NCBI GenBank assembly: GCA_902806335.1
Contig: CADCWG010000214.1
Span: 1-64,000, forward strand
Length of the DNA stretch: 64,000 nt
Reading direction: 5' to 3'
Source of the DNA: an uncultured Thermomicrobiales bacterium
GTDB taxonomy: Bacteria; Chloroflexota; Chloroflexia; Thermomicrobiales; UBA6265
The position numbers were made by a program, and so were the translations under genes. The first letter of the stretch is position 1. Each line of letters starts with the position of its first letter. This document shows, piece after piece, positions 1 through 64,000 of this stretch. The notes beneath the pieces were generated by a model, which was not told the DNA's origin, searched no databases, and worked only from the letters and a program-made list of their open reading frames with translations.

Positions 1-1
1 G

Positions 2-232
2 GAGGACCTGCTCGCTGAGGATCCGGCGATTGCCGAGATCATGAACCGGCTGGCCGGTCGGATCAACGACCAGGTCATGGCGAACCTGAACCTGCAGGTG
101 GACCAGGGAGGCCAGGAGCCGCGGGACGTGGCGCGAGCGTTCCTCGACCAGGTCGCGCAGGGCGTGTTCCCGGCCGCGACGCCGATGGGGAGCCCGGTCG
201 CATCGCCCGCCGCGAGCCCGGCGGCCGGCTGA
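2..232 (+). CDS. Glycine betaine/choline-type ABC transporter substrate-binding protein, C-terminal fragment
   Basis: Only the last 76 codons are present; the reading frame is open to the left edge, so the start lies outside the window. The fragment has the typical end of OpuAC/ProX-type periplasmic binding domains: an acidic helix, then a 'LAGRINDQVMANLN' segment, a 'QVDQGG' turn and 'VARAFLDQ'. Family members bind quaternary ammonium osmolytes outside the membrane and hand them to an ABC permease. The protein ends in a Pro/Ala/Ser-rich tail of about 25 residues (repeated 'SPAASPAA'-like units), beyond where the folded domain should stop. No permease or ATPase partner is in view; they would lie to the left. 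Family assignment rests on a short segment, so the exact ligand is not claimed. Confidence 0.7.
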   Translation, partial: EDLLAEDPAIAEIMNRLAGRINDQVMANLNLQVDQGGQEPRDVARAFLDQVAQGVFPAATPMGSPVASPAASPAAG

Positions 233-279
233 GCCCGGGGCGACCCGGACCCATCCCGTCGAACCGAGACGGCGGAAGT

Positions 280-310
280 GGACGCCCCGGCCCTCGCGGC
301 CGGGGCGTCC
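280..310 (+). terminator. GC-rich hairpin after the binding-protein gene
   Basis: Perfect 13-bp stem (280-292 with 298-310) and a 5-nt loop, 47 bp after the stop codon at 230-232. There is no T tract after it on the plus strand, so termination here is inferred from position and stem strength only. Confidence 0.5.
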
Positions 311-342
311 TGCATGCTGGGGAGTGCTGCCCCGTCAGACAG

Positions 343-365
343 CAAAAACGGGCCCGAAGGCCCGT
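343..365 (-). terminator. Intrinsic terminator of tRNA-Gly
   Basis: Read on the minus strand: a 7-bp stem ACGGGCC/GGCCCGT closed by a UUCG tetraloop, followed at once by five T residues (complement of 344-348). It lies 16 bp past the CCA end of the tRNA. Confidence 0.8.
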
Positions 366-381
366 CGTCGCCGGTCTCACT

Positions 382-456
382 TGGAGCGGAAGACGGGATT
401 CGAACCCGCGACCTTCTCCTTGGCAAGGAGATGCTCTACCACTGAGCCACTTCCGC
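382..456 (-). tRNA. tRNA-Gly (anticodon GCC)
   Basis: Complete cloverleaf on the minus strand: acceptor GCGGAAG/CTTCCGC, D arm with GCTC...GAGC, anticodon stem TCTCC/GGAGA around loop TTGCCAA (anticodon GCC), T arm with GCGGG-TTCGAAT-CCCGT, and encoded CCA at 384-382. Transcribed alone, between its own promoter and terminator. Confidence 0.95.
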
Positions 457-482
457 ATGCGGCCTCGCACCAGCGTGCCGAG

Positions 483-512
483 ATTGTAGTGAGGCCCGGC
501 CGCCGGTGTCAA
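483..512 (-). promoter_or_regulatory. Promoter of tRNA-Gly
   Basis: Minus-strand -35 TTGACA (512-507), 18-bp spacer, -10 TACAAT (488-483). The predicted transcription start near 476 is about 20 nt before the tRNA 5' end. This is one of the best matches to the sigma-70 consensus in the window. Confidence 0.8.
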
Positions 513-659
513 GGCGCCTCCCCTGGGCCGTGGACGCTGCCGACGCCGGTAATCTGAACCGGTGACACCCGTCCGTCCGGGCGACCGACGGGCCAAGGTG
601 CCGGCTGCTGGGACGCCTGCTAGGCTAGCGAGGTCGGCGGCGGACGGTGGGGGGGACGG

Positions 660-1586
660 ATGGCGAAGACGTCTGGGACTGACGGGTCGGTGCTGCCGGA
701 CGTGCTCGTGTCGACGGGCTGGCTTGCTGATCATCTCGCGGACCCGCGTCTCCGGGTGCTCGACATCCGCGGCTACGTGCGGACCGAAGACCTCGGCGGT
801 GGACGGCAGGCCGCGGCCTACCTCGCCGCTCGCGACGAGTACGACGCGGGGCACATCCCCGGGGCGGGCTTTGTCGACTGGACGGTCGACATCACCGACC
901 CCGAAGACCCGGTCAAGGTGCAGCTCGCGCCGCCGGCGCGATTCGCGGCGACGATGAGTCGCCTCGGCATCGGCGACGACACCGATGTGGTCGCGGTGGA
1001 CCACACGGGCGGCCACTTCGCGACCCGCCTCTGGTGGGCGCTCCGGGCGATGGGGCACGAGCGCTGCGCGGTGCTCGACGGCGGCTGGACCCGCTGGGCC
1101 GCCGAAGGCCGGCCGGTCAGCGTCGAGGTGCCGTCCCTTGCGCCTACGCCGTTCACCCCCCGACCGCGCCCGGCGCTGCGGGTCACCGCTGAGGAGATCG
1201 CGGCCGGCCTGGGCCGCGACGATCGGCTCCTGGTCGATGCCCGCGACCCCGGGCAGTACACCGGTGCGGTCGTCCGCGGTAGCCGGGGCGGTCACATCCC
1301 CGGCGCGGTCAATATCCCGACCAGGACGCTGGTCAACGCCGACGGCACCTGGAAGTCGGTCGAGGAGCTCCGCCAGACCCTCGCCGCGGGCGGCGTGCGC
1401 GATGGGCAACCGGTGGCCGCCTACTGCAACGGCGGGGTCACCGCGACCGCGGTCCTCTTCGCGCTCCACCGGGTGGGGAGGACCGACGACGCGAACTACG
1501 ACGGCTCGTGGAACGAGTGGGGTGAGCGGCCCGACCTCCCGGCGGAAGGTGGCCCGGGCACGTCGCCTGCTGGACGGGAGGAGTAG
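660..1586 (+). CDS. Tandem-domain rhodanese-like sulfurtransferase
   Basis: 308 residues, the usual length of two-domain thiosulfate/3-mercaptopyruvate sulfurtransferases, which move sulfane sulfur from thiosulfate or mercaptopyruvate to thiophilic acceptors. The N-terminal domain holds the structural 'HIPGAGFVDW' and 'LDGGWTRW' motifs but no catalytic Cys (the loop reads 'AVDHTGG'). The C-terminal domain has 'HIPGAVNIP' and the active-site loop 'CNGGVTAT' with Cys256. The loop residues after Cys decide between thiosulfate and mercaptopyruvate; this loop lacks the basic residues of classical rhodanese, so the substrate is left open. The ATG follows a G-rich Shine-Dalgarno tract. The gene stands alone, with no sulfur-assimilation neighbours. 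Confidence 0.88.
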   Translation: MAKTSGTDGSVLPDVLVSTGWLADHLADPRLRVLDIRGYVRTEDLGGGRQAAAYLAARDEYDAGHIPGAGFVDWTVDITDPEDPVKVQLAPPARFAATMSRLGIGDDTDVVAVDHTGGHFATRLWWALRAMGHERCAVLDGGWTRWAAEGRPVSVEVPSLAPTPFTPRPRPALRVTAEEIAAGLGRDDRLLVDARDPGQYTGAVVRGSRGGHIPGAVNIPTRTLVNADGTWKSVEELRQTLAAGGVRDGQPVAAYCNGGVTATAVLFALHRVGRTDDANYDGSWNEWGERPDLPAEGGPGTSPAGREE

Positions 1587-1948
1587 ACGCGCCGCCGCTG
1601 GTGGCGCGTGTCCCGCGTCCGCGTGCGTGGGGCGCTCCAGCCCTGGTTCGCGACGACCCGGGAACGGGCCCCCATGGCCGGCCGCGCCAGCGACACGCCC
1701 CGCTACCCGCTCCTGATCGTCGGGCGAATAATCGGCCCGGTCCAGCCGCCGCGAGGCTCCGGGCTCGCTTCGTCGGCGCCCGCCACGGCGACACCGGGGG
1801 GCCGGCCCGGCGACGGTGCGACGCGAGCCGACCCCGGGTCGGACTGCGCCACGCGACACGCCGCGGCCACGCTCGAGAGGGGAACGGCCGGCGGACGAGA
1901 CCGCGCCGCGGGCGACTTTCAGAGGCCGCGCAAGGAGCGCAGGTACGG
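1587..1948. other. Intergenic region between rhodanese and methyltransferase
   Basis: About 360 bp with no convincing gene. Just after the rhodanese stop there is a weak hairpin (7-bp stem 1587-1593 with 1603-1609, 9-nt loop, no T tract). The frame upstream of the methyltransferase start stays open but lacks any methyltransferase-like sequence and any ribosome-binding site, so it is treated as non-coding. Confidence 0.5.
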
Positions 1949-2599
1949 ATGGCGCCACCGGCGGACGGGACCAGGGACAGCTACGACCGTGTCGCCGCGG
2001 AGTACGCGGCGCGGTTCACCGACGAGCTGGACCACAAGCCCCTCGACCGGGCCCTGCTCCGGTGCTTCGCCGAGGAGGTCGGCGGCGCCGGCGTCGCGGC
2101 CGATATTGGCTGCGGTCCCGGGCAGACCAGCCGCTACCTGACCGGCCTCGGGCTGGATGTGCTCGGGATCGACGTCTCGCCGGGAATGGTCGACCAGGCT
2201 CGCCGGCTCAACCCAGCGATCCGGTTCCAGACCGGGGACATGCGCGCCCTCGACGTCGACCATGGGGCCTGGGCCGGGATCGTCGCCTTCTACTCGATCA
2301 TCCACCTGCCCGCCGGAGAGGTGCCGTGCGCCCTCGGCGAGTTCCACCGTGCCCTCCGGCCGGGAGGGCGGCTCCTGCTCGCCTACCACGTGGGCGAGGA
2401 GGTTCGGCACCTCGACGAGTGGTGGGGGACGGCGGTGGACGTCGACTTCCATTTCTTCGCGACGGAGACGCTGGAGGGCCAGCTGCGGGAGACCGGCTTC
2501 GAGGTCACCGCTCGCCTCGAGCGGGAGCCCTACCGGCCACACGAGGTGGAGACCCGGCGCGGCTACCTGATGGCCCGGAAGTCTACCCGGCCGGGGTGA
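1949..2599 (+). CDS. Class I SAM-dependent methyltransferase
   Basis: 216 residues with a Rossmann-type methyltransferase core: motif I 'VAADIGCGPGQ' (residues about 49-59), the acidic end of strand 2 in 'VLGIDVSPGMV', motif 'FQTGDMRAL', and the post-core 'LRPGGRLLLAYHVG'. These residues bind S-adenosylmethionine. The acceptor cannot be read from the sequence; relatives include small-molecule and ubiquinone/menaquinone-type methylases. The ATG at 1949 is preferred over longer upstream starts because AAGGAGCG lies at 1931-1938 and the conserved domain begins about 45 residues later. Nothing in the neighbourhood suggests a pathway. Confidence 0.85.
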   Translation: MAPPADGTRDSYDRVAAEYAARFTDELDHKPLDRALLRCFAEEVGGAGVAADIGCGPGQTSRYLTGLGLDVLGIDVSPGMVDQARRLNPAIRFQTGDMRALDVDHGAWAGIVAFYSIIHLPAGEVPCALGEFHRALRPGGRLLLAYHVGEEVRHLDEWWGTAVDVDFHFFATETLEGQLRETGFEVTARLEREPYRPHEVETRRGYLMARKSTRPG

Positions 2600-2663
2600 C
2601 GCGAGAGGCGCCCCCACGGCGACCGCCGATGATCGAGTATTCCCGACCAACCGCGAGAAACGA

Positions 2664-2693
2664 GGACGCCCCCGGCGGGAGCCGGGGGCGTCC
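2664..2693 (-). terminator. Terminator of the tRNA operon, probably bidirectional
   Basis: Perfect 13-bp GC stem (2664-2676 with 2681-2693) and a 4-nt loop. It lies just past tRNA-Phe on the minus strand and 64 bp past the methyltransferase stop on the plus strand. The tail on the minus side contains a short TTT. Confidence 0.7.
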
Positions 2694-2699
2694 TTCGGG

Positions 2700-2775
2700 T
2701 GGTGCCAAGGGGCAGACTCGAACTGCCGACCGCACGATTTTCAGTCGTGAGCTCTACCAACTGAGCTACCTTGGC
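2700..2775 (-). tRNA. tRNA-Phe (anticodon GAA)
   Basis: Minus-strand cloverleaf: acceptor GCCAAGG/CCTTGGC, anticodon stem-loop ACGACTGAAAATCGT with anticodon GAA, T loop TTCGAGT, and CCA encoded at 2702-2700. Third and last tRNA of a three-gene transcript. Confidence 0.95.
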
Positions 2776-2799
2776 CCGATTGTCCCGCGAGCTGCTGGC

Positions 2800-2875
2800 T
2801 GGTGGGCGATAGAGGGTTCGAACCTCTGACATCCACGGTGTAAACGTGGCGCTCTACCAGCTGAGCTAATCGCCC
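2800..2875 (-). tRNA. tRNA-Val (anticodon TAC)
   Basis: Minus-strand cloverleaf: acceptor GGGCGAT/ATCGCCC, anticodon stem CCACG/CGTGG around TTTACAC (anticodon TAC), T arm AGAGG-TTCGAAC-CCTCT, and encoded CCA. It sits 24 bp before tRNA-Phe and 27 bp after tRNA-Leu in transcription order. Confidence 0.95.
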
Positions 2876-2902
2876 ACGGTGGGGACCGCCGCCCGGCCCC
2901 GG

Positions 2903-2986
2903 TGCCCAGGAAAGGATTTGAACCTTCACGCCCTTGCGGGCACTAGCCCCTCAAGCTAGCGCGTCTGCCGATTCCGCCACCTGGGC
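2903..2986 (-). tRNA. tRNA-Leu (anticodon GAG)
   Basis: Minus-strand type II tRNA of 84 nt with a long variable arm (GCCC-GCAA-GGGC type hairpin). Acceptor GCCCAGG/CCTGGGC, discriminator A, anticodon stem CTAGC/GCTAG around TTGAGGG (anticodon GAG). Unlike the three other tRNAs here, the 3' end is not encoded as CCA: the next three bases read CCG, so the final A would have to be added after transcription. Confidence 0.93.
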
Positions 2987-3008
2987 AGGTGTTCTCGCGG
3001 CGCCGCAC

Positions 3009-3038
3009 AGTATAGGAGTCTGCCCGACCGACCGTCAA
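3009..3038 (-). promoter_or_regulatory. Promoter of the Leu-Val-Phe tRNA operon
   Basis: Minus strand: -35 TTGACG (3038-3033), 18-bp spacer, -10 TATACT (3014-3009). The predicted start near 3002 is about 16 nt before tRNA-Leu. It has the same spacing as the tRNA-Gly promoter. Confidence 0.8.
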
Positions 3039-3101
3039 TGCCGCCGCTCTCCGTGTCGACCGGGCTCGGCTCGGCGGCCGGAATAGGGCGCCGGGACCCC
3101 A

Positions 3102-3110
3102 TGCTATAGT
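3102..3110 (+). promoter_or_regulatory. Extended -10 element before mdh
   Basis: TGC-TATAGT at 3102-3110, 55 bp before the mdh start codon, with no recognisable -35. It belongs to a set of TG-n-TA...T elements seen before several plus-strand genes in this window. Confidence 0.5.
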
Positions 3111-3164
3111 CGCGGGCCGGTCGGCCACGGTGGCCGGGGCAGACCATCGAGGAGGGCGACGGGC

Positions 3165-4139
3165 ATGGCGTCGGGCGGGCGGCGGGACCTCCGGGCGAAG
3201 GTGACGGTCGTCGGAGCGGGCGCGGTGGGCGGCACGGTCGCTCAGCTATTGGCCCAGCGCGACTACGCCGACGTGGTGCTCGTCGACATCGTCGAGGGGT
3301 TGCCGCAGGGTAAGGCGCTCGACCTGATGGAGGCCGGCCCGGTCCTCGGGGCCGACACCCGTCTCACCGGCACCAACGGCTACGCCGAGAGCGCTGGGTC
3401 CGACGTCGTGGTGATCACCTCGGGGATCGCTCGCAAGCCCGGCATGAGCCGCGACGACCTGCTCAAGACCAACATGGGTATCGTCCGCTCGGTCACCAAG
3501 CAGGTCGTCGCTACCTCGCCGGACGCCGTGATCATCGTGGTCTCCAACCCGCTCGACGCGATGTGCCACGCCGCCTTCGACACGGCCGGCCTTCCCCGGG
3601 AGCGGGTGATCGGGATGGCCGGCGTGCTCGACTCGGCCCGGTTCCGGACCTTCATCGCGATGGAGCTCGACGTCTCGGTCGAGGACGTCTCGGCGTTCGT
3701 GCTCGGCGGGCACGGCGACACGATGGTCCCGCTCTCCCGCTACTCGACCGTCGCCGGCATCCCGATCACGGAGCTGCTGCCGCCCGAGCGGGTCAAGGCG
3801 ATCGAGGAGCGGACCGCCAACGGGGGCGCCGAGATCGTGGGGCTGCTCAAGACCGGCAGCGCCTACTACGCGCCGGGGGCGTCCGTGGTCCAGATGGTCG
3901 ACGCGATCCTGCTCGACAAGCGGCGGGTGCTGCCCGCGAGCGTGCTCTTGCGCGGCGAGTACGGGATCGACGGCGTGTATGTCGGCGTCCCGGTCAAGCT
4001 CGGCGCGGGCGGCCTGCGCCAGGTGCTGGAGATCACGCTGACCGACGATGAGCGGATCGCGTTGGACCGGTCGGCCGGGGCGGTCCGGGAACTGGTCGCC
4101 GCGATGGCGGCCCTCGACGCGACCGCCGGCGGCGCCTGA
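3165..4139 (+). CDS. mdh: Malate dehydrogenase (LDH-like, NAD-dependent)
   Basis: 324 residues. Malate dehydrogenase interconverts malate and oxaloacetate in the TCA cycle with NAD as cofactor. The dinucleotide fold shows 'VVGAGAVGG' near the N-terminus with acidic 'VLVDIVEG' after strand 2, typical of NAD over NADP. The mobile loop '[10 protein letters not shown]' carries the Arg pair that selects malate/oxaloacetate rather than lactate. The catalytic pair is the Asp of '[10 protein letters not shown]' and His183 in '[11 protein letters not shown]'. Length and motifs fit the prokaryotic type-3, LDH-related group common in Chloroflexota. GAGGAGGGCG precedes the ATG. The gene appears monocistronic, or is followed by the membrane-protein gene 115 bp downstream. 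Confidence 0.95.
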
Positions 4140-4254
4140 CACTGACCCGGTCCGCTGGACACGTTCTCGGCGGCCGGAGTGTGGCCGGGCGAGACTGACC
4201 ACGTCCGTGCCTAGCTCGGACACGAATCGGCCGCCGGGCCCAGGGAGGAGAAGG

Positions 4255-5301
4255 GTGTTGCTGAGGTTGGCTGGGTTGGGCGGGAAGCGTGGGCGCCGCA
4301 GGGGGGGGCCGCTCGGTCGCGTGATGGACGTGACGAGCGTCTTGCGGCTGCTGCGGGAGATGCGCGTCGACGATGTTCGCGACCAGGCCGAGGACCGTCC
4401 GGTCCTGCTGGTGCTCGGTCCGGACGCCGAGAGCGCGGTGAGCGTCGCGCGGACGCTGACCGGCTCCGGCCAGGACCGCGGTCTGGCGACGCGGGCCTAC
4501 GCCGAGCACCTCGGCGACCTCTCCCGGTACGACGCCGCGGTCGTCTACGACCCGGGCAGCATCGGTCGGACGGAGGATCTTCGCGGTCAGGCAGACCGGC
4601 AGGGCGCCGAGATGCCGATCGTCCGCTTCGGCGCCGCCCGACCCGACGACGAGTCGGCGGCGACCGCGGTGCGGGAGCGGCTGGTCACCGACCTCCCCGA
4701 GCGCGCGGTGGCGCTCGGCCGGGCCTACCCGCCGTTCCGCGCGGCCGCCACGCGGGCGACGATCAACGACGTGGCGAGGGGGAACGCCCAGTTCGCGCTG
4801 GTCTCCAACATCCCGGCGGTGGTGCCGCTGGTCGGCGGGGCGCTCGCGGCCGGTGCGGACACGATTGTCCTCACCAAGAACCAGCTGCTGCTGTTCCTCA
4901 AGGTCGCCGCGATCCACGGCCGCGACCTCGGCGACACGCGGGGGATCATCACCGAGCTCCTGCCGGTGGTGGGTGCCGGTCTCCTCTGGCGGACCATAGC
5001 CCGCGAGGCGGCGTCGTTCATCCCGCTGGCCGCGGGGACCATCCCCAAGGTGGTGATCGCCTACGCCGGGACCGTCTCCGCAGGTCGGGCGGCCGACTAC
5101 TACTACCGCGTCGGGCACAAGCCGACGCGGGACCAACTCCGCGCCTTCTACGAGCAGGCGGCCCAGGAGACTCCGGCGCTTTCCCCGAGTACTCCCAGCA
5201 CGAGTCCGGCGCCTCCGCTGCCGGCGGGAGGGCCGATGGCGGCGCCCGCCGCCGCCGGGGACGGTCGCACCGAGGAGAGCGCGGCCGGCACCGCGGTCTG
5301 A
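4255..5301 (+). CDS. DUF697-like membrane protein
   Basis: About 348 residues, of unproven function. The N-terminal 110 residues include 'RPVLLVLGPDAESAVSVARTL' and look like a degenerate nucleotide-handling fold without a P-loop. Residues about 160-290 contain two to three hydrophobic stretches ('ALVSNIPAVVPLVGGALAAG', 'GIITELLPVVGAGLLW', 'IPKVVIAYAGTVSAG') and the 'LTKNQLLLFLKVAAIHG' segment, the pattern of DUF697/YcjF-like proteins. The C-terminus is a Pro/Ser/Ala linker. The start is set at GTG 4255 because GGGAGGAGAAGG ends directly before it; TTG 4258 (better spacing) and ATG 4324 (poorer site) are alternatives. The first 23 residues would be very basic, as in a membrane-positioning segment. 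Confidence 0.65.
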   Translation: MLLRLAGLGGKRGRRRGGPLGRVMDVTSVLRLLREMRVDDVRDQAEDRPVLLVLGPDAESAVSVARTLTGSGQDRGLATRAYAEHLGDLSRYDAAVVYDPGSIGRTEDLRGQADRQGAEMPIVRFGAARPDDESAATAVRERLVTDLPERAVALGRAYPPFRAAATRATINDVARGNAQFALVSNIPAVVPLVGGALAAGADTIVLTKNQLLLFLKVAAIHGRDLGDTRGIITELLPVVGAGLLWRTIAREAASFIPLAAGTIPKVVIAYAGTVSAGRAADYYYRVGHKPTRDQLRAFYEQAAQETPALSPSTPSTSPAPPLPAGGPMAAPAAAGDGRTEESAAGTAV

Positions 5302-5752
5302 CCGAATCTCGGGTCCTTGTCGGCGCCGCGCCCGGAGGGTCGCCGCCGGCTTGAGCCAGCGAGGTCCCTGAACTCGGGGTTTGCCCCGGGCGAGACCGTC
5401 CGCCCCCGTGCCCCCGGTCCCTTTGTTCATCACCCGGAGAAGGTCGTCCCCGCTGAGGGGCCGGCCGAATCAACGGTGGGCGACCCATGCGGGTGCTGCC
5501 AGCGCCGGGACGGGTGACGGTGGTCGGCCCGGTCATCCGAGCCGCTGCCCGAGGATCAGCCGGTCATCCCGCCGCCACCCCGGCGAGCAGGGCCACCCAC
5601 CACAGGGGACGGCGCGCCAGAAGGCGCCGCGCCGGGCGGCGGGATTGACGACGCGGACTGGCCCCGGTGGACTGGCAGGCACCAACTGCCCGGAAAGGCC
5701 ACAGGGGCACGGCATGCCGTGCCCCCGTAGTCGCAGTACGCTTGACGGGACT
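5302..5752. other. Intergenic region between two convergent genes
   Basis: About 450 bp with no ORF that shows codon bias, a ribosome-binding site or a recognisable protein. The only clear structure is the palindrome at 5704-5725, listed separately. Confidence 0.5.
5704..5725 (-). terminator. Palindromic terminator candidate after the NtrC-type gene
   Basis: Perfect 22-bp palindrome of two 11-bp arms (GGGGCACGGCA and its complement) with no spacer, 28 bp after the minus-strand stop. On that strand it is followed within 15 nt by CCTTTCC rather than a long T run, so efficiency is uncertain. Confidence 0.5.
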
Positions 5753-7135
5753 TTAGAGACCGTAGTCGGCGAGGCGCTGCTGGAACTCGCCCACCTTCAT
5801 CCCGAGGAGCGACGCGGCGGCCAGGCGGTCGCCGTCGGTCTGCCCGAGCGCCTCGGAGAGCGCCTGCCGCTCGATGTCACCGAGCAGATCCTGGAGCGTC
5901 GTTCCCTTCCGCACCCGCTGCCCGATGTCGATCACGCGGCGGCTGTCGGCCCCGGTGAACGAGAGGTGCTCCTCGGTGATCACGCTGCCCTGGGAGAGCA
6001 CCGTCGCCCGCTCGATCTGGTTCTCGAGTTGACGGACGTTCCCCGGCCAGTCGTACTCCATCAGCATCTGCATCGCGCCCTGGCTGATCCGGGCGGGACC
6101 CGAGCTCGCCGTGAAGCGGTGCTTCTGCAGGAAGTGCTCGGTCAGCAGCGGGACGTCGTCGCGGCGGTCCCGCAGCGGCGGCAGGTAGATGGAGATGACG
6201 TTCAGGCGGTAGTAGAGGTCTTCCCGGAACCGGTTCTGCTCGATCTCGTCGGGGAGAATCTTGTTGGTCGCCGAGATGATCCGGGTGTCGATCTTGACCG
6301 AGACGCTGCCGCCGACGCGCTCGAACTCCTTCTCCTGGAGCACCCGCAGCAGCTTCTTCTGCGTCGAGAGGGTCATCTCCCCGACCTCGTCGAGGAAGAT
6401 CGTCCCCTTGTTGGCCATCTCGAAGCGGCCCTTGCGCTGGTTGAGGGCGCCGGTGAAGGCGCCCTTCTCGTGCCCGAACAGCTCGCTCTCGAGCAGCGTC
6501 TCGGGCAGCGCGGCGCAGTTGACCTTGATCAGCGGGCCACGGGAGTAGCTCGAACTGTTGTGGAGGATGCTGGCGACCAGCTCCTTGCCGGTCCCGGTCT
6601 CCCCGGAGATCAGCACCGTCGCGTCGGAGCGGGCGACCCGCCCGATCGTCTTGTAGACCTCCTGCATCGGCCCGCTGTTGCCGATCAGGACCTCGTTCGG
6701 GTCGCGGTCGCCGAGGCGGGTGGAGAGCTCGATGACCTGGTCGTTGAGCTCCTGCCGCTCGAAGAAGCGCTGGATGGTGAGCAGGACGTGGTCGAGGTCG
6801 AACGGCTTGGTGATGTAGTCGTATGCCCCGAGCTGGATCGCCTCGATGGCGACGTTACTGGTCCCGAAGGCGGTCATGATCACCACCGGGAGCTGCTTGT
6901 TGGGGGCCGAGCCGATCCCGGTGCCGGCCTCGCGGAGGACGTCGAGACCGCTCTTGTCGGGCATCCGGACGTCCATCAGGACGAGGTCCGGCCGAGAACC
7001 GTTCGAGCTGCTCAGCGCGGAGAGCACGCCGACACCGTTGTCGGCCTCCGACACCTGGAAGCCCTCGTCCTCGAGCAGGTCTCGGAGGACGCCACGGATC
7101 GCCGCGTCATCGTCCGCCACCAGAATCCGCTGCAT
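5753..7135 (-). CDS. NtrC-family response regulator, sigma-54-type activator
   Basis: 460 residues in the canonical three-part layout. Receiver domain 1-120: acidic pocket D8-D10, phosphoacceptor D55 in 'LVLMDVRMPD', Lys in 'YDYITKPFD'. AAA+ domain about 145-385: Walker A 'GETGTGKE', the sigma-54 contact loop 'EKGAFTGA', Walker B 'GTIFLDEVGEM', arginine-finger region 'RFREDLYYRLNVI'. C-terminal Fis-like helix-turn-helix 420-460, in which the usual 'GNxxxAAxxLGIsRxTLyrKL' is eroded to 'GDRLAAASLLGMKVGEFQQRL', so DNA recognition may be altered. The ATG at 7135 (GGGAAGG 6 nt upstream) is preferred over the adjacent TTG at 7138. No histidine kinase or rpoN is in this window. Family knowledge: such proteins melt sigma-54 promoters after phosphorylation. 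Confidence 0.93.
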   Translation of the reverse strand: MQRILVADDDAAIRGVLRDLLEDEGFQVSEADNGVGVLSALSSSNGSRPDLVLMDVRMPDKSGLDVLREAGTGIGSAPNKQLPVVIMTAFGTSNVAIEAIQLGAYDYITKPFDLDHVLLTIQRFFERQELNDQVIELSTRLGDRDPNEVLIGNSGPMQEVYKTIGRVARSDATVLISGETGTGKELVASILHNSSSYSRGPLIKVNCAALPETLLESELFGHEKGAFTGALNQRKGRFEMANKGTIFLDEVGEMTLSTQKKLLRVLQEKEFERVGGSVSVKIDTRIISATNKILPDEIEQNRFREDLYYRLNVISIYLPPLRDRRDDVPLLTEHFLQKHRFTASSGPARISQGAMQMLMEYDWPGNVRQLENQIERATVLSQGSVITEEHLSFTGADSRRVIDIGQRVRKGTTLQDLLGDIERQALSEALGQTDGDRLAAASLLGMKVGEFQQRLADYGL

Positions 7136-7203
7136 CAAGCGCCTTCCCGGGTGGCGGACGCCACCGGCATTTGCCCCAGTTCTCGGGTCAGTTCGTGGAC
7201 GCT

Positions 7204-7254
7204 AGTATACACGGGCCATTTAGCGCATCGGCTCGCGTTGGGCGTCGTTATACT
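7204..7254. promoter_or_regulatory. Divergent -10 candidates between ntrC-type gene and aroKB
   Basis: Two copies of TATACT lie 45 bp apart in opposite orientation: minus strand at 7209-7204 (toward the regulator) and plus strand at 7249-7254 (toward aroKB). Neither has a convincing -35 at 16-18 bp. The minus-strand one, preceded by GTG, recurs before miaB. Confidence 0.4.
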
Positions 7255-7356
7255 GCGCCTCCGGATGCCCCGGACACCGTGAACGTGATGGTGGCAACGC
7301 TTCTCGGGGTGGGCCGGGACCTCCGCGTGCTACCACCGATCTCCCACGGAGGACCG

Positions 7357-9033
7357 ATGCCCCGCGGCGACAAGCTGGTCCTGGTCGGCTTCAGCGGCAC
7401 CGGAAAGACGACGGTCGGACGGCTGCTCGCCGAGGTGCTCGGCCGGTCGCTGGTCGATAGCGATGCGGAGGTGGAGGCGCGGCTGGGGATGCCGGTTCCC
7501 GCCGTCTTCGCGCGGCTCGGCGAGCCGGCCTTCCGGGCGGCGGAGCGCTCGGTGCTCGCCGAGGCGCTTGGTGACGGCAGGGTCGTGGTCGCCACCGGCG
7601 GCGGGGCCGTCGTGGACCCGGCGGTCTGGTCCCCGGACCTGCTCGGTGGGCCCGACGTGCTGACCGTCGCCCTCGATGCCCGTCCCGAGACGATCCTCGC
7701 GCGGCTCCGCGCCCAGAGCGCGGCCGAGGGGGAGTCGGCGGACCGCCCGATGCTGGCCGGGGACGACCCGCTCGGTCGGATCACCGCGCTCCTCGAATCG
7801 CGCCGCACCGCCTACGACCGGGCTCACCTCACGCTCGACGTCGACGCCTCGCCGGCGGCCCAGGTCGCGGCGGAGATCGCCGGTCTGCTCGCCGAGAGCG
7901 GGCCGGACGATGGGCCGTCGCTGCGGCTCGACGCGCCGTCGGGGAGTTCGGCGATCCACGTTGCTCCCGGCTCCCTGGCGCACCTGGGACGCCTTACGTC
8001 CAGCCACTACCCCCGTGCCCAGCGGGCCTGGGTGGTGACCGACGAGGGGGTCGGGCCCTTGCATGCCCCGGCTGCCACGGAATCGCTGCGCAGCGCGGGT
8101 CTCGCGGTCGACGTCCACGCTGTCCCCGCGGGCGAGGGGAGCAAGAGCCTCGCCGGGGCGAGCCTGCTCTACGACCGGATGCTCGGCGGGGGTGCCGAGC
8201 GGGGCGACGTGGTCGTCGCGCTCGGCGGGGGGGTGGTCGGTGACCTGGCGGGGTTCGTCGCGGCGACGGCGCTGCGCGGACTGGGCCTGGTCCAGGTGCC
8301 GACCACGTTGCTGGCGATGGTCGACTCGTCGGTCGGCGGCAAGACCGGCATCAACCACCCGGCCGGCAAGAACCTGATCGGCGCGTTCTACCAGCCGCCG
8401 TTGGTCGTGGTCGACCCGGCGCTGCTGCGAACGTTGCCCGCCCGCGACTTCACTTCGGGCTGGGCCGAGGTCGTCAAGCACGCGGTCATCCAGCCCAGCA
8501 CGCCCGGCGGCTCCCGCGGCGACCTCCTTGGATTCCTCGAGCGCAACGCCAGCCGTCTGCTCGGCCAGGATGAGCCGGCCCTCAGTTACGCGATCCGCCG
8601 CAACATCGGGGTCAAGGCGGCCGTCGTCGCCGCCGACGAGCGGGAGGCCGGGCTGCGCGAGATCCTCAACTTCGGGCACACGCTCGGTCACGCCATCGAG
8701 GCGGCGGGCTATCGGTATCTCCACGGCGAGGCGGTGGCCGTCGGGATGCGCGCTGCCGCCCGCCTCGGTGCGCTGGTCGGCACGGCCGACGCCGCGCTGG
8801 TCAACCGGGTCGACGGGCTGCTCGACCGGTTCGGCCTGCCGGTCAGGGCGGAGGTCGACCCGGACGAGGTGCTGCGGCTCCTCCGCAGCGACAAGAAGCG
8901 GACCCGTGGGCGGCAGCGATGGGTCCTCCCGCGCACGGCCGGCGGCGTGACGGTGCGGGACGACGTGCCGGAGACCGCGGTCCGCGACGCCCTCCGGGAG
9001 GTGTGCCGTCCCCTCGCGGGTGCCGTGGCCTGA
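7357..9033 (+). CDS. aroKB: Bifunctional shikimate kinase / 3-dehydroquinate synthase
   Basis: 558 residues, a fusion of two shikimate-pathway enzymes. Residues 1 to about 175 are shikimate kinase (shikimate plus ATP to shikimate 3-phosphate): P-loop 'GFSGTGKTT' at 11-19, substrate-site 'DSDAEVEARLGMPV', and 'ATGGGAVV'. Residues about 190-550 are 3-dehydroquinate synthase (DAHP to 3-dehydroquinate, using NAD and a divalent metal): 'GGGVVGDLAGFVAAT', 'PTTLLAMVDSSVGGKTG', 'GKNLIGAFYQP', 'WAEVVKHAVI', and the metal-binding 'NFGHTLGHAIE'. The two reactions are not consecutive in the pathway (steps 5 and 2). The start is ATG 7357, with CGGAGGA 4 nt upstream. All key residues of both halves are present, so both activities are expected. 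Confidence 0.95.
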   Translation: MPRGDKLVLVGFSGTGKTTVGRLLAEVLGRSLVDSDAEVEARLGMPVPAVFARLGEPAFRAAERSVLAEALGDGRVVVATGGGAVVDPAVWSPDLLGGPDVLTVALDARPETILARLRAQSAAEGESADRPMLAGDDPLGRITALLESRRTAYDRAHLTLDVDASPAAQVAAEIAGLLAESGPDDGPSLRLDAPSGSSAIHVAPGSLAHLGRLTSSHYPRAQRAWVVTDEGVGPLHAPAATESLRSAGLAVDVHAVPAGEGSKSLAGASLLYDRMLGGGAERGDVVVALGGGVVGDLAGFVAATALRGLGLVQVPTTLLAMVDSSVGGKTGINHPAGKNLIGAFYQPPLVVVDPALLRTLPARDFTSGWAEVVKHAVIQPSTPGGSRGDLLGFLERNASRLLGQDEPALSYAIRRNIGVKAAVVAADEREAGLREILNFGHTLGHAIEAAGYRYLHGEAVAVGMRAAARLGALVGTADAALVNRVDGLLDRFGLPVRAEVDPDEVLRLLRSDKKRTRGRQRWVLPRTAGGVTVRDDVPETAVRDALREVCRPLAGAVA

Positions 9034-9119
9034 CCCGGGCAGCGGGGGTGGATCGCGCCACGAGGACCGGCGACGAACCGCTAGTGTCTTACATTCCATA
9101 GCGGCCCCCTGGGACCGCG

Positions 9120-9128
9120 TGCTATCCT
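9120..9128 (+). promoter_or_regulatory. Extended -10 element upstream of the methyl-cycle genes
   Basis: TGC-TATCCT at 9120-9128; an identical element stands before the sugar-binding-protein gene at 31820. No good -35. If used, transcription would begin near 9135 and meet the terminator hairpin at 9148 almost at once. Confidence 0.4.
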
Positions 9129-9147
9129 GCCGTGGTTAGAGGTGCAC

Positions 9148-9189
9148 ACCGTCCGACGGACCGGGGGCGCTCCGTCGGACGGTTGTTTT
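9148..9189 (+). terminator. Strong intrinsic terminator
   Basis: Perfect 13-bp stem (9148-9160 with 9171-9183), 10-nt loop, followed by TTGTTTT. It lies 114 bp after the aroKB stop and about 90 bp before the PfkB-kinase start. It could end the aroKB transcript or act as a leader terminator for the downstream operon. Confidence 0.85.
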
Positions 9190-9276
9190 GTGCCCCGGGC
9201 TGGTCGCCCCGGGCGAGTTTCCCTCGGATGAGACGACGGCGCTGCCGCCGGGGGGCCTGGAGTGGGGAGAACCGCG

Positions 9277-10281
9277 ATGGTGGACCGGCCGGCGGCGCGG
9301 GTGGTGGTCAGTGCCTCCCTGGCCTACGACATGATCATGTCGTTCCCGGGGTCGTTCAAGGACCACATCATCCCCGACAAGGCCCACGTCCTCTCGGTCA
9401 GCTTCCTCGTCGAGTCGCTGCGCAAGCAGCGGGGCGGGGTAGCCGGGAACGTGGCGTACAGCCTCGCCCTGCTCGGGGAGCCGCCGGCGGTTGTCGGCGC
9501 GGTCGGTCCCGACTTCGCCCCCTACCGCGAGGCCTTCGATCGTTTGGGCGTCGATACCCGCGCCGTGATCGATGTCGCCGACGAGTTCACCGCCTCCTGC
9601 TTCCTCAACGCCGACCGGCACGGCAACCAGATCGTCGCCTTCTACCCGGGCGCCGGGTCGCGGGTGGCCGACCTCTCGGTGGCCGACCTGGTCGCGACCG
9701 CCGACCTGGCCCTCGTGGGGGCGGGTGACCCGGCGGCGATGCGCCGCCACGCCGGGGAGGTCGCCGCCTCGCCGTGCCGGCTGATCTACGACCCGTCGCA
9801 GCAGGTTGTCACCCTGCCGGCGGAGGATCTGATCGCCGGGCTGGACGGGGCGTGGGCGACAGTCGGCAGCGACTACGAGTTCGCGATGCTTGCCCAGAAG
9901 ACCGGGCGCACGGTGGCGGATATCGTGACGAGGGTGCCGCTGGTCGTGGTCACCTACGGCGAGCAGGGGTCGGAGATCCACCACCAGGGGACAATGGTCC
10001 GGATTCCGGTCGTGCCCGCCGAACCCCTGGCGGATCCGACGGGGGGCGGCGACGCCTACCGGGCGGGCCTGATCAAGGGCATCCTGCTCGACCTGCCGTG
10101 GGAGGTCACCGGGCGCCTGGCGGCGCTCGCCGCCACCTACGCCATCGAACGGCACGGGCCGCAGGAGCACGTCTACACCACCGATGAGTTCGTCGCGCGG
10201 TTCGACCGCAGCTTCCCCGACTACGCGGGGCGGGTCACCGTGCCGATGCTTCAGGCCCCGGCGCCGGTGGCGGCGGGCTAG
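9277..10281 (+). CDS. PfkB-family kinase, probable adenosine kinase
   Basis: 334 residues of the ribokinase/PfkB fold. N-terminal substrate-side glycines are in 'RGGVAGNVAYSLALLG'; the ATP/anion-hole and catalytic base are in the C-terminal signature 'DPTGGGDAYRAGLIKG'. Family members phosphorylate sugars or nucleosides. The gene sits directly before ahcY and metK: SAH hydrolase releases adenosine, and an adenosine kinase would pull that reaction forward and salvage AMP. The adenosine assignment is therefore context-based and not proved by motifs. ATG 9277 is chosen, with GGGGAGA 6 nt before it; a GTG at 9262 is less likely. The spacer to ahcY is 90 bp and holds a short GTGGCGCG hairpin. Confidence 0.8.
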   Translation: MVDRPAARVVVSASLAYDMIMSFPGSFKDHIIPDKAHVLSVSFLVESLRKQRGGVAGNVAYSLALLGEPPAVVGAVGPDFAPYREAFDRLGVDTRAVIDVADEFTASCFLNADRHGNQIVAFYPGAGSRVADLSVADLVATADLALVGAGDPAAMRRHAGEVAASPCRLIYDPSQQVVTLPAEDLIAGLDGAWATVGSDYEFAMLAQKTGRTVADIVTRVPLVVVTYGEQGSEIHHQGTMVRIPVVPAEPLADPTGGGDAYRAGLIKGILLDLPWEVTGRLAALAATYAIERHGPQEHVYTTDEFVARFDRSFPDYAGRVTVPMLQAPAPVAAG

Positions 10282-11652
<1,371 letters not shown>

Positions 11653-11790
11653 ATCGCGCCGTCCCCGCGCGAGCCTCACCGGCGGGGCCGGTTGGGCGCT
11701 CGCGCGCCGGCGTCCGGCCGCACCGACTGGTTCGGCAGCAGACACCCGGAGCCGGCGGCCCGTGGCCGGCGGCCCTTGCGGAGCGAGACC

Positions 11791-13050
11791 ATGGCGGCAT
11801 CCGGCAGCACCTTTGGCACCGCGGCACAGTCGTACTTCACCTCGGAGTCGGTGACCGAGGGGCACCCCGATAAGGTCTGCGACCAGGTCTCGGACGCCGT
11901 CCTCGACGCGGTGCTGGCCGACGACCCCGGCGCCCACGTCGCCTGCGAGACGGCGGCGACCACGGGGATGATCGTCGTCTTCGGCGAGATCAGCACCAAG
12001 ACCTACGTCGACATCCCGACCGTCGTCCGCGGCGTGGTGAAGGACATCGGCTACGTCCACTCCGACGACGGCTTCGACGCCCACACCTGCGGGGTGATGG
12101 TCTCGATCAAGGAGCAGAGCAAGGAGATCGCGGCTGGCGTCAACGAGGCGCTGGAAGTTCGCGAGGCCCACGGTAGCAACGGCCGTCACGACCCCTACGA
12201 GCTGACCGGGGCCGGCGACCAGGGCATGATGATCGGGTTCGCCTGCAACGAGACGCCCGAGCTGATGCCGCTCCCGATCTCCCTCGCCCACCAGATCTGC
12301 CGGCGCCTAGCGCAGGCGCGCAAGGACGAGGAGATCAGCTACCTCCGCCCCGACGGCAAGAGCCAGGTCACGGTCGAGTACCGGCACGGCAAGCCGCACC
12401 GCGTCGACACGGTCGTCGTCTCGACGCAGCACGCCGACACCGTGGCCAACGAGCGCATCGAGCACGACATCAAGAACCTGGTGGTCCGCGACGTGGTCCC
12501 GGCCGAGCTGCTGGACGCAGACACCCACTACTGGGTCAACCCCAGCGGGCGCTTCGTCCTCGGTGGCCCCGCCTCCGACGCCGGCCTGACCGGGCGGAAG
12601 ATCATCGTCGACACCTACGGCGGCATGGCGCGCCACGGTGGCGGCGCCTTCAGCGGCAAGGACGCGACCAAGGTCGACCGCTCCGCCGCCTACGCGGCGC
12701 GCTACGTCGCCAAGAACGTCGTCGCGGCGGGCCTGGCCGACCGGTTCGAGCTTCAGCTCTCGTACGCGATCGGCATGGCCCACCCGGTCTCGATCTTCGT
12801 CGAGACCTTCGGCACCGGCAACGTCTCGGACGAGACGATCGAGCGGCTAGTCCGTGAGCACTTCGACCTCCGGCCGGGGGCGATCATCGACCACCTCAAC
12901 CTGCGGCGGCCGATCTACCGGGCGACCGCGGCCTACGGCCACTTCGGCCGGACCGATCTGCAGCTGCCCTGGGAGCAGACCGACAAGGCGGCGGACCTGG
13001 CGCGGGCGGCAGGCGTCCGCGTCGAGCAGGCTGTCGGCGCCGACGGGTAA
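11791..13050 (+). CDS. metK: S-adenosylmethionine synthetase
   Basis: 419 residues, somewhat longer than the usual 380-400. It makes SAM from methionine and ATP, releasing phosphate and pyrophosphate; the active enzyme is a dimer or tetramer. Signatures: '[22 protein letters not shown]' region with its GHPDK, '[13 protein letters not shown]' and the P-loop-like '[19 protein letters not shown]'. ATG 11791 follows GGAG at 11780-11783; the 138-bp spacer after ahcY has no recognisable SAM riboswitch. With the two genes before it, it forms a compact SAM regeneration module lacking methionine synthase. Confidence 0.96.
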
Positions 13051-13504
13051 GCGTCCCTTCCACCGGCAGGGGGAGCAAGTCCGGCCGCTCCTGCCCCGAG
13101 CGGCGAACGTTCACCAGCCCGACTCGCCCCGGGGCGCCCGATCGTCGGTGCCCCGGGGCGGGTCACTTCTGCGACGGTGGGCCGGTAGGGATGTCGTCGC
13201 TTCGGACGGCGGCCGATTGCCGTCCACGGCCGTCCCGCCCTGGCTGGACCCATTTCCGGTCATAGTTGGGAGCGAGCCCGATCGGGGGCGCCCCGTCTCG
13301 GGCCGGATGCCGGAGCGGCCGAGGAGTCACGGCGGCGGGGTGCCGTTCCGCCAACGGCCCGCGGACCGGTCTTGCGGCACCGGGTCGGGTTGTGGGGATC
13401 GGGGACGCGCTTCGCGTCGGCCAGCCGAACCAACCTCCGCCGGTGACGCGATCTCCAGCCTCGCCACCACCCAGTGGGTGGCAGCCGGCATGGCGCGGTC
13501 GGGC
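13051..13504. other. Intergenic region between convergent genes
   Basis: About 450 bp. It holds one strong inverted repeat (13125-13160, listed separately) and otherwise nothing with codon bias, a ribosome-binding site or a known RNA pattern. Confidence 0.5.
13125..13160 (+). terminator. Terminator candidate after metK
   Basis: Perfect 11-bp stem (13125-13135 with 13150-13160), 14-nt loop, 75 bp after the metK stop. Each arm contains the self-palindrome GCCCCGGGGC. The following sequence, GGTCACTTCT, is only modestly T-rich. Confidence 0.5.
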
Positions 13505-14410
13505 TCAGGCGAGCCAGCGCTTCTCCAGGCGGCAGACCACGGTGTAGGCCGGGTCGAACACGTTGCCGATGTCGTAGCGGACGGCCTGGCCCAGGAGATG
13601 GCTGGCGGCGACGGCGTCCATGCCGTAGTCCTCCCCAAGCCAGCGCAGCATCTCCGTCGTCGCGTGCTGGAGCGCCTGGTCGAGCGGGCGGGCGTTGCCG
13701 ACGGCGAAGATGTGCTCGGCGTCCTCCCCTCGCGGCCAGCGGATGGTCCACCGTTTCCTGAGTCGCACGGTGAACGTCATCTCGAACGACGTCTCGATCC
13801 CGGTGCCCACGATCTCGCCGTCGCCCTGGGCGGCGTGCCCGTCGCCGAGGAAGAAGAGGGCTCCCGGCACCGCGACCGGGAAGTAGGCGGTGGTCCCCGG
13901 GCCGAACCCGCGGTAGTCCATATTCCCGCCGTGCTCGGCGCTCGTCGCCGTCGAGATCGCCTGACCGTCCGCCGGCGCGACCCCGAAGCAGCCGACCATC
14001 GGAGCAAGCGGCAGGACAAGTCGCTGGAGGCGGGCCGGCGGATCGACCAGGCGGACCTCGCCGGCCGTGTCGTCGATGTCCCAGTACGTCAGGCGAGACG
14101 CGGGCAGCTCACGAACGAACGCCGGGTCGACCACGTTCGTGGCGAGGGGAGACCGGGTCCACCCCGACGCCCGGGACGGCGTCAGGCGGTCGATCGTCAC
14201 GGCGAGCGTGTCGCCCGGCTCCGCGCCCTCGACGAAGAACGGCCCGGTCATCGGATTGCCGCCTGACGCCAGCGTTGCCCCGCCGGCGTCCTCCCCCCTC
14301 GCGTCGAGCGTGTCGGTCACCACCGTGTCGCCGTCGGTGATCCTGAGCACGGGATCATAGGTCCCGATCGCGCTGTAGTACCGGTCCGGCCGGAAGCGAT
14401 GCGTGGCCAT
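13505..14410 (-). CDS. Acetamidase/formamidase family protein
   Basis: 301 residues of the FmdA/AmdA family, which hydrolyses short-chain amides such as formamide or acetamide to the acid and ammonia. The family fold is shown by 'GDTVVTDTLDARG', 'NPMTGPFFVEGAEPGDTLAV', and the conserved core 'HGGNMDYRGFGPGTTAYFPV', followed by 'GALFFLGDGHAAQGDGEI' with the metal/substrate-site His and Asp. This is the short single-domain type common in thermophiles. A GGGAGGAG site stands about 10 nt upstream of the ATG. Downstream member of a minus-strand group with a membrane protein and a creatininase-family hydrolase; a link in amide use is possible but unproved. Confidence 0.9.
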   Translation of the reverse strand: MATHRFRPDRYYSAIGTYDPVLRITDGDTVVTDTLDARGEDAGGATLASGGNPMTGPFFVEGAEPGDTLAVTIDRLTPSRASGWTRSPLATNVVDPAFVRELPASRLTYWDIDDTAGEVRLVDPPARLQRLVLPLAPMVGCFGVAPADGQAISTATSAEHGGNMDYRGFGPGTTAYFPVAVPGALFFLGDGHAAQGDGEIVGTGIETSFEMTFTVRLRKRWTIRWPRGEDAEHIFAVGNARPLDQALQHATTEMLRWLGEDYGMDAVAASHLLGQAVRYDIGNVFDPAYTVVCRLEKRWLA

Positions 14411-14496
14411 GGCTCATGCTCCTCCCTGCCGGTCGTGCCCCGGCACGTGCGCGGTCGTGCTCGGCCGGGCGTCGCGGCGGAGGCTCGGACGAGGCG

Positions 14497-15132
14497 CTAG
14501 CGTCCGCGCGCCCGTTCGCGCTGGAGGGCGCGCAGCACCTGGACGTACTGGACGCCCCAGGTGATCAGGCCGACCTCCATGATGCCGAAGAGGCTTCCCA
14601 CCAGCACGTCGCGGGTCGCCACCGCCCCGTCCGGGGCGCCGGCGAGTTGGTGGTACAGGATGGCTCCGGCGAAGAACGGCACGGTCGCCACCGCCATCAG
14701 CCACGGTCGGCGCAGCCGCATGACCTCGAGATGCAGGAGGCGGTCCCCCGGCGAGAGCCGGCGCAGGTAGTCGGGGTCCCGTAGGCGGGCGACGCTGTCG
14801 GTCGCCCCGAGCGCCGACGCCAGCGCTGCCGCTCCCCCGAACAGGAGCCCGGGAACGACCGCCGTCCCACGGTTGTAGATCACCAGGACGATAAAGCTGA
14901 GGATGATCGGCGTGGTCAGCAGGTAGCGATAACCGGTCTCGGCGAGGTCCTCGTGGACCCGCCGGCTCTGGTCGTCCAGCACCGCTCGGCGGCGTGCCTC
15001 GTGGCGGGAGATCAGCACCATCGCCACCATACAGGTGACGAAGACGAGGGTCGTGCCGGCGGCGAGGAACGCTTCGGTGGAGGCCTCGAGGAAGGCCGCG
15101 GCCGACGCGGCGCGGGGCGATAAGTCCGCCAT
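14497..15132 (-). CDS. Hypothetical integral membrane protein
   Basis: 211 residues, not recognised as a named family. Five hydrophobic segments are visible: about 20-42 ('TTLVFVTCMVAMVLIS'), 70-90 ('TTPIILSFIVLVIYN'), 95-112 ('VVPGLLFGGAAALASALG'), 145-165 ('WLMAVATVPFFAGAIL') and 178-200 ('VLVGSLFGIMEVGLITWGVQ'), with a basic loop after the first and a basic C-terminus. CAGGAGA lies 6 nt before the ATG. It starts about 250 bp downstream of the creatininase-family stop and ends 86 bp before the formamidase start, so it may be cotranscribed with the latter. No transport motif was seen. Confidence 0.75.
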   Translation of the reverse strand: MADLSPRAASAAAFLEASTEAFLAAGTTLVFVTCMVAMVLISRHEARRRAVLDDQSRRVHEDLAETGYRYLLTTPIILSFIVLVIYNRGTAVVPGLLFGGAAALASALGATDSVARLRDPDYLRRLSPGDRLLHLEVMRLRRPWLMAVATVPFFAGAILYHQLAGAPDGAVATRDVLVGSLFGIMEVGLITWGVQYVQVLRALQRERARGR

Positions 15133-15379
15133 GGCGTCTCCTGTCGGGTCGTGCGGGCGATGACGACGGGACCCAGGCCGGAAGGCTGGACGGCGGGGAG
15201 CGGCTCGGTGCGGAGACGAGCGCTCGCCGCGGGAGGTCGACCATCCGTGTGTGCGCCATCATCACCGATGGCGCGCGTGGACGCGATACCCTTGGTTACC
15301 GAAAGCAAAACCCCGGTGGCGCCCTTGGACCGCCGAACTTCTGCCGGTTGGACAGAACAGCGACGGCGCGGGGGCGCCA

Positions 15380-16192
15380 TCAGTCGCCCTCCGGCACCTC
15401 CTCGAGCGCCGCGACGACGGTCGCGCCGAGCGCGTCGAGAAGCCGGTATCCCTCGTCGGCGGTGGCGGTTGCGGGATCGCCCACGTAGCCCTCCGCCATC
15501 CCGGCCTCGGCGAAGGTCCGGGCGCCGGCTCTGAGGCGCTCGGGCAGGTCGACCCAGACCGGGGGTAGGCTCGGCAGCAGATCCGACCGGACCCGATCGG
15601 GCGCGATCGCGAGCAGGATCGACGTCTCGTAGGCTCCGGCGTGGCGGGCGCCCCGCCGGAACTCCTCGGAGAGGGTCGCGGCCCAGCGGGCTTCGCGCTG
15701 GTCGGCGAAGGCGATCCGGGCCCGCGTCTCCGCGGCGGCGCGGGAGACCGCCGCCTCGATGGCGGCCACGTGAGCCGGCTCCAGGTGGGCGTTCACGACG
15801 GCCAGGCGGCGGGGGCCCCACCGCGCGAGCTCGGCGAGCGCGCTCCCGACTACCCGCGTGACGGCCTCGGCCGGCGCGGGGGTCGTGCCGGGGAAGCAGG
15901 TCCCGACGTAGCTGACGCCGTAGGCGACCGGCGGAGCCAGCACCACCGGCACGCCCCGGGCGGCGAGCATCTCGCCGGCGCGAGCGGCGGTGCCGACGGC
16001 GATCAGGACGTCCGTATCGAGGGGAAGGTGCGGCCCGTGAGCCTCGATCGCCCCGACCGGGAGCAGGACGGCGGTCTCCGGGCGCAGCAGGGCTCGTGCC
16101 TCGTGCCAGGTCAGGCGGGCCAACTCATGAGGGCCCACGCCGAGCGACGGTCGGGGGACGCCGTGCGCGTCGTCGGTGCGGTTCGTCGCCAC
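15380..16192 (-). CDS. Creatininase-family amidohydrolase
   Basis: 270 residues. The family binds two divalent metals and hydrolyses cyclic or linear amides (creatinine, formylated pyrimidine intermediates and others). The first metal motif is clear: 'LLPVGAIEAHGPHLPLDTD' contains the Glu, His and Asp ligands. The second site lies in 'ARHAGAYETS' with His and Glu. The usual 'NGHGGN' strand-loop is replaced by 'NAHLEPAH', a notable divergence that argues against true creatininase. The GTG start at 16192 has GGAGAGA about 7 nt upstream. Substrate unknown; relatives of this type also occur as 2-amino-5-formylamino pyrimidine deformylases and mycofactocin MftE, neither supported by context here. 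Confidence 0.85.
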   Translation of the reverse strand: MATNRTDDAHGVPRPSLGVGPHELARLTWHEARALLRPETAVLLPVGAIEAHGPHLPLDTDVLIAVGTAARAGEMLAARGVPVVLAPPVAYGVSYVGTCFPGTTPAPAEAVTRVVGSALAELARWGPRRLAVVNAHLEPAHVAAIEAAVSRAAAETRARIAFADQREARWAATLSEEFRRGARHAGAYETSILLAIAPDRVRSDLLPSLPPVWVDLPERLRAGARTFAEAGMAEGYVGDPATATADEGYRLLDALGATVVAALEEVPEGD

Positions 16193-16223
16193 CCCGGCTC
16201 TCTCCGGCCGCGCCGCGGCCCTG

Positions 16224-16232
16224 TGCTATAAC
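16224..16232 (+). promoter_or_regulatory. Extended -10 element before the c-di-AMP receptor gene
   Basis: TGC-TATAAC at 16224-16232, about 50 bp before the start codon and 30 bp from the divergent creatininase-family start. No clear -35. Confidence 0.5.
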
Positions 16233-16284
16233 GCCCCAGTCCGATGCGGCACCCAGCCGGGTGGCGGACGGGGAGACGGGTCGG

Positions 16285-16632
16285 ATGCGCCTTATCGTCG
16301 CGGTCGTGCAGGACTACGACACCGACCGCCTCCTCAGCGCGATCACCGCGGCGGGCCTGACCGCGACGCGACTCGCCAGCAGCGGTGGCTTCCTCCGTAC
16401 CGGCAATACGACGGTCCTCATGGGCGTACCGACCGACGAGGTCGGGCGCTGCCTCGCCCTGGTGCGGGCGACGTGCGGGCGGCGACCCGCGGTGCCCGGG
16501 CCGTCGACGTTCTCGGACGTGGAGTGGCAGGAGACAGCGATCGACGACGTGCAGGTCGGCGGGGCGGTCCTGTTCGTCGTGCCGGTCGCCCGCTTCGTCC
16601 GGTTCCCCCGCGTGACCGCCTTTGTCCGTTGA
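16285..16632 (+). CDS. Cyclic-di-AMP receptor, PII-like (DarA/PstA family)
   Basis: 115 residues, full length for the family. It opens with 'MRLIVAVVQDYDTDRLLSAI' and carries the ligand-loop hallmark 'ATRLASSGGFLRTGNTTVLMGV', nearly identical to DarA/PstA proteins of Firmicutes, which trim c-di-AMP into a PII-like trimer. This implies that the organism makes c-di-AMP, although no cyclase is in the window. The C-terminal half 'VQVGGAVLFVVPVARFVRF' completes the last strand. ATG 16285 has GGGGAGA 8 nt upstream. It is followed 53 bp later by a small membrane-anchored ORF, possibly in one transcript. Confidence 0.9.
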   Translation: MRLIVAVVQDYDTDRLLSAITAAGLTATRLASSGGFLRTGNTTVLMGVPTDEVGRCLALVRATCGRRPAVPGPSTFSDVEWQETAIDDVQVGGAVLFVVPVARFVRFPRVTAFVR

Positions 16633-16685
16633 TCAGGCACGGGATCGGTGTGGGGCCACGTCGTCCGACGTCTGGAGGTACCGGG

Positions 16686-17006
16686 ATGGGACGCGATGTC
16701 GCCGAGCGTCATCCTTCGGTCGGTCCTGAGCGGGAACGCGTGAGCGCGCCGCTCGGGCGCCTCCGAGCCTACGGGACCGCCTTGCTGCTGACGATGGGGC
16801 TCTTCTCGGCGGTCCCCCCGGTCCCCGACGTGTCCGGGACCCGGGGGACCGCCATCGTTCGCGTCGCGGACCGGCGGCGTGGTCCGGGAAGGTTCGATCC
16901 TGGAGAGCGCCTGGAGGACGGACTGGTCTTGACGATCCCGCTCGCGGACGTCGACCGTCGCGACGGTTCGGGCGGGCAGCGCGGCAGCGGCTACCTGCCG
17001 AACTGA
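16686..17006 (+). CDS. Small hypothetical protein with one N-terminal hydrophobic segment
   Basis: 106 residues, no recognised family. A charged N-terminus of about 33 residues is followed by 'ALLLTMGLFSAVPPVPDV', which could be a signal anchor, and then a Gly/Arg/Asp-rich soluble tail ending 'GQRGSGYLPN'. Support for coding: GGAGGT 5 nt before the ATG and consistent G/C at third positions. It follows the c-di-AMP receptor gene by 53 bp on the same strand. It could be a spurious ORF; no homology is claimed. Confidence 0.5.
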   Translation: MGRDVAERHPSVGPERERVSAPLGRLRAYGTALLLTMGLFSAVPPVPDVSGTRGTAIVRVADRRRGPGRFDPGERLEDGLVLTIPLADVDRRDGSGGQRGSGYLPN

Positions 17007-17076
17007 GGCGCCTGCCGCCGGGCTTTGCCCTCGCGCCTGGTCTGTGTCTGGAGACGGGCTCGTCGACGTGGAGGCA

Positions 17077-17355
17077 CTACGGGGCGGCGACGGCGTCTCC
17101 GGCGCCGTACTTGGCTTCCTCGTCGAGCATGGTCCCGAGGATCCGCTGCATCGCCATGATGTGGCTGCAGGTGCCGCCGATGCTGTGGGAGGCGAACGTG
17201 TGGCAGGTGCAGGACCAGTGGCCACCCTTGAGGGCAACGACGTAGTCGTCGTGGCCGCCGTGGAAGGTCGCTTCGATCGCGTCGAGGCGGATCCGCTCCG
17301 GTTCCTGGGCGTAGCGGTGGGCCTTCTCGATCTTTCCGATCAGACTCGAGTTCAT
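17077..17355 (-). CDS. Small SWIM-type zinc-finger protein
   Basis: 92 residues. The only domain is a SWIM finger, CxC...CxH: Cys49, Cys51, Cys63 and His65 in 'SCTCHTFASHSIGGTCSHI'. SWIM domains bind zinc and mediate DNA or protein contacts, usually as part of larger ATPases or transposases. Here the domain stands almost alone, after a basic N-terminal helix and a beta segment 'DDYVVALKGGHW'. ATG 17355 is chosen for GGAGG 9 nt upstream; a longer frame reaches 17391 without a ribosome-binding site. A strong terminator lies about 90 bp upstream on the same strand, so expression may depend on read-through or on a promoter between 17356 and 17444. Confidence 0.8.
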   Translation of the reverse strand: MNSSLIGKIEKAHRYAQEPERIRLDAIEATFHGGHDDYVVALKGGHWSCTCHTFASHSIGGTCSHIMAMQRILGTMLDEEAKYGAGDAVAAP

Positions 17356-17444
17356 CGGCGACGTCCTCCGCGGCCTGCGACGGCCGTTCACGATGTGCCC
17401 GCCCCGCGTTCTCGTGCCCGCCGCCTACCCCGACGCGCGGCCCG

Positions 17445-17488
17445 AAAAACGAACCAGCACCGGGCGCCGACGCGCCCGGTGCTGGTTC
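17445..17488 (-). terminator. Strong intrinsic terminator with no gene directly upstream
   Basis: Perfect 17-bp stem (17451-17467 with 17472-17488), 4-nt loop; on the minus strand it is followed by GTTTTTC. The plus side has no T tract, so it works for minus-strand transcription coming from above 17488. Confidence 0.85.
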
Positions 17489-17587
17489 AACCGTCGATCG
17501 TGGCGCCCGCCCAGGGGTGGCTGGTCCATCCTTGGTGCCCTCCGTCCGTGCCCGGGCGCCGGTGCCGACCGTCGGTGGGGACTCGCT
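17445..17587 (-). ncRNA. Candidate small RNA or leader ending in an intrinsic terminator
   Basis: Inferred transcript only. A minus-strand extended -10 (TGG-TACACT, 17602-17594) is followed by about 140 nt of gene-free sequence that ends in a 17-bp terminator stem and a T run. It also contains a 34-codon frame starting at 17530 (GGAGGG 8 nt upstream) that runs through the terminator, so a leader peptide is an alternative. It matches no RNA family known to me (not tmRNA, RNase P, SRP or 6S by motif). Confidence 0.3.
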
Positions 17588-17804
17588 CGGCGCAGTGTAC
17601 CAACGCCGCCCGCATGGCGCTAGCCGGTTTCGCCCGAAGGGAGGGCTGCGAATGACGGAGACGTCTCTGCGGACACCCCCAACGGGGTCTAACGCGCCAG
17701 TTCCCTCCTGGGCCCCTGTGCGGCACCGAGTATGTGGGGGAGACGGCGTCGCGCGCCGTCGCTCTGGGCGGTCTAGGTAGCCTCGGGCTGGCATGGGGTT
17801 CGGC

Positions 17805-17810
17805 TATACT
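17805..17810 (+). promoter_or_regulatory. -10 candidate for the tail-anchored protein gene
   Basis: TATACT at 17805-17810 with no good -35. It would give a leader of about 220 nt containing a 12-bp hairpin with one bulge (17840-17870). Confidence 0.4.
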
Positions 17811-18038
17811 CGTTGGCGCATCGCGAGACGACGAGCCGGCTGGTGGCAGGGGGAGCGCCCTTGCCACCAGCCCCGTGCCTCTCCGACTCCGGTGGGGCTA
17901 CCCCGGCAGCCGGGCGCGTCTCAATGAACTGGCGGCGGCGCCCCGAGTGGGCGCCGGAGTGCGGGGCCCGAGACGCGCCAGGCGAGTGGATTCGGCGCCC
18001 GTCCGGTGACGTCGGGCGCCACGGAGACGGGAACGACG

Positions 18039-18422
18039 ATGGGCTCAGCACGGACGCGGCAGACGACGACCGGCCGACCGCGGGGCAAGCGCAACGCGCC
18101 GCGGCGGCTCAACCGGGCGGAGCAGCAGGCGCTCGCTGCGCGGTCGAGCCAGGCCCGGGCGAGCCGGCCGACTGAGCCGGCGGTCGGCCCAACCACGTCG
18201 TCTCTGGGCGGTGTGCTCCCGACCGGCGTGACGGCACCCCGGGTGATCGCCGACGCGCCGGCGCGACGCGAAGGGGCGAACCGGCGGCGACCGACCAGCC
18301 AGCCGATGACCATCAGCCGCGACCAGGAGTTCCGGTTCATCCGGGCCGACCTTCGTCGCCTGCTCGTCACCGCGGCGGCGCTGCTGGTCCTGATGCTGGC
18401 GCTGCTCGCCTTCGTCGGCTAG
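18039..18422 (+). CDS. Hypothetical basic protein with C-terminal membrane anchor
   Basis: 127 residues. The first 90 are Arg/Ala/Thr-rich and look disordered ('RPRGKRNAPRRLNRAEQQ'). Residues about 85-127 contain 'SRDQEFRFIRADLRRLLVTA' and a single C-terminal membrane span 'AALLVLMLALLAFVG' that ends the protein, a tail-anchored layout with the basic part in the cytoplasm. ATG 18039 has GGAGA 11 nt upstream; a GTG at 18006 lacks a site. Function unknown. Small tail-anchored proteins of this style are frequent in GC-rich thermophiles. The gene is followed by a very strong bidirectional terminator. Confidence 0.65.
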   Translation: MGSARTRQTTTGRPRGKRNAPRRLNRAEQQALAARSSQARASRPTEPAVGPTTSSLGGVLPTGVTAPRVIADAPARREGANRRRPTSQPMTISRDQEFRFIRADLRRLLVTAAALLVLMLALLAFVG

Positions 18423-18443
18423 CGCTCGTCCCCGACGACGCGC

Positions 18444-18488
18444 AACGGGGCGGGGGAGGGGGCAATTCGCCCCCTCCCCCGCCCCGTT
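18444..18488. terminator. Bidirectional terminator between convergent genes
   Basis: Perfect 19-bp stem (18444-18462 with 18470-18488), loop CAATTCG. It lies between the plus-strand stop at 18422 and the minus-strand stop at 18553. The arms are almost pure G and C; the T tracts are short on both sides. Confidence 0.75.
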
Positions 18489-18552
18489 CCTGTGCTTGAG
18501 CCTGTGCTCGTGCCTGGTCGCGTCCGTCGCCGCGCCGGTGCCCGCGTGGCCG

Positions 18553-19410
18553 CTACTGCTGCTCCTCGTCGTCGTCGACGGTCACGCCCTCGGGTACGAA
18601 CGGGTCCTCGACCGGATCGGCCGGCTCGATCTCGTCGCCGATCTCGGCGCGGGGCTCCTCGTCCTCCTCGGTCTCGTCGTCGTCGTCCGTGCCGAAGAAG
18701 TCGGCCTCGTCCCGGTTGCGGAGGAGATCCCGCTCCCGCTCGTAGGCGCGGGTCGCCTTGATCTTGCCGGGGAAGGAGACCTTGGTGCTCTGGCTCGGGT
18801 CGCGGTAGACCTCGCGGACGATGACCCGCAGCCCCTGGGCGGTGAGGCCGAGCGCGTAGATCTCGTAGCGGTTGCCGCCGCTGATGAGCTCGATGACGCG
18901 CTCCGCGGTGGTGGCCTCGATCTCCCCCAGTCGCTCGCCCGACTGGTCGAGCGCGATCAGTCGGTTGCCTTCGATCGTGAGCTGAAGCTGCTCACCCGGC
19001 GCGACCTCCGCGAGGGTCGTCGTCTCCGCCGGGTTCACCAGCTCACTGTGCCAGGTCTTCCCGACTTCCTCGATGAAGACCAGTGTCCGGGGGATGGTGG
19101 AGCCGCCGCCGTCGGGCGCCGGCTCGGTTGCCGCGCGTCCTCGCAGCTGGTCGAGGCGCTGGAGGTTCCGCCGCGCGATCATGTTCGCCGGGTCGCTCCG
19201 GAGCGCGGACTGGTAGGACTCGAACGCCTCCGCGAAGCGCTGCCGCTCGGCGAGCGCCCGGCCGCGACGATTGAACGCTTCCGCGTCCTTCGGGTAGCGG
19301 CCGATGACCTGGTCGTTGAGCGTGATCGCGTCGTCCCAGCGGCTCTCGAGCGCGGCCGTCCGCGCCTCTTCGACGAGCTGGCGCTTGGTCTTGGTCTTCT
19401 CTACGGGCAC
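18553..19410 (-). CDS. TPR-repeat protein with acidic C-terminus
   Basis: 285 residues. Residues about 10-85 form two to three tetratricopeptide helices ('AALESRWDDAITLNDQVIGR', 'AEAFNRRGRALAERQRFAEA', 'AFESYQSALRSDPANMIARR'). Residues about 110-225 form a beta-rich domain beginning 'TLVFIEEVGKTWHSELV', not recognised. The last 60 residues are strongly acidic ('DDDDETEEDEEP', 'DDDEEQQ'). TPR scaffolds mediate protein contacts; the partner is unknown. The likely start is GTG 19410, with GGAG 11 nt upstream; the longer frame to 19473 adds a basic stretch without a site. It follows miaB on the same strand by 71 bp and may be cotranscribed. Confidence 0.75.
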   Translation of the reverse strand: MPVEKTKTKRQLVEEARTAALESRWDDAITLNDQVIGRYPKDAEAFNRRGRALAERQRFAEAFESYQSALRSDPANMIARRNLQRLDQLRGRAATEPAPDGGGSTIPRTLVFIEEVGKTWHSELVNPAETTTLAEVAPGEQLQLTIEGNRLIALDQSGERLGEIEATTAERVIELISGGNRYEIYALGLTAQGLRVIVREVYRDPSQSTKVSFPGKIKATRAYERERDLLRNRDEADFFGTDDDDETEEDEEPRAEIGDEIEPADPVEDPFVPEGVTVDDDEEQQ

Positions 19411-19481
19411 GGTGTTGCTGACTCCTCTACGACCATCTTGGCCCGGGCGGTCGCCCCGGGACCGATGAACCAACGGCCCGG

Positions 19482-20894
19482 CTAGCGACCGGGGCCGACC
19501 GCCTCTCCGACGAAGAACCAGGGGCTCGTCTGCGTGATCCGGACGTCGACCAGTTGCCCGAGACGGTCGGCCGCGTCGTCGAAGTGGACGAGCTGGTTGC
19601 CGCGGGTGCGGCCGGTCCAGCGGCCCTTTGCCTTCCCCTCGACCAGCACCTCGACCGTCTCACCCAGGCGCCGGGCGTTCCGCTCCGTGCAGAGCCGGAC
19701 CTGGAGCGCTTCCAGCGCCTGGTGGCGTCGGAGCTTCTCCGCGTGGGGGACGTCGTCCTCCCAGCGCGCCGAGAGCGTCCCCGGACGCGGGGAGTACATG
19801 GCGAGGTGGACCTTGTCGCAGGCGACGTCCTCAAGGAGGGCGTACGTCTGCTCGAACTGGGCGTCTGTCTCACCCGGGAAGCCGACGATCACGTCGGTCG
19901 CGACGGTGCACCCCGGCATCTGGTCCCGGGTGAAGGCGATCCGTTCCCGCCACAGCTCCCGGGAGTAGGTCCGCCGCATCCGCCGGAGCACCTCGTCGTC
20001 CCCGGCCTGCACCGGCAGGTTCATGTGCTCGCAGCAGGAGGGCAGCTCGGCCATGGTGCGGATGATCTCGTCGCTCATGTACCTGGGATGCGAGGTGAGG
20101 AACCGTAGCCGCTCGAGCCCCGGCACGGCGTCGACCGCGCGGAGGAGACCGGCCAGTCCCGGCTTGTCCGGGAGGTCGTGGCCGTACGCGTTGACGGTCT
20201 GGCCGAGCAGCGTCACCTCGCGGACGCCGCCGGCGACGAGGCGCTCGACCTCGGCGACGATCTCGGCGAGCGGTCGACTGGTCTCCTTGCCGCGCCGGTA
20301 CGGCACGATGCAGTAGGAGCAGAGGAAGTTGCAGCCGTAGATGATGGGGACGAAGGCGGTGACCGCGGCGCGGCCGGCGTCGGTCGACAGCCCCTCGGCC
20401 TGGGGCGCGTAGTAGTGCGGCAGCTGCTGCAGGTCGTCCTCCAGGTCGGCCAGCTCGGGCACGACCGTCTGGAGGCGGTCGAAGTCCGACGGGTCGAAGA
20501 AGAGGTCGACGTGCGGGAACCGCTCCTTCAGCTTCTCTTGCTGGTTGGTCACCATGCAGCCGGTCAGGACCAGCGGCATCTGGGGGCGTTCCCGCTTCAG
20601 GCGGGCCAGCGAGTTGAGCTTGCCGGCGACCTTGTCCTCGGCGGCCTGGCGCACGACGCAGGAGTTGAGGACGACGATGTCGGCGTCGGTCTCGTCCTCC
20701 GTGCGCCGGTAGCCCACCTCCTGCAGCATCGCCGCGACCTTGGCGCTGTCGGCCTCGTTCATCTGGCAGCCGATGGTCCAGATGAAGAAGCGCTTGCCGT
20801 TCGGCGCCAGGCGCGGGGGCGCGGTGGCCGGATGCGGGGCCAGCGGGATGACCGTGCTCGACGGCGGCATGGGCTCCTCGACGCTAGGCAGCAT
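19482..20894 (-). CDS. miaB: tRNA-2-methylthio-N6-dimethylallyladenosine synthase MiaB
   Basis: 470 residues. A radical-SAM methylthiotransferase that adds the 2-methylthio group to i6A37 of tRNAs reading UNN codons. Three domains are visible: the N-terminal UPF0004 region with the auxiliary cluster ligands Cys43, Cys79 and Cys113 ('TIGCQMNEADS', 'NSCVVR', 'TGCM'); the radical-SAM core with 'CNFLCSYC' at 188-195; and a C-terminal TRAM domain ('GETVEVLVEGKAKGRWTGRT'). MiaB rather than MtaB/RimO is indicated by 'TIGCQMNEAD' and the sequence around the core. Start: ATG 20894 has no clear ribosome-binding site; ATG 20870, preceded by GAGGAG at short spacing, is possible and would drop an unconserved Pro-rich segment. 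Confidence 0.93.
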   Translation of the reverse strand: MLPSVEEPMPPSSTVIPLAPHPATAPPRLAPNGKRFFIWTIGCQMNEADSAKVAAMLQEVGYRRTEDETDADIVVLNSCVVRQAAEDKVAGKLNSLARLKRERPQMPLVLTGCMVTNQQEKLKERFPHVDLFFDPSDFDRLQTVVPELADLEDDLQQLPHYYAPQAEGLSTDAGRAAVTAFVPIIYGCNFLCSYCIVPYRRGKETSRPLAEIVAEVERLVAGGVREVTLLGQTVNAYGHDLPDKPGLAGLLRAVDAVPGLERLRFLTSHPRYMSDEIIRTMAELPSCCEHMNLPVQAGDDEVLRRMRRTYSRELWRERIAFTRDQMPGCTVATDVIVGFPGETDAQFEQTYALLEDVACDKVHLAMYSPRPGTLSARWEDDVPHAEKLRRHQALEALQVRLCTERNARRLGETVEVLVEGKAKGRWTGRTRGNQLVHFDDAADRLGQLVDVRITQTSPWFFVGEAVGPGR

Positions 20895-20981
20895 GGCGAA
20901 GTTCGGGCCGCGGCAACGCCTGGGACTCCGGCGTCACCAGCGAAATACGGACGGATACACACCGGTTCGGACCAATCGCCA

Positions 20982-20987
20982 AGTATA
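20982..20987 (-). promoter_or_regulatory. -10 candidate for miaB
   Basis: Minus-strand TATACT (20987-20982) within GTGTATACT, the same 9-mer seen upstream of the NtrC-type gene at 7212-7204. No -35 match. It lies 88 bp before the miaB start. Confidence 0.4.
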
Positions 20988-21119
20988 CACGCCCGGCGCC
21001 TGGAACCGGTGGAGAACGCGCCCGTCGGCCGCGAGGGGACCATCATGGACGACGCACCGGTGCTGCGGATTCGGACCGCGAGTCGCCACGACGAGGGCGG
21101 CCGCGCGGCCGGTGACCGA

Positions 21120-21148
21120 TAGACAAGGCGTCCGGCCGTTGCTACAAT
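21120..21148 (+). promoter_or_regulatory. Promoter of the twin Cys-module gene
   Basis: -35 TAGACA (21120-21125), 17-bp spacer, extended -10 TGC-TACAAT (21140-21148). Five of six bases match at each hexamer. Predicted start near 21155, leaving a leader of about 70 nt. Confidence 0.75.
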
Positions 21149-21226
21149 CCCTGGCCAGCGAGCAAGCACTCCCAATCCGTCTAATGATGCGCACACTGCC
21201 CCGGGCCACGGTGGGGAGGCCCCGGC

Positions 21227-23314
21227 GTGCCCGCGTCCGCGCGACGGAGACGGGCGCTTTGGACCGCGGACCCGGCCGGGCGGGTCCTGAGGGGGCAGGG
21301 GTTGGCCAAGCGCAAGTGCGGAACGTGCCAGTTCTTCCAGTCGGGTAGCTTTGCCGATAGTGGATGGTGTCTCCACCCGCAGCGCCGCCAGTCCAGCGAC
21401 GTGCGGATCATGGTCCGCCGCAACGAGTTCGCGTGCCGGAACGGGTGGGGGGGCGACCTCTGGGAGGCGGGCAGCGGCGACGGAGGGGGGGCGATCTCCG
21501 TCGAGCCGGTCGCCGTCCGACCCGCCGACCCCGCAACCCGGGTCGAGATCGCCGCGGTCGCCCGCGTCGACGCCGGTCGGGTGGAGTCGCCCCGCGCGGC
21601 TGGGGACGAGCGCGGCCGACTCGACGCAGAACCGACCTCGTCGGCGACGCCGGTAGCGGGCGAGGACGTGGTGGTCGGGCACACGCCGATGCGGCCGGCA
21701 CCGACCGCGGAACTCCCGGTGACGCCACCGCCACCGGTCGTCGAGCCGGACGCACGGTCCACGATCCTCGCCCAGGACACCCGGGCGGCGATCTTCAAGG
21801 CCCGAGAGCGGGCCCGGGCCAATGTCGGGGTGCGAGCCCGGGCCGCGGAGCTTGCCCTGCCCGCCACCGACGCGCCGGCGCCCAGGGCTGGCTCCGACGC
21901 AGGGGCGGCGGGCGACGCGCTCGACATTCCATCCGCCCCGCCGCGCCTCCTGGCCACGCGAGACGAGGCGCCAGCGGGGCGACAGGCGCGGCCAGCGACC
22001 GCGGGCGCCGTGACGCCCGAGCCGCCCGCCCCGGTTCCGGTGACCGAACTTCCCGCCGACGCCGAACGGCTCGCCGAGCCGACGCTCGTGGCCCGGTTCG
22101 ACACCGTCCCCAGCCGGCGATCGGACTTCGATCTCCCCCACGCCGGACCGTCGGCCCATGGCCTGGGACGGACGACCGGGGAAGGGCGGCAGCGGCCGCG
22201 GATCGGTGTCGCCTCGCTGCCCGAGCAGCGTGCCGGCGCTCCTGAGGTCCAATCGGACCGGGACGGCGCCATGACGCCGGCGCAGGACCCGGGTGAGCGC
22301 CGACGCGCCCTGGGCGATCCTCTGGTGCCGACCCCGTCGTCGGCGATCGCCGCGGACGAGGTAGACGGTCGGGAGCCTCAGGGAGCGGAGCCGGCACCAC
22401 GGCGGTCGGAGATGGTCCGGGCCAACGTCCCGGCCGGCGACCGTCGCCAGGATGGCACCGGGCCCATCCAACTGCCCTCGCTCTCGGACCTGTTTCGCGC
22501 CCCGAGCCGTGACACCGCCGGACCGGAGCGCGCGGAGGACGGGAGCGAGCGGGACGATCACCGGGCCGCGCAGCGGTCAGAGGTGCGGTGGCCCGCCGAT
22601 CCCACGGACGGCGAGTCGTCGGGTGCGGTGCGCCGCCTGCGGCGCACCGCGTCCCGCGAGTCCACCCCGGCTGAACCACCCCGGGGGGCCGCCGAGCTGA
22701 CCGAGGGCACCGGCGCGCGCGACGGATTCGCCGCTGGCGACCACGCGTGGACCGATTCCGGGCGCTCGGCGCTGCCGCACCGTGAGCGCTACCCGGCCTT
22801 CGCCGAACGGGGCGAGGCCGCCTGGCAGCGGGCGGTGGGCTCCGCGGTGGAGACCGAGACGAGCGAGCCGGACGACAAGGCCGCGCCCACGGCGGTGGAG
22901 GTCGATCCGAACGACGGCCGCCAGCTCGTCACCGCGGCGCCCGCGCCCGTGGACCACCTCGTCTTCACCGTCGATGACGCCCAACTAGGGCTGCCCGTCC
23001 AGCTGGCTCCGGAGCTGCCACGGATGTGCGTGACGTGCCGCGACTTCCGCCCTGCCGAGGCCGGCGGGCGCGGCTGGTGCACGAACCGGTTCGCGTTCTC
23101 CCACCGGCGGATGGTCGATGCCGATGAGCTGCCGTGCGCGGGCTCTCTCGGTACCTGGTGGCTGCCGCGGGACGACGCGTGGCTGGCGACGGCGGACGTC
23201 CAGAGCCACAGCCAGCCGACGCCGATGGCCGACGCGATGATCGCCCAGCAGCACCTGGAGCAGCCCGCGGTTGCCGTCGGCGGTGGGGCACGCCGGTCGC
23301 GGCAGCGGTCGTAG
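21227..23314 (+). CDS. Large disordered protein with a Cys4 module at each end
   Basis: 695 residues from GTG 21227 (GGGGAGG 7 nt upstream); TTG 21302 just before the first module is an alternative. Function unknown. Two copies of one short module bracket the protein: N-terminal Cys31, Cys34, Cys48, Cys70 and C-terminal Cys601, Cys604, Cys618, Cys637. Both read C-x2-C-x13-C-x18/21-C, with 'GWC' at the third Cys, an acidic-hydrophobic pair before the fourth, and aromatic 'W' after it. Four Cys in this spacing could hold zinc or an iron-sulfur cluster. The roughly 530 residues between are Ala/Pro/Arg/Glu-rich low-complexity linker. Transcribed from its own strong promoter; a RodZ-like gene follows 265 bp later. 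Confidence 0.7.
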   Translation: MPASARRRRALWTADPAGRVLRGQGLAKRKCGTCQFFQSGSFADSGWCLHPQRRQSSDVRIMVRRNEFACRNGWGGDLWEAGSGDGGGAISVEPVAVRPADPATRVEIAAVARVDAGRVESPRAAGDERGRLDAEPTSSATPVAGEDVVVGHTPMRPAPTAELPVTPPPPVVEPDARSTILAQDTRAAIFKARERARANVGVRARAAELALPATDAPAPRAGSDAGAAGDALDIPSAPPRLLATRDEAPAGRQARPATAGAVTPEPPAPVPVTELPADAERLAEPTLVARFDTVPSRRSDFDLPHAGPSAHGLGRTTGEGRQRPRIGVASLPEQRAGAPEVQSDRDGAMTPAQDPGERRRALGDPLVPTPSSAIAADEVDGREPQGAEPAPRRSEMVRANVPAGDRRQDGTGPIQLPSLSDLFRAPSRDTAGPERAEDGSERDDHRAAQRSEVRWPADPTDGESSGAVRRLRRTASRESTPAEPPRGAAELTEGTGARDGFAAGDHAWTDSGRSALPHRERYPAFAERGEAAWQRAVGSAVETETSEPDDKAAPTAVEVDPNDGRQLVTAAPAPVDHLVFTVDDAQLGLPVQLAPELPRMCVTCRDFRPAEAGGRGWCTNRFAFSHRRMVDADELPCAGSLGTWWLPRDDAWLATADVQSHSQPTPMADAMIAQQHLEQPAVAVGGGARRSRQRS

Positions 23315-23390
23315 CCGTCGCTGACTCGGAACGGCGACGCGGCGGCCGGCTATCGTCGTCTCCAGGGGGTGTCCCTGGCGGTCACCGACC

Positions 23391-23399
23391 TGGTAGGAT
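23391..23399 (+). promoter_or_regulatory. Extended -10 candidate for the RodZ-like gene
   Basis: TGG-TAGGAT at 23391-23399, 180 bp before the start codon, without a clear -35. A 6-bp hairpin (23362-23378) just before it could end the preceding transcript. Confidence 0.35.
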
Positions 23400-23579
23400 A
23401 CGGGCGTCGGAAGCGTATCCCGCGGGTCGGACAGGGGCCGACCCCGCCAAGACGCCGGTCGTGGCTAAACGGCACCGTGCCTCGCTTGGGCCGGTGTTGG
23501 GCGACCATGGCTTTGCGGCGCGGGAGAGGCTGGGGGACCGCGCGGGCGACCGCGCGGATCGGGGGAGCCGACTCAACGT

Positions 23580-24680
23580 ATGACTATGTTCGGTGAGACA
23601 CTGCGTCAGGCCCGCGCCTACAAGGGCGTGACCCTCAAAGAGGCCGAGCAGGCGACGCGGATCAACCGCCACCACCTGTCCGCGCTGGAGGACGAGAACT
23701 TCGCGGCGCTGCCCCCGCTGATCTACCAGCGGGGGATCGTACGCAATTACGCTGCCTACCTCGACCTCGACCCCGCGAAGCTGCTCAGCCTCTTCGGCGA
23801 AGCCCACGGCGATCACCAGCCGGCCAACGAGCCGGTGCTGGCGATGAAGCCGCTGGACATGCCGAACCACTTCACCCCGAACTTCGCGATCATCGCCTTC
23901 ATGGTCGTGATGAGCGCGATCGTCTTCGCGTGGCTCTACAGTGCCTACCTGGCGCCGCCAGAGGCCCTCCCGACGACCGCGCCCGTGCTGACCGTGACAC
24001 CGATCGTGCGTACGGCGGCCAGCGCCGACCCGATCGGCGCGACCTCGACGCCGACCGCGACCGCGACGGTGGACCCTGACGCCCCGACCGCCACGGCGGA
24101 GGCCGAGCCAACCGAGCCGAAGGCCACCGAGGGCGCCTCGCGCGTCACGGCCGCCGGGACGACGTCCGGGCCGTCAGCGCGCAGGGCGACCCGGGAGCCC
24201 GCACCCACCGAGGAACCGCAGCCGACCGAGGAGCCGCAGCCGACGGCGGCGCCCGCGGAGGACGTCGAGGCGACGGGGACCGCCGCGGCGGCCTCGGCGA
24301 CCGAGGCGGCGGCGGAGCAGATCGTGGCCGACGCGGCCGAGTCGACCGCCGACGCGGCTGCCGACGCGGCTGCCGACGCGGCTGCCGACGCGGCTGCCGA
24401 CGCGGCCGAGGCGACCGACACCGCGGTGGACCCGGACGCCCTGGCGCTCGACTTCAGCACCGAGTCGCCGGACGGCGTCTACCTCTCGGTGCTGTCCGAG
24501 GACGGCACGGTCCTCTTCGACGGCCGGCTCGGACCTGGCGAGTCCACGGGCACGCTGCGCGCCGTGCAGTTCACGGTCTGGTCGAGCGATATCGGTTCGA
24601 CCCTGATCACGAACGAGGGCACCGGGCAGGGACCGTTCTACATGCCGGGCAGTGGCGCCGGGACGATCTCGCTCCCCTAG
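23580..24680 (+). CDS. RodZ-like helix-turn-helix membrane protein
   Basis: 366 residues. Residues 1-75 form a RodZ/XRE-type HTH ('GETLRQARAYKGVTLKEAEQATRINRHHLSALED' region, then 'YQRGIVRNYAAYLDLDP'). A single membrane span lies at about 100-120 ('FAIIAFMVVMSAIVFAWLY'), and the outer part is a Thr/Pro/Ala/Glu-rich linker and a small C-terminal beta domain from about 285 (DUF4115-like, 'SPDGVYLSVLSEDGTVLFDG'). RodZ anchors MreB filaments to the membrane in rod-shaped bacteria; whether that role holds here depends on whether mreB exists. The linker carries a 12-bp tandem repeat. ATG 23580 has GGGGGAG about 12 nt upstream; ATG 23586 is possible. Confidence 0.82.
   Translation: MTMFGETLRQARAYKGVTLKEAEQATRINRHHLSALEDENFAALPPLIYQRGIVRNYAAYLDLDPAKLLSLFGEAHGDHQPANEPVLAMKPLDMPNHFTPNFAIIAFMVVMSAIVFAWLYSAYLAPPEALPTTAPVLTVTPIVRTAASADPIGATSTPTATATVDPDAPTATAEAEPTEPKATEGASRVTAAGTTSGPSARRATREPAPTEEPQPTEEPQPTAAPAEDVEATGTAAAASATEAAAEQIVADAAESTADAAADAAADAAADAAADAAEATDTAVDPDALALDFSTESPDGVYLSVLSEDGTVLFDGRLGPGESTGTLRAVQFTVWSSDIGSTLITNEGTGQGPFYMPGSGAGTISLP
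24348..24407 (+). repeat. 12-bp tandem repeat in the RodZ-like linker
   Basis: Five consecutive copies of GCCGACGCGGCT (the last with one change), encoding repeated ADAA units. In-frame copy-number change would alter linker length without breaking the protein. Confidence 0.9.
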
Positions 24681-24712
24681 GACGTCCGCCATCTGGAACC
24701 CAGGCGGCAAAG

Positions 24713-24755
24713 AATGAGAGGGCCCGGGAGGTAACTCCCGGGCCCTCTCATTGTT
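24713..24755. terminator. Bidirectional terminator after the RodZ-like gene
   Basis: Perfect 18-bp stem (24713-24730 with 24735-24752), loop GTAA, followed by GTTCCC. It lies 33 bp after the plus-strand stop and 56 bp from the convergent minus-strand stop at 24808. Confidence 0.8.
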
Positions 24756-24807
24756 CCCTCACCTGCGCGATCGTGCGCCCTTGTCTCGCGCCGTCGCCCG
24801 GAGCGGA

Positions 24808-25740
24808 CTAGGTCAGGGTACGCCGCGCTGTCCGGTTCCCGCCGAGTGGGACGACGACGGAGAGCGCGGCCGCGTCCACGCTGAAGGTTGCCGGCGTGGG
24901 ACCAACGACATCACCGTCGAGCTGATACGGGATCGGCGGATCCGCGGTGAGTTCAACGCGCCGGGCTCGGCGATGGACGACGAACGGCGAGCGCTCCAGG
25001 TGGCGTGTCGCGACCCGGCCGAGCGTGCGGGCGATAGCCGCCGGCCGGGTGGCGGTGAAGACGAGCACGTCCAGCCAGCCGTCGTCGGACCGCAGCCCCG
25101 GGTAGAGCCGGAGCCGAGGATTAATGACCGACCCGCCGTTCGCGACGAGCACCAGGGGGGAGACGACCTCGAACCGGTCGTCGTCCGCGACAACGGCGAA
25201 CCTGGTCGGTGGAGCGCCGAGGTTGCGGCCGCCCGCCGGGAGGTAGGCCAGCCAGCCGAACCGGCGCTTGAGGTCCGCGTCGGCGGCGGCGAACAGTCGG
25301 CTGTCGAGGCCGGCACCCGCCATGTGCAGGAACGAGCGGTCCCCGCTGCGGCCCATGTCGATCCGGGCCAGGCGGTGTTCGCCGAGGGCGAGGTGGACGG
25401 CCGAGCGGGGACCGAGGGGGATCCCGAGTTCGCGGGCGACGATGTTGGTCGAACCGGCGGGGATGATCGCGAGGGGGATCGGCGACCCGCGGAGCGCGGT
25501 CGCTACCTCACCGACCGTCCCATCACCACCCACGGCAATGAGGAGGTCGGCACCGGCTCGGGCCGCCCGCGCCGTCTCGATGGTCGTGCCTGGACCCGGT
25601 GTGTAGCGAACATCGATCTCCAGGCCCGGCCGTCGCGCGGCGTCAAGGGCGGCCAGGATGGCCGCCGGGTCCCGGCGGGTCGCGGGGTTGACGATGGCGA
25701 CGACCCGACGGACCCTGGCCTTGCCGTTCGGAGCCGACAC
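24808..25740 (-). CDS. Diacylglycerol/lipid kinase family protein (YegS/DagK-like)
   Basis: 310 residues. N-terminal ATP-binding domain with 'VVAIVNPATRR', the family hallmark 'LIAVGGDGTVGEVATAL' (GGDGT) and 'LAIIPAGSTNIVARELGIPL', where most relatives have GTxN; C-terminal beta-sandwich with 'MGRSGDRSFLHMAGAGLDS' and 'SPLVLVANGGSVINP'. Such enzymes phosphorylate diacylglycerol or related lipids with ATP at the membrane surface. GTG 25740 is chosen because GGAGG sits 6 nt before it; an earlier in-frame GTG at 25746 would abut the ribosome-binding site. Last gene before the convergent terminator. The lipid substrate is not determined by sequence. Confidence 0.9.
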   Translation of the reverse strand: MSAPNGKARVRRVVAIVNPATRRDPAAILAALDAARRPGLEIDVRYTPGPGTTIETARAARAGADLLIAVGGDGTVGEVATALRGSPIPLAIIPAGSTNIVARELGIPLGPRSAVHLALGEHRLARIDMGRSGDRSFLHMAGAGLDSRLFAAADADLKRRFGWLAYLPAGGRNLGAPPTRFAVVADDDRFEVVSPLVLVANGGSVINPRLRLYPGLRSDDGWLDVLVFTATRPAAIARTLGRVATRHLERSPFVVHRRARRVELTADPPIPYQLDGDVVGPTPATFSVDAAALSVVVPLGGNRTARRTLT

Positions 25741-25977
25741 CGCCACCTCCGGCGAACGCTGCGTCCGGTGCCGCGTTCGTCCACGACGGTGCGCGGCGCC
25801 CGAACGCTCGATCTATGGTGGGACCGCTCTCGAGCACACGTCGCGGCCTACCGCGTCGGCCGACCGGATCTCGGACCGCGACCCTGACCGCGCCGAGGGT
25901 CCGTCGCGAGTCGGTCGTGGCCGCCGACCGAGATCGACCGTCGGACGCGCGCCACGCGGACCGGGCCGTCCGAGCGG

Positions 25978-26097
25978 TCAGGCCCGCTTTGGATCGTCCT
26001 CCGGACCGAACATCTTCTCGACGATGAAGTTGGACAGCCAGGTCGCGCCGGCCGCAAGCACCAACCCCAGGATCCCGCGCGTCGTGTTCCGCAGCAT
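25978..26097 (-). CDS. 39-residue single-span membrane protein
   Basis: Short ORF: a basic N-terminus 'MLRNTTRG', one hydrophobic span 'ILGLVLAAGATWLSNFIVE', then a charged tail 'KMFGPEDDPKRA'. AGAGG lies 4-5 nt before the ATG and third positions are mostly G/C. It lies between HU and the lipid-kinase gene on the same strand, spaced about 190 and 240 bp. No function can be assigned; the layout (positive-inside, one span, acidic-basic tail) is that of small membrane-associated regulators. Easily missed because of its length. Confidence 0.55.
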   Translation of the reverse strand: MLRNTTRGILGLVLAAGATWLSNFIVEKMFGPEDDPKRA

Positions 26098-26284
26098 GCC
26101 GCCTCTGCCTCTCGTCCGTGGCCCCGCGGTCGGGTCCGTTGGGGCGCTCGTCCCCGCGCCACACCGGGCGCGGACCGCCGGCGGAGCATGGCCGGCGGGC
26201 ACGGACGACGCAAGTTCCCCGCCGCGTGGGGGGATCTGTCGGCCCCGCCCGCAAACCCGACGCGACCGGCGGGCGACGGTGCCC

Positions 26285-26572
26285 CTATCGCTCCGACGCC
26301 TCTCTGATCCGCCCCTTGAAGGTGGCACTGGCGGTGAACCCCGGCGTCTCCGTGGCCGGTACCGTGATCTCGGCGGCCGTCCGTGGGTCCACGCCGCGGC
26401 GCTGACGCCGCCGTCGCAGCTCGAAGGTCCCGAAGCCGGTCAGCACGACCTTTCGGCCTTCGGCAATCTCGTCCACGATCGTCTCCAGTGTGGAGTTGAC
26501 CACGCGGGCGGCGACGACCCGGGGGACGCCGGTCTCCACCGCTACCCGGTTGATCAGGTCGTTCTTGTGCAT
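26285..26572 (-). CDS. HU-family DNA-binding protein
   Basis: 95 residues, the standard length. HU dimers bend and compact DNA without strong sequence preference. Visible: the helical N-terminus 'MHKNDLINRVAVETGVPRVV', the turn 'VVLTGFGTFELRRRRQRRG', the DNA-embracing arm around 'DPRTAAEITVPATETPGF' (with the conserved Pro at the arm tip), and the end 'TASATFKGRI'. The stretch RRRRQRR is more basic than usual. AGGAGG stands 11 nt before the ATG. Confidence 0.93.
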   Translation of the reverse strand: MHKNDLINRVAVETGVPRVVAARVVNSTLETIVDEIAEGRKVVLTGFGTFELRRRRQRRGVDPRTAAEITVPATETPGFTASATFKGRIREASER

Positions 26573-26744
26573 CGTCGGCAGCGCCTCCTGGCCGGGCCCA
26601 TGCCGGTGAGATTCTCCGCGCCAACCCCGCCGGCGATCGCCCGAGCACGCCGCCGGGCGGTGTCGACGGTTACGGTGGCCCCTCGCCGCGACGGGGGGCG
26701 ATCGTCGTCTCGCTCCTTATCTAAACGAAGATGCGGGTCCTCGT

Positions 26745-27074
26745 CTATCCCCTCTGCCGGACGTGACGGGCCACCAGCCACAGCGGGACGAGGAGCATCA
26801 CGGCGGCGAGCGTCAGGTCGGCCAGCGTGATGGCCGCCACGAGCACCCGTCCGCCGCCCGGCAGGAGCGCGAACGGCGCGACCAGGGGCGCGGTCAGCGC
26901 GTAGACCCTGGAGCCCAACCAGATCCGATCGTCGACCGCGAGGGCGAGCAGCACGAGCCGAACGATGACGGCGGTCGCGATCGCCGCGTACACGTTGAGG
27001 GCCAGCTCCAGGGCGGCCCTCGAGCGGACGACTTTGCCGCCCCCGCCGCTCCGTAGCACCGGGTCCTGGATCAT
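26745..27074 (-). CDS. YggT-like membrane protein
   Basis: 109 residues with three hydrophobic segments: 'VYAAIATAVIVRLVLLALAV', 'VYALTAPLVAPFALLPGG' and 'AITLADLTLAAVMLLVPLWLV'. The 'PLVAPFALLP' motif between spans resembles the 'P-L-L-x-P-F-R-x-L-P' signature of the YggT family, membrane proteins linked elsewhere to division or osmotic stress. The start codon overlaps the coaBC stop (ATGA), so translation is coupled to coaBC; no separate ribosome-binding site is evident. Confidence 0.7.
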   Translation of the reverse strand: MIQDPVLRSGGGGKVVRSRAALELALNVYAAIATAVIVRLVLLALAVDDRIWLGSRVYALTAPLVAPFALLPGGGRVLVAAITLADLTLAAVMLLVPLWLVARHVRQRG

Positions 27075-28306
27075 CGCGAGGCCGCGTTCTTCTTGAGCAG
27101 GTGCCCGAGGTGCTCGACGACCAGCGCCGCCAGAGCAGGCTTGGGCAGCCGCGGCAGCGACTCGGGGGGGCCGTCGGGCGACACCAATGTCGCGGCGCTG
27201 TCGGGACGATCGATCGTCTCGACGGCGTCGTTTGCGACAACAAGTTGGAGACCCTTCGCGGCGAGCTTCGACGCCGCGTTGGCGACCAGGTCCTCGGTCT
27301 CGGCGGCGAACCCGACCTTCACGAGACCCGGCCGGGACACGCCAGCCAGGATATCGGGTGTGCGGGCCAGCGAGATCTCCGGCACGGCCGTCCCGGGCGA
27401 CTTCTTCAGCTTGCGGGCGGACGGCCGCTCCGGCCGGAAGTCGGCCACGGCGGCGGCCATCACGAGTGCGTCGGCATCTTCCACGGCGCTGCGGACGGCC
27501 GCTTCCATCTCGGCAGCGGTCTCCACCGGAACGAAGCGGGCGCCCCACGGCGGGGTCAGGCTGGTGGGGCCGGCGACGAGGGTTACCTCCGCCCCGCGGT
27601 CGAGCGCGGCCTGAGTCAGCGCGAATCCCATCGTCCCGCTCGACCGGTTGCCGAGGTAGCGGACCGGGTCGAGCGGCTCGCGGGTGCCGCCGGCGGTGAT
27701 GACGAGCCGACGCCCGGCCAGGGGACCGTTCCGGCCGAGGACCGCCCGGGCGGCGCCGAGGATCGCCTCGGTCGGGGCGAGGCGGCCGTCGCCGACGGCC
27801 CCGGAGGCCAGCCGCCCCGATTCGGGTCCGACCTGGGACGCGCCCCGCCCGAGCAGCGTCGCGAGGTTCCCCTGGGTGGCCGGGTGGTGGAGCATCCCGT
27901 GCTCCATCGCGGGGGCGAGGAGGAGCGGCGCGACGGTGGAGAGGGCGACCGTGCCCAGCAGGTCGTCGGCCAGCCCCAGCGCGAGCCGGGCGATCGTGTT
28001 CGCCGACGCCGGCGCCACGAGCAGGATGTCCGCGTCCCGGGCCAGAGAGATATGGCCAGCCGATGACTCGTCCCACGGTTCAAAGACGTCGTGGTGGACG
28101 CGGCGCCGGGTCAGGGCCTGGAAGGTCAGCGGGGTCACGAACGCCTCGGCGCCTCGGGTGAGGACGACGTCGACCATCCCCCCCGCCTGGACGAGCCGGC
28201 TGGCGAGGTCGGCGGCCTTGTAGGCGGCGATGCCGCCGCTGACGCCGAGCACAATCCTGGCGCCGTCCAGCGGCGATCGGGGCAGATGGACAGGGCCGCC
28301 GGTCAC
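27071..28306 (-). CDS. coaBC: Phosphopantothenoylcysteine decarboxylase / phosphopantothenate-cysteine ligase
   Basis: 411 residues, two steps of coenzyme A synthesis in one chain. The N-terminal CoaC part (flavoprotein decarboxylase) shows 'IVLGVSGGIAAYKAADL', catalytic-His region 'SAGHISLARDADILLVAPASANTI', and 'LLAPAMEHGM'. The C-terminal CoaB part (CTP-dependent ligase, from about 185) shows 'LVITAGGTREPLDPVRYLGNRSSG', 'MAAAVADFRP' and 'KLKKSPG'. The start is set at GTG 28306, with GGAGAG 8 nt upstream and matching family length; an open frame reaches 28414 but lacks a site and adds a low-complexity leader. The next gene, YggT-like, overlaps by 4 bp. Confidence 0.94.
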   Translation of the reverse strand: MTGGPVHLPRSPLDGARIVLGVSGGIAAYKAADLASRLVQAGGMVDVVLTRGAEAFVTPLTFQALTRRRVHHDVFEPWDESSAGHISLARDADILLVAPASANTIARLALGLADDLLGTVALSTVAPLLLAPAMEHGMLHHPATQGNLATLLGRGASQVGPESGRLASGAVGDGRLAPTEAILGAARAVLGRNGPLAGRRLVITAGGTREPLDPVRYLGNRSSGTMGFALTQAALDRGAEVTLVAGPTSLTPPWGARFVPVETAAEMEAAVRSAVEDADALVMAAAVADFRPERPSARKLKKSPGTAVPEISLARTPDILAGVSRPGLVKVGFAAETEDLVANAASKLAAKGLQLVVANDAVETIDRPDSAATLVSPDGPPESLPRLPKPALAALVVEHLGHLLKKNAASR

Positions 28307-28441
28307 GTCTTCGCTCTCCAACCGTCCTCCACCGTCCACCGTCGTCCCCGTGGCACGGACGGTCTCCGCGCTCGGCGATCGCCCACTCACCACGGCACCG
28401 CCCGTGGGTGCCACCGGGCGCGAGGCTCGGGGCCACCCTGG

Positions 28442-29515
28442 CTAGGCGACGGCGACCGCAACGGGGGCCATCACCGCCGTGGCCGCCGCGAGCGCACGGT
28501 CCACCGCGGCGTCGTCCACCTGATAGTGGGTCACCATCCGCAGGCCGACGGTCCCGTAGTCGGAGATCCGGACGCCGTGCTCGGCCATGGCCGCGATCAC
28601 CTGGCGCTGGTCCTGGCCGGCGGGCGGGCGGAAGATGACGATGTTGGTCTGAACCGTCTCGGGGTCGATCGAGACCCCCGGGATCTCCGCCAGCCCCTCG
28701 GCCAGACGTCGGGCCCGGGCGTGGTCCTCCGGCAACCGATCGACCATCTCGTCGAGGGCGACCAGACCCGCCGCGGCGATCACCCCGGCCTGGCGCATCG
28801 CCCCGCCGACCAGCTTGCGCTGGCGTCGAGCCCTCGCCGCGAACGCCGCCGAGCCGGCCACGAACGAGCCGACCGGCGCGGCCAGTCCCTTCGACAGGCA
28901 GACCTGGACCGAGTCGACATCGGCGACGAGGACGGCCGGGGGGATCCCGAGCGCCGCGGCGGCGTTGAAGACCCGGGCGCCGTCGAGGTGGACCGGCACG
29001 CCCGCGGCGTGGGCGATCGTCGCCAGGTCCCGCAGGTAGGCCGGGGGGAGCACCTGGCCCCCACGGCGGTTGTGGGTGTTCTCGACGGAGACCACGCCGG
29101 TGTGTGGGTAGTGCGGGTCCGCGGCGCGGATGGCCCGCGTGACGTCCCCGAGGTCGAGGCGCCCGTCGCGCTCGGTCGCCAGGAGGTGGAGCGGGATGCC
29201 GCCGAGGGCGGACGCCCCGCCGCCCTCGTAACGGAAGATGTGCGACTCGTCCCCGACGATCGCCTCGTCGCCGCGTCCGCAGTGGGCGAGCAGGCTGACC
29301 AGGTTGCCCATGGTGCCGCTGGCGACGAAGACGGCCGCCTCCTTGCCAAGCAGCGCGGCGGCCCGCTCCTCGAGCCGGTTGACGGTCGGGTCCTCCCCGT
29401 ACTGGTCGTCGCCGACCTCCGCGTCGGCCATCGCCCTCCGCATCGATCGTGTTGGGTGGGTCACGGTGTCGGAGCGCAGGTCGACGGTGGTCGACGTGTG
29501 ACGATCCAGGGCCAT
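28442..29515 (-). CDS. ltaE: Low-specificity L-threonine aldolase
   Basis: 357 residues of fold-type I PLP enzymes. It cleaves threonine or allo-threonine to glycine and acetaldehyde. Motifs: 'TVDLRSDTVTHPTRSMRRAM', 'GDDQYGEDPTVNRLEE', 'FVASGTMGNLVSLLAH', 'HLDGARVFNAAAAL' (Asp contacting the PLP ring) and the Schiff-base Lys in 'VQVCLSKGLAAPVGS'. ATG 29515 is preceded by GGAGGT at 6 nt; a long upstream frame is rejected. The gene is separated by 135 bp from coaBC downstream and is divergent from the ABC transporter. Confidence 0.93.
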   Translation of the reverse strand: MALDRHTSTTVDLRSDTVTHPTRSMRRAMADAEVGDDQYGEDPTVNRLEERAAALLGKEAAVFVASGTMGNLVSLLAHCGRGDEAIVGDESHIFRYEGGGASALGGIPLHLLATERDGRLDLGDVTRAIRAADPHYPHTGVVSVENTHNRRGGQVLPPAYLRDLATIAHAAGVPVHLDGARVFNAAAALGIPPAVLVADVDSVQVCLSKGLAAPVGSFVAGSAAFAARARRQRKLVGGAMRQAGVIAAAGLVALDEMVDRLPEDHARARRLAEGLAEIPGVSIDPETVQTNIVIFRPPAGQDQRQVIAAMAEHGVRISDYGTVGLRMVTHYQVDDAAVDRALAAATAVMAPVAVAVA

Positions 29516-29832
29516 CGGGAGACCTCCGCGCGGTGGGGACGGATACGGCAACGGTCCGAGTCTACCGCCGCCGCGCCAACCGGCCCACCCATGGCGACCG
29601 ATGCGGCGGTAGGTTTCGAAGATGTGCCGCTTTGGACGACCTCGGGCGGCAGCCAGGGATCGGGATTGCCCCTGTCCGCCATGGGGAGTCGCGCCGGACG
29701 GTCGCGAAAGGGCTCGTCCGGGAGCCCCGAACGGGGCCGACCCCGCTGGGGAAGGCGGAACGCTTGACGCCGGGGCCGGTCCGGGTAGCATGGCCGCCGG
29801 TGATAGCGCGGTCGGGGAGGACCCCCAGGCGA
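29516..29832. other. Divergent intergenic region, ltaE / sugar ABC operon
   Basis: 317 bp that should contain promoters for both directions. I see no consensus hexamer pair and no clear inverted repeat that could serve as an operator. Confidence 0.4.
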
Positions 29833-30681
29833 ATGGATGCGGAGCGGAACGGGGGCCCGGCGCCGGTGCTGCGGGCCTCGGGGATCGTCAAGCAGTTCGG
29901 TGCGGTCCGGGCGCTGGACGGCGTGGACATCGAGGTCCGGCCGCGAGAAGTCGTCGCCCTGATCGGCGACAACGGGGCCGGGAAGTCAACCCTCGTCAAC
30001 GTTCTGACAGGGGTCTTCCGGCCCGACGACGGGCAGATGATGTTCGACGGTCGACCGGTCTCGTTCGCGTCGCCGCAGGCGGCCCGGACGGCCGGGATCG
30101 AGACGGTCTACCAGGACCTCGCGATCGCGCCCCACCTCGACCCGGTGGCGAACATCTTTCTCGGCCGCGAGTACCGGACCCCAGGGCCGCTCGGGGGGCT
30201 CGGGTTCCTCGACCGCCGGCGGATGGTGCGGGAGACTGAGCGCCAGCTGGCCCAGCTCAAGGTGCGGATCCCGGGGCTCGGACGGCGGATGACCACCCTC
30301 TCGGGCGGTCAGCGCCAAGGCGTCGCGGTCGCCAGAGCGGTGATGTGGGCCAGCAAGGTCGTCTTCATGGACGAGCCGACCGCGGCGCTCGGCGTGGCTC
30401 AGACCGGCCAGGTCCTGCAGTTGGTACGGCAGGTCCGCGACACGGGGATCCCCGTCGTCTTCATCAGTCACAACATGCCGCACGTGTTCGAGGTGGCCGA
30501 CCGGATCGTGGTGCTTCGGCTCGGCCGGGTCGTCCGGGAGCTCGACCCGCGGACGGCGACGATCGATGAGGCGGTTCTCGCGATGACCGGGTCGCTGGCC
30601 TCTGGGCGGGTCGGGCTGGGAGACGGTGCCATGGCGAACGCCGGGAGCGGCGCCGCTGAGGGGAGGGGCGCCCGTGGTTAG
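29833..30681 (+). CDS. Sugar ABC importer, ATP-binding subunit (single ABC domain)
   Basis: 282 residues, one nucleotide-binding domain: Walker A 'LIGDNGAGKSTLVN', Q-loop in 'VYQDLAIAPHLDP', signature 'LSGGQRQGVAVARAV', Walker B 'VVFMDEPTAAL', switch His in 'VVFISHNM'. The 'GDNGAGKST' and 'VYQDLAIAPHLDPVANIFLGRE' segments are typical of the carbohydrate-uptake CUT2 group, where most ATPases have two ABC domains; the single-domain type resembles FrcA (fructose) or XylG-half proteins. ATG 29833 has GGGGAGGA about 11 nt upstream. The stop codon overlaps the permease start by 8 bp, so the two are translationally coupled. Confidence 0.92.
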   Translation: MDAERNGGPAPVLRASGIVKQFGAVRALDGVDIEVRPREVVALIGDNGAGKSTLVNVLTGVFRPDDGQMMFDGRPVSFASPQAARTAGIETVYQDLAIAPHLDPVANIFLGREYRTPGPLGGLGFLDRRRMVRETERQLAQLKVRIPGLGRRMTTLSGGQRQGVAVARAVMWASKVVFMDEPTAALGVAQTGQVLQLVRQVRDTGIPVVFISHNMPHVFEVADRIVVLRLGRVVRELDPRTATIDEAVLAMTGSLASGRVGLGDGAMANAGSGAAEGRGARG

Positions 30682-31771
30682 CGCGTCGGCGGGTCGGGAG
30701 GCGGGACAGGCGCCGGACTCGCAACCCGTGGCGGAGCCCGCGACCCGGCGACGGCCGCTCGACGTACTCTCCGCCTACTTCACCGTGCTGATCCTGCTCG
30801 CCCTGATCGCCTTCTTCAGCCTCTGGACCGGGCGCGCGTTCTTCGACCTCGGCAACTTCCAGAACATCGTCATCGACGCCTCGCAGCTCCTCCTCCTGGC
30901 CGTCGGGGCCACGTTCGTGATCATCACCGCCGGGGTCGACCTCTCGGTGGGGTCGGTGCTCGTCTTCTCGGCGGTGGTCTGCGCCAAGGTGATGGTGCGC
31001 TTCTCGGGCAGCGCCGAGGAGGTCACCCGCTACGAGTTTCCGACCCAGTCGGTGGGCATCCCGCTCGGGATCGCCGCCGGCGTGCTGTCCGGTCTCGCCT
31101 GGGGCGTCCTCAACGGGCTGCTGGTGACGAAGCTGAAGATGCCGTCCTTCATCGTCACCCTGGGCACGCTGGGGATGGCCCTCGGCTTCGCGCAGCTGCT
31201 CTCGAAGGGGGTCAACGTGCCGAACGTCCCCCCGGCGATCCAGTCCGAGATCGGCCTCCGCGAGCTGGTCGGCTTCGACTTCGCGGGGGACCGGATCCGG
31301 CTCCAGCTGCCCGTCCTGATCGCGATCGTGGTCACGGTGGCCTGCGGCGTCGCGCTCGCCCGGACCCGCTTCGGACGCTACACCTACGCGATCGGCTCGA
31401 ACGCCGCGGCCGCGCGGCGGGCGGGGATCGACGTCGACCGGCACCTGATCAAGGTCTACGGGCTGAGCGGGCTCCTCGCCGGCATCGCCGGTGTGTTTGA
31501 CCTCTTTCGGTTCGGGAACGCGTCGGTCGCGACGCACAGCGCCGACAACCTCGCCGCGATCTCGGCGGCCGTGATCGGCGGGACGAGCCTGTTCGGCGGG
31601 CTCGGGACCGTGTTCGGCTCGGTGATCGGGACCTTCATCCCGGCCGTGGTGCGAAACGGCACGGTGATCGCCCGGGTCCAGCCCTTCTGGCAGCAGGTGG
31701 TGATCGGCGCGATCCTGATCGTGGCCGTCTTTCTCGACCAGCGCCGGCGGCGGGCCGAGGAGCGCATGTAG
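30674..31771 (+). CDS. Sugar ABC importer, permease subunit (RbsC/FrcC type)
   Basis: 365 residues; about nine to ten membrane spans after a Pro/Ala-rich cytoplasmic N-terminus. Family markers: 'LLLLAVGATFVIITAGVDLSVGSV' (conserved 'GVDLSVG'), 'MPSFIVTLGTLGMALG', the coupling-helix region 'YAIGSNAAAARRAGIDV' that contacts the ATPase, and 'AISAAVIGGTSLFGG' near the end. Moves a monosaccharide handed over by the binding protein. GTG 30674 with GGGGAGGGG upstream lies inside the end of the ATPase gene. Confidence 0.93.
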   Translation: MVSASAGREAGQAPDSQPVAEPATRRRPLDVLSAYFTVLILLALIAFFSLWTGRAFFDLGNFQNIVIDASQLLLLAVGATFVIITAGVDLSVGSVLVFSAVVCAKVMVRFSGSAEEVTRYEFPTQSVGIPLGIAAGVLSGLAWGVLNGLLVTKLKMPSFIVTLGTLGMALGFAQLLSKGVNVPNVPPAIQSEIGLRELVGFDFAGDRIRLQLPVLIAIVVTVACGVALARTRFGRYTYAIGSNAAAARRAGIDVDRHLIKVYGLSGLLAGIAGVFDLFRFGNASVATHSADNLAAISAAVIGGTSLFGGLGTVFGSVIGTFIPAVVRNGTVIARVQPFWQQVVIGAILIVAVFLDQRRRRAEERM

Positions 31772-31799
31772 CGCGGCGGCGCTCGCGGGCCGCGGGCCG

Positions 31800-31828
31800 T
31801 TGCCCAGCGGGGCGGTCGTTGCTATCCT
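31800..31828 (+). promoter_or_regulatory. Internal promoter before the sugar-binding-protein gene
   Basis: -35 TTGCCC (31800-31805), 17-bp spacer, extended -10 TGC-TATCCT (31820-31828). It lies in the 113-bp gap after the permease and would allow extra expression of the binding protein, which ABC importers usually need in excess. Confidence 0.6.
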
Positions 31829-31884
31829 CCGGCGCCTCACGTGGTGGGGCACGGCTGGCGCACGCACGAAGGAGTGGTGTGGGA

Positions 31885-32970
31885 ATGGGTAACGCGAGGG
31901 TTGCGGTGCGGCGGGTCACGCGGCGGGACATGCTCAAGGCCGGTGCGGCGCTCGGCATCGGCGCGGCGGCACTGGGGTCCGGTCTGCGTCCGGCGCGGGC
32001 GCGCCAGGGCGGCTACTCCATCACCTTCATCCCCGGGGTGATCGCCGACGAGTTCTACGTGACCATGGGGTGCGGCATCGAGGCGAAGGCCCGGGAGCTG
32101 GGGATCACGGTCGATACCCAGGGTCCGAACGCGTTCGACGCGACGGTCCAGACCCCGATCCTCAACGCCGTGATCCAGACCCAGCCCGACGCGATCCTGA
32201 TCGCGCCGACGGACACCCAGGCGATGATCGCCCCCCTCCAGGCCGCGGTCGATGCCGGCATCGCGGTCTTCCTGGTCGACACGACCGTCAACGCCGACTT
32301 CGATGTCGCCCGGATCGCCTCGGACAACGTCGAGGGCGGGCGCCTGGCGGCGCGCTCCCTGGCCGAGGCGGTCGGCGGCAGCGGCAAGGTGTTCGTGATC
32401 AACGTCAAGCCGGGCATCTCGACCACCGACCAGCGGGAGCAGGGCTTCCGGGAGGCGCTCGCCGACTTCCCGGACATCGAGTACCTGGGCCAGGAGTACT
32501 GCAACGACGACCAGAACCAGGCCACCCAGATCGCGAACGCCCGCCTCCAGTCCGACCCCGACCTCGTCGGCATCTTCGGCACCAACCTCTTCGCCGCGCA
32601 GGGCGCCGCGGCCGGGATCCGCCAGCAGGGCAAGCAGGGACAGGTCCGGGTGGTCGGCTTCGACGCCGGACCGACCCAGGTCCAGGACCTCCGCTCGGAG
32701 GTGGTCGACCTCCTGATCGCCCAGCACCCGGGGGACATCGGCGTCACGGCGGTCCAGCTCGCCTACGACTTCTTGAGCAGCGGCCAGGCGCCCACGCCAA
32801 AGGCGATCACCACCGGCTTCACGACCGTGACCCGGGACAACATCGACGACCCGGACGTCGCCAAGTACCTCTACATCTCGGACTGCAGCGCGTTCGTGCT
32901 CCCGGAGGCGTCGCCGGCGGCGGGCACACCCGCGGCGGCGCTGGCGGCCTTCGGCTGCGCCACCGGCTGA
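31885..32970 (+). CDS. Sugar ABC importer, Tat-exported substrate-binding protein
   Basis: 361 residues of the periplasmic binding protein type I fold (ribose/xylose/fructose group). The N-terminus is a twin-arginine signal: 'TRRDMLK' at residues 12-18, a hydrophobic core 'GAALGIGAAALGSG' and an 'ARA' site near residue 40, so the protein is exported folded. The mature part opens 'YSITFIPGVIADEFYVTM' and has 'PDAILIAPTDTQAMIAPLQAA', 'IASDNVEGGRLAARSLAEA' and 'VRVVGFDAGPTQVQDL', ligand-site segments of the family. ATG 31885 with GAAGGAG 10 nt upstream; a GTG two codons earlier is possible. It completes the ATPase-permease-binding-protein set; the exact sugar is not readable. Confidence 0.92.
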   Translation: MGNARVAVRRVTRRDMLKAGAALGIGAAALGSGLRPARARQGGYSITFIPGVIADEFYVTMGCGIEAKARELGITVDTQGPNAFDATVQTPILNAVIQTQPDAILIAPTDTQAMIAPLQAAVDAGIAVFLVDTTVNADFDVARIASDNVEGGRLAARSLAEAVGGSGKVFVINVKPGISTTDQREQGFREALADFPDIEYLGQEYCNDDQNQATQIANARLQSDPDLVGIFGTNLFAAQGAAAGIRQQGKQGQVRVVGFDAGPTQVQDLRSEVVDLLIAQHPGDIGVTAVQLAYDFLSSGQAPTPKAITTGFTTVTRDNIDDPDVAKYLYISDCSAFVLPEASPAAGTPAAALAAFGCATG

Positions 32971-33429
32971 GGCTGCCCGACGCCCCGATACGTGTCCGAC
33001 GGGCGGGGCCGGCGACGCCGGCTCCGCTCCTTCGGCGCGGGCCCGGATGTTGACATAGCGGTATCTATGGACTAAGCTTTCCGTTCGCGGTAGCTGTCGG
33101 AGGTGCGCCCGGCGCGACCCGCCAAGCGAGGTTAACCACCCACGAGCGCGAACGGACGACGCGTGCGGCGACGCCCAACGGCCCGAACCGAGTTCCGGGA
33201 GGGGAGTGATCTGCCCTCCCGCTTTGGCGTGGCCGGGGTCCGAGAAGTTCGCCGGTCCGACGTCCCCACGCCTCTTCCCGGCCCGTCCTCGATGGCGTGG
33301 CGCGGCCGGGCCCCGGGCGAGGCCGCCCACTGAGATCCGTTGGTTTCTATCTGAAGTGTGGGTCGGCGGGGCCGGCCCGGGTCGCCGTGCGGACGGCGGT
33401 CGGGGTCAGGCCGATACGAGGAGCAGTGC
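32971..33429. other. Long intergenic region and rpoB leader
   Basis: 459 bp. An 8-bp hairpin with one G-U pair (33005-33025) may end the sugar operon. The rpoB promoter candidate starts at 33050. The remaining roughly 340 nt would be a leader, with an 8-bp perfect hairpin at 33196-33221 (loop of 10) followed by GCTTTGG, which could act as an attenuator. No reading frame with codon bias. rplJ and rplL, common upstream partners of rpoB, are absent here. Confidence 0.5.
33050..33078 (+). promoter_or_regulatory. Promoter candidate for rpoBC
   Basis: Perfect -35 TTGACA (33050-33055), 17-bp spacer, weak -10 TAAGCT (33073-33078). It lies in an AT-richer patch unlike the flanking DNA. The start would be about 345 nt before rpoB. 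Confidence 0.55.
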
Positions 33430-37038
<3,609 letters not shown>

Positions 37039-37148
37039 TACCCAGCCAGCGGCCGGTGGCCTCGCGACGCTCAGTGACGGGCGTCGCGGGGTCGCCGGCC
37101 GAGGGCCGGCGGGAACGGCTACGGCTGCCAGCCAGTCGCTGACGGCCG
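37039..37148. repeat. Hairpin-rich rpoB-rpoC spacer with TCAGC-type motifs
   Basis: Contains an 8-bp hairpin (37063-37070 with 37081-37088) and a 7-bp hairpin GCCGGCC/GGCCGGC (37094-37110). The flanks carry CAGCCAGC at the left and GCCAGCCAGTCGCTGACGG at the right, members of the motif family also seen before fusA, rplP and adk. Confidence 0.5.
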
Positions 37149-37175
37149 ATGGCTTTGCCACGAAGGGGAGCACCG

Positions 37176-41774
<4,599 letters not shown>

Positions 41775-41814
41775 ACCCGGCCGGCGGCGCGAGCGCGGCG
41801 AGTTGGGACAGAGG

Positions 41815-41850
41815 ACGGGGGGCGGCCACATCGGCCGCCCCCCGTTCGTC
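41815..41850 (+). terminator. Terminator of rpoBC
   Basis: Perfect 13-bp stem (41815-41827 with 41833-41845), loop ACATC, followed by TCGTCTTCG. It lies 40 bp after the rpoC stop. Confidence 0.75.
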
Positions 41851-41853
41851 TTC

Positions 41854-41928
41854 GCTGATGCCGGTGTCCGGGGGGCGACGCCGGCGTCCGTGCTGATGCC
41901 GGTGTCCTGGGGCGACGCCGGCATCCGT
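41854..41928 (+). repeat. Two tandem copies of a 38-bp unit
   Basis: Copies at 41854-41891 and 41892-41928 differ at few positions and by one base in length. Each opens GCTGATGCCGGTGTCC and ends GACGCCGGC(G/A)TCCGT. Non-coding, directly after the rpoBC terminator. Confidence 0.85.
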
Positions 41929-42004
41929 TCGTCGCCCGACGTCGACGGTCGGCAGGGGGGACGGCCCTCGCGCGTGGACGGGCGAGGTCTTCGCGCCCGG
42001 CGCC

Positions 42005-42712
42005 TTAGCTTCGACCGCCGGCCGCGGCCATGCGGAGCCGGGCCTCCAGGAACTCGGTCGTGCGGGTCCAGGCGAGGGCGGCCGCGGCGGGGTCGAAGGC
42101 GGACGGCCGGTCCTCCTCGAAGAACCAGTGACCGACCCCCTGGTAGTGGTGGAAGGTGACCGGCAGGCCGTGGTCGCGGATCCCCGCCTCCACGGCCCGC
42201 ACCGCCGCCGCCGGCTCCCAGGGGTCATCCTCGGCGAAGTGGCCGAGGTAGGCGGCAGTGGACCGGGACAGGTCGTCGGTGTCGCCGCTGCCGTAGAAGA
42301 GGACCACGGCCGCGATCGCCTCGGGCCGCACCGCCGCGAGGTGGAGGGCCCAGCCCGCGCCCATCGAGAACCCAACCACGCCGATCGGCCCACCGGCGAC
42401 GAAGGGGTGGGACCACAGGCGATCGACCGCCGCCTCGGTCCAGGCGGCGCGCCTGGCGGTCGGAACCGCGCCGAGCAGGCGCTCGGCGCCCTCCTCGTCG
42501 GTCGCCGTCTGGCCGCCGTGGAGGTCCGGCGCCAGCGCCGCGTAGCCGAGCGCGGCGAACCGGTCGCAGAGCCGGTGCATGAACGGCGTGAGTCCCCACC
42601 ACGGATGGAGCACGACCACGCCGGGCCCCTGGGACGCGGTTCCGGGCTCCGGCACAGCGAGGTAGCCCCGGCCCGCCCCGGTCGCGTCTCCAAGATCGAT
42701 CATGTCCCCCAT
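42005..42712 (-). CDS. Dienelactone hydrolase-family alpha/beta hydrolase
   Basis: 235 residues, the size of dienelactone hydrolases. Fold markers: 'PGVVVLHPWWGLTPFMHRLCDRFAALGYAALAPDLHGG'-type opening, the nucleophile elbow 'VVGFSMGAGWALHLA', Asp in 'HFAEDDPWEP' and His in 'GVGHWFFEE'. True dienelactone hydrolase has Cys in the elbow (GFCxGG); here it is Ser, so a general esterase or lipase-like activity is as likely. AGGAGG stands 10 nt before the ATG. It lies alone on the minus strand between rpoC and rpsL. Confidence 0.88.
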   Translation of the reverse strand: MGDMIDLGDATGAGRGYLAVPEPGTASQGPGVVVLHPWWGLTPFMHRLCDRFAALGYAALAPDLHGGQTATDEEGAERLLGAVPTARRAAWTEAAVDRLWSHPFVAGGPIGVVGFSMGAGWALHLAAVRPEAIAAVVLFYGSGDTDDLSRSTAAYLGHFAEDDPWEPAAAVRAVEAGIRDHGLPVTFHHYQGVGHWFFEEDRPSAFDPAAAALAWTRTTEFLEARLRMAAAGGRS

Positions 42713-43153
42713 CGTCGACCATCCTCCTCATCAGTTGGGTGGCAGTCCCGGGCGCCGACCCCGTCGGCCGAACGCCCCGGCACACGATAGCCCGCGAAAC
42801 AGGGCGGGCGGCGTCCTCTTCGCGAACCTGCCCGCCGTCGGGCTGCCGCACGGAGGGGTTCTCGGAGGGTCCCCGTAGGCCCGGCGGGTCGACGGAGGCA
42901 TGCGGTCGGTTCGGATAGCCGGGCGTCAGGAAGGGCTTGGAAGGACCCGCGTGGGTTGACGGAACGTCAAGAAAGGCGTAGGATTCCCGCTTGTGTCCGG
43001 CGCCACCGGGCACGGCGGTGGGGTCAACCTCGCCCGGTTATCGGCCGGCGGGGCGTTCGACACGCGACGGGTGGCGCCGCAGCTGTCAATGGGCCGGGCG
43101 GCCCGCGGCAGAGCACGGTGTGATTGAGCCGCCCACCTCGCCAGGAGCTTTTC
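42713..43153. other. Divergent intergenic region and rpsL leader
   Basis: About 440 bp. It contains the str-operon promoter (42956-42984), followed by a leader of about 160 nt with short inverted repeats (for example CCACCG/CGGTGG near 43010). No gene. No clear promoter for the hydrolase on the minus strand. Confidence 0.5.
42956..42984 (+). promoter_or_regulatory. Promoter of the rpsL-led ribosomal cluster
   Basis: -35 TTGACG (42956-42961), 17-bp spacer, -10 TAGGAT (42979-42984). It lies in a locally AT-richer stretch. Transcription would start near 42991. Confidence 0.8.
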
Positions 43154-43582
43154 GTGCCGACGATCAATCAGTTGGTTCGCAAGGGCCGTAAGCGGGTCGT
43201 CAAGAAGACCAAGTCGCCGGCGCTCGGCTTCACCAACAGCGCGCTGGGTCGGTACGCCGGCCAGCTGCGCCGCGGCGGTGACTCGCCGCAGAAGCGCGGG
43301 GTCTGCACCCAGGTCAAGACGATGACGCCGAAGAAGCCGAACTCGGCCCTCCGCAAGATCGCCCGCGTCCGCCTCTCCAACCAGTTGGAGGTCACGGCGT
43401 ACATCCCGGGCGAGGGGCACAACCTGCAGGAGCACTCGGTCGTGCTGGTGCGCGGCGGGCGGGTCAAGGACCTTCCCGGCGTCCGTTACCACGTGGTCCG
43501 GGGCACGCTGGACGCCCGCGGAGTGGAGAACCGGAAGAAGGCGCGGTCCAAGTACGGAACCAAGGCCCCGAAGAAGGCCTAG
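43154..43582 (+). CDS. rpsL: 30S ribosomal protein S12
   Basis: 142 residues. Decoding-centre protein, target of streptomycin resistance mutations. '[19 protein letters not shown]' and '[27 protein letters not shown]' are intact; the drug-site lysines are present, so no resistance mutation is visible. Between 'KSPAL' (residue 24) and 'PQKRGVC' (45) lies an insertion of about 18 residues that S12 of most bacteria lacks. GTG start at 43154, with CAGGAG 6 nt upstream. First gene of the cluster; the 217-bp gap to rpsG has a hairpin. Confidence 0.97.
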
Positions 43583-43661
43583 CGGTCGCCGCCGACGGGG
43601 TCGGCGGGGACGGCGGGCCGGGTGCCAACCGTCGCGGCGGAACTGAGCGAGCCGGGCACGG

Positions 43662-43697
43662 GAAGCGGCCAGACGCCCTGCGGGCGTTGACCGCTTC
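43662..43697 (+). terminator. Hairpin between rpsL and rpsG
   Basis: A two-part stem (7 bp GAAGCGG/CCGCTTC, a small internal loop, then 7 bp with one G-U) followed by TTCGTG. It could attenuate or process the transcript. Confidence 0.45.
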
Positions 43698-43799
43698 TTC
43701 GTGTGCATGGGTCGCCCGGGTGCCGGGACGACGACAGACGGGTGACGGCGGTCGCGGTTGCCGGCGCGCGGCACGGATGGGACGGAGGCGGAGAGGACA

Positions 43800-44270
43800 A
43801 TGCCGAGGCGAGCGAAGATCCAGCGGCGGGTACTGGCACCGGATGCGCGCTACAACAGCGAGCTGGTGTCGCGCTTCATCAACAAGATCATGGAGCGGGG
43901 CAAGAAGGGCCTGGCCGAGCGGATCATGTACGACGCCCTGGAGACCATCCAGGCCCGCACCGGCCGCGCGCCGCTCGAGGTCTTCGAGCAGGCCGTCTAC
44001 AACGCCACGCCCGTGCTCGAGGTCAAGCCTCGCCGCGTCGGCGGCGCCACCTACCAGGTGCCGGTCCAGATCGAGGGCCAGCGGCGGCAGTCGCTGGCGA
44101 TCCGCTGGCTGCTGACCTCGGCCCGCAACCGCAACGGCAAGTCGATGGAAGAGAAGCTCGCCAACGAGCTGCTCGACGCCTTCAACGGCACCGGGGCGAC
44201 CATCAAGCGCCGCGAGGACACCCACCGGATGGCCGAGGCGAACCGCGCCTTCTCCCACTACCGCTTCTAG
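43800..44270 (+). CDS. rpsG: 30S ribosomal protein S7
   Basis: 156 residues, standard length. S7 nucleates assembly of the 30S head and lines the E site; in many bacteria it is the translational repressor of the str operon. Opens 'MPRRAKIQRRVLAPDARYNS', with 'GKKGLAERIMYDAL', 'VGGATYQVPVQIEGQRRQSLAIRWL' and the end 'THRMAEANRAFSHYRF'. The start follows GAGAGGAC. Flanked by 217- and 142-bp spacers, unlike the compact arrangement in E. coli. Confidence 0.97.
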   Translation: MPRRAKIQRRVLAPDARYNSELVSRFINKIMERGKKGLAERIMYDALETIQARTGRAPLEVFEQAVYNATPVLEVKPRRVGGATYQVPVQIEGQRRQSLAIRWLLTSARNRNGKSMEEKLANELLDAFNGTGATIKRREDTHRMAEANRAFSHYRF

Positions 44271-44275
44271 TCGGA

Positions 44276-44405
44276 GCCGTCAGCTGTCAGCCGTCAGCGA
44301 TCAGCCTGATCTCCACCCTTCCCCGCGCCTTCGCTGAGCAGGCGAGCGCCACGACCACGACACTCGGCTGCCGGCTGACGGCTGGCGGCTGATAGCTCGA
44401 CAGGG
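44276..44405. repeat. Imperfect inverted repeat of TCAGC units before fusA
   Basis: Left arm (44279-44306) is built of GTCAGCTGTCAGCCGTCAGC; the right arm (44365-44401) carries the complement, GCTGACGGCTGGCGGCTGA. The intervening 58 bp is unrelated. It fills almost the whole rpsG-fusA spacer. Confidence 0.75.
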
Positions 44406-44412
44406 AACAAGG

Positions 44413-46524
44413 ATGAGCACCGCGACCGCGACCAAGCCGACCGCGGGTGACGCCGGGACGATGCTGGCGAAGACCCGCAACATCGGGATCATTGCCCACA
44501 TCGACGCGGGCAAGACCACCACGACCGAGCGGATCCTCTTCTACACCGGGCGCGTCCACCGCCCCGGCGAGGTCCACGAGGGCGCCGCGACCATGGACTG
44601 GATGATCCAGGAACGTGAGCGCGGGATCACCATCACCTCGGCGGCCACCACCTGCTACTGGAAGGCCCACCGGATCAACATCATCGATACCCCGGGTCAC
44701 GTCGACTTCACGGTCGAGGTCGAGCGGTCGCTGCGGGTGCTCGACGGTGGCGTGGTCGTCTTCGACGCGGTCGCCGGTGTCGAGCCGCAGTCGGAGACCG
44801 TCTGGCGGCAGGCCGACAAGTACAGCGTGCCCCGCTTCTGCTTCGTCAACAAGATGGACCGCACCGGCGCCTCCTTCCAGCGGACGGTCGACATGATCGT
44901 CGACCGCCTCAAGGCGAAGCCGGTCCCCGTCCAGCTGCCGATCGGCGCCGAGTCCAACTTCCGGGGCGTGGTCGACCTGATCAACCGCGTCGCGATCATG
45001 TACGGCGACGACCTCGGCCAGAACATCGAGGAGACCGGAGTCCCGGCCGACATGGTGGCCGAGGTCGAGGCCGCCCGCCAGGCGATGATCGAGGCGGTCG
45101 CCGAGACCGACGAGGACCTGCTGACCCGGTACCTCGAGGGCGAGGACATCGGGACCGAGGACCTGATCGCCGGGCTGCGGCACGCCACCCTGACCAGCCA
45201 GCTCGTCCCGGTCCTGTGCGGCAGCGCCCTGAAGAACAAGGGCGTCCAGCCGATGCTCGACGCGATCATCGACTACCTGCCGTCGCCGCTCGACGTCGAG
45301 GCCGTCCACGGCACCGACCCGAAGACCGGCGACGAGGCGATCCGCAGCGTCGAGGGCGGCCAGCCCTTCTCGGCCCTCGCCTTCAAGATCGCCGCCGATC
45401 CGCACGTCGGCAAGCTCGCCTTCATCCGCGTCTACTCGGGCAAGCTCGACTCGGGCAGCTACGTCCTCAACTCGACCAAGGGCGACCGGGAGCGCGTCGG
45501 CCGGCTCCTCCAGATGCACGCCAACAGCCGGGAGGAGATCCCCTCGGTCAGCGCCGGCGACATCTGCGCGGTGATCGGGCTCAAGACCACCTTCACCGGC
45601 GACACCCTCTGCGACCCCGCGAACCCGGTCGTGCTCGAGGCAATCACCTTCCCCGAGCCGGTCATCTCCGTCTCGATCGAGCCGAAGACGCGGGCCGACC
45701 AGGACAAGATGGGCGCCGCGCTCGTCCGCCTGGCCGAAGAGGACCCGACGTTCCGGATGCGGACCGACGAGGAGACCGGCCAGACCGTCATCGACGGGAT
45801 GGGCGAGCTCCACCTCGAGGTCATCGTCGACCGGATGATGCGGGAGTTCCGCGTCGACGCGAACGTCGGCCGGCCGCAGGTGGCCTACAAGGAGACGATC
45901 ACCGTTCCGGTCCGGGCCGAGGGGCGGCACGTCCGCCAGTCGGGCGGTAAGGGCCAGTACGGCCACTGCATCGTCGAGTTCGCGCCGACCGAGCGCGGCG
46001 AGGGCTACAGCTTCCAGGACAAGACGACCGGCGGCACCATCCCGCGGGAGTACATCGGCCCGATCGACGCCGGGATCCGAGAGACGATGGCGACGGGCGG
46101 CCAGGCGGGCTTCCCGGTCGTCGACCTCAAGGCGGCCGTGGTCGACGGGTCGTTCCACGACGTCGACTCCTCGGAGATGGCGTTCAAGATCGCCGGCTCG
46201 CTGGCGCTCAAGGACGCGCTGCGGCGTGGCCGCTCGACGGTCCTCGAGCCGATCATGGACGTCGAGGTCACCACGCCCGACGAGTTCATGGGCGACGTGA
46301 TCGGCGACTTGAACGCTCGGCGTGGGCAGATCCAGGGCATGGAGGTCCGCGCGGGCGCCCAGGTGGTCCGCGCCCACGTGCCCCTGGCGAGCATGTTCGG
46401 CTACGTCACCGACCTCCGCTCGATGAGCCAGGGCCGGGCCGTCTCGTCGATGCAGTTCGACCACTACGCGCCGGTCCCGAACAACCTGTTGGAGGAGTTC
46501 CTGGCGAAGGCGCAGCGCTCCTAG
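44413..46524 (+). CDS. fusA: Elongation factor G
   Basis: 703 residues. Ribosomal translocase GTPase. G1 '[15 protein letters not shown]', G2/switch I '[14 protein letters not shown]', G3 '[16 protein letters not shown]', G4 'VNKMDRTGA', G5 '[10 protein letters not shown]' are all intact, followed by domain II, the '[14 protein letters not shown]' of domain III, domain IV '[18 protein letters not shown]' and the C-terminal '[15 protein letters not shown]'. This is the canonical translocation form, not the EF-G2 paralogue. ATG 44413 follows an AAGG. Codon choice (GTC, GGC, ACC) matches neighbouring r-protein genes, in contrast with tuf next to it. Confidence 0.97.
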
Positions 46525-46538
46525 CGCGGCCTTCCCGA

Positions 46539-46571
46539 GCCGACGGCCCCACCCCGCGTGGGGCCGTCGGC
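46539..46571 (+). terminator. Hairpin between fusA and tuf
   Basis: Perfect 13-bp stem (46539-46551 with 46559-46571), 7-nt loop. TTTTT occurs only 18 nt after the stem, so it may be a partial terminator lowering read-through into tuf, or an RNA-processing site. Confidence 0.6.
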
Positions 46572-46654
46572 ATGACCAGCGACCAGACGTTTTTGACCGA
46601 AGAGGTCGGGCGCCCGACAGCAGCGGCGCCGGCAACCACCCAGGAGGAACAGAC

Positions 46655-47854
<1,200 letters not shown>

Positions 47855-47870
47855 CTACCGACCGGCACCT

Positions 47871-47900
47871 GGCCGCGCCCGCACCCCGGCGGGCGCGGCC
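47871..47900 (+). terminator. Hairpin after tuf
   Basis: Perfect 12-bp stem GGCCGCGCCCGC with its complement (47871-47882, 47889-47900), 6-nt loop, 16 bp after the tuf stop. No T tract, so it may be a partial terminator or a 3'-end stabiliser between the str and S10 gene groups. Confidence 0.5.
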
Positions 47901-47969
47901 GCCACGTCCCTCGGGCCAGTCCGAGGTCACCTACCCGGCCCGCGGGTCAGAGGGAAAGGGAGCGCCGAG

Positions 47970-48293
47970 ATGGTCGCCGCACGAAAGCCGAGTCAGAAGA
48001 TCCGAATCCGCCTGAAGGCGTACGACCACAAGGTCCTCGACCAGTCGGCGGGCAAGATCGTCGAGACCGCCGAGTCGACCGGGGCGAAGGTCGCCGGGCC
48101 GGTGCCGCTGCCGACCCGGATCGAGAAGTTCAGCGTGATCCGGTCGCCGTTCATCGACAAGGACTCCCAGGAGCAGTTCGAGATCCGCACCCACAAGCGG
48201 CTGATCGACGTCCTGGAGCCGAGCGGGAACACGATCCGGGCGCTGATGCGCCTCAACCTCCCGGCGGGCGTCGACATCGAGATCAAGCTGTAG
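47970..48293 (+). CDS. rpsJ: 30S ribosomal protein S10
   Basis: 107 residues. Head protein of the 30S and, as NusE, part of transcription antitermination complexes. Opens with a short basic extension '[20 protein letters not shown]', then '[19 protein letters not shown]' (the RNA-binding loop) and '[15 protein letters not shown]'. GGGAAAGGGAG stands about 10 nt before the ATG. First gene of the S10 set; a 7-bp hairpin (48293-48310) overlaps its stop. Confidence 0.96.
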
Positions 48294-48408
48294 CGGTCGC
48301 GATCGACCGCGGGGGCATCCCGCCCCGGCGGCCGACGAACGGTTCACGCTCTGCAGGCGGTCACGGCCACCGAGCTGGGTCCGCGTCCTGACAGACAGGG
48401 GAGAGCCA

Positions 48409-49038
48409 ATGATCAAGGGGATGATCGGGCGCAAGCTCGGGATGACGCAGATGTTCGACGACCGGGGGGTCGTTCACCCGGTGACCGTCGTCGAGACGGG
48501 GCCTTGCGTGGTGACCCAGGTCAAGACCGAGGAGCACGACGGCTACGACGCCGTGCAGCTCGGCTTTGGGGTCAGCAAGCGGCTGAACAAGCCCGAGCAG
48601 GGCCACCGCCGCGCCAGCGGCTTCATGTCCAAGGCGCTGCGCGAGGTCAAGGCCGACAGCGCCGCCGAATTCCAGGTCGGCCAGGTGATCAAGGCCGACA
48701 CCTTCTCGGCCGGCGAGTTGGTCGACATCGTCGGCACCTCCAAGGGCCGCGGCTTCCAGGGCGGTGTCAAGCGGCACGGCTTCCACGGCGGGCCCAAGAC
48801 CCACGGTCAGTCCGACCGCCTCCGGGCGCCGGGCTCGATCGGCTCGAGCGCCACACCGGGTCGGGTCTTCAAGGGCATGAAGATGGCCGGCCACATGGGC
48901 CACGAGCGGGTCACCGTCCAGAACCTCGAGGTGATGCGGGTCGACGTCGAGCGGAACCTGCTCCTCATCAAGGGATCCGTTCCCGGCCCGAACAACGGCG
49001 AGTTGCTGATCAAGCGCGCCGTGAAGGGCAACCGGTAG
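48409..49038 (+). CDS. rplC: 50S ribosomal protein L3
   Basis: 209 residues, standard length. Its long loop reaches the peptidyl-transferase centre. Opens '[17 protein letters not shown]'; central '[31 protein letters not shown]' region and '[16 protein letters not shown]'. The residue corresponding to the methylated Gln of E. coli L3 (in MAGQMG) is His here, so PrmB-type modification is not expected. AGGGGAGAG precedes the ATG by 6 nt. Confidence 0.96.
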
Positions 49039-49158
49039 CCATTGCGCAGACGCGCGCCACGCCGCGGCGGGGTGGCGCGAAGACGGCTCCGGATGACGAC
49101 GGGTCGGAGCGACGACAGAACGCCGTTGGCCGGGGGCCGGCGGCCCGGGGAGCGAGTG

Positions 49159-49920
49159 ATGCAGGTCGACGTCTACAGCACCGCCGGCGAGGTGGTGGCC
49201 CAGACCGAGCTGGACGAGACGGTCTGGGGCATCGAGCCGCACATCGCGGTCATGCACCAGGCGCTGCTGCGCCAGCAGGCCAATGCCCGCAAGGGCACCC
49301 ACGACACCAAGACCCGGGGCCAGGTCCGCGGCGGCGGCCGGAAGCCGTGGCGCCAGAAGGGCACCGGTCGGGCCCGCCAGGGATCCATCCGCTCGCCCCA
49401 GTGGAAGGGCGGCGGCGTGGTCTGGGGCCCGCACCCGCGGTCCTACGTCCAGCAGATGCCGCGCAAGATGCGCCGCCTGGCGATCCGCTCGGCGCTCTCG
49501 GCCAAGCTGCGCGATGACCGGCTGACGATCGTCCAGGGGTTGGCCGAGATCGAGCCCCGGACCAAGGTCATGCGGGGGATCATCGAGCGGCTGCCGGCGG
49601 CCCGCTCGGTCCTGATCGCCGTGCCCGACAAGGCGTCGAGCGAGGCGATCTACAAGGCGGCGGGCAACCTGCCCGACGTCGAGGTGATCACCGCGCCAAT
49701 GCTTAACGTCCGCGACGTCCTGAAGTACGACCGGCTCGTGCTGCTGGCGGAGGCGGTCCCGGTCGTTGAGGGGCTGTGGGCGCTCGAAGGCGCGCGGCGG
49801 ACGCCCGGCCAATTCCGGGCCGCCCGCCTCGCCCGGCTCACCCAGAGGCAGCGCTCGGTCTTCGGCGCTCGTGTCGCGAGCGATGGCGCGGTGGCCGTGG
49901 CCACCGGGGAAGGGGCGTAG
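49159..49920 (+). CDS. rplD: 50S ribosomal protein L4, with C-terminal extension
   Basis: 253 residues, about 40 longer than usual. The globular part and the tunnel loop ('RKGTHDTKTRGQVRGGGRKPWRQKGTGRARQGS' region) are normal, ending near 'EAVPVVEGLWAL'. Then follows an Arg/Ala-rich tail 'GARRTPGQFRAARLARLTQRQ' to the stop, which I do not know from other L4. L4 is the autoregulator of the S10 operon in some bacteria. ATG 49159 follows GGGGAG by 6 nt; a GTG immediately before it is too close. The rplW start is 2 nt after the stop. Confidence 0.95.
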   Translation: MQVDVYSTAGEVVAQTELDETVWGIEPHIAVMHQALLRQQANARKGTHDTKTRGQVRGGGRKPWRQKGTGRARQGSIRSPQWKGGGVVWGPHPRSYVQQMPRKMRRLAIRSALSAKLRDDRLTIVQGLAEIEPRTKVMRGIIERLPAARSVLIAVPDKASSEAIYKAAGNLPDVEVITAPMLNVRDVLKYDRLVLLAEAVPVVEGLWALEGARRTPGQFRAARLARLTQRQRSVFGARVASDGAVAVATGEGA

Positions 49921-49922
49921 TC

Positions 49923-50231
49923 GTGCCCGGGCTCCGAATCGAGGATGTCCTCCGGCGGCCGATCATCACCGAGAAGAACACCATGCTCATGGAGCAGGGT
50001 CAGTACACCTTCGAGGTCGCGCCGGACGCGAACAAGATCCAGATCAAGCAGGCGGTCGAAGAGGCCTTCAACGTCAAGGTCAAGGCGGTCAACACGCTCA
50101 ACGTGAAGCCGAAGGCGCGGGTGCGCGGAACCCGCGGCGGCCGAGGCCGGATCTCCGGTCACGAGCGGGCGCGGAAGAAGGCGTACGTCACGCTCGCGCC
50201 CGGCCAGACGCTCGACCCGTTCGACCTGTAG
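49923..50231 (+). CDS. rplW: 50S ribosomal protein L23
   Basis: 102 residues. Sits at the tunnel exit and docks trigger factor and SRP. 'IEDVLRRPIITEKNTMLMEQ' opening, 'YTFEVAPDANKIQIKQAVEE', 'FNVKVKAVNTLNVKPK' and a basic loop 'RVRGTRGGRGRISGHERA'. GTG start 2 nt after rplD, with its ribosome-binding site inside the rplD end; coupled translation is likely. Confidence 0.96.
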   Translation: MPGLRIEDVLRRPIITEKNTMLMEQGQYTFEVAPDANKIQIKQAVEEAFNVKVKAVNTLNVKPKARVRGTRGGRGRISGHERARKKAYVTLAPGQTLDPFDL

Positions 50232-50255
50232 CCGCCGCGGGAGAGGAGACGCGCG

Positions 50256-51095
50256 ATGCCTATCCGTAAGTACAAGCCGACGTCCCCGGGGCGGCGCTCG
50301 ATGAGCGTCAGCACCTTCGAGGAGATCACCAAGAAGCGGCCCGAGAAGAGCCTGATCGAGCCGCTGAAGAAGCACTCGGGCCGCAACAACCGGGGCCGGA
50401 TCACCACCCGCCACCAGGGCGGCCGCCAGAAGCGCTTCTACCGCCTGATCGATTTCAAGCGCAAGAAGTACGGCGTGCCGGCGCGGGTCGCGGCGATCGA
50501 GTACGACCCCAACCGGAGCGCCCGGATTGCCCTCCTGTTCTACCGGGACGGCGAGAAGCGCTACATGCTGGCACCGGTCGGCGTGAAGGTCGGGGACATG
50601 GTGATGTCCGGACCGGAGGCGCCGATCCGGACCGGTAACGCGCTGCCGCTGGCGAACATCCCGACCGGGACCCAGATCCACAACATCGAGCTCTACCCGG
50701 GGCGGGGCGGCCAGATGGTCCGCTCGGCCGGCACCTCGGCCCAGCTGATGGCGAAGTCCGAGACCTACGCGCAGGTCCGGATGCCGTCGGGCGAGGTCCG
50801 GCTCGTTAATCTGAAGTGCATGGCGACGCTCGGCCAGGTCGGGAACGTCGACCACGAGAACGTCGAGATCGGCAAGGCCGGTCGGTCCCGGCACATGGGC
50901 CGGCGCCCGACCGTCCGCGGCTCGGTGATGAACCCGCGCGACCACCCGCACGGTGGTGGTGAGGGTAAGGCCCCGATCGGGATGAACCCGAAGACCAAGT
51001 GGGGCAAGCCGGCCACCAAGCGGACGCGCAACAGCAAGCGGACCGACGCGATGATCGTCCGGCGCCGGCCGACCCGCGGGCGCAGCCGCCGCTAG
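50256..51095 (+). CDS. rplB: 50S ribosomal protein L2
   Basis: 279 residues. Primary 23S rRNA binder near the peptidyl-transferase centre. '[22 protein letters not shown]' region, '[16 protein letters not shown]', and the functionally essential His loop '[18 protein letters not shown]' are conserved. GGGAGAGGAG upstream of the ATG, 24 bp after rplW. A 156-bp spacer with a strong hairpin follows. Confidence 0.97.
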
Positions 51096-51106
51096 CGGCG
51101 CGCCGG

Positions 51107-51142
51107 AGGGGCGGCCGGCGGCCATGGCGGTCGGCCGCCCCT
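51107..51142 (+). terminator. Hairpin between rplB and rpsS
   Basis: Perfect 11-bp outer stem (51107-51117 with 51132-51142) followed by TGAGACG. An inner pairing GCGGCC/GGCGGT is possible. Partial terminator or processing site. Confidence 0.45.
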
Positions 51143-51251
51143 TGAGACGAACGGGTGCGGCGACGGTCGTGGACGTGCGTGCCGCCGTCGGTGGCCGACA
51201 GACGGATGCTGGCGGATGGCCGGCGGATTCATCGTCCGGAGAGGAGGAACC

Positions 51252-51533
51252 GTGTCGAGGTCGTCGAAGAAGGGTCCTTACATCGACGTCAAGCTGTCCC
51301 AGAAGGTCGAGGCGATGAACTCGGCCGGGGAGCGCCGCGTCGTCCGCACCTGGGCGCGGGCGTCCACGATCTACCCGGGGATGGTCGGCCACACCGTCGC
51401 CGTCCACAACGGCAAGCAGCACGTGCCGGTGTTCATCACCGAGCAGATGGTTGGCCACCGGCTCGGCGAGTTCTCGCCGACCCGGACGTTCCGCGGCCAC
51501 GGCAAGGACGCGGACCGGCGCACCCGGCGGTAG
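51252..51533 (+). CDS. rpsS: 30S ribosomal protein S19
   Basis: 93 residues, standard. '[19 protein letters not shown]', '[24 protein letters not shown]' and '[13 protein letters not shown]' are family hallmarks; contacts S13 and 16S rRNA in the head. GTG start at 51252 right after GGAGGAACC. Confidence 0.96.
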
Positions 51534-51617
51534 GGTCGTCGCAGAAGGTCACCGACGCCGGGCGCGATGGGCGCCGGGCGGGGCCGGCGCCGAGCGCCGG
51601 GGAGAGGACGAGCCGAG

Positions 51618-51962
51618 ATGGAAGTCACCGCGAGCATCCAGCGGGTCCGGGTCTCCCCCCGGAAGGCGCGCCTGGTCGTCGACGCGGTCCGCGGCAAGCG
51701 CGTGCTCGACGCGATCGCGATCGCCCGGTTCCTGCCGCAGAAGACGGCGGTCGAGCTTGAGCGGCTGCTCAAGTCGGTCGCGGCGAACGCGGAGAACAAC
51801 TACGACCTCGATCCGGAGGATCTCTGGATCAAGGCCATCTATGCCGATGACGGGCCGCAGCTCAAGCGCTTCAAGCCGAAGGCGCGGGGCCGGGTCGGCC
51901 GGATCATCCGCCGGTCGTGCAGCATCACCGTCATCGCCGAGGATCGGCAGGAGCGTCGCTGA
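51618..51962 (+). CDS. rplV: 50S ribosomal protein L22
   Basis: 114 residues. Lines the exit tunnel. '[22 protein letters not shown]' and the tunnel hairpin '[20 protein letters not shown]' are recognisable. The macrolide-interacting loop is of normal length. The stop codon shares one base with the rpsC start (TGATG). Confidence 0.95.
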
Positions 51963-52648
51963 TGGGACGGAAGGTCAATCCGATCGGGTTCCGGCTGGGA
52001 ATTACCAGCGACTGGGAGTCCAAGTGGTACGGTGAGCGCAACTACACCGACCAGCTCCACGAGGACATCAAGATCCGCACGCTGGTCATGAAGGACCTCA
52101 CGCGGGCGGGGATCTCGAAGATCGAGCTCGAGCGCGCCGCGAACAAGGTCGACGTCACGCTCCACACCTCCAAGCCGGGCATCGTGATCGGCAAGCAGGG
52201 GGCGAACGTCGAGCGGCTCCGCCAGTCGCTGGAGCGCCAGGTCGGGAAGAAGATCCACCTCCGAATCGAGGAGATCAAGGTCCCGGAGACCGACGCCCGC
52301 CTGATCGCCGAGAGCATCGCCGAGCAGATCGCCCGCCGCGTCTCCTACCGCCGGGCGATGAAGCACGCGGTCCAGCAGGCGATGCGGCGCGGCGCCAAGG
52401 GCGTCAAGATCAAGCTCTCGGGCCGCCTCGGCGGCGCGGAGATGAGCCGCACGGTGACCGAGATGGACGGACGGGTGCCGCTTCACACGCTCCGCGCCGA
52501 CATCGACTTCGCGGTCATCCACGCCCACACCACCTACGGGCGGATCGGCGTCAAGGTCTGGATCTACCGCGGCGACGTGCTGCCGGAGCGCCGGCCCGTC
52601 GACGCCGCGAGCCTGACCGCCGACCTCGCCGCGACCCCCGCCGACTAA
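51962..52648 (+). CDS. rpsC: 30S ribosomal protein S3
   Basis: 228 residues. Opens '[20 protein letters not shown]'; KH domain around '[19 protein letters not shown]'; C-terminal '[21 protein letters not shown]' and '[18 protein letters not shown]'. mRNA-entry protein with helicase role. Start overlaps rplV by 1 nt, implying coupled translation. Confidence 0.97.
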
Positions 52649-52785
52649 CGGACCCGTCAGCCGTCACCGCCAACCGTCAGCCGCGGTTGGTGGCCGGCGT
52701 CCGGCACAGCCCGGCGCCCCGTCTGGCGACCACGAGCACGCTGATCGCCGACTGCTGACGGCCGACAGCCACGCGACAAGGAGCG
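52649..52785. repeat. TCAGC-type inverted repeat before rplP
   Basis: Left side GTCAGCCGTCACC...CCGTCAGCCG (52656-52683), right side CGCTGATCGCC...GCTGACGGCCGACAGCC (52739-52770), arranged as imperfect complements. Same motif family as before fusA. Confidence 0.65.
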
Positions 52786-52791
52786 ACCGCG

Positions 52792-53247
52792 ATGTTGATG
52801 CCGAAGCGGACGAAGCACCGCAAGATGATGCGTGGGCGGATGACCGGCAAGGCCTATCGCGGCTCGGCCATCTCGTTCGGGGAGTTCGGGCTCCAGGCGC
52901 TCGAGCCTGCCTGGGTGACCAGCCGTCAGATCGAGGCCGCCCGCCGTGCGATCACCAACTACCTGAAGCGTGGCGGTAAGGTCTGGATCCGGATCTTCCC
53001 CGACAAGCCGGTCACCCAGAAGCCGGCCGAGACCCGGATGGGGTCGGGCAAGGGCAACCCGGAGTACTGGGTCGCCGTCGTCAAGCCCGGCCGGCTCTTG
53101 TTCGAGATCGGCGGCGTGCCGCAGGACCGCGCCGAGGGCGCCCTCGCCCGCGCCGCGATGAAGATGCCGATGAAGTGCCGGACCGTGGTCCGGGAGACCC
53201 CCGGCGCGCCGGCAACCGCCGACGAGGCGGAGGAGGCGACGGCATGA
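52792..53247 (+). CDS. rplP: 50S ribosomal protein L16
   Basis: 151 residues, with a short acidic tail beyond the usual 137-144. Opens '[20 protein letters not shown]'; conserved '[29 protein letters not shown]' and '[24 protein letters not shown]'. Helps position the A-site tRNA. AAGGAGCG precedes the ATG. Its stop overlaps the rpmC start (ATGA). Confidence 0.96.
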
Positions 53248-53492
53248 CGCCCGCCGAGATCCGGACGATGGACGAGGCCAACCTCGACCAGCAGCTGACC
53301 GACCTGCACAAGGAGTGGCGGGACCTCCGCTTCGCCGAGGCGGTGGGGAAGCTGAGCGAGACCCACCGCATCCGCGAGATCCGAAAGGATATCGCGCGGA
53401 TCCACACCATCCGGACCGAGCGCCAGATCGCCGCCTCGGTCGCCGCCGGCGAGCCGCTGGCGCACCGCCGGAAGGATCGGAAGCGCCGCTAG
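53244..53492 (+). CDS. rpmC: 50S ribosomal protein L29
   Basis: 82 residues, longer than the usual 60-70 by a basic C-terminal tail '[13 protein letters not shown]'. Two-helix core: '[20 protein letters not shown]' and '[15 protein letters not shown]'-like '[20 protein letters not shown]'. Located at the tunnel exit. ATG overlaps the rplP stop by 4 bp. Confidence 0.94.
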
Positions 53493-53623
53493 CGGCCGGC
53501 GCCGGGAGGCGCCGACTGCTCGCCCAGCTACGGCCGGACCCCACCGGCCCACCCCTCGGCCCCCATCGGGGCCGGCCGCGACCGTCGGCGGGGACCGGCG
53601 GCCACCAGGAGAGGACACCGACC

Positions 53624-53950
53624 GTGACCGACATCGCTCCCGCGCCGACGACGCCCGACGCCGCCGCCGCGGTGGAGAAGGCGCCCTTCGACGGCCAGAG
53701 GCCGCGCCAGCAGAAGGTGGGCCGGGTCGTCAGCGACAAGATGGACAAGACCATCGTCGTCGCCGTCGACTACGTCCGCCGCCACCCGCTCTACCACAAG
53801 CGGATGACCCGGACGAGCAAGTTCATGGCGCACGACGAGCAGAACGCCTGCAAGCCGGGCGACATCGTGCGGATCGAGGAGACCCGACCGCTCTCCAAGC
53901 ACAAGCGGTGGGTCGTCCGCGAGATCGTGCAGCGGGCGGTCCAGATCTAG
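53624..53950 (+). CDS. rpsQ: 30S ribosomal protein S17, with N-terminal extension
   Basis: 108 residues against a usual 80-90. The OB-fold core begins at about residue 29 '[19 protein letters not shown]', with '[19 protein letters not shown]' and '[18 protein letters not shown]'. The first 28 residues are Ala/Pro/Thr-rich and probably disordered. GTG 53624 is 8 nt after CAGGAGAGGA, which supports the extended start; no good start lies closer to the core. Confidence 0.94.
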
Positions 53951-54003
53951 ACGCTTGGTGGCGCGGCGCGGGGCGACCCGCGCCCGACGGGGAGGACAGG
54001 TCG

Positions 54004-54372
54004 GTGATCCAGCAGCAGACGCGGCTTCGCGTCGCGGACAACAGCGGGGCGCGGGAGATCATGTGCATCCGCGTCCTCGGCGGCTCGGCCCGCAAGTACG
54101 GGAGCGTCGGCGACACGATCATCGCCGCGGTCAAGCAGGCGCAGCCGAACGCCGGCGTCAAGAAGGGCGACGTGGTTCGGGCCGTGATCGTGCGGACGGC
54201 CCAGGAGTACGGGCGGCCCGACGGCAGCCACATCAAGTTCGACGACAACGCCGCCGTGCTGATCAACCAGCAGGGCAACCCGCGCGGGACGCGGATCTTC
54301 GGCCCGGTCGGCCGGGAGCTGCGGGAGCGCCAGTTCATGCGGATCGTCTCGCTGGCGCCGGAGGTCCTCTAG
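54004..54372 (+). CDS. rplN: 50S ribosomal protein L14
   Basis: 122 residues, standard. '[26 protein letters not shown]', '[29 protein letters not shown]' and '[13 protein letters not shown]' identify it. Forms inter-subunit bridges and binds RsfS. GTG start after GGGGAGGACAGG. Confidence 0.96.
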
Positions 54373-54423
54373 GGGACCGGGGATGGGGTCAGACGGCGAT
54401 CGTGGCCAGGGAGGAACCGCGCG

Positions 54424-54750
54424 ATGCGGAAGATTCGGACCGGCGACGAGGTCATCGTCACCTCCGGGCGGAACAAGGGGCAGCGCGGCCGGGTCCGCGT
54501 CAATCTCCTTGAGCGCGACCGGGTCGTGATCGAGGGCGTGAACATCGTCAAGAAGCACATCAAGCGCGGGCGGGCCCGGCAGGCGGGTATCGTCGAGGTG
54601 GAAGCGGCCCTCCACGTCTCCAACGTGCGGCTGGTCAGCCCGGTCGACGGTGGGATCGCCAAGGTGGGCATCCGCCGGAACGCCGACGGCAAGAACGAGC
54701 GATACGACAAGCGGAACGGCCAGACCATCCCCCGCCCGGACGCCGGCTAG
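54424..54750 (+). CDS. rplX: 50S ribosomal protein L24
   Basis: 108 residues. KOW motif 'GDEVIVTSGRNKGQRGRV', then 'GVNIVKKHIKRGRARQAGIVEVEAALHVSNV'. Assembly initiator of the 50S. GGGAGGAACC stands before the ATG. The last codons form the first copy of a 15-bp tandem repeat that continues past the stop. Confidence 0.95.
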   Translation: MRKIRTGDEVIVTSGRNKGQRGRVRVNLLERDRVVIEGVNIVKKHIKRGRARQAGIVEVEAALHVSNVRLVSPVDGGIAKVGIRRNADGKNERYDKRNGQTIPRPDAG

Positions 54751-54780
54751 CCGGACACCGGCTGGCCGGACGCCGGTCAG
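54736..54780 (+). repeat. Three tandem copies of a 15-bp unit
   Basis: CCGGACGCCGGCTAG, CCGGACACCGGCTGG, CCGGACGCCGGTCAG. The first copy contains the rplX stop codon. Each unit is partly palindromic. It lies at the head of the 249-bp rplX-rplE gap, the longest in the cluster. Confidence 0.85.
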
Positions 54781-54999
54781 CGCGGACAGGTGCCGCGGCC
54801 CCGGCTCCGACTGGTCGGAACGGGGCGCGGGGCGGTACGATTCCCGGCTGGTCCTAGCGGACATAACTTGAAGGGTGGAGCGGCGGCCTGAGCGCCCGAG
54901 GGGAAACCCGAGGGGCGGACCAGGCGGGAACGCCCAGACGCCGGGCGGTGGGCGCGATCGGCGTCGCCGCGCCGGATGCGATGGTAGGAGAACGCGTCG

Positions 55000-55551
55000 A
55001 TGGCAAGGCTGCAGGAGCGGTACCAGGCGGAGTTGGTGCCGGCGCTGATGGACGAGTTTCGGTACAAGAACGTGATGCAGGTGCCGAAGCTCCAGAAGAT
55101 CGTGCTCAACATCGGCCTCGGCGAGGCGGTCCAGAACGCCCGCGCGATCGACGCGGCCGTCGGCGACCTTACGGCGATCACCGGCCAGAAGCCGGTGGTG
55201 ACCCGGGCCAAGAAGTCGATCGCGGCGTTCAAGCTCCGCGAGGGCATGCCGATCGGCGCGATGGTCACGCTTCGCGGGCCGCGGATGTACGAGTTCTACG
55301 ACCGGCTGACCTCGGTCACCCTGCCGCGGATCCGCGACTTCCGGGGCGTCTCGCCAAACGCCTTCGACGGGCGCGGCAACTACACCCTGGGCCTCCGCGA
55401 GCAGATCGCCTTCCCCGAGATCGACTACGACCGGATCGACAAGACCCGCGGGCTGGAGATGAGCTTTGTCACCACCGCCCGCAACGACGAGGAGGGCCGG
55501 CGCCTGCTGACGCTCCTCGGGATGCCGTTCGCCCGCAGCGAGCAGCGCTGA
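55000..55551 (+). CDS. rplE: 50S ribosomal protein L5
   Basis: 183 residues, standard. '[28 protein letters not shown]', '[15 protein letters not shown]', '[26 protein letters not shown]' and '[15 protein letters not shown]' are hallmarks. Binds 5S rRNA. ATG 55000 follows GTAGGAGAA. Preceded by 249 bp without a clear promoter. Confidence 0.97.
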
Positions 55552-55636
55552 CCCGGGGCGTCGCCGCCCTTCCGCCCGCCGGGGTGTGCCCGGCACCGAC
55601 CCGCGGGCGTGTCCCCGGGCGAGCAGGAGACCACCG

Positions 55637-55822
55637 ATGGCCAAGAAGTCGTTGATCGTCAAGGCCCAGAAGCCGGCCAAGTTTGAGGTCCGTCAGGTCA
55701 ACCGCTGCCGGCTCTGTGGCCGCAGCCGGTCCTACATGCGGAAGTTCGGCACCTGCCGGATCTGCTTCCGGGAGCTGGCCTCCTACGGCCGGCTGCCGGG
55801 CGTCACAAAGTCCAGCTTCTAG
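55637..55822 (+). CDS. rpsN: 30S ribosomal protein S14, zinc (type Z) form
   Basis: 61 residues. Four cysteines, Cys24, Cys27, Cys40 and Cys43 ('RCRLCG', 'TCRICF'), bind zinc; this is the short form rather than the Cys-free form of about 100 residues. '[16 protein letters not shown]' at the end is typical ('GxxPGxxKssW'). CAGGAGACC before the ATG. Confidence 0.96.
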
Positions 55823-55969
55823 GCTGGCGCCGCCCGCAACACCCGGGCGGGACCGGCGCCCGTAGCCGCGCGGATCGCACGGCACCGGGGGCACCAGACC
55901 ACGACGTCGGCAGGCCGGGTCGCCAGCGGGGCGCCCGGGACCACCGATGGCACGACGGAGACGAGACGG

Positions 55970-56368
55970 ATGAGCGTCAACGACCCGATCAGCGACATGC
56001 TGACGCGGATCCGCAACGCCGGGATGGCGCGGAAGCCGGAGACGACGATGCCCTCGACCAAGATCCTGGTCGAGATCGCCCGGATCCTGAAGGAAGAGGG
56101 CTACATTGGCGACTTCCAGGTCACCGAGCAGGCGCCCCAGAACAAGCTGACCGTGGCGCTGCGCTATGGTCCCGACAAGCGCCACTCGATCCGCGAGATC
56201 AAGCGGGTGAGCAAGCCGGGCCTTCGCGTCTACGCGAGCAAGGACCGCCTGCCGCGGGTGCGGAGTGGCCTCGGGATCGCCGTCGTGACCACCCCGCAGG
56301 GGGTGATGACCGGCTACGAGGCGCGCAAGCGCGGCATCGGCGGCGAGGTGCTCTGCACCGTCTGGTAG
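55970..56368 (+). CDS. rpsH: 30S ribosomal protein S8
   Basis: 132 residues, standard. 'VNDPISDMLTRIRNAGMARK', 'PSTKILVEIARILKEEGYI', 'KRVSKPGLRVYASKDRLPRV', 'GLGIAVVTTPQGVMT'. S8 represses the spc operon in E. coli by binding near rplE mRNA; no such site was tested here. GAGACGAG-type weak site before the ATG. Confidence 0.96.
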   Translation: MSVNDPISDMLTRIRNAGMARKPETTMPSTKILVEIARILKEEGYIGDFQVTEQAPQNKLTVALRYGPDKRHSIREIKRVSKPGLRVYASKDRLPRVRSGLGIAVVTTPQGVMTGYEARKRGIGGEVLCTVW

Positions 56369-56445
56369 CGTCGCGCGCAGTGGCCGGCTCGGTCGGGTGG
56401 CGGCGGCAGTCGCGCCGCCAGACCGCGGGCAGGGGGAAACCAAGG

Positions 56446-56991
56446 ATGTCACGAATCGGACGCCGCCCGATCGCGGTCCCGGGCAACGTCGACCTGGCGA
56501 TCGACCCGGACAATACCGTCCGGATCAAGGGACCCAGGGGCGAGTTGCAGGCGACCTTCGACCGTGACCTGCGGCTGGTACGGGAGAACGGCACCGTCAC
56601 CGTAGAGCGGCCGGACGACCAGCGCGAGCACCGCTCGCTGCACGGTCTGACCCGAACCCTCGTCAACAACATGATCCTCGGCGTTACCGACGGCTTCAAG
56701 AAGGACCTGGAGATCCAGGGCGTCGGGTACAGGGCCGCGATGGACGGCCAGACGCTCGTCCTCAGCGTGGGCTACTCCCACCCGGTCCGGATGGAGCCGC
56801 CGGCGGGGATCTCCTACGTGCTCGACGGGATCCTTCGGATCTCGGTCCAGGGCATCGACAAGCAGGCCGTCGGCGAGGAGGCCGCTCGGATCCGCCGGGT
56901 CCGTCCGCCCGAGCCGTACAAGGGCAAGGGCATCCGGTACAGCGGCGAGCGGGTTCGTCGCAAGGCCGGCAAGACGGGCAAGGCGAAGTAG
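56446..56991 (+). CDS. rplF: 50S ribosomal protein L6
   Basis: 181 residues, standard. 'MSRIGRRPIAVPGNVDLAID', two copies of the L6 fold, 'GLTRTLVNNMILGVTDGFKKDLEIQGVGYRA' and the end 'RRVRPPEPYKGKGIRYSGE'. Near the factor-binding site. AAGG directly before the ATG, GGGGGAAA further up. Confidence 0.96.
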   Translation: MSRIGRRPIAVPGNVDLAIDPDNTVRIKGPRGELQATFDRDLRLVRENGTVTVERPDDQREHRSLHGLTRTLVNNMILGVTDGFKKDLEIQGVGYRAAMDGQTLVLSVGYSHPVRMEPPAGISYVLDGILRISVQGIDKQAVGEEAARIRRVRPPEPYKGKGIRYSGERVRRKAGKTGKAK

Positions 56992-57092
56992 CGGCCGCTG
57001 GGTGGCGCCGGGCAGCCGCGTGATCCCACCATGGTGGGGCAGGCCGGTCCCGGCGCCCGTCCCCGGGCGGCGCTGGCGGTAGGAGCGAGACG

Positions 57093-57470
57093 ATGGCGCG
57101 GACGAAGTGGCGACGGGCGCTCAGCCCACGGAAGCGGCGGCACGTGCGGGTGCGCGCCAAGGTCAGCGGGACCCCTCAGCGGCCCCGCCTCAATGTGTTC
57201 CGGTCGTCGGCGCACATCTACGCCCAGGTCATCGACGACACCGTGGGGAACACCCTGGTGGCGGCGAGCGACCTTGAGGACGAGGTGGTGAGCCGGGCGG
57301 GCGAGGGCGCCGCGAAGGTCGCCCGGGCGCGGGCGGTCGGCGCGATCATCGCCGAGCGGGCCCGCGCGGCCGGCTACGAGGCGGTCGTCTTCGACCGTGG
57401 CGGCTTCCTCTACCACGGCCGGATCAAGGCCGTGGCCGACGGTGCCCGCGAGGGCGGCCTGCAGTTCTAG
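57093..57470 (+). CDS. rplR: 50S ribosomal protein L18
   Basis: 125 residues. '[36 protein letters not shown]' region, '[48 protein letters not shown]' region. Binds 5S rRNA with L5. AGGAGCGAG precedes the ATG. Confidence 0.96.
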
Positions 57471-57557
57471 GAGCCGCGGGGGGCGCTGCCCCGGCGCGGA
57501 CGGGGCGGGCCGCCCGGCGGGGGCGCCGCGGACAAGGACCAAGGACGGAGCAGACGG

Positions 57558-58286
57558 ATGGACCGGAACCAGGACCGCGGGCGGCGCCGCTCCGACGGTG
57601 AGGGCAGCGACCTCGAAGAGCGCGTGGTGCAGATCAACCGCGTCTCGAAGGTCGTCAAGGGCGGCCGGCGCTTCAGCTTCGGCAGCATGATCGTCGTCGG
57701 CGACGGCAAGGGCCGCGTCGGCGCCGGCATGGGCAAGGCCGGCGAGGTGCCCGACTCGATCCGCAAGGGCGTCGAGGCCGCCAAGAAGAACATGATCACG
57801 GTGCCGCTCGACGGCAACACGATCCCGCACGAGGTCGAGGTCTCGTTCGGGGCCTCGACCGTGTTCCTCAAGCCGGCCGCGCCGGGGACCGGCGTGATCG
57901 CCGGCGGAGGCGTCCGCGCCGTCGTCGAGGCGGCCGGGATCAAGGACTGCCTCTCCAAGTCGCTCGGTAGCAACAACCCGGTGAACGTGGTCCGGGCGAC
58001 GCTCGCGGCGCTGCAGACCCTGGAGTCACCGGAGGCCGTCCGCCTGCGGCGGCAGCGGACGCGCGCGATCCGCAAGCCGTACCCGGTGCCCTCCGAGGCC
58101 CAGACGCCGCGTCCCGGACCCGACCGCGACCGGCCGGGCCGGGGTGATGGCGGTCCTGGCCGTGGCCAGGGTGGCCCCGGTCGGGGGCAGGGCGGACCGG
58201 GCGGCGGCCGCGGCCGTGGCGGCCGCGGCGGCGGCGGTCCGGGTGGCGGTGGCCGCGGGCGCCGAGAGGGTGGATCTGGATCATGA
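57558..58286 (+). CDS. rpsE: 30S ribosomal protein S5, with Gly/Arg-rich tail
   Basis: 242 residues; S5 is normally about 165-175. The core is typical: '[20 protein letters not shown]', '[23 protein letters not shown]', '[21 protein letters not shown]', '[15 protein letters not shown]'. From about residue 180 the chain becomes a Pro/Arg/Gly tail of roughly 60 residues with repeated 'GPGRGQG', '[12 protein letters not shown]' units, like RGG boxes of RNA-binding proteins. The tail stays in frame and runs into the coupled rpmD start (ATGA overlap), so it is not a frameshift artefact. S5 lies at the mRNA entry and aids fidelity. Confidence 0.95.
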
Positions 58287-58510
58287 GCGACGTGACGACG
58301 GCGGAGAGCGGACGGCTGCGGATCACCCTGGTCCGGAGCACCATCGGTCGCCCCAGTGACCAGGAGCGGACCGTCCGCGCCCTCGGCCTGCGGCGGCTCC
58401 ACCACACCGTCGAGCGCCCCGACCACCCGTCGGTGCGCGGAATGGTGACCAAGGTTCGGCACCTGGTGACGGTCGAAGAGCTGCCGGCCGGCGACGGAAG
58501 CGTCGGCTAG
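58283..58510 (+). CDS. rpmD: 50S ribosomal protein L30
   Basis: 75 residues; the core is about 58, with short added ends. '[33 protein letters not shown]' region and '[16 protein letters not shown]' identify it. ATG overlaps the rpsE stop by 4 bp. Confidence 0.94.
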
Positions 58511-58578
58511 GCGGACCGGCCTGACGGCCGTCGGCCCCGGTCCTCCGCGGTGGGGACGGGAGCGGCGGCCGGGAGCGG

Positions 58579-59172
58579 ATGGACATGCCCCTACGACTCG
58601 ACGACCTGCGGCCCAACGAGGGCAGCAACAACCGGCGCAAGCGCATCGGACGCGGCCACGGGAGCGGCTCCGGCCAGACCGCCGGCCGCGGCACCAAGGG
58701 CCAGAACTCCCGCTCGGGCGGTGGGGTCCGGCCGGGCTTCGAGGGCGGTCAGCTCCCGATCCAGCAGGCCCTGCCGTACAAGCGCGGCTTCACCAACATC
58801 CACAAGACCCCGTGGGAGGTCGTCAACCTCGGCGACCTGGCCCTGCTGGGGGCCACCACCGAGGTCTCCCCGGAGACGCTCTACGCGCGGGGCGTGATCC
58901 GGGGCCTGGAGTTCCCGGTCAAGATCCTCGGCGACGGCAAGGTGGACGGCCCCCTGACCGTCCATGCCCACGCCTTCTCGGCCTCCGCCCGGGAGCGCAT
59001 CGAGTCGGCCGGCGGGACCACGGTCACGCTAGAGCGGACCGACCGCTGGGTCGAGGCGAGCCCGCGCAGCCGGCGCCTGCCGCTGAACCGGGAGCTCAAG
59101 GCCGCGGGCCTGGGCAAGGTCGGCGGCCCCGACAACCGCGCGGAAGCGGCGGCCCTGGCCGACGAGGGGTAG
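58579..59172 (+). CDS. rplO: 50S ribosomal protein L15, with C-terminal extension
   Basis: 197 residues; usual length is about 145-150. The core has 'RLDDLRPNEGSNNRRKRIGRGHGSGSGQTAGRGTKGQNSRSG' region, 'FEGGQLPIQQALPYKRGF', and ends near 'IESAGGTTVTLERTD'. The extra 45 or so residues ('RSRRLPLNRELKAAGLGKVGG' and on) are not part of L15 as I know it. ATG 58579, with an in-frame ATG two codons later. secY starts 3 nt after the stop. Confidence 0.95.
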   Translation: MDMPLRLDDLRPNEGSNNRRKRIGRGHGSGSGQTAGRGTKGQNSRSGGGVRPGFEGGQLPIQQALPYKRGFTNIHKTPWEVVNLGDLALLGATTEVSPETLYARGVIRGLEFPVKILGDGKVDGPLTVHAHAFSASARERIESAGGTTVTLERTDRWVEASPRSRRLPLNRELKAAGLGKVGGPDNRAEAAALADEG

Positions 59173-59175
59173 GCG

Positions 59176-60495
59176 ATGCTGGCGGCGGTCATCAATGCCT
59201 TCCGGATCCCCGACCTGCGGAACAAGATCCTGTTCACGCTGGGGATGCTGGTCGTCTTCCGGTTCATCGCCAGCGTCCCGATCCCGGGCGTCGACCGCGA
59301 GGGTCTGCGCGACTACATCGAGCAGAGCCAGCTGCTCGGGATGCTCAACCTCTTCTCGGGGAGCGGGCTGACCAACTTCTCGCTGGCCGCGCTCGGCGTG
59401 TATCCCTACATCACGGCGTCGATCATCATGCAGTTGATGACGCCGATCATCCCCAAGCTGAACGAGCTCTCCAACGAGGGCCAGCAGGGCCGCAACAAGA
59501 TCAACCAGTACACCCACTGGCTGACGATCCCTCTCGCCCTGCTCCAGGGCTACGGGCAGGCGTTGCTGTTCTCGAACGAGACCAACCCGAACACCGGCGA
59601 GCCGCTGATCACCGGCTTCGGCCTCTTCGACGGCGGCACCTTCCTACCGACGCTGGCGATCCTCCTCTCCCTGACGGCCGGGACGATGCTCCTGGTCTGG
59701 ATCGGCGAGCTGATCACCGAGAACGGGATCGGCAACGGCATCTCGATCATCATCTTCGGCGGCATCGTCGCCTCGATGCCGGGCTCGCTCGGGCAGCTCT
59801 TCTCAGGCAACGCCGTCGGCCAGGGGCTGTTCGGCACCGCCCTGTTCCTGCTGATCGGCCTGGTGACGATCGTCGGGGTCGTCCTCGTCAACGAGGGGCA
59901 GCGCCGGATCCCCGTCCACCACGCCAAGCGCGTCCGCTCGGGCCGCGTCTACGGCGGCAACACGACGCACATCCCGTTGAAGGTCAACTCCGCCGGGATG
60001 ATCCCGCTGATCTTCGCGGTCAGCATCATGGTCTTCCCGGGGATGATCGCCAGCTTCCTCCAGAGTTCCAGCGTCGAGACGGTGCGGGACGCGGCGGGCT
60101 GGCTCCAGCGCCAGCTCCAGCCGAACACGTTCCAGTACAACTTCATCTACTTCTTCATGGTGGTCGGGTTCACCTACTTCTACACGCTGGTGGTCTTCCA
60201 GCAGCAGAAGATCCCGGAGAACCTCCAGCGCCAGGGGGCGTTCATCCCCGGCATCCGGCCCGGCCGGAACACCGCCGAGTACCTCGGCCGCGTCCTCAAC
60301 CGGATCACCCTGATCGGCGCGCTCTTCCTGGGGATCGTGGCGATCCTGCCCTACGTCGGGGCGCAGATCAGCGGCGTCCAGTCCCTGCAGCTGAGCTCGA
60401 CGTCGCTGCTGATCGTGGTCGGCGTCGCCATCGACACGATGCGCCAGCTCGAGGCCCAGCTGATGATGCGCAACTACGAGGGCTTCATCCAGTAG
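59176..60495 (+). CDS. secY: Protein translocase subunit SecY
   Basis: 439 residues, ten predicted membrane spans. Channel of the Sec translocon. The first span 'KILFTLGMLVVFRFIASVPIPGVD', plug region 'LGMLNLFSGSGLTNFSLAALGVYPYITASIIMQL', the SecA/ribosome-contact loop 'VHHAKRVRSGRVYGGNTTHIPLKVNSAGMIP' region, and 'TFVTALLVVVGVAID'-like end 'STSLLIVVGVAIDTMRQLEAQL'. Start 3 nt after rplO, so coupled. The cluster continues with adk after a 128-bp repeat-bearing gap. Confidence 0.97.
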   Translation: MLAAVINAFRIPDLRNKILFTLGMLVVFRFIASVPIPGVDREGLRDYIEQSQLLGMLNLFSGSGLTNFSLAALGVYPYITASIIMQLMTPIIPKLNELSNEGQQGRNKINQYTHWLTIPLALLQGYGQALLFSNETNPNTGEPLITGFGLFDGGTFLPTLAILLSLTAGTMLLVWIGELITENGIGNGISIIIFGGIVASMPGSLGQLFSGNAVGQGLFGTALFLLIGLVTIVGVVLVNEGQRRIPVHHAKRVRSGRVYGGNTTHIPLKVNSAGMIPLIFAVSIMVFPGMIASFLQSSSVETVRDAAGWLQRQLQPNTFQYNFIYFFMVVGFTYFYTLVVFQQQKIPENLQRQGAFIPGIRPGRNTAEYLGRVLNRITLIGALFLGIVAILPYVGAQISGVQSLQLSSTSLLIVVGVAIDTMRQLEAQLMMRNYEGFIQ

Positions 60496-60623
60496 CGAGC
60501 GGTCAGTGCCCAGCCGTCGTGCCGCCGCTCCCCGTCGCCACCGGGCCGCGTGCCGGGTTGGCGGCGGGGAGTTGGGCGGCGCGGCGCTGCGGGCTGATGG
60601 CCAAGAGCTGAAGGCGACAACCC
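60496..60623. repeat. Inverted-repeat spacer before adk
   Basis: Left side 'GGTCAGTGCCCAGCCGTCGTGCC' split as GGTCAGTGCC and CAGCCGTCG, then CCGCTCCCCGTCGCC; right side GGCGGCGGGGAG, GCGGGCTGATGGCC and AGAGCTGAAGG. Imperfect complements of the CAGC/GCTGA motif family. Confidence 0.5.
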
Positions 60624-61346
60624 GTGCACCTCATCCTGATGGGCGCCCAGGGCTCCGGCAAAGGGACCCAGGCCGCCCGGCTCGCGCCACGCCTCCGGCT
60701 CGAGCACCTCTCGACCGGCGACCTCTTCCGCGAGGCGATCGCCGCGAAGTCCCCGCTCGGCCAGCGGGTGCAGCCGATCTACGACCGCGGCGACCTCATC
60801 CCCGACGACCTCACCGTCGCCCTGGTTGAGGAGCGACTGGACCGGATCGCCGCCGACCGTGCCGAAGGGCTCGCCGCCCGGGGCGCCCTCTTCGACGGCT
60901 TCCCGCGCACCCTGGCCCAGGCGGAGGCGCTCGACGCGCTGCTGGCCCGGCGCGGCGAGGCGATCGCCGCGATCGTCGAGATCGATGTCCCGATGGACCA
61001 GCTCGTCTCCCGGCTCTCCGGCCGGCGGGTCTGTCCCAACTGCGGCACCACCTACCACGTCGAGTTCAACCCCCCCAAGCAGGCGGGCGTCTGCGACGTC
61101 TGCGGCGGCACGCCCGCCCAGCGCGACGACGACAAGCCCGGCCCGATCACGCGGCGTCTTGAGAACTACCGGACCCAGACGGCCCCCCTCCTCGCCTACT
61201 ACCGCGAGCGCGGGTTGCTCACGCGAGTCGACGGCGCCCAGGACATCGAGCTGGTGACCCAGGCGATCCTCGATGCCGTGGGACCCCGGCTCGCCGACGG
61301 CGCCACGAGCGGGACGAGCGACGGGCCGGTCAGGGACGAGGCGTGA
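60624..61346 (+). CDS. adk: Adenylate kinase
   Basis: 240 residues, long-lid type. Interconverts ATP plus AMP and two ADP. P-loop 'GAQGSGKGTQAARL', AMP site 'HLSTGDLFREAI', 'LFDGFPRTLAQAEAL', and a zinc-type LID with four cysteines 'CPNCGTTYH' and 'CDVCGG', followed by 'RRLENYRTQTAPLLAYY'. C-terminal extension '[15 protein letters not shown]' is unconserved. GTG start. The stop overlaps the map start (GTGA). Confidence 0.96.
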   Translation: MHLILMGAQGSGKGTQAARLAPRLRLEHLSTGDLFREAIAAKSPLGQRVQPIYDRGDLIPDDLTVALVEERLDRIAADRAEGLAARGALFDGFPRTLAQAEALDALLARRGEAIAAIVEIDVPMDQLVSRLSGRRVCPNCGTTYHVEFNPPKQAGVCDVCGGTPAQRDDDKPGPITRRLENYRTQTAPLLAYYRERGLLTRVDGAQDIELVTQAILDAVGPRLADGATSGTSDGPVRDEA

Positions 61347-62173
61347 CGCGGGTACGCCGGCCGGCGCGGCCGAAGATCACCCTCAAGGGCCCTGCTCAGC
61401 TCGCCACGATGCGGGAGGCCGGACGGGTGGTCGCGCTCGTCCACGCCCGGATCGCCGCGGCGGTCGCCCCCGGCGTGACGCCCCGCGACCTGGACGTCCT
61501 CGCGGCGGACACCATGCGGGAGTCGGGAGCGCGGCCTTCCTTCCTCGGGCACCACGGCTTCCCGGGGCACATCTGCGCGTCGGTGAACGACGCGGTGGTC
61601 CACGGGATCCCGGATTACCGGCCGCTGCGCGATGGGGACATCATCTCCGTCGACGTCGGCGCGATCGTGGGAGGGTTTCACGGCGACGCGGCCTGGACCT
61701 ACCCGGTCGGAGACGTCTCACCGGACGTCGCGCGCCTCCTCGCCGACACGCGGGCCGCCCTCATGGCGGCGATCGCGGCGGCGGTGCCGGGCAATCGGCT
61801 CGGCGCGATCGGCCACGCGGTCGAGCGGTACGCCCGCCCGCGCGGGTACGGCGTGGTCGAGGGGTACGGGGGGCACGGGATCGGGCGAGAGATGTGGGAG
61901 GACCCCCACGTCCCCAACCTGGGCGACCCGGCCACCGGCGTCACCCTGCGCGCGGGGATGACGCTGGCGATCGAGCCGATGCTGACCCTCGGCTCGCCCG
62001 CGACCCGGGTCCTCGGCGACAACTGGACGGTGGTGACGAGCGACGGCTCGCCGGCGGCGCACTTCGAGCACACGGTGGCGATCGGGGACGGGGCGCCGGA
62101 GCTCCTCACCGTCGGCGTCGGGGAGATGGCGCCCGCGGGCTTGACAGAACGCCCCATCGCCGTCGTAAACTGA
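61343..62173 (+). CDS. map: Methionine aminopeptidase, type I
   Basis: 276 residues. Removes the initiator Met from nascent proteins with two metal ions. Ligands: Asp in '[22 protein letters not shown]' (two Asp), His in '[19 protein letters not shown]', Glu in 'LAIEPM' and 'HFEHTV'; the substrate-side His is in '[16 protein letters not shown]'. GTG start overlapping adk. A promoter for the following ribosomal genes lies inside its 3' end. Confidence 0.95.
62141..62171 (+). promoter_or_regulatory. Promoter inside map for rpmJ-rpsM-rpsK-rpsD
   Basis: Perfect -35 TTGACA (62141-62146), 19-bp spacer, -10 TAAACT (62166-62171). The gap to rpmJ is 157 bp and contains a 6-bp hairpin (CGCACG/CGTGCG near 62184-62202). 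Confidence 0.6.
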
Positions 62174-62330
62174 CGGGTCGTGGCGCACGTTTTCTGCGTG
62201 CGTCGTCACCGTGTCCGGCGGCGGCACGGACCGGGCCGGCGCGGTGCGCCACCGTTCGGTGATCTGGGGCCGATTCAAGTCGGCCCCCGGCGGCGATCGG
62301 TGGCGGGATACAGTAAGGGAGCACAGAACC

Positions 62331-62444
62331 GTGAAGGTAGCGGCATCGGTGACGCGGCGCTGCGAGCGCTGCAAGGTCATCAAGCGTAAGGGCGTCATCC
62401 GCGTGATCTGCACCAACCCGCGGCACAAGCAGCGGCAGGGCTAA
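62331..62444 (+). CDS. rpmJ: 50S ribosomal protein L36, zinc form
   Basis: 37 residues. Zinc ligands Cys11, Cys14, Cys27 and His32 in '[13 protein letters not shown]' and '[13 protein letters not shown]'; this is the Cys-plus form. GTG start with AAGGGAG 10 nt upstream. infA, which usually stands between map and rpmJ, is missing: the gap is only 157 bp. Confidence 0.95.
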
Positions 62445-62530
62445 CGCGGCCACAGAGGAGGCGTGCCCCCGCCCGGGTGTCCCGGCGGACGCGCCGAGCG
62501 GGATCGCCGGGCGGACGTGCCGGGCGTGGG

Positions 62531-62551
62531 GTGGTCGCTCCCAGCGACCGC
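62531..62551 (+). other. Hairpin just before rpsM
   Basis: GGTCGCT/AGCGACC stem of 7 bp with loop CCC, extendable by two pairs, ending about 20 nt before the rpsM start and just upstream of its ribosome-binding site. Position is suitable for translational control, but no protein-binding pattern was recognised. Confidence 0.4.
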
Positions 62552-62570
62552 ACGGAATGGGCGGAGACCG

Positions 62571-62945
62571 ATGGCGAGAATCGCGGGGATCGACCTGCCG
62601 CGCGAGAAGCGCGTGGAGATCGGGCTGACCTACATCTATGGCATCGGGCTGCACACCAGCCAGACGCTGCTGCAGCGGACCGGGGTCAACCCGGACACCC
62701 GTGTGCGGGACCTCTCCGACGAAGAGGTGAACCGGCTGCGGGACATCGTCGATCGCGAGATGCGCGTCGAGGGCGACCTCCGGCGTGAGGTCTCGATGAA
62801 CATCAAGCGGCTGATGGATATCGGCTCGTACCGCGGGCTCCGGCACCGCCGGGGCATGCCGGTTCGGGGGCAGCGGACCAAGACGAACGCTCGGACCCGG
62901 CGCGGGCCGAAGCGGGCGATCGGGGTGCGGAAGAAGGGTCGGTAG
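62571..62945 (+). CDS. rpsM: 30S ribosomal protein S13
   Basis: 124 residues, standard. '[26 protein letters not shown]', '[58 protein letters not shown]' region. Head protein that contacts P-site tRNA through its basic tail. GGAGACC before the ATG. Start of the alpha set without rpmJ-infA coupling. Confidence 0.96.
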
Positions 62946-63042
62946 GTAGGACCGGGGTCTGGGGCTGACCGCCCCCGGGCAGGCGCTATCTGATCGTACT
63001 GGGCGCGTTGGTCACGCGGTGGCACGGTGAAAGGGAGGCGGC

Positions 63043-63462
63043 ATGTCGGAGCGCAGGCGGGGCGCCGGCGGGCAGGGCAAGGGCAAGACGCGGGTCCGGA
63101 AGCGTGACCGTAAGAACATCCCTCGCGGACGGGCGTACATCCAGGCCACGTTCAACAACACGATCGTGACGCTGACCGACCCGGCCGGCAACGTGATCGC
63201 CTGGTCGAGCGCCGGGGCGAACGGCTTCAAGGGGTCGCGCAAGAGCACCCCGTACGCCGCCCAGGTCACGTCCGAGCAGGCCGCCCGCAAGGCGGCCGAG
63301 CACGGGCTGCGCCAGGTCGACGTCTTTGTCCGCGGACCCGGCTCCGGCCGCGAGATGGCGATCCGCTCCCTGCAGACCAGCGGGATGGCGGTGATGTCGA
63401 TCGCCGACACCACCCCGATCCCCCACAACGGCTGCCGGCCGCCGAAGCGGCGGCGCGTCTAG
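63043..63462 (+). CDS. rpsK: 30S ribosomal protein S11
   Basis: 139 residues. '[50 protein letters not shown]' region and '[18 protein letters not shown]' end. The N-terminus has a Gly/Lys/Arg extension '[21 protein letters not shown]' part longer than in E. coli. AAAGGGAGG 6 nt before the ATG. Confidence 0.96.
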
Positions 63463-63614
63463 CCGACGGTCCCGCGGCCGCGCCCAGCGCGGCGGCGGGG
63501 TCACCCGCGCTCCGGGGGGCAACGGCACGACGGTTGACACGCATCACAGTCCCCCGAGAGCCGCCGGCATGCGCGGGCGGGCCACCAACGGGCTGAGGAG
63601 GAACGGACGAGGCG

Positions 63615-64000
63615 ATGGCGAGGTACACGGGCCCGGTCTGCCGGCTCTGCCGGCGTGAGGGCATGAAGCTCTACCTGAAGGGCGCGCGTTGCGAGGGGCC
63701 GAAGTGCCCGATCGTGCAGCGTAACCCGCCCCGCAACTTCCCGCCGGGCCAGCACGGCCAGCGGCGGACCCGGCGGCCGTCCGAGTTCGGCCTCCAGCTT
63801 CGCGAGAAGCAGAAGGTGCGGCGGTTCTACGGGATCATGGAGACCCAGTTCCGCAAGCACTACGGCGAGGCCGCCCGCCGCGGTGGCGTCACCGGTGACA
63901 ACCTGCTCCAGATCCTCGAGTCCCGGCTCGACAACGTGGTCTATCGGATGGGCTTCGGCGACTCGCGGCCGCAGGCGCGGCAACTCGTCCGCCACGGGCA
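63615..64000 (+). CDS. rpsD: 30S ribosomal protein S4, zinc form, 3' truncated by the window
   Basis: The first 128 residues are present; the gene runs off the right edge. The N-terminus has four cysteines, Cys9, Cys12, Cys26 and Cys31 ('VCRLCRREG', 'RCEGPKCP'), the zinc-binding form. The S4 RNA-binding domain begins at '[14 protein letters not shown]'. 16S rRNA assembly initiator and, in many bacteria, repressor of this operon. AGGAGGAACGGACGAGGCG stands before the ATG at a spacing of about 10. rpoA and rplQ would be expected next. Confidence 0.96.

Follow-up and report, generated by a model that had tools for sequence, protein, structure and literature searches.

A protein with related four-cysteine modules at both ends, encoded next to a RodZ-like gene in Thermomicrobiales, and its possible HiPIP-like fold

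What role might be played by a protein that bears the same small cysteine-rich module at both of its ends and a long disordered bridge in between? Such a protein is encoded by the window analyzed here, namely the entire stretch of 64,000 nucleotides (positions 1 to 64,000 of contig CADCWG010000214.1) from an uncultured member of the order Thermomicrobiales (phylum Chloroflexota). The frame at 21227-23314 on the forward strand is open and constitutes a real ORF, with the following features in and ahead of it:

21120..21148, forward strand: sigma-70-like promoter match, TAGACA-17-TACAAT, with TG ahead of the second hexamer
21302..23314, forward strand: coding sequence of the two-headed protein, 670 aa from the likely TTG start, stop codon at 23312-23314
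21302..21472, forward strand: N-terminal four-cysteine module, residues 1-57, with Cys6, 9, 23 and 45 (alignment A1, model and fold matches)
21473..23008, forward strand: cysteine-free low-complexity linker, residues 58-569 (composition and length comparison)
21782..21808, forward strand: linker motif RAAIFKARE, pattern [RK]-x-A-[IVLA]-[FLWIMY]-x-[AS]-R-[ED]
23009..23266, forward strand: C-terminal four-cysteine module, residues 570-655, with Cys576, 579, 593 and 612 (alignment A2, model and fold matches)

The sequence-only reading of this locus began the protein at GTG 21227. A start codon is shared at the column of TTG 21302 by 30/36 aligned homologues (19 GTG, 7 ATG and 4 TTG), suggesting that the upstream GTG probably lies 75 bases too early and that translation is likely to begin at TTG 21302; in the numbering that counts from 21227, the module cysteines are Cys31/34/48/70 and Cys601/604/618/637. 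The strong promoter of its own that was claimed for the gene survives in part, since the TAGACA-17-TACAAT site matches at 10/12 positions and was found once against 0.1 expected, with its strength being that of a consensus match only. Comparison of the whole protein with Pfam, NCBIfam and PHROGs gave no match at a useful level, a search of plasmid records with it recovered none, and we did not find it described in the literature searched, in which few subscription papers were within reach.

Both modules follow the pattern C-x2-C-x13-C-x18/21-C, with the C-terminal version ending in a conserved GxWW...DD tail, and their eight cysteines are the only cysteines of the protein. The profiles of the two modules are homologous (hhalign probability 97.0%, E 1.2e-10, 45 columns), bearing out the earlier proposal that one module occurs at both ends with a low-complexity linker between them. 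Regular expressions that require the cysteines helped to choose the rows of A1 and A2, and a further 6 rows of A1 were picked manually; hence, the invariance of the cysteines in these alignments is partly built in. A recount was therefore made by comparing the module profiles, with no cysteine filter, to all ORFs of the window and of 47 homologous loci (48 loci in total). Profile A2 recovers 90 module copies, of which all 90 retain the four cysteines, disposing of the possibility, named in the earlier reading, that the cysteines are not conserved in orthologues. Two copies are present in 42/48 loci; five of the other six are contig-end ORFs (L043, L086, L088, L089 and L090), and the sixth, L087, encodes a short single-module protein. 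With profile A1, 77 of 85 copies show all four cysteines, and the remaining eight arise where A1 aligns with a C-terminal module only in part or out of register; A2 aligns these modules fully.

The intervening linker varies six-fold in length across 31 homologues (106-660 aa, median 314). The linkers of these homologues are mostly acidic and contain just 7 cysteines in 10,732 residues. The basic motif listed above stands out within this otherwise variable region: it is found in 9/31 homologues, as against a mean of 0.018 and a maximum of 1 in 500 residue shuffles of the linkers, although this count is no probability, given that the sequences are related and the pattern was written after viewing them. 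It is possibly a third contact site.

The phyletic pattern of the two-headed protein is centered on a single order. A protein search recovered homologues in 57/61 relatives within Thermomicrobiales, including records of Thermomicrobium sp. CFH 73360, Thermalbibacter longus and Sphaerobacter sp. HOG56; some orthologues are short, e.g. one from Thermomicrobium with about 257 aa. Across the class, the module is present in 67/158 genomes, which comprise 59/61 from the order and 8/97 others, and across the phylum the N-terminal profile matches 14/400 genomes, 12 of them from the order. Outside the order, the one two-headed protein found (L202, at most 287 aa) keeps all eight cysteines. Scanning the genome contigs with alignment A4 (31 sequences) yielded 41 loci, and the same contigs scanned with the C-terminal part alone yielded no relative. 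In a further relative from the phylum, a 170-aa protein (L171:4738-5247, reverse strand) contains one module-like stretch together with a C-x2-C...C-x2-C stretch that by eye resembles a zinc ribbon.

The sequence-only reading did not recognize the module. Structure prediction for both modules, which it had put forward as a check, instead points to the HiPIP-like [4Fe-4S] fold. Models made without templates (pLDDT 72.8 for the N and 80.9 for the C module) were used in fold comparisons, counted as one row per entry and with Z below 8 throughout. Among the listed matches with Z of at least 2, all 16 entries for the N module and all 15 for the C module are HiPIPs or HiPIP-like subunits of glycyl radical enzymes. 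The best match of both is 2y8n_B (Z 4.2 over 47 residues at 2.7 A for the N module; Z 5.2 over 43 residues at 2.1 A for the C module). The first rows of a Foldseek search contain HiPIP-type chains along with unrelated chains, at E 0.11 or worse throughout. Rubredoxin-like folds did not appear among the matches listed in the fold comparisons, an absence that does not count against them. Given the low Z values and the use of predicted models, the assignment of a HiPIP-like fold around the four cysteines is provisional.

Sequence profiles point in the same direction. Searches of the PDB with A1, A2, A3 and A7 place PioC or HiPIP as the top match (E 0.21, 0.24, 0.041 and 0.026, respectively), with unrelated proteins among the other matches at E up to 10. 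A 16-row module profile matched PioC alone, and its column-shuffled copy gave no HiPIP match. The alignments with PioC pair the GWC of the module with the fourth rather than the third cysteine of PioC and skip one PioC cysteine. In Pfam, HIPIP weakly matches 26/36 N modules (best E 0.0052), with the N module scoring 14.5 bits against a gathering cut-off of 22 for this family (PF01355), and HPIP_like (PF18524) matches 13/36 N modules below its cut-off (best E 0.0016). None of 36 C-module rows matches either family, nor does any of 16 shuffled controls, and HPIP_like matches 1/10 modules of the paralogue described below. When HPIP_like was compared to the 61 genomes with an E limit of 1, the N module of the two-headed protein accounted for 14 of the 27 matches, and no match in any of the 61 genomes rose above the Pfam cut-off. 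Thus, profile searches with each module, another check proposed earlier, return weak HIPIP and PioC matches but pass no family cut-off.

The spacing of the first three cysteines, 2-13, provides a further likeness, being identical to that of the HiPIPs 1pih and 2hip; the spacing to the last cysteine is 18 or 21 in the modules and 15 in HiPIP. The N module matches 2hip_A with Z 3.8 over 46 residues at 2.1 A, within a family that also includes 1pih and PioC (6xyv). True HiPIPs are exported proteins with a signal peptide. In contrast to them, the modules here are cytoplasmic and duplicated and lie below the Pfam cut-off, and the first cysteine already stands at position 6 of the likely protein, leaving no room for an export signal; a classical HiPIP was rejected on account of this and of the score. 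The best fold matches are the accessory subunits of glycyl radical enzymes, namely HPAD gamma (2y8n_B), BSS beta (4pkf_B, 9pzj_B) and MASS gamma (9o8u_C), which share with the modules the HiPIP-like core and a C-x2-C-xn-C-xn-C motif that is present in 90/90 module copies. Unlike these subunits, the modules here cap the ends of a long linker, with the Pfam cut-off unreached. The glycyl radical domain PF01228 was detected in 0/61 genomes (control positive in 3/14), and membership in a glycyl radical enzyme was rejected because no such enzyme was found in these genomes. Taken together, three agreeing lines of evidence, each weak alone, suggest that the module is probably a HiPIP-like [4Fe-4S] module, with the evidence for the fold being weak but consistent. 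What is new about the module is its divergent use of a known fold and the architecture around it; the fold is not a wholly unknown one. The caveat that it might match a known domain of settled function is borne out by half: the fold is known, but its role is partly unsettled even in glycyl radical enzymes, and no such enzyme accompanies it here.

The closest resemblance being to a [4Fe-4S] fold, iron-sulfur is a better guess than zinc. The main alternative at this level is that the modules are structural zinc modules with one zinc per four cysteines, whose fold is either identical or just similar, in which case the protein would still be a bivalent adaptor. Zinc ribbons consist of two C-x2-C knuckles, and this identity was rejected, as every module contains one C-x2-C and two lone cysteines. 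The same arrangement argues against zinc in general, as do the fold matches, which are to [4Fe-4S] proteins only, and the fact that no zinc family is matched by more than one module. On the other side, four invariant cysteines suit zinc, L171 links a module to a separate C-x2-C...C-x2-C stretch, and the modules are cytoplasmic in a lineage with an aerobic CO-oxidizing member, according to PMC2615216. We regard the zinc version as unlikely, though deserving of consideration.

The genes around the two-headed gene provide the first indication of a possible cellular context:

23580..24680, forward strand: RodZ-like gene (HTH_25, E 1.2e-20; Pfam, NCBIfam), downstream of and on the same strand as the two-headed gene
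19482..20894, reverse strand: miaB-type methylthiotransferase, divergent and upstream (Pfam, NCBIfam)

The RodZ-like envelope gene that the sequence-only reading placed next is thereby confirmed, and such a gene lies downstream in 42/46 compared loci, with the other four loci ending inside the gene. Within Thermomicrobiales, rodZ is found 3' of the two-headed gene in every locus whose flank could be read, and the miaB-type neighbor in 31/46 compared loci. MreB, with which RodZ usually pairs, is present in 21/21 genomes and is thus available to the RodZ-like protein. Outside the order, no rodZ match was detected in the 10 kb around L202. The RodZ-like gene of the window also contains a perfect 12-base tandem repeat (24348-24406, 4.9 copies, GCCGACGCGGCT), which encodes an Ala/Asp-rich run.

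A second indication comes from a single-module paralogue, of the kind the earlier reading had suggested looking for elsewhere in the genome. The genome of the window encodes exactly one other protein with the module:

L143:1188-2474 on contig C244, reverse strand: single-module membrane protein with an SH3 domain

It combines an N-terminal module with a hydrophobic segment, predicted to be a membrane helix, and an external bacterial SH3 domain (PF08239), and its module is homologous to the N module of the two-headed protein (probability 98.7%, E 1.5e-16). The gene lies directly 3' of two bactofilin genes and is followed by rpsB; of three bactofilin matches in this genome, the two strong ones are both at this locus. 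In a comparison of two sets of paralogue loci (14 + 5), two bactofilins accompany the paralogue in 10/12 loci within the order, are missing from the other two, and are found beside it in 0/7 loci outside the order. The paralogue, as opposed to the two-headed protein, resembles Csd5 of H. pylori in having a cytoplasmic N-terminus, a membrane helix and an external SH3 domain, a likeness of layout alone. According to PMC9507126, Csd5 joins the wall through its SH3 domain to the bactofilin CcmA through its cytoplasmic part. Bactofilin is thus a binding partner of Csd5, whereas for the paralogue it is known as adjacent genes alone, and the cytoplasmic part of the paralogue, unlike that of Csd5, is a four-cysteine module. 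Other one-module versions include short proteins with no evident membrane helix (L040:5691-6299, L041:5489-5956, L047:5459-5914 on the reverse strand and L087:1171-1656 on the reverse strand). SH3-type relatives from one other family of the class (L200:3457-5316, reverse strand, and L205:4967-6883) have a far longer, Pro/Gln/Ser/Tyr-rich linker, in ORFs of 620-639 aa.

Given the above observations, we tentatively favor the view that the two-headed protein may be a flexible, soluble, cytoplasmic bivalent adaptor, with HiPIP-like [4Fe-4S] heads for envelope or cytoskeleton partners. Each end would form a compact HiPIP-like module, with a [4Fe-4S] cluster most likely bound by its four cysteines, and the long cysteine-free linker would let both heads reach separate sites. 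According to PMC12358834 and PMC12590467, the glycyl radical enzyme subunits with this fold act by contact, either keeping the large subunit soluble or controlling conformation. By analogy with them, the heads may be docking modules, in which a mainly structural cluster probably builds and stabilizes the docking surface rather than carrying electrons. The adjacency of rodZ, together with the bactofilin-linked paralogue, suggests envelope or cytoskeleton partners, with RodZ-MreB and/or bactofilin filaments as the likely sites. The cluster, the docking role and the partners are what we infer in this proposal. The bivalent tether or scaffold of the sequence-only reading is thus still the best interpretation, strengthened by the bactofilin-linked paralogue, with its partners remaining conjectural.

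These partners are challenged by the view that the protein has a function unrelated to the envelope, e.g. in translation or RNA modification, and that its neighbors reflect frozen gene order. Gene order is generally kept at both loci (TPR, miaB, lipid kinase and coaBC at one; rpsB at the other), including genes without envelope roles, and adjacency alone is therefore weak evidence for an envelope link. Moreover, miaB and rpsB are likewise conserved neighbors, and outside the order both linkages vanish, with neither rodZ nor bactofilin adjacency being seen. Against this stands the paralogue, with its membrane helix, its SH3 domain on the outside, and a gene that comes immediately after those of the bactofilins. 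Such an unrelated function appears unlikely, at a level similar to the zinc version.

A doubtful further alternative is that of a redox or iron sensor, in which the cluster state of the heads would determine whether they contact RodZ, bactofilin or some other target, and wall growth would thereby respond to oxygen or iron. HiPIP-like [4Fe-4S] modules in an envelope gene context are compatible with it, but PMC12358834 and PMC12590467 ascribe a structural or conformational role to the precedent subunits of this fold. Least probable is an electron carrier akin to true HiPIPs that shuttles between two docking sites: despite the HiPIP-like fold and conserved aromatic residues, the first module begins 5 residues from the start with no export signal ahead, and no redox partner is present among the compared neighbors.

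Returning to the bivalent adaptor, one may speculate, at rather long odds, on a lineage-wide system of cytoskeletal cross-linking, in which the two-headed [4Fe-4S] tether links bactofilin filaments with the RodZ-MreB machine, these filaments are in turn fixed to the wall by the one-headed membrane protein, and the state of the cluster, set by oxygen or iron, gates envelope growth. The adaptor reading makes a clear test possible, namely whether the heads contain iron-sulfur clusters and whether they bind RodZ or bactofilin. If it is right, bacterial cell-envelope proteins would have adopted, as a docking head for repeated use, a fold previously encountered in electron carriers and in accessory subunits of enzymes, and one of these proteins would bear such a HiPIP-like head on either side of its disordered linker. 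The Thermomicrobiales, of which one member, T. roseum, is described as having an atypical cell wall, would thereby gain named candidate parts of an envelope scaffold.
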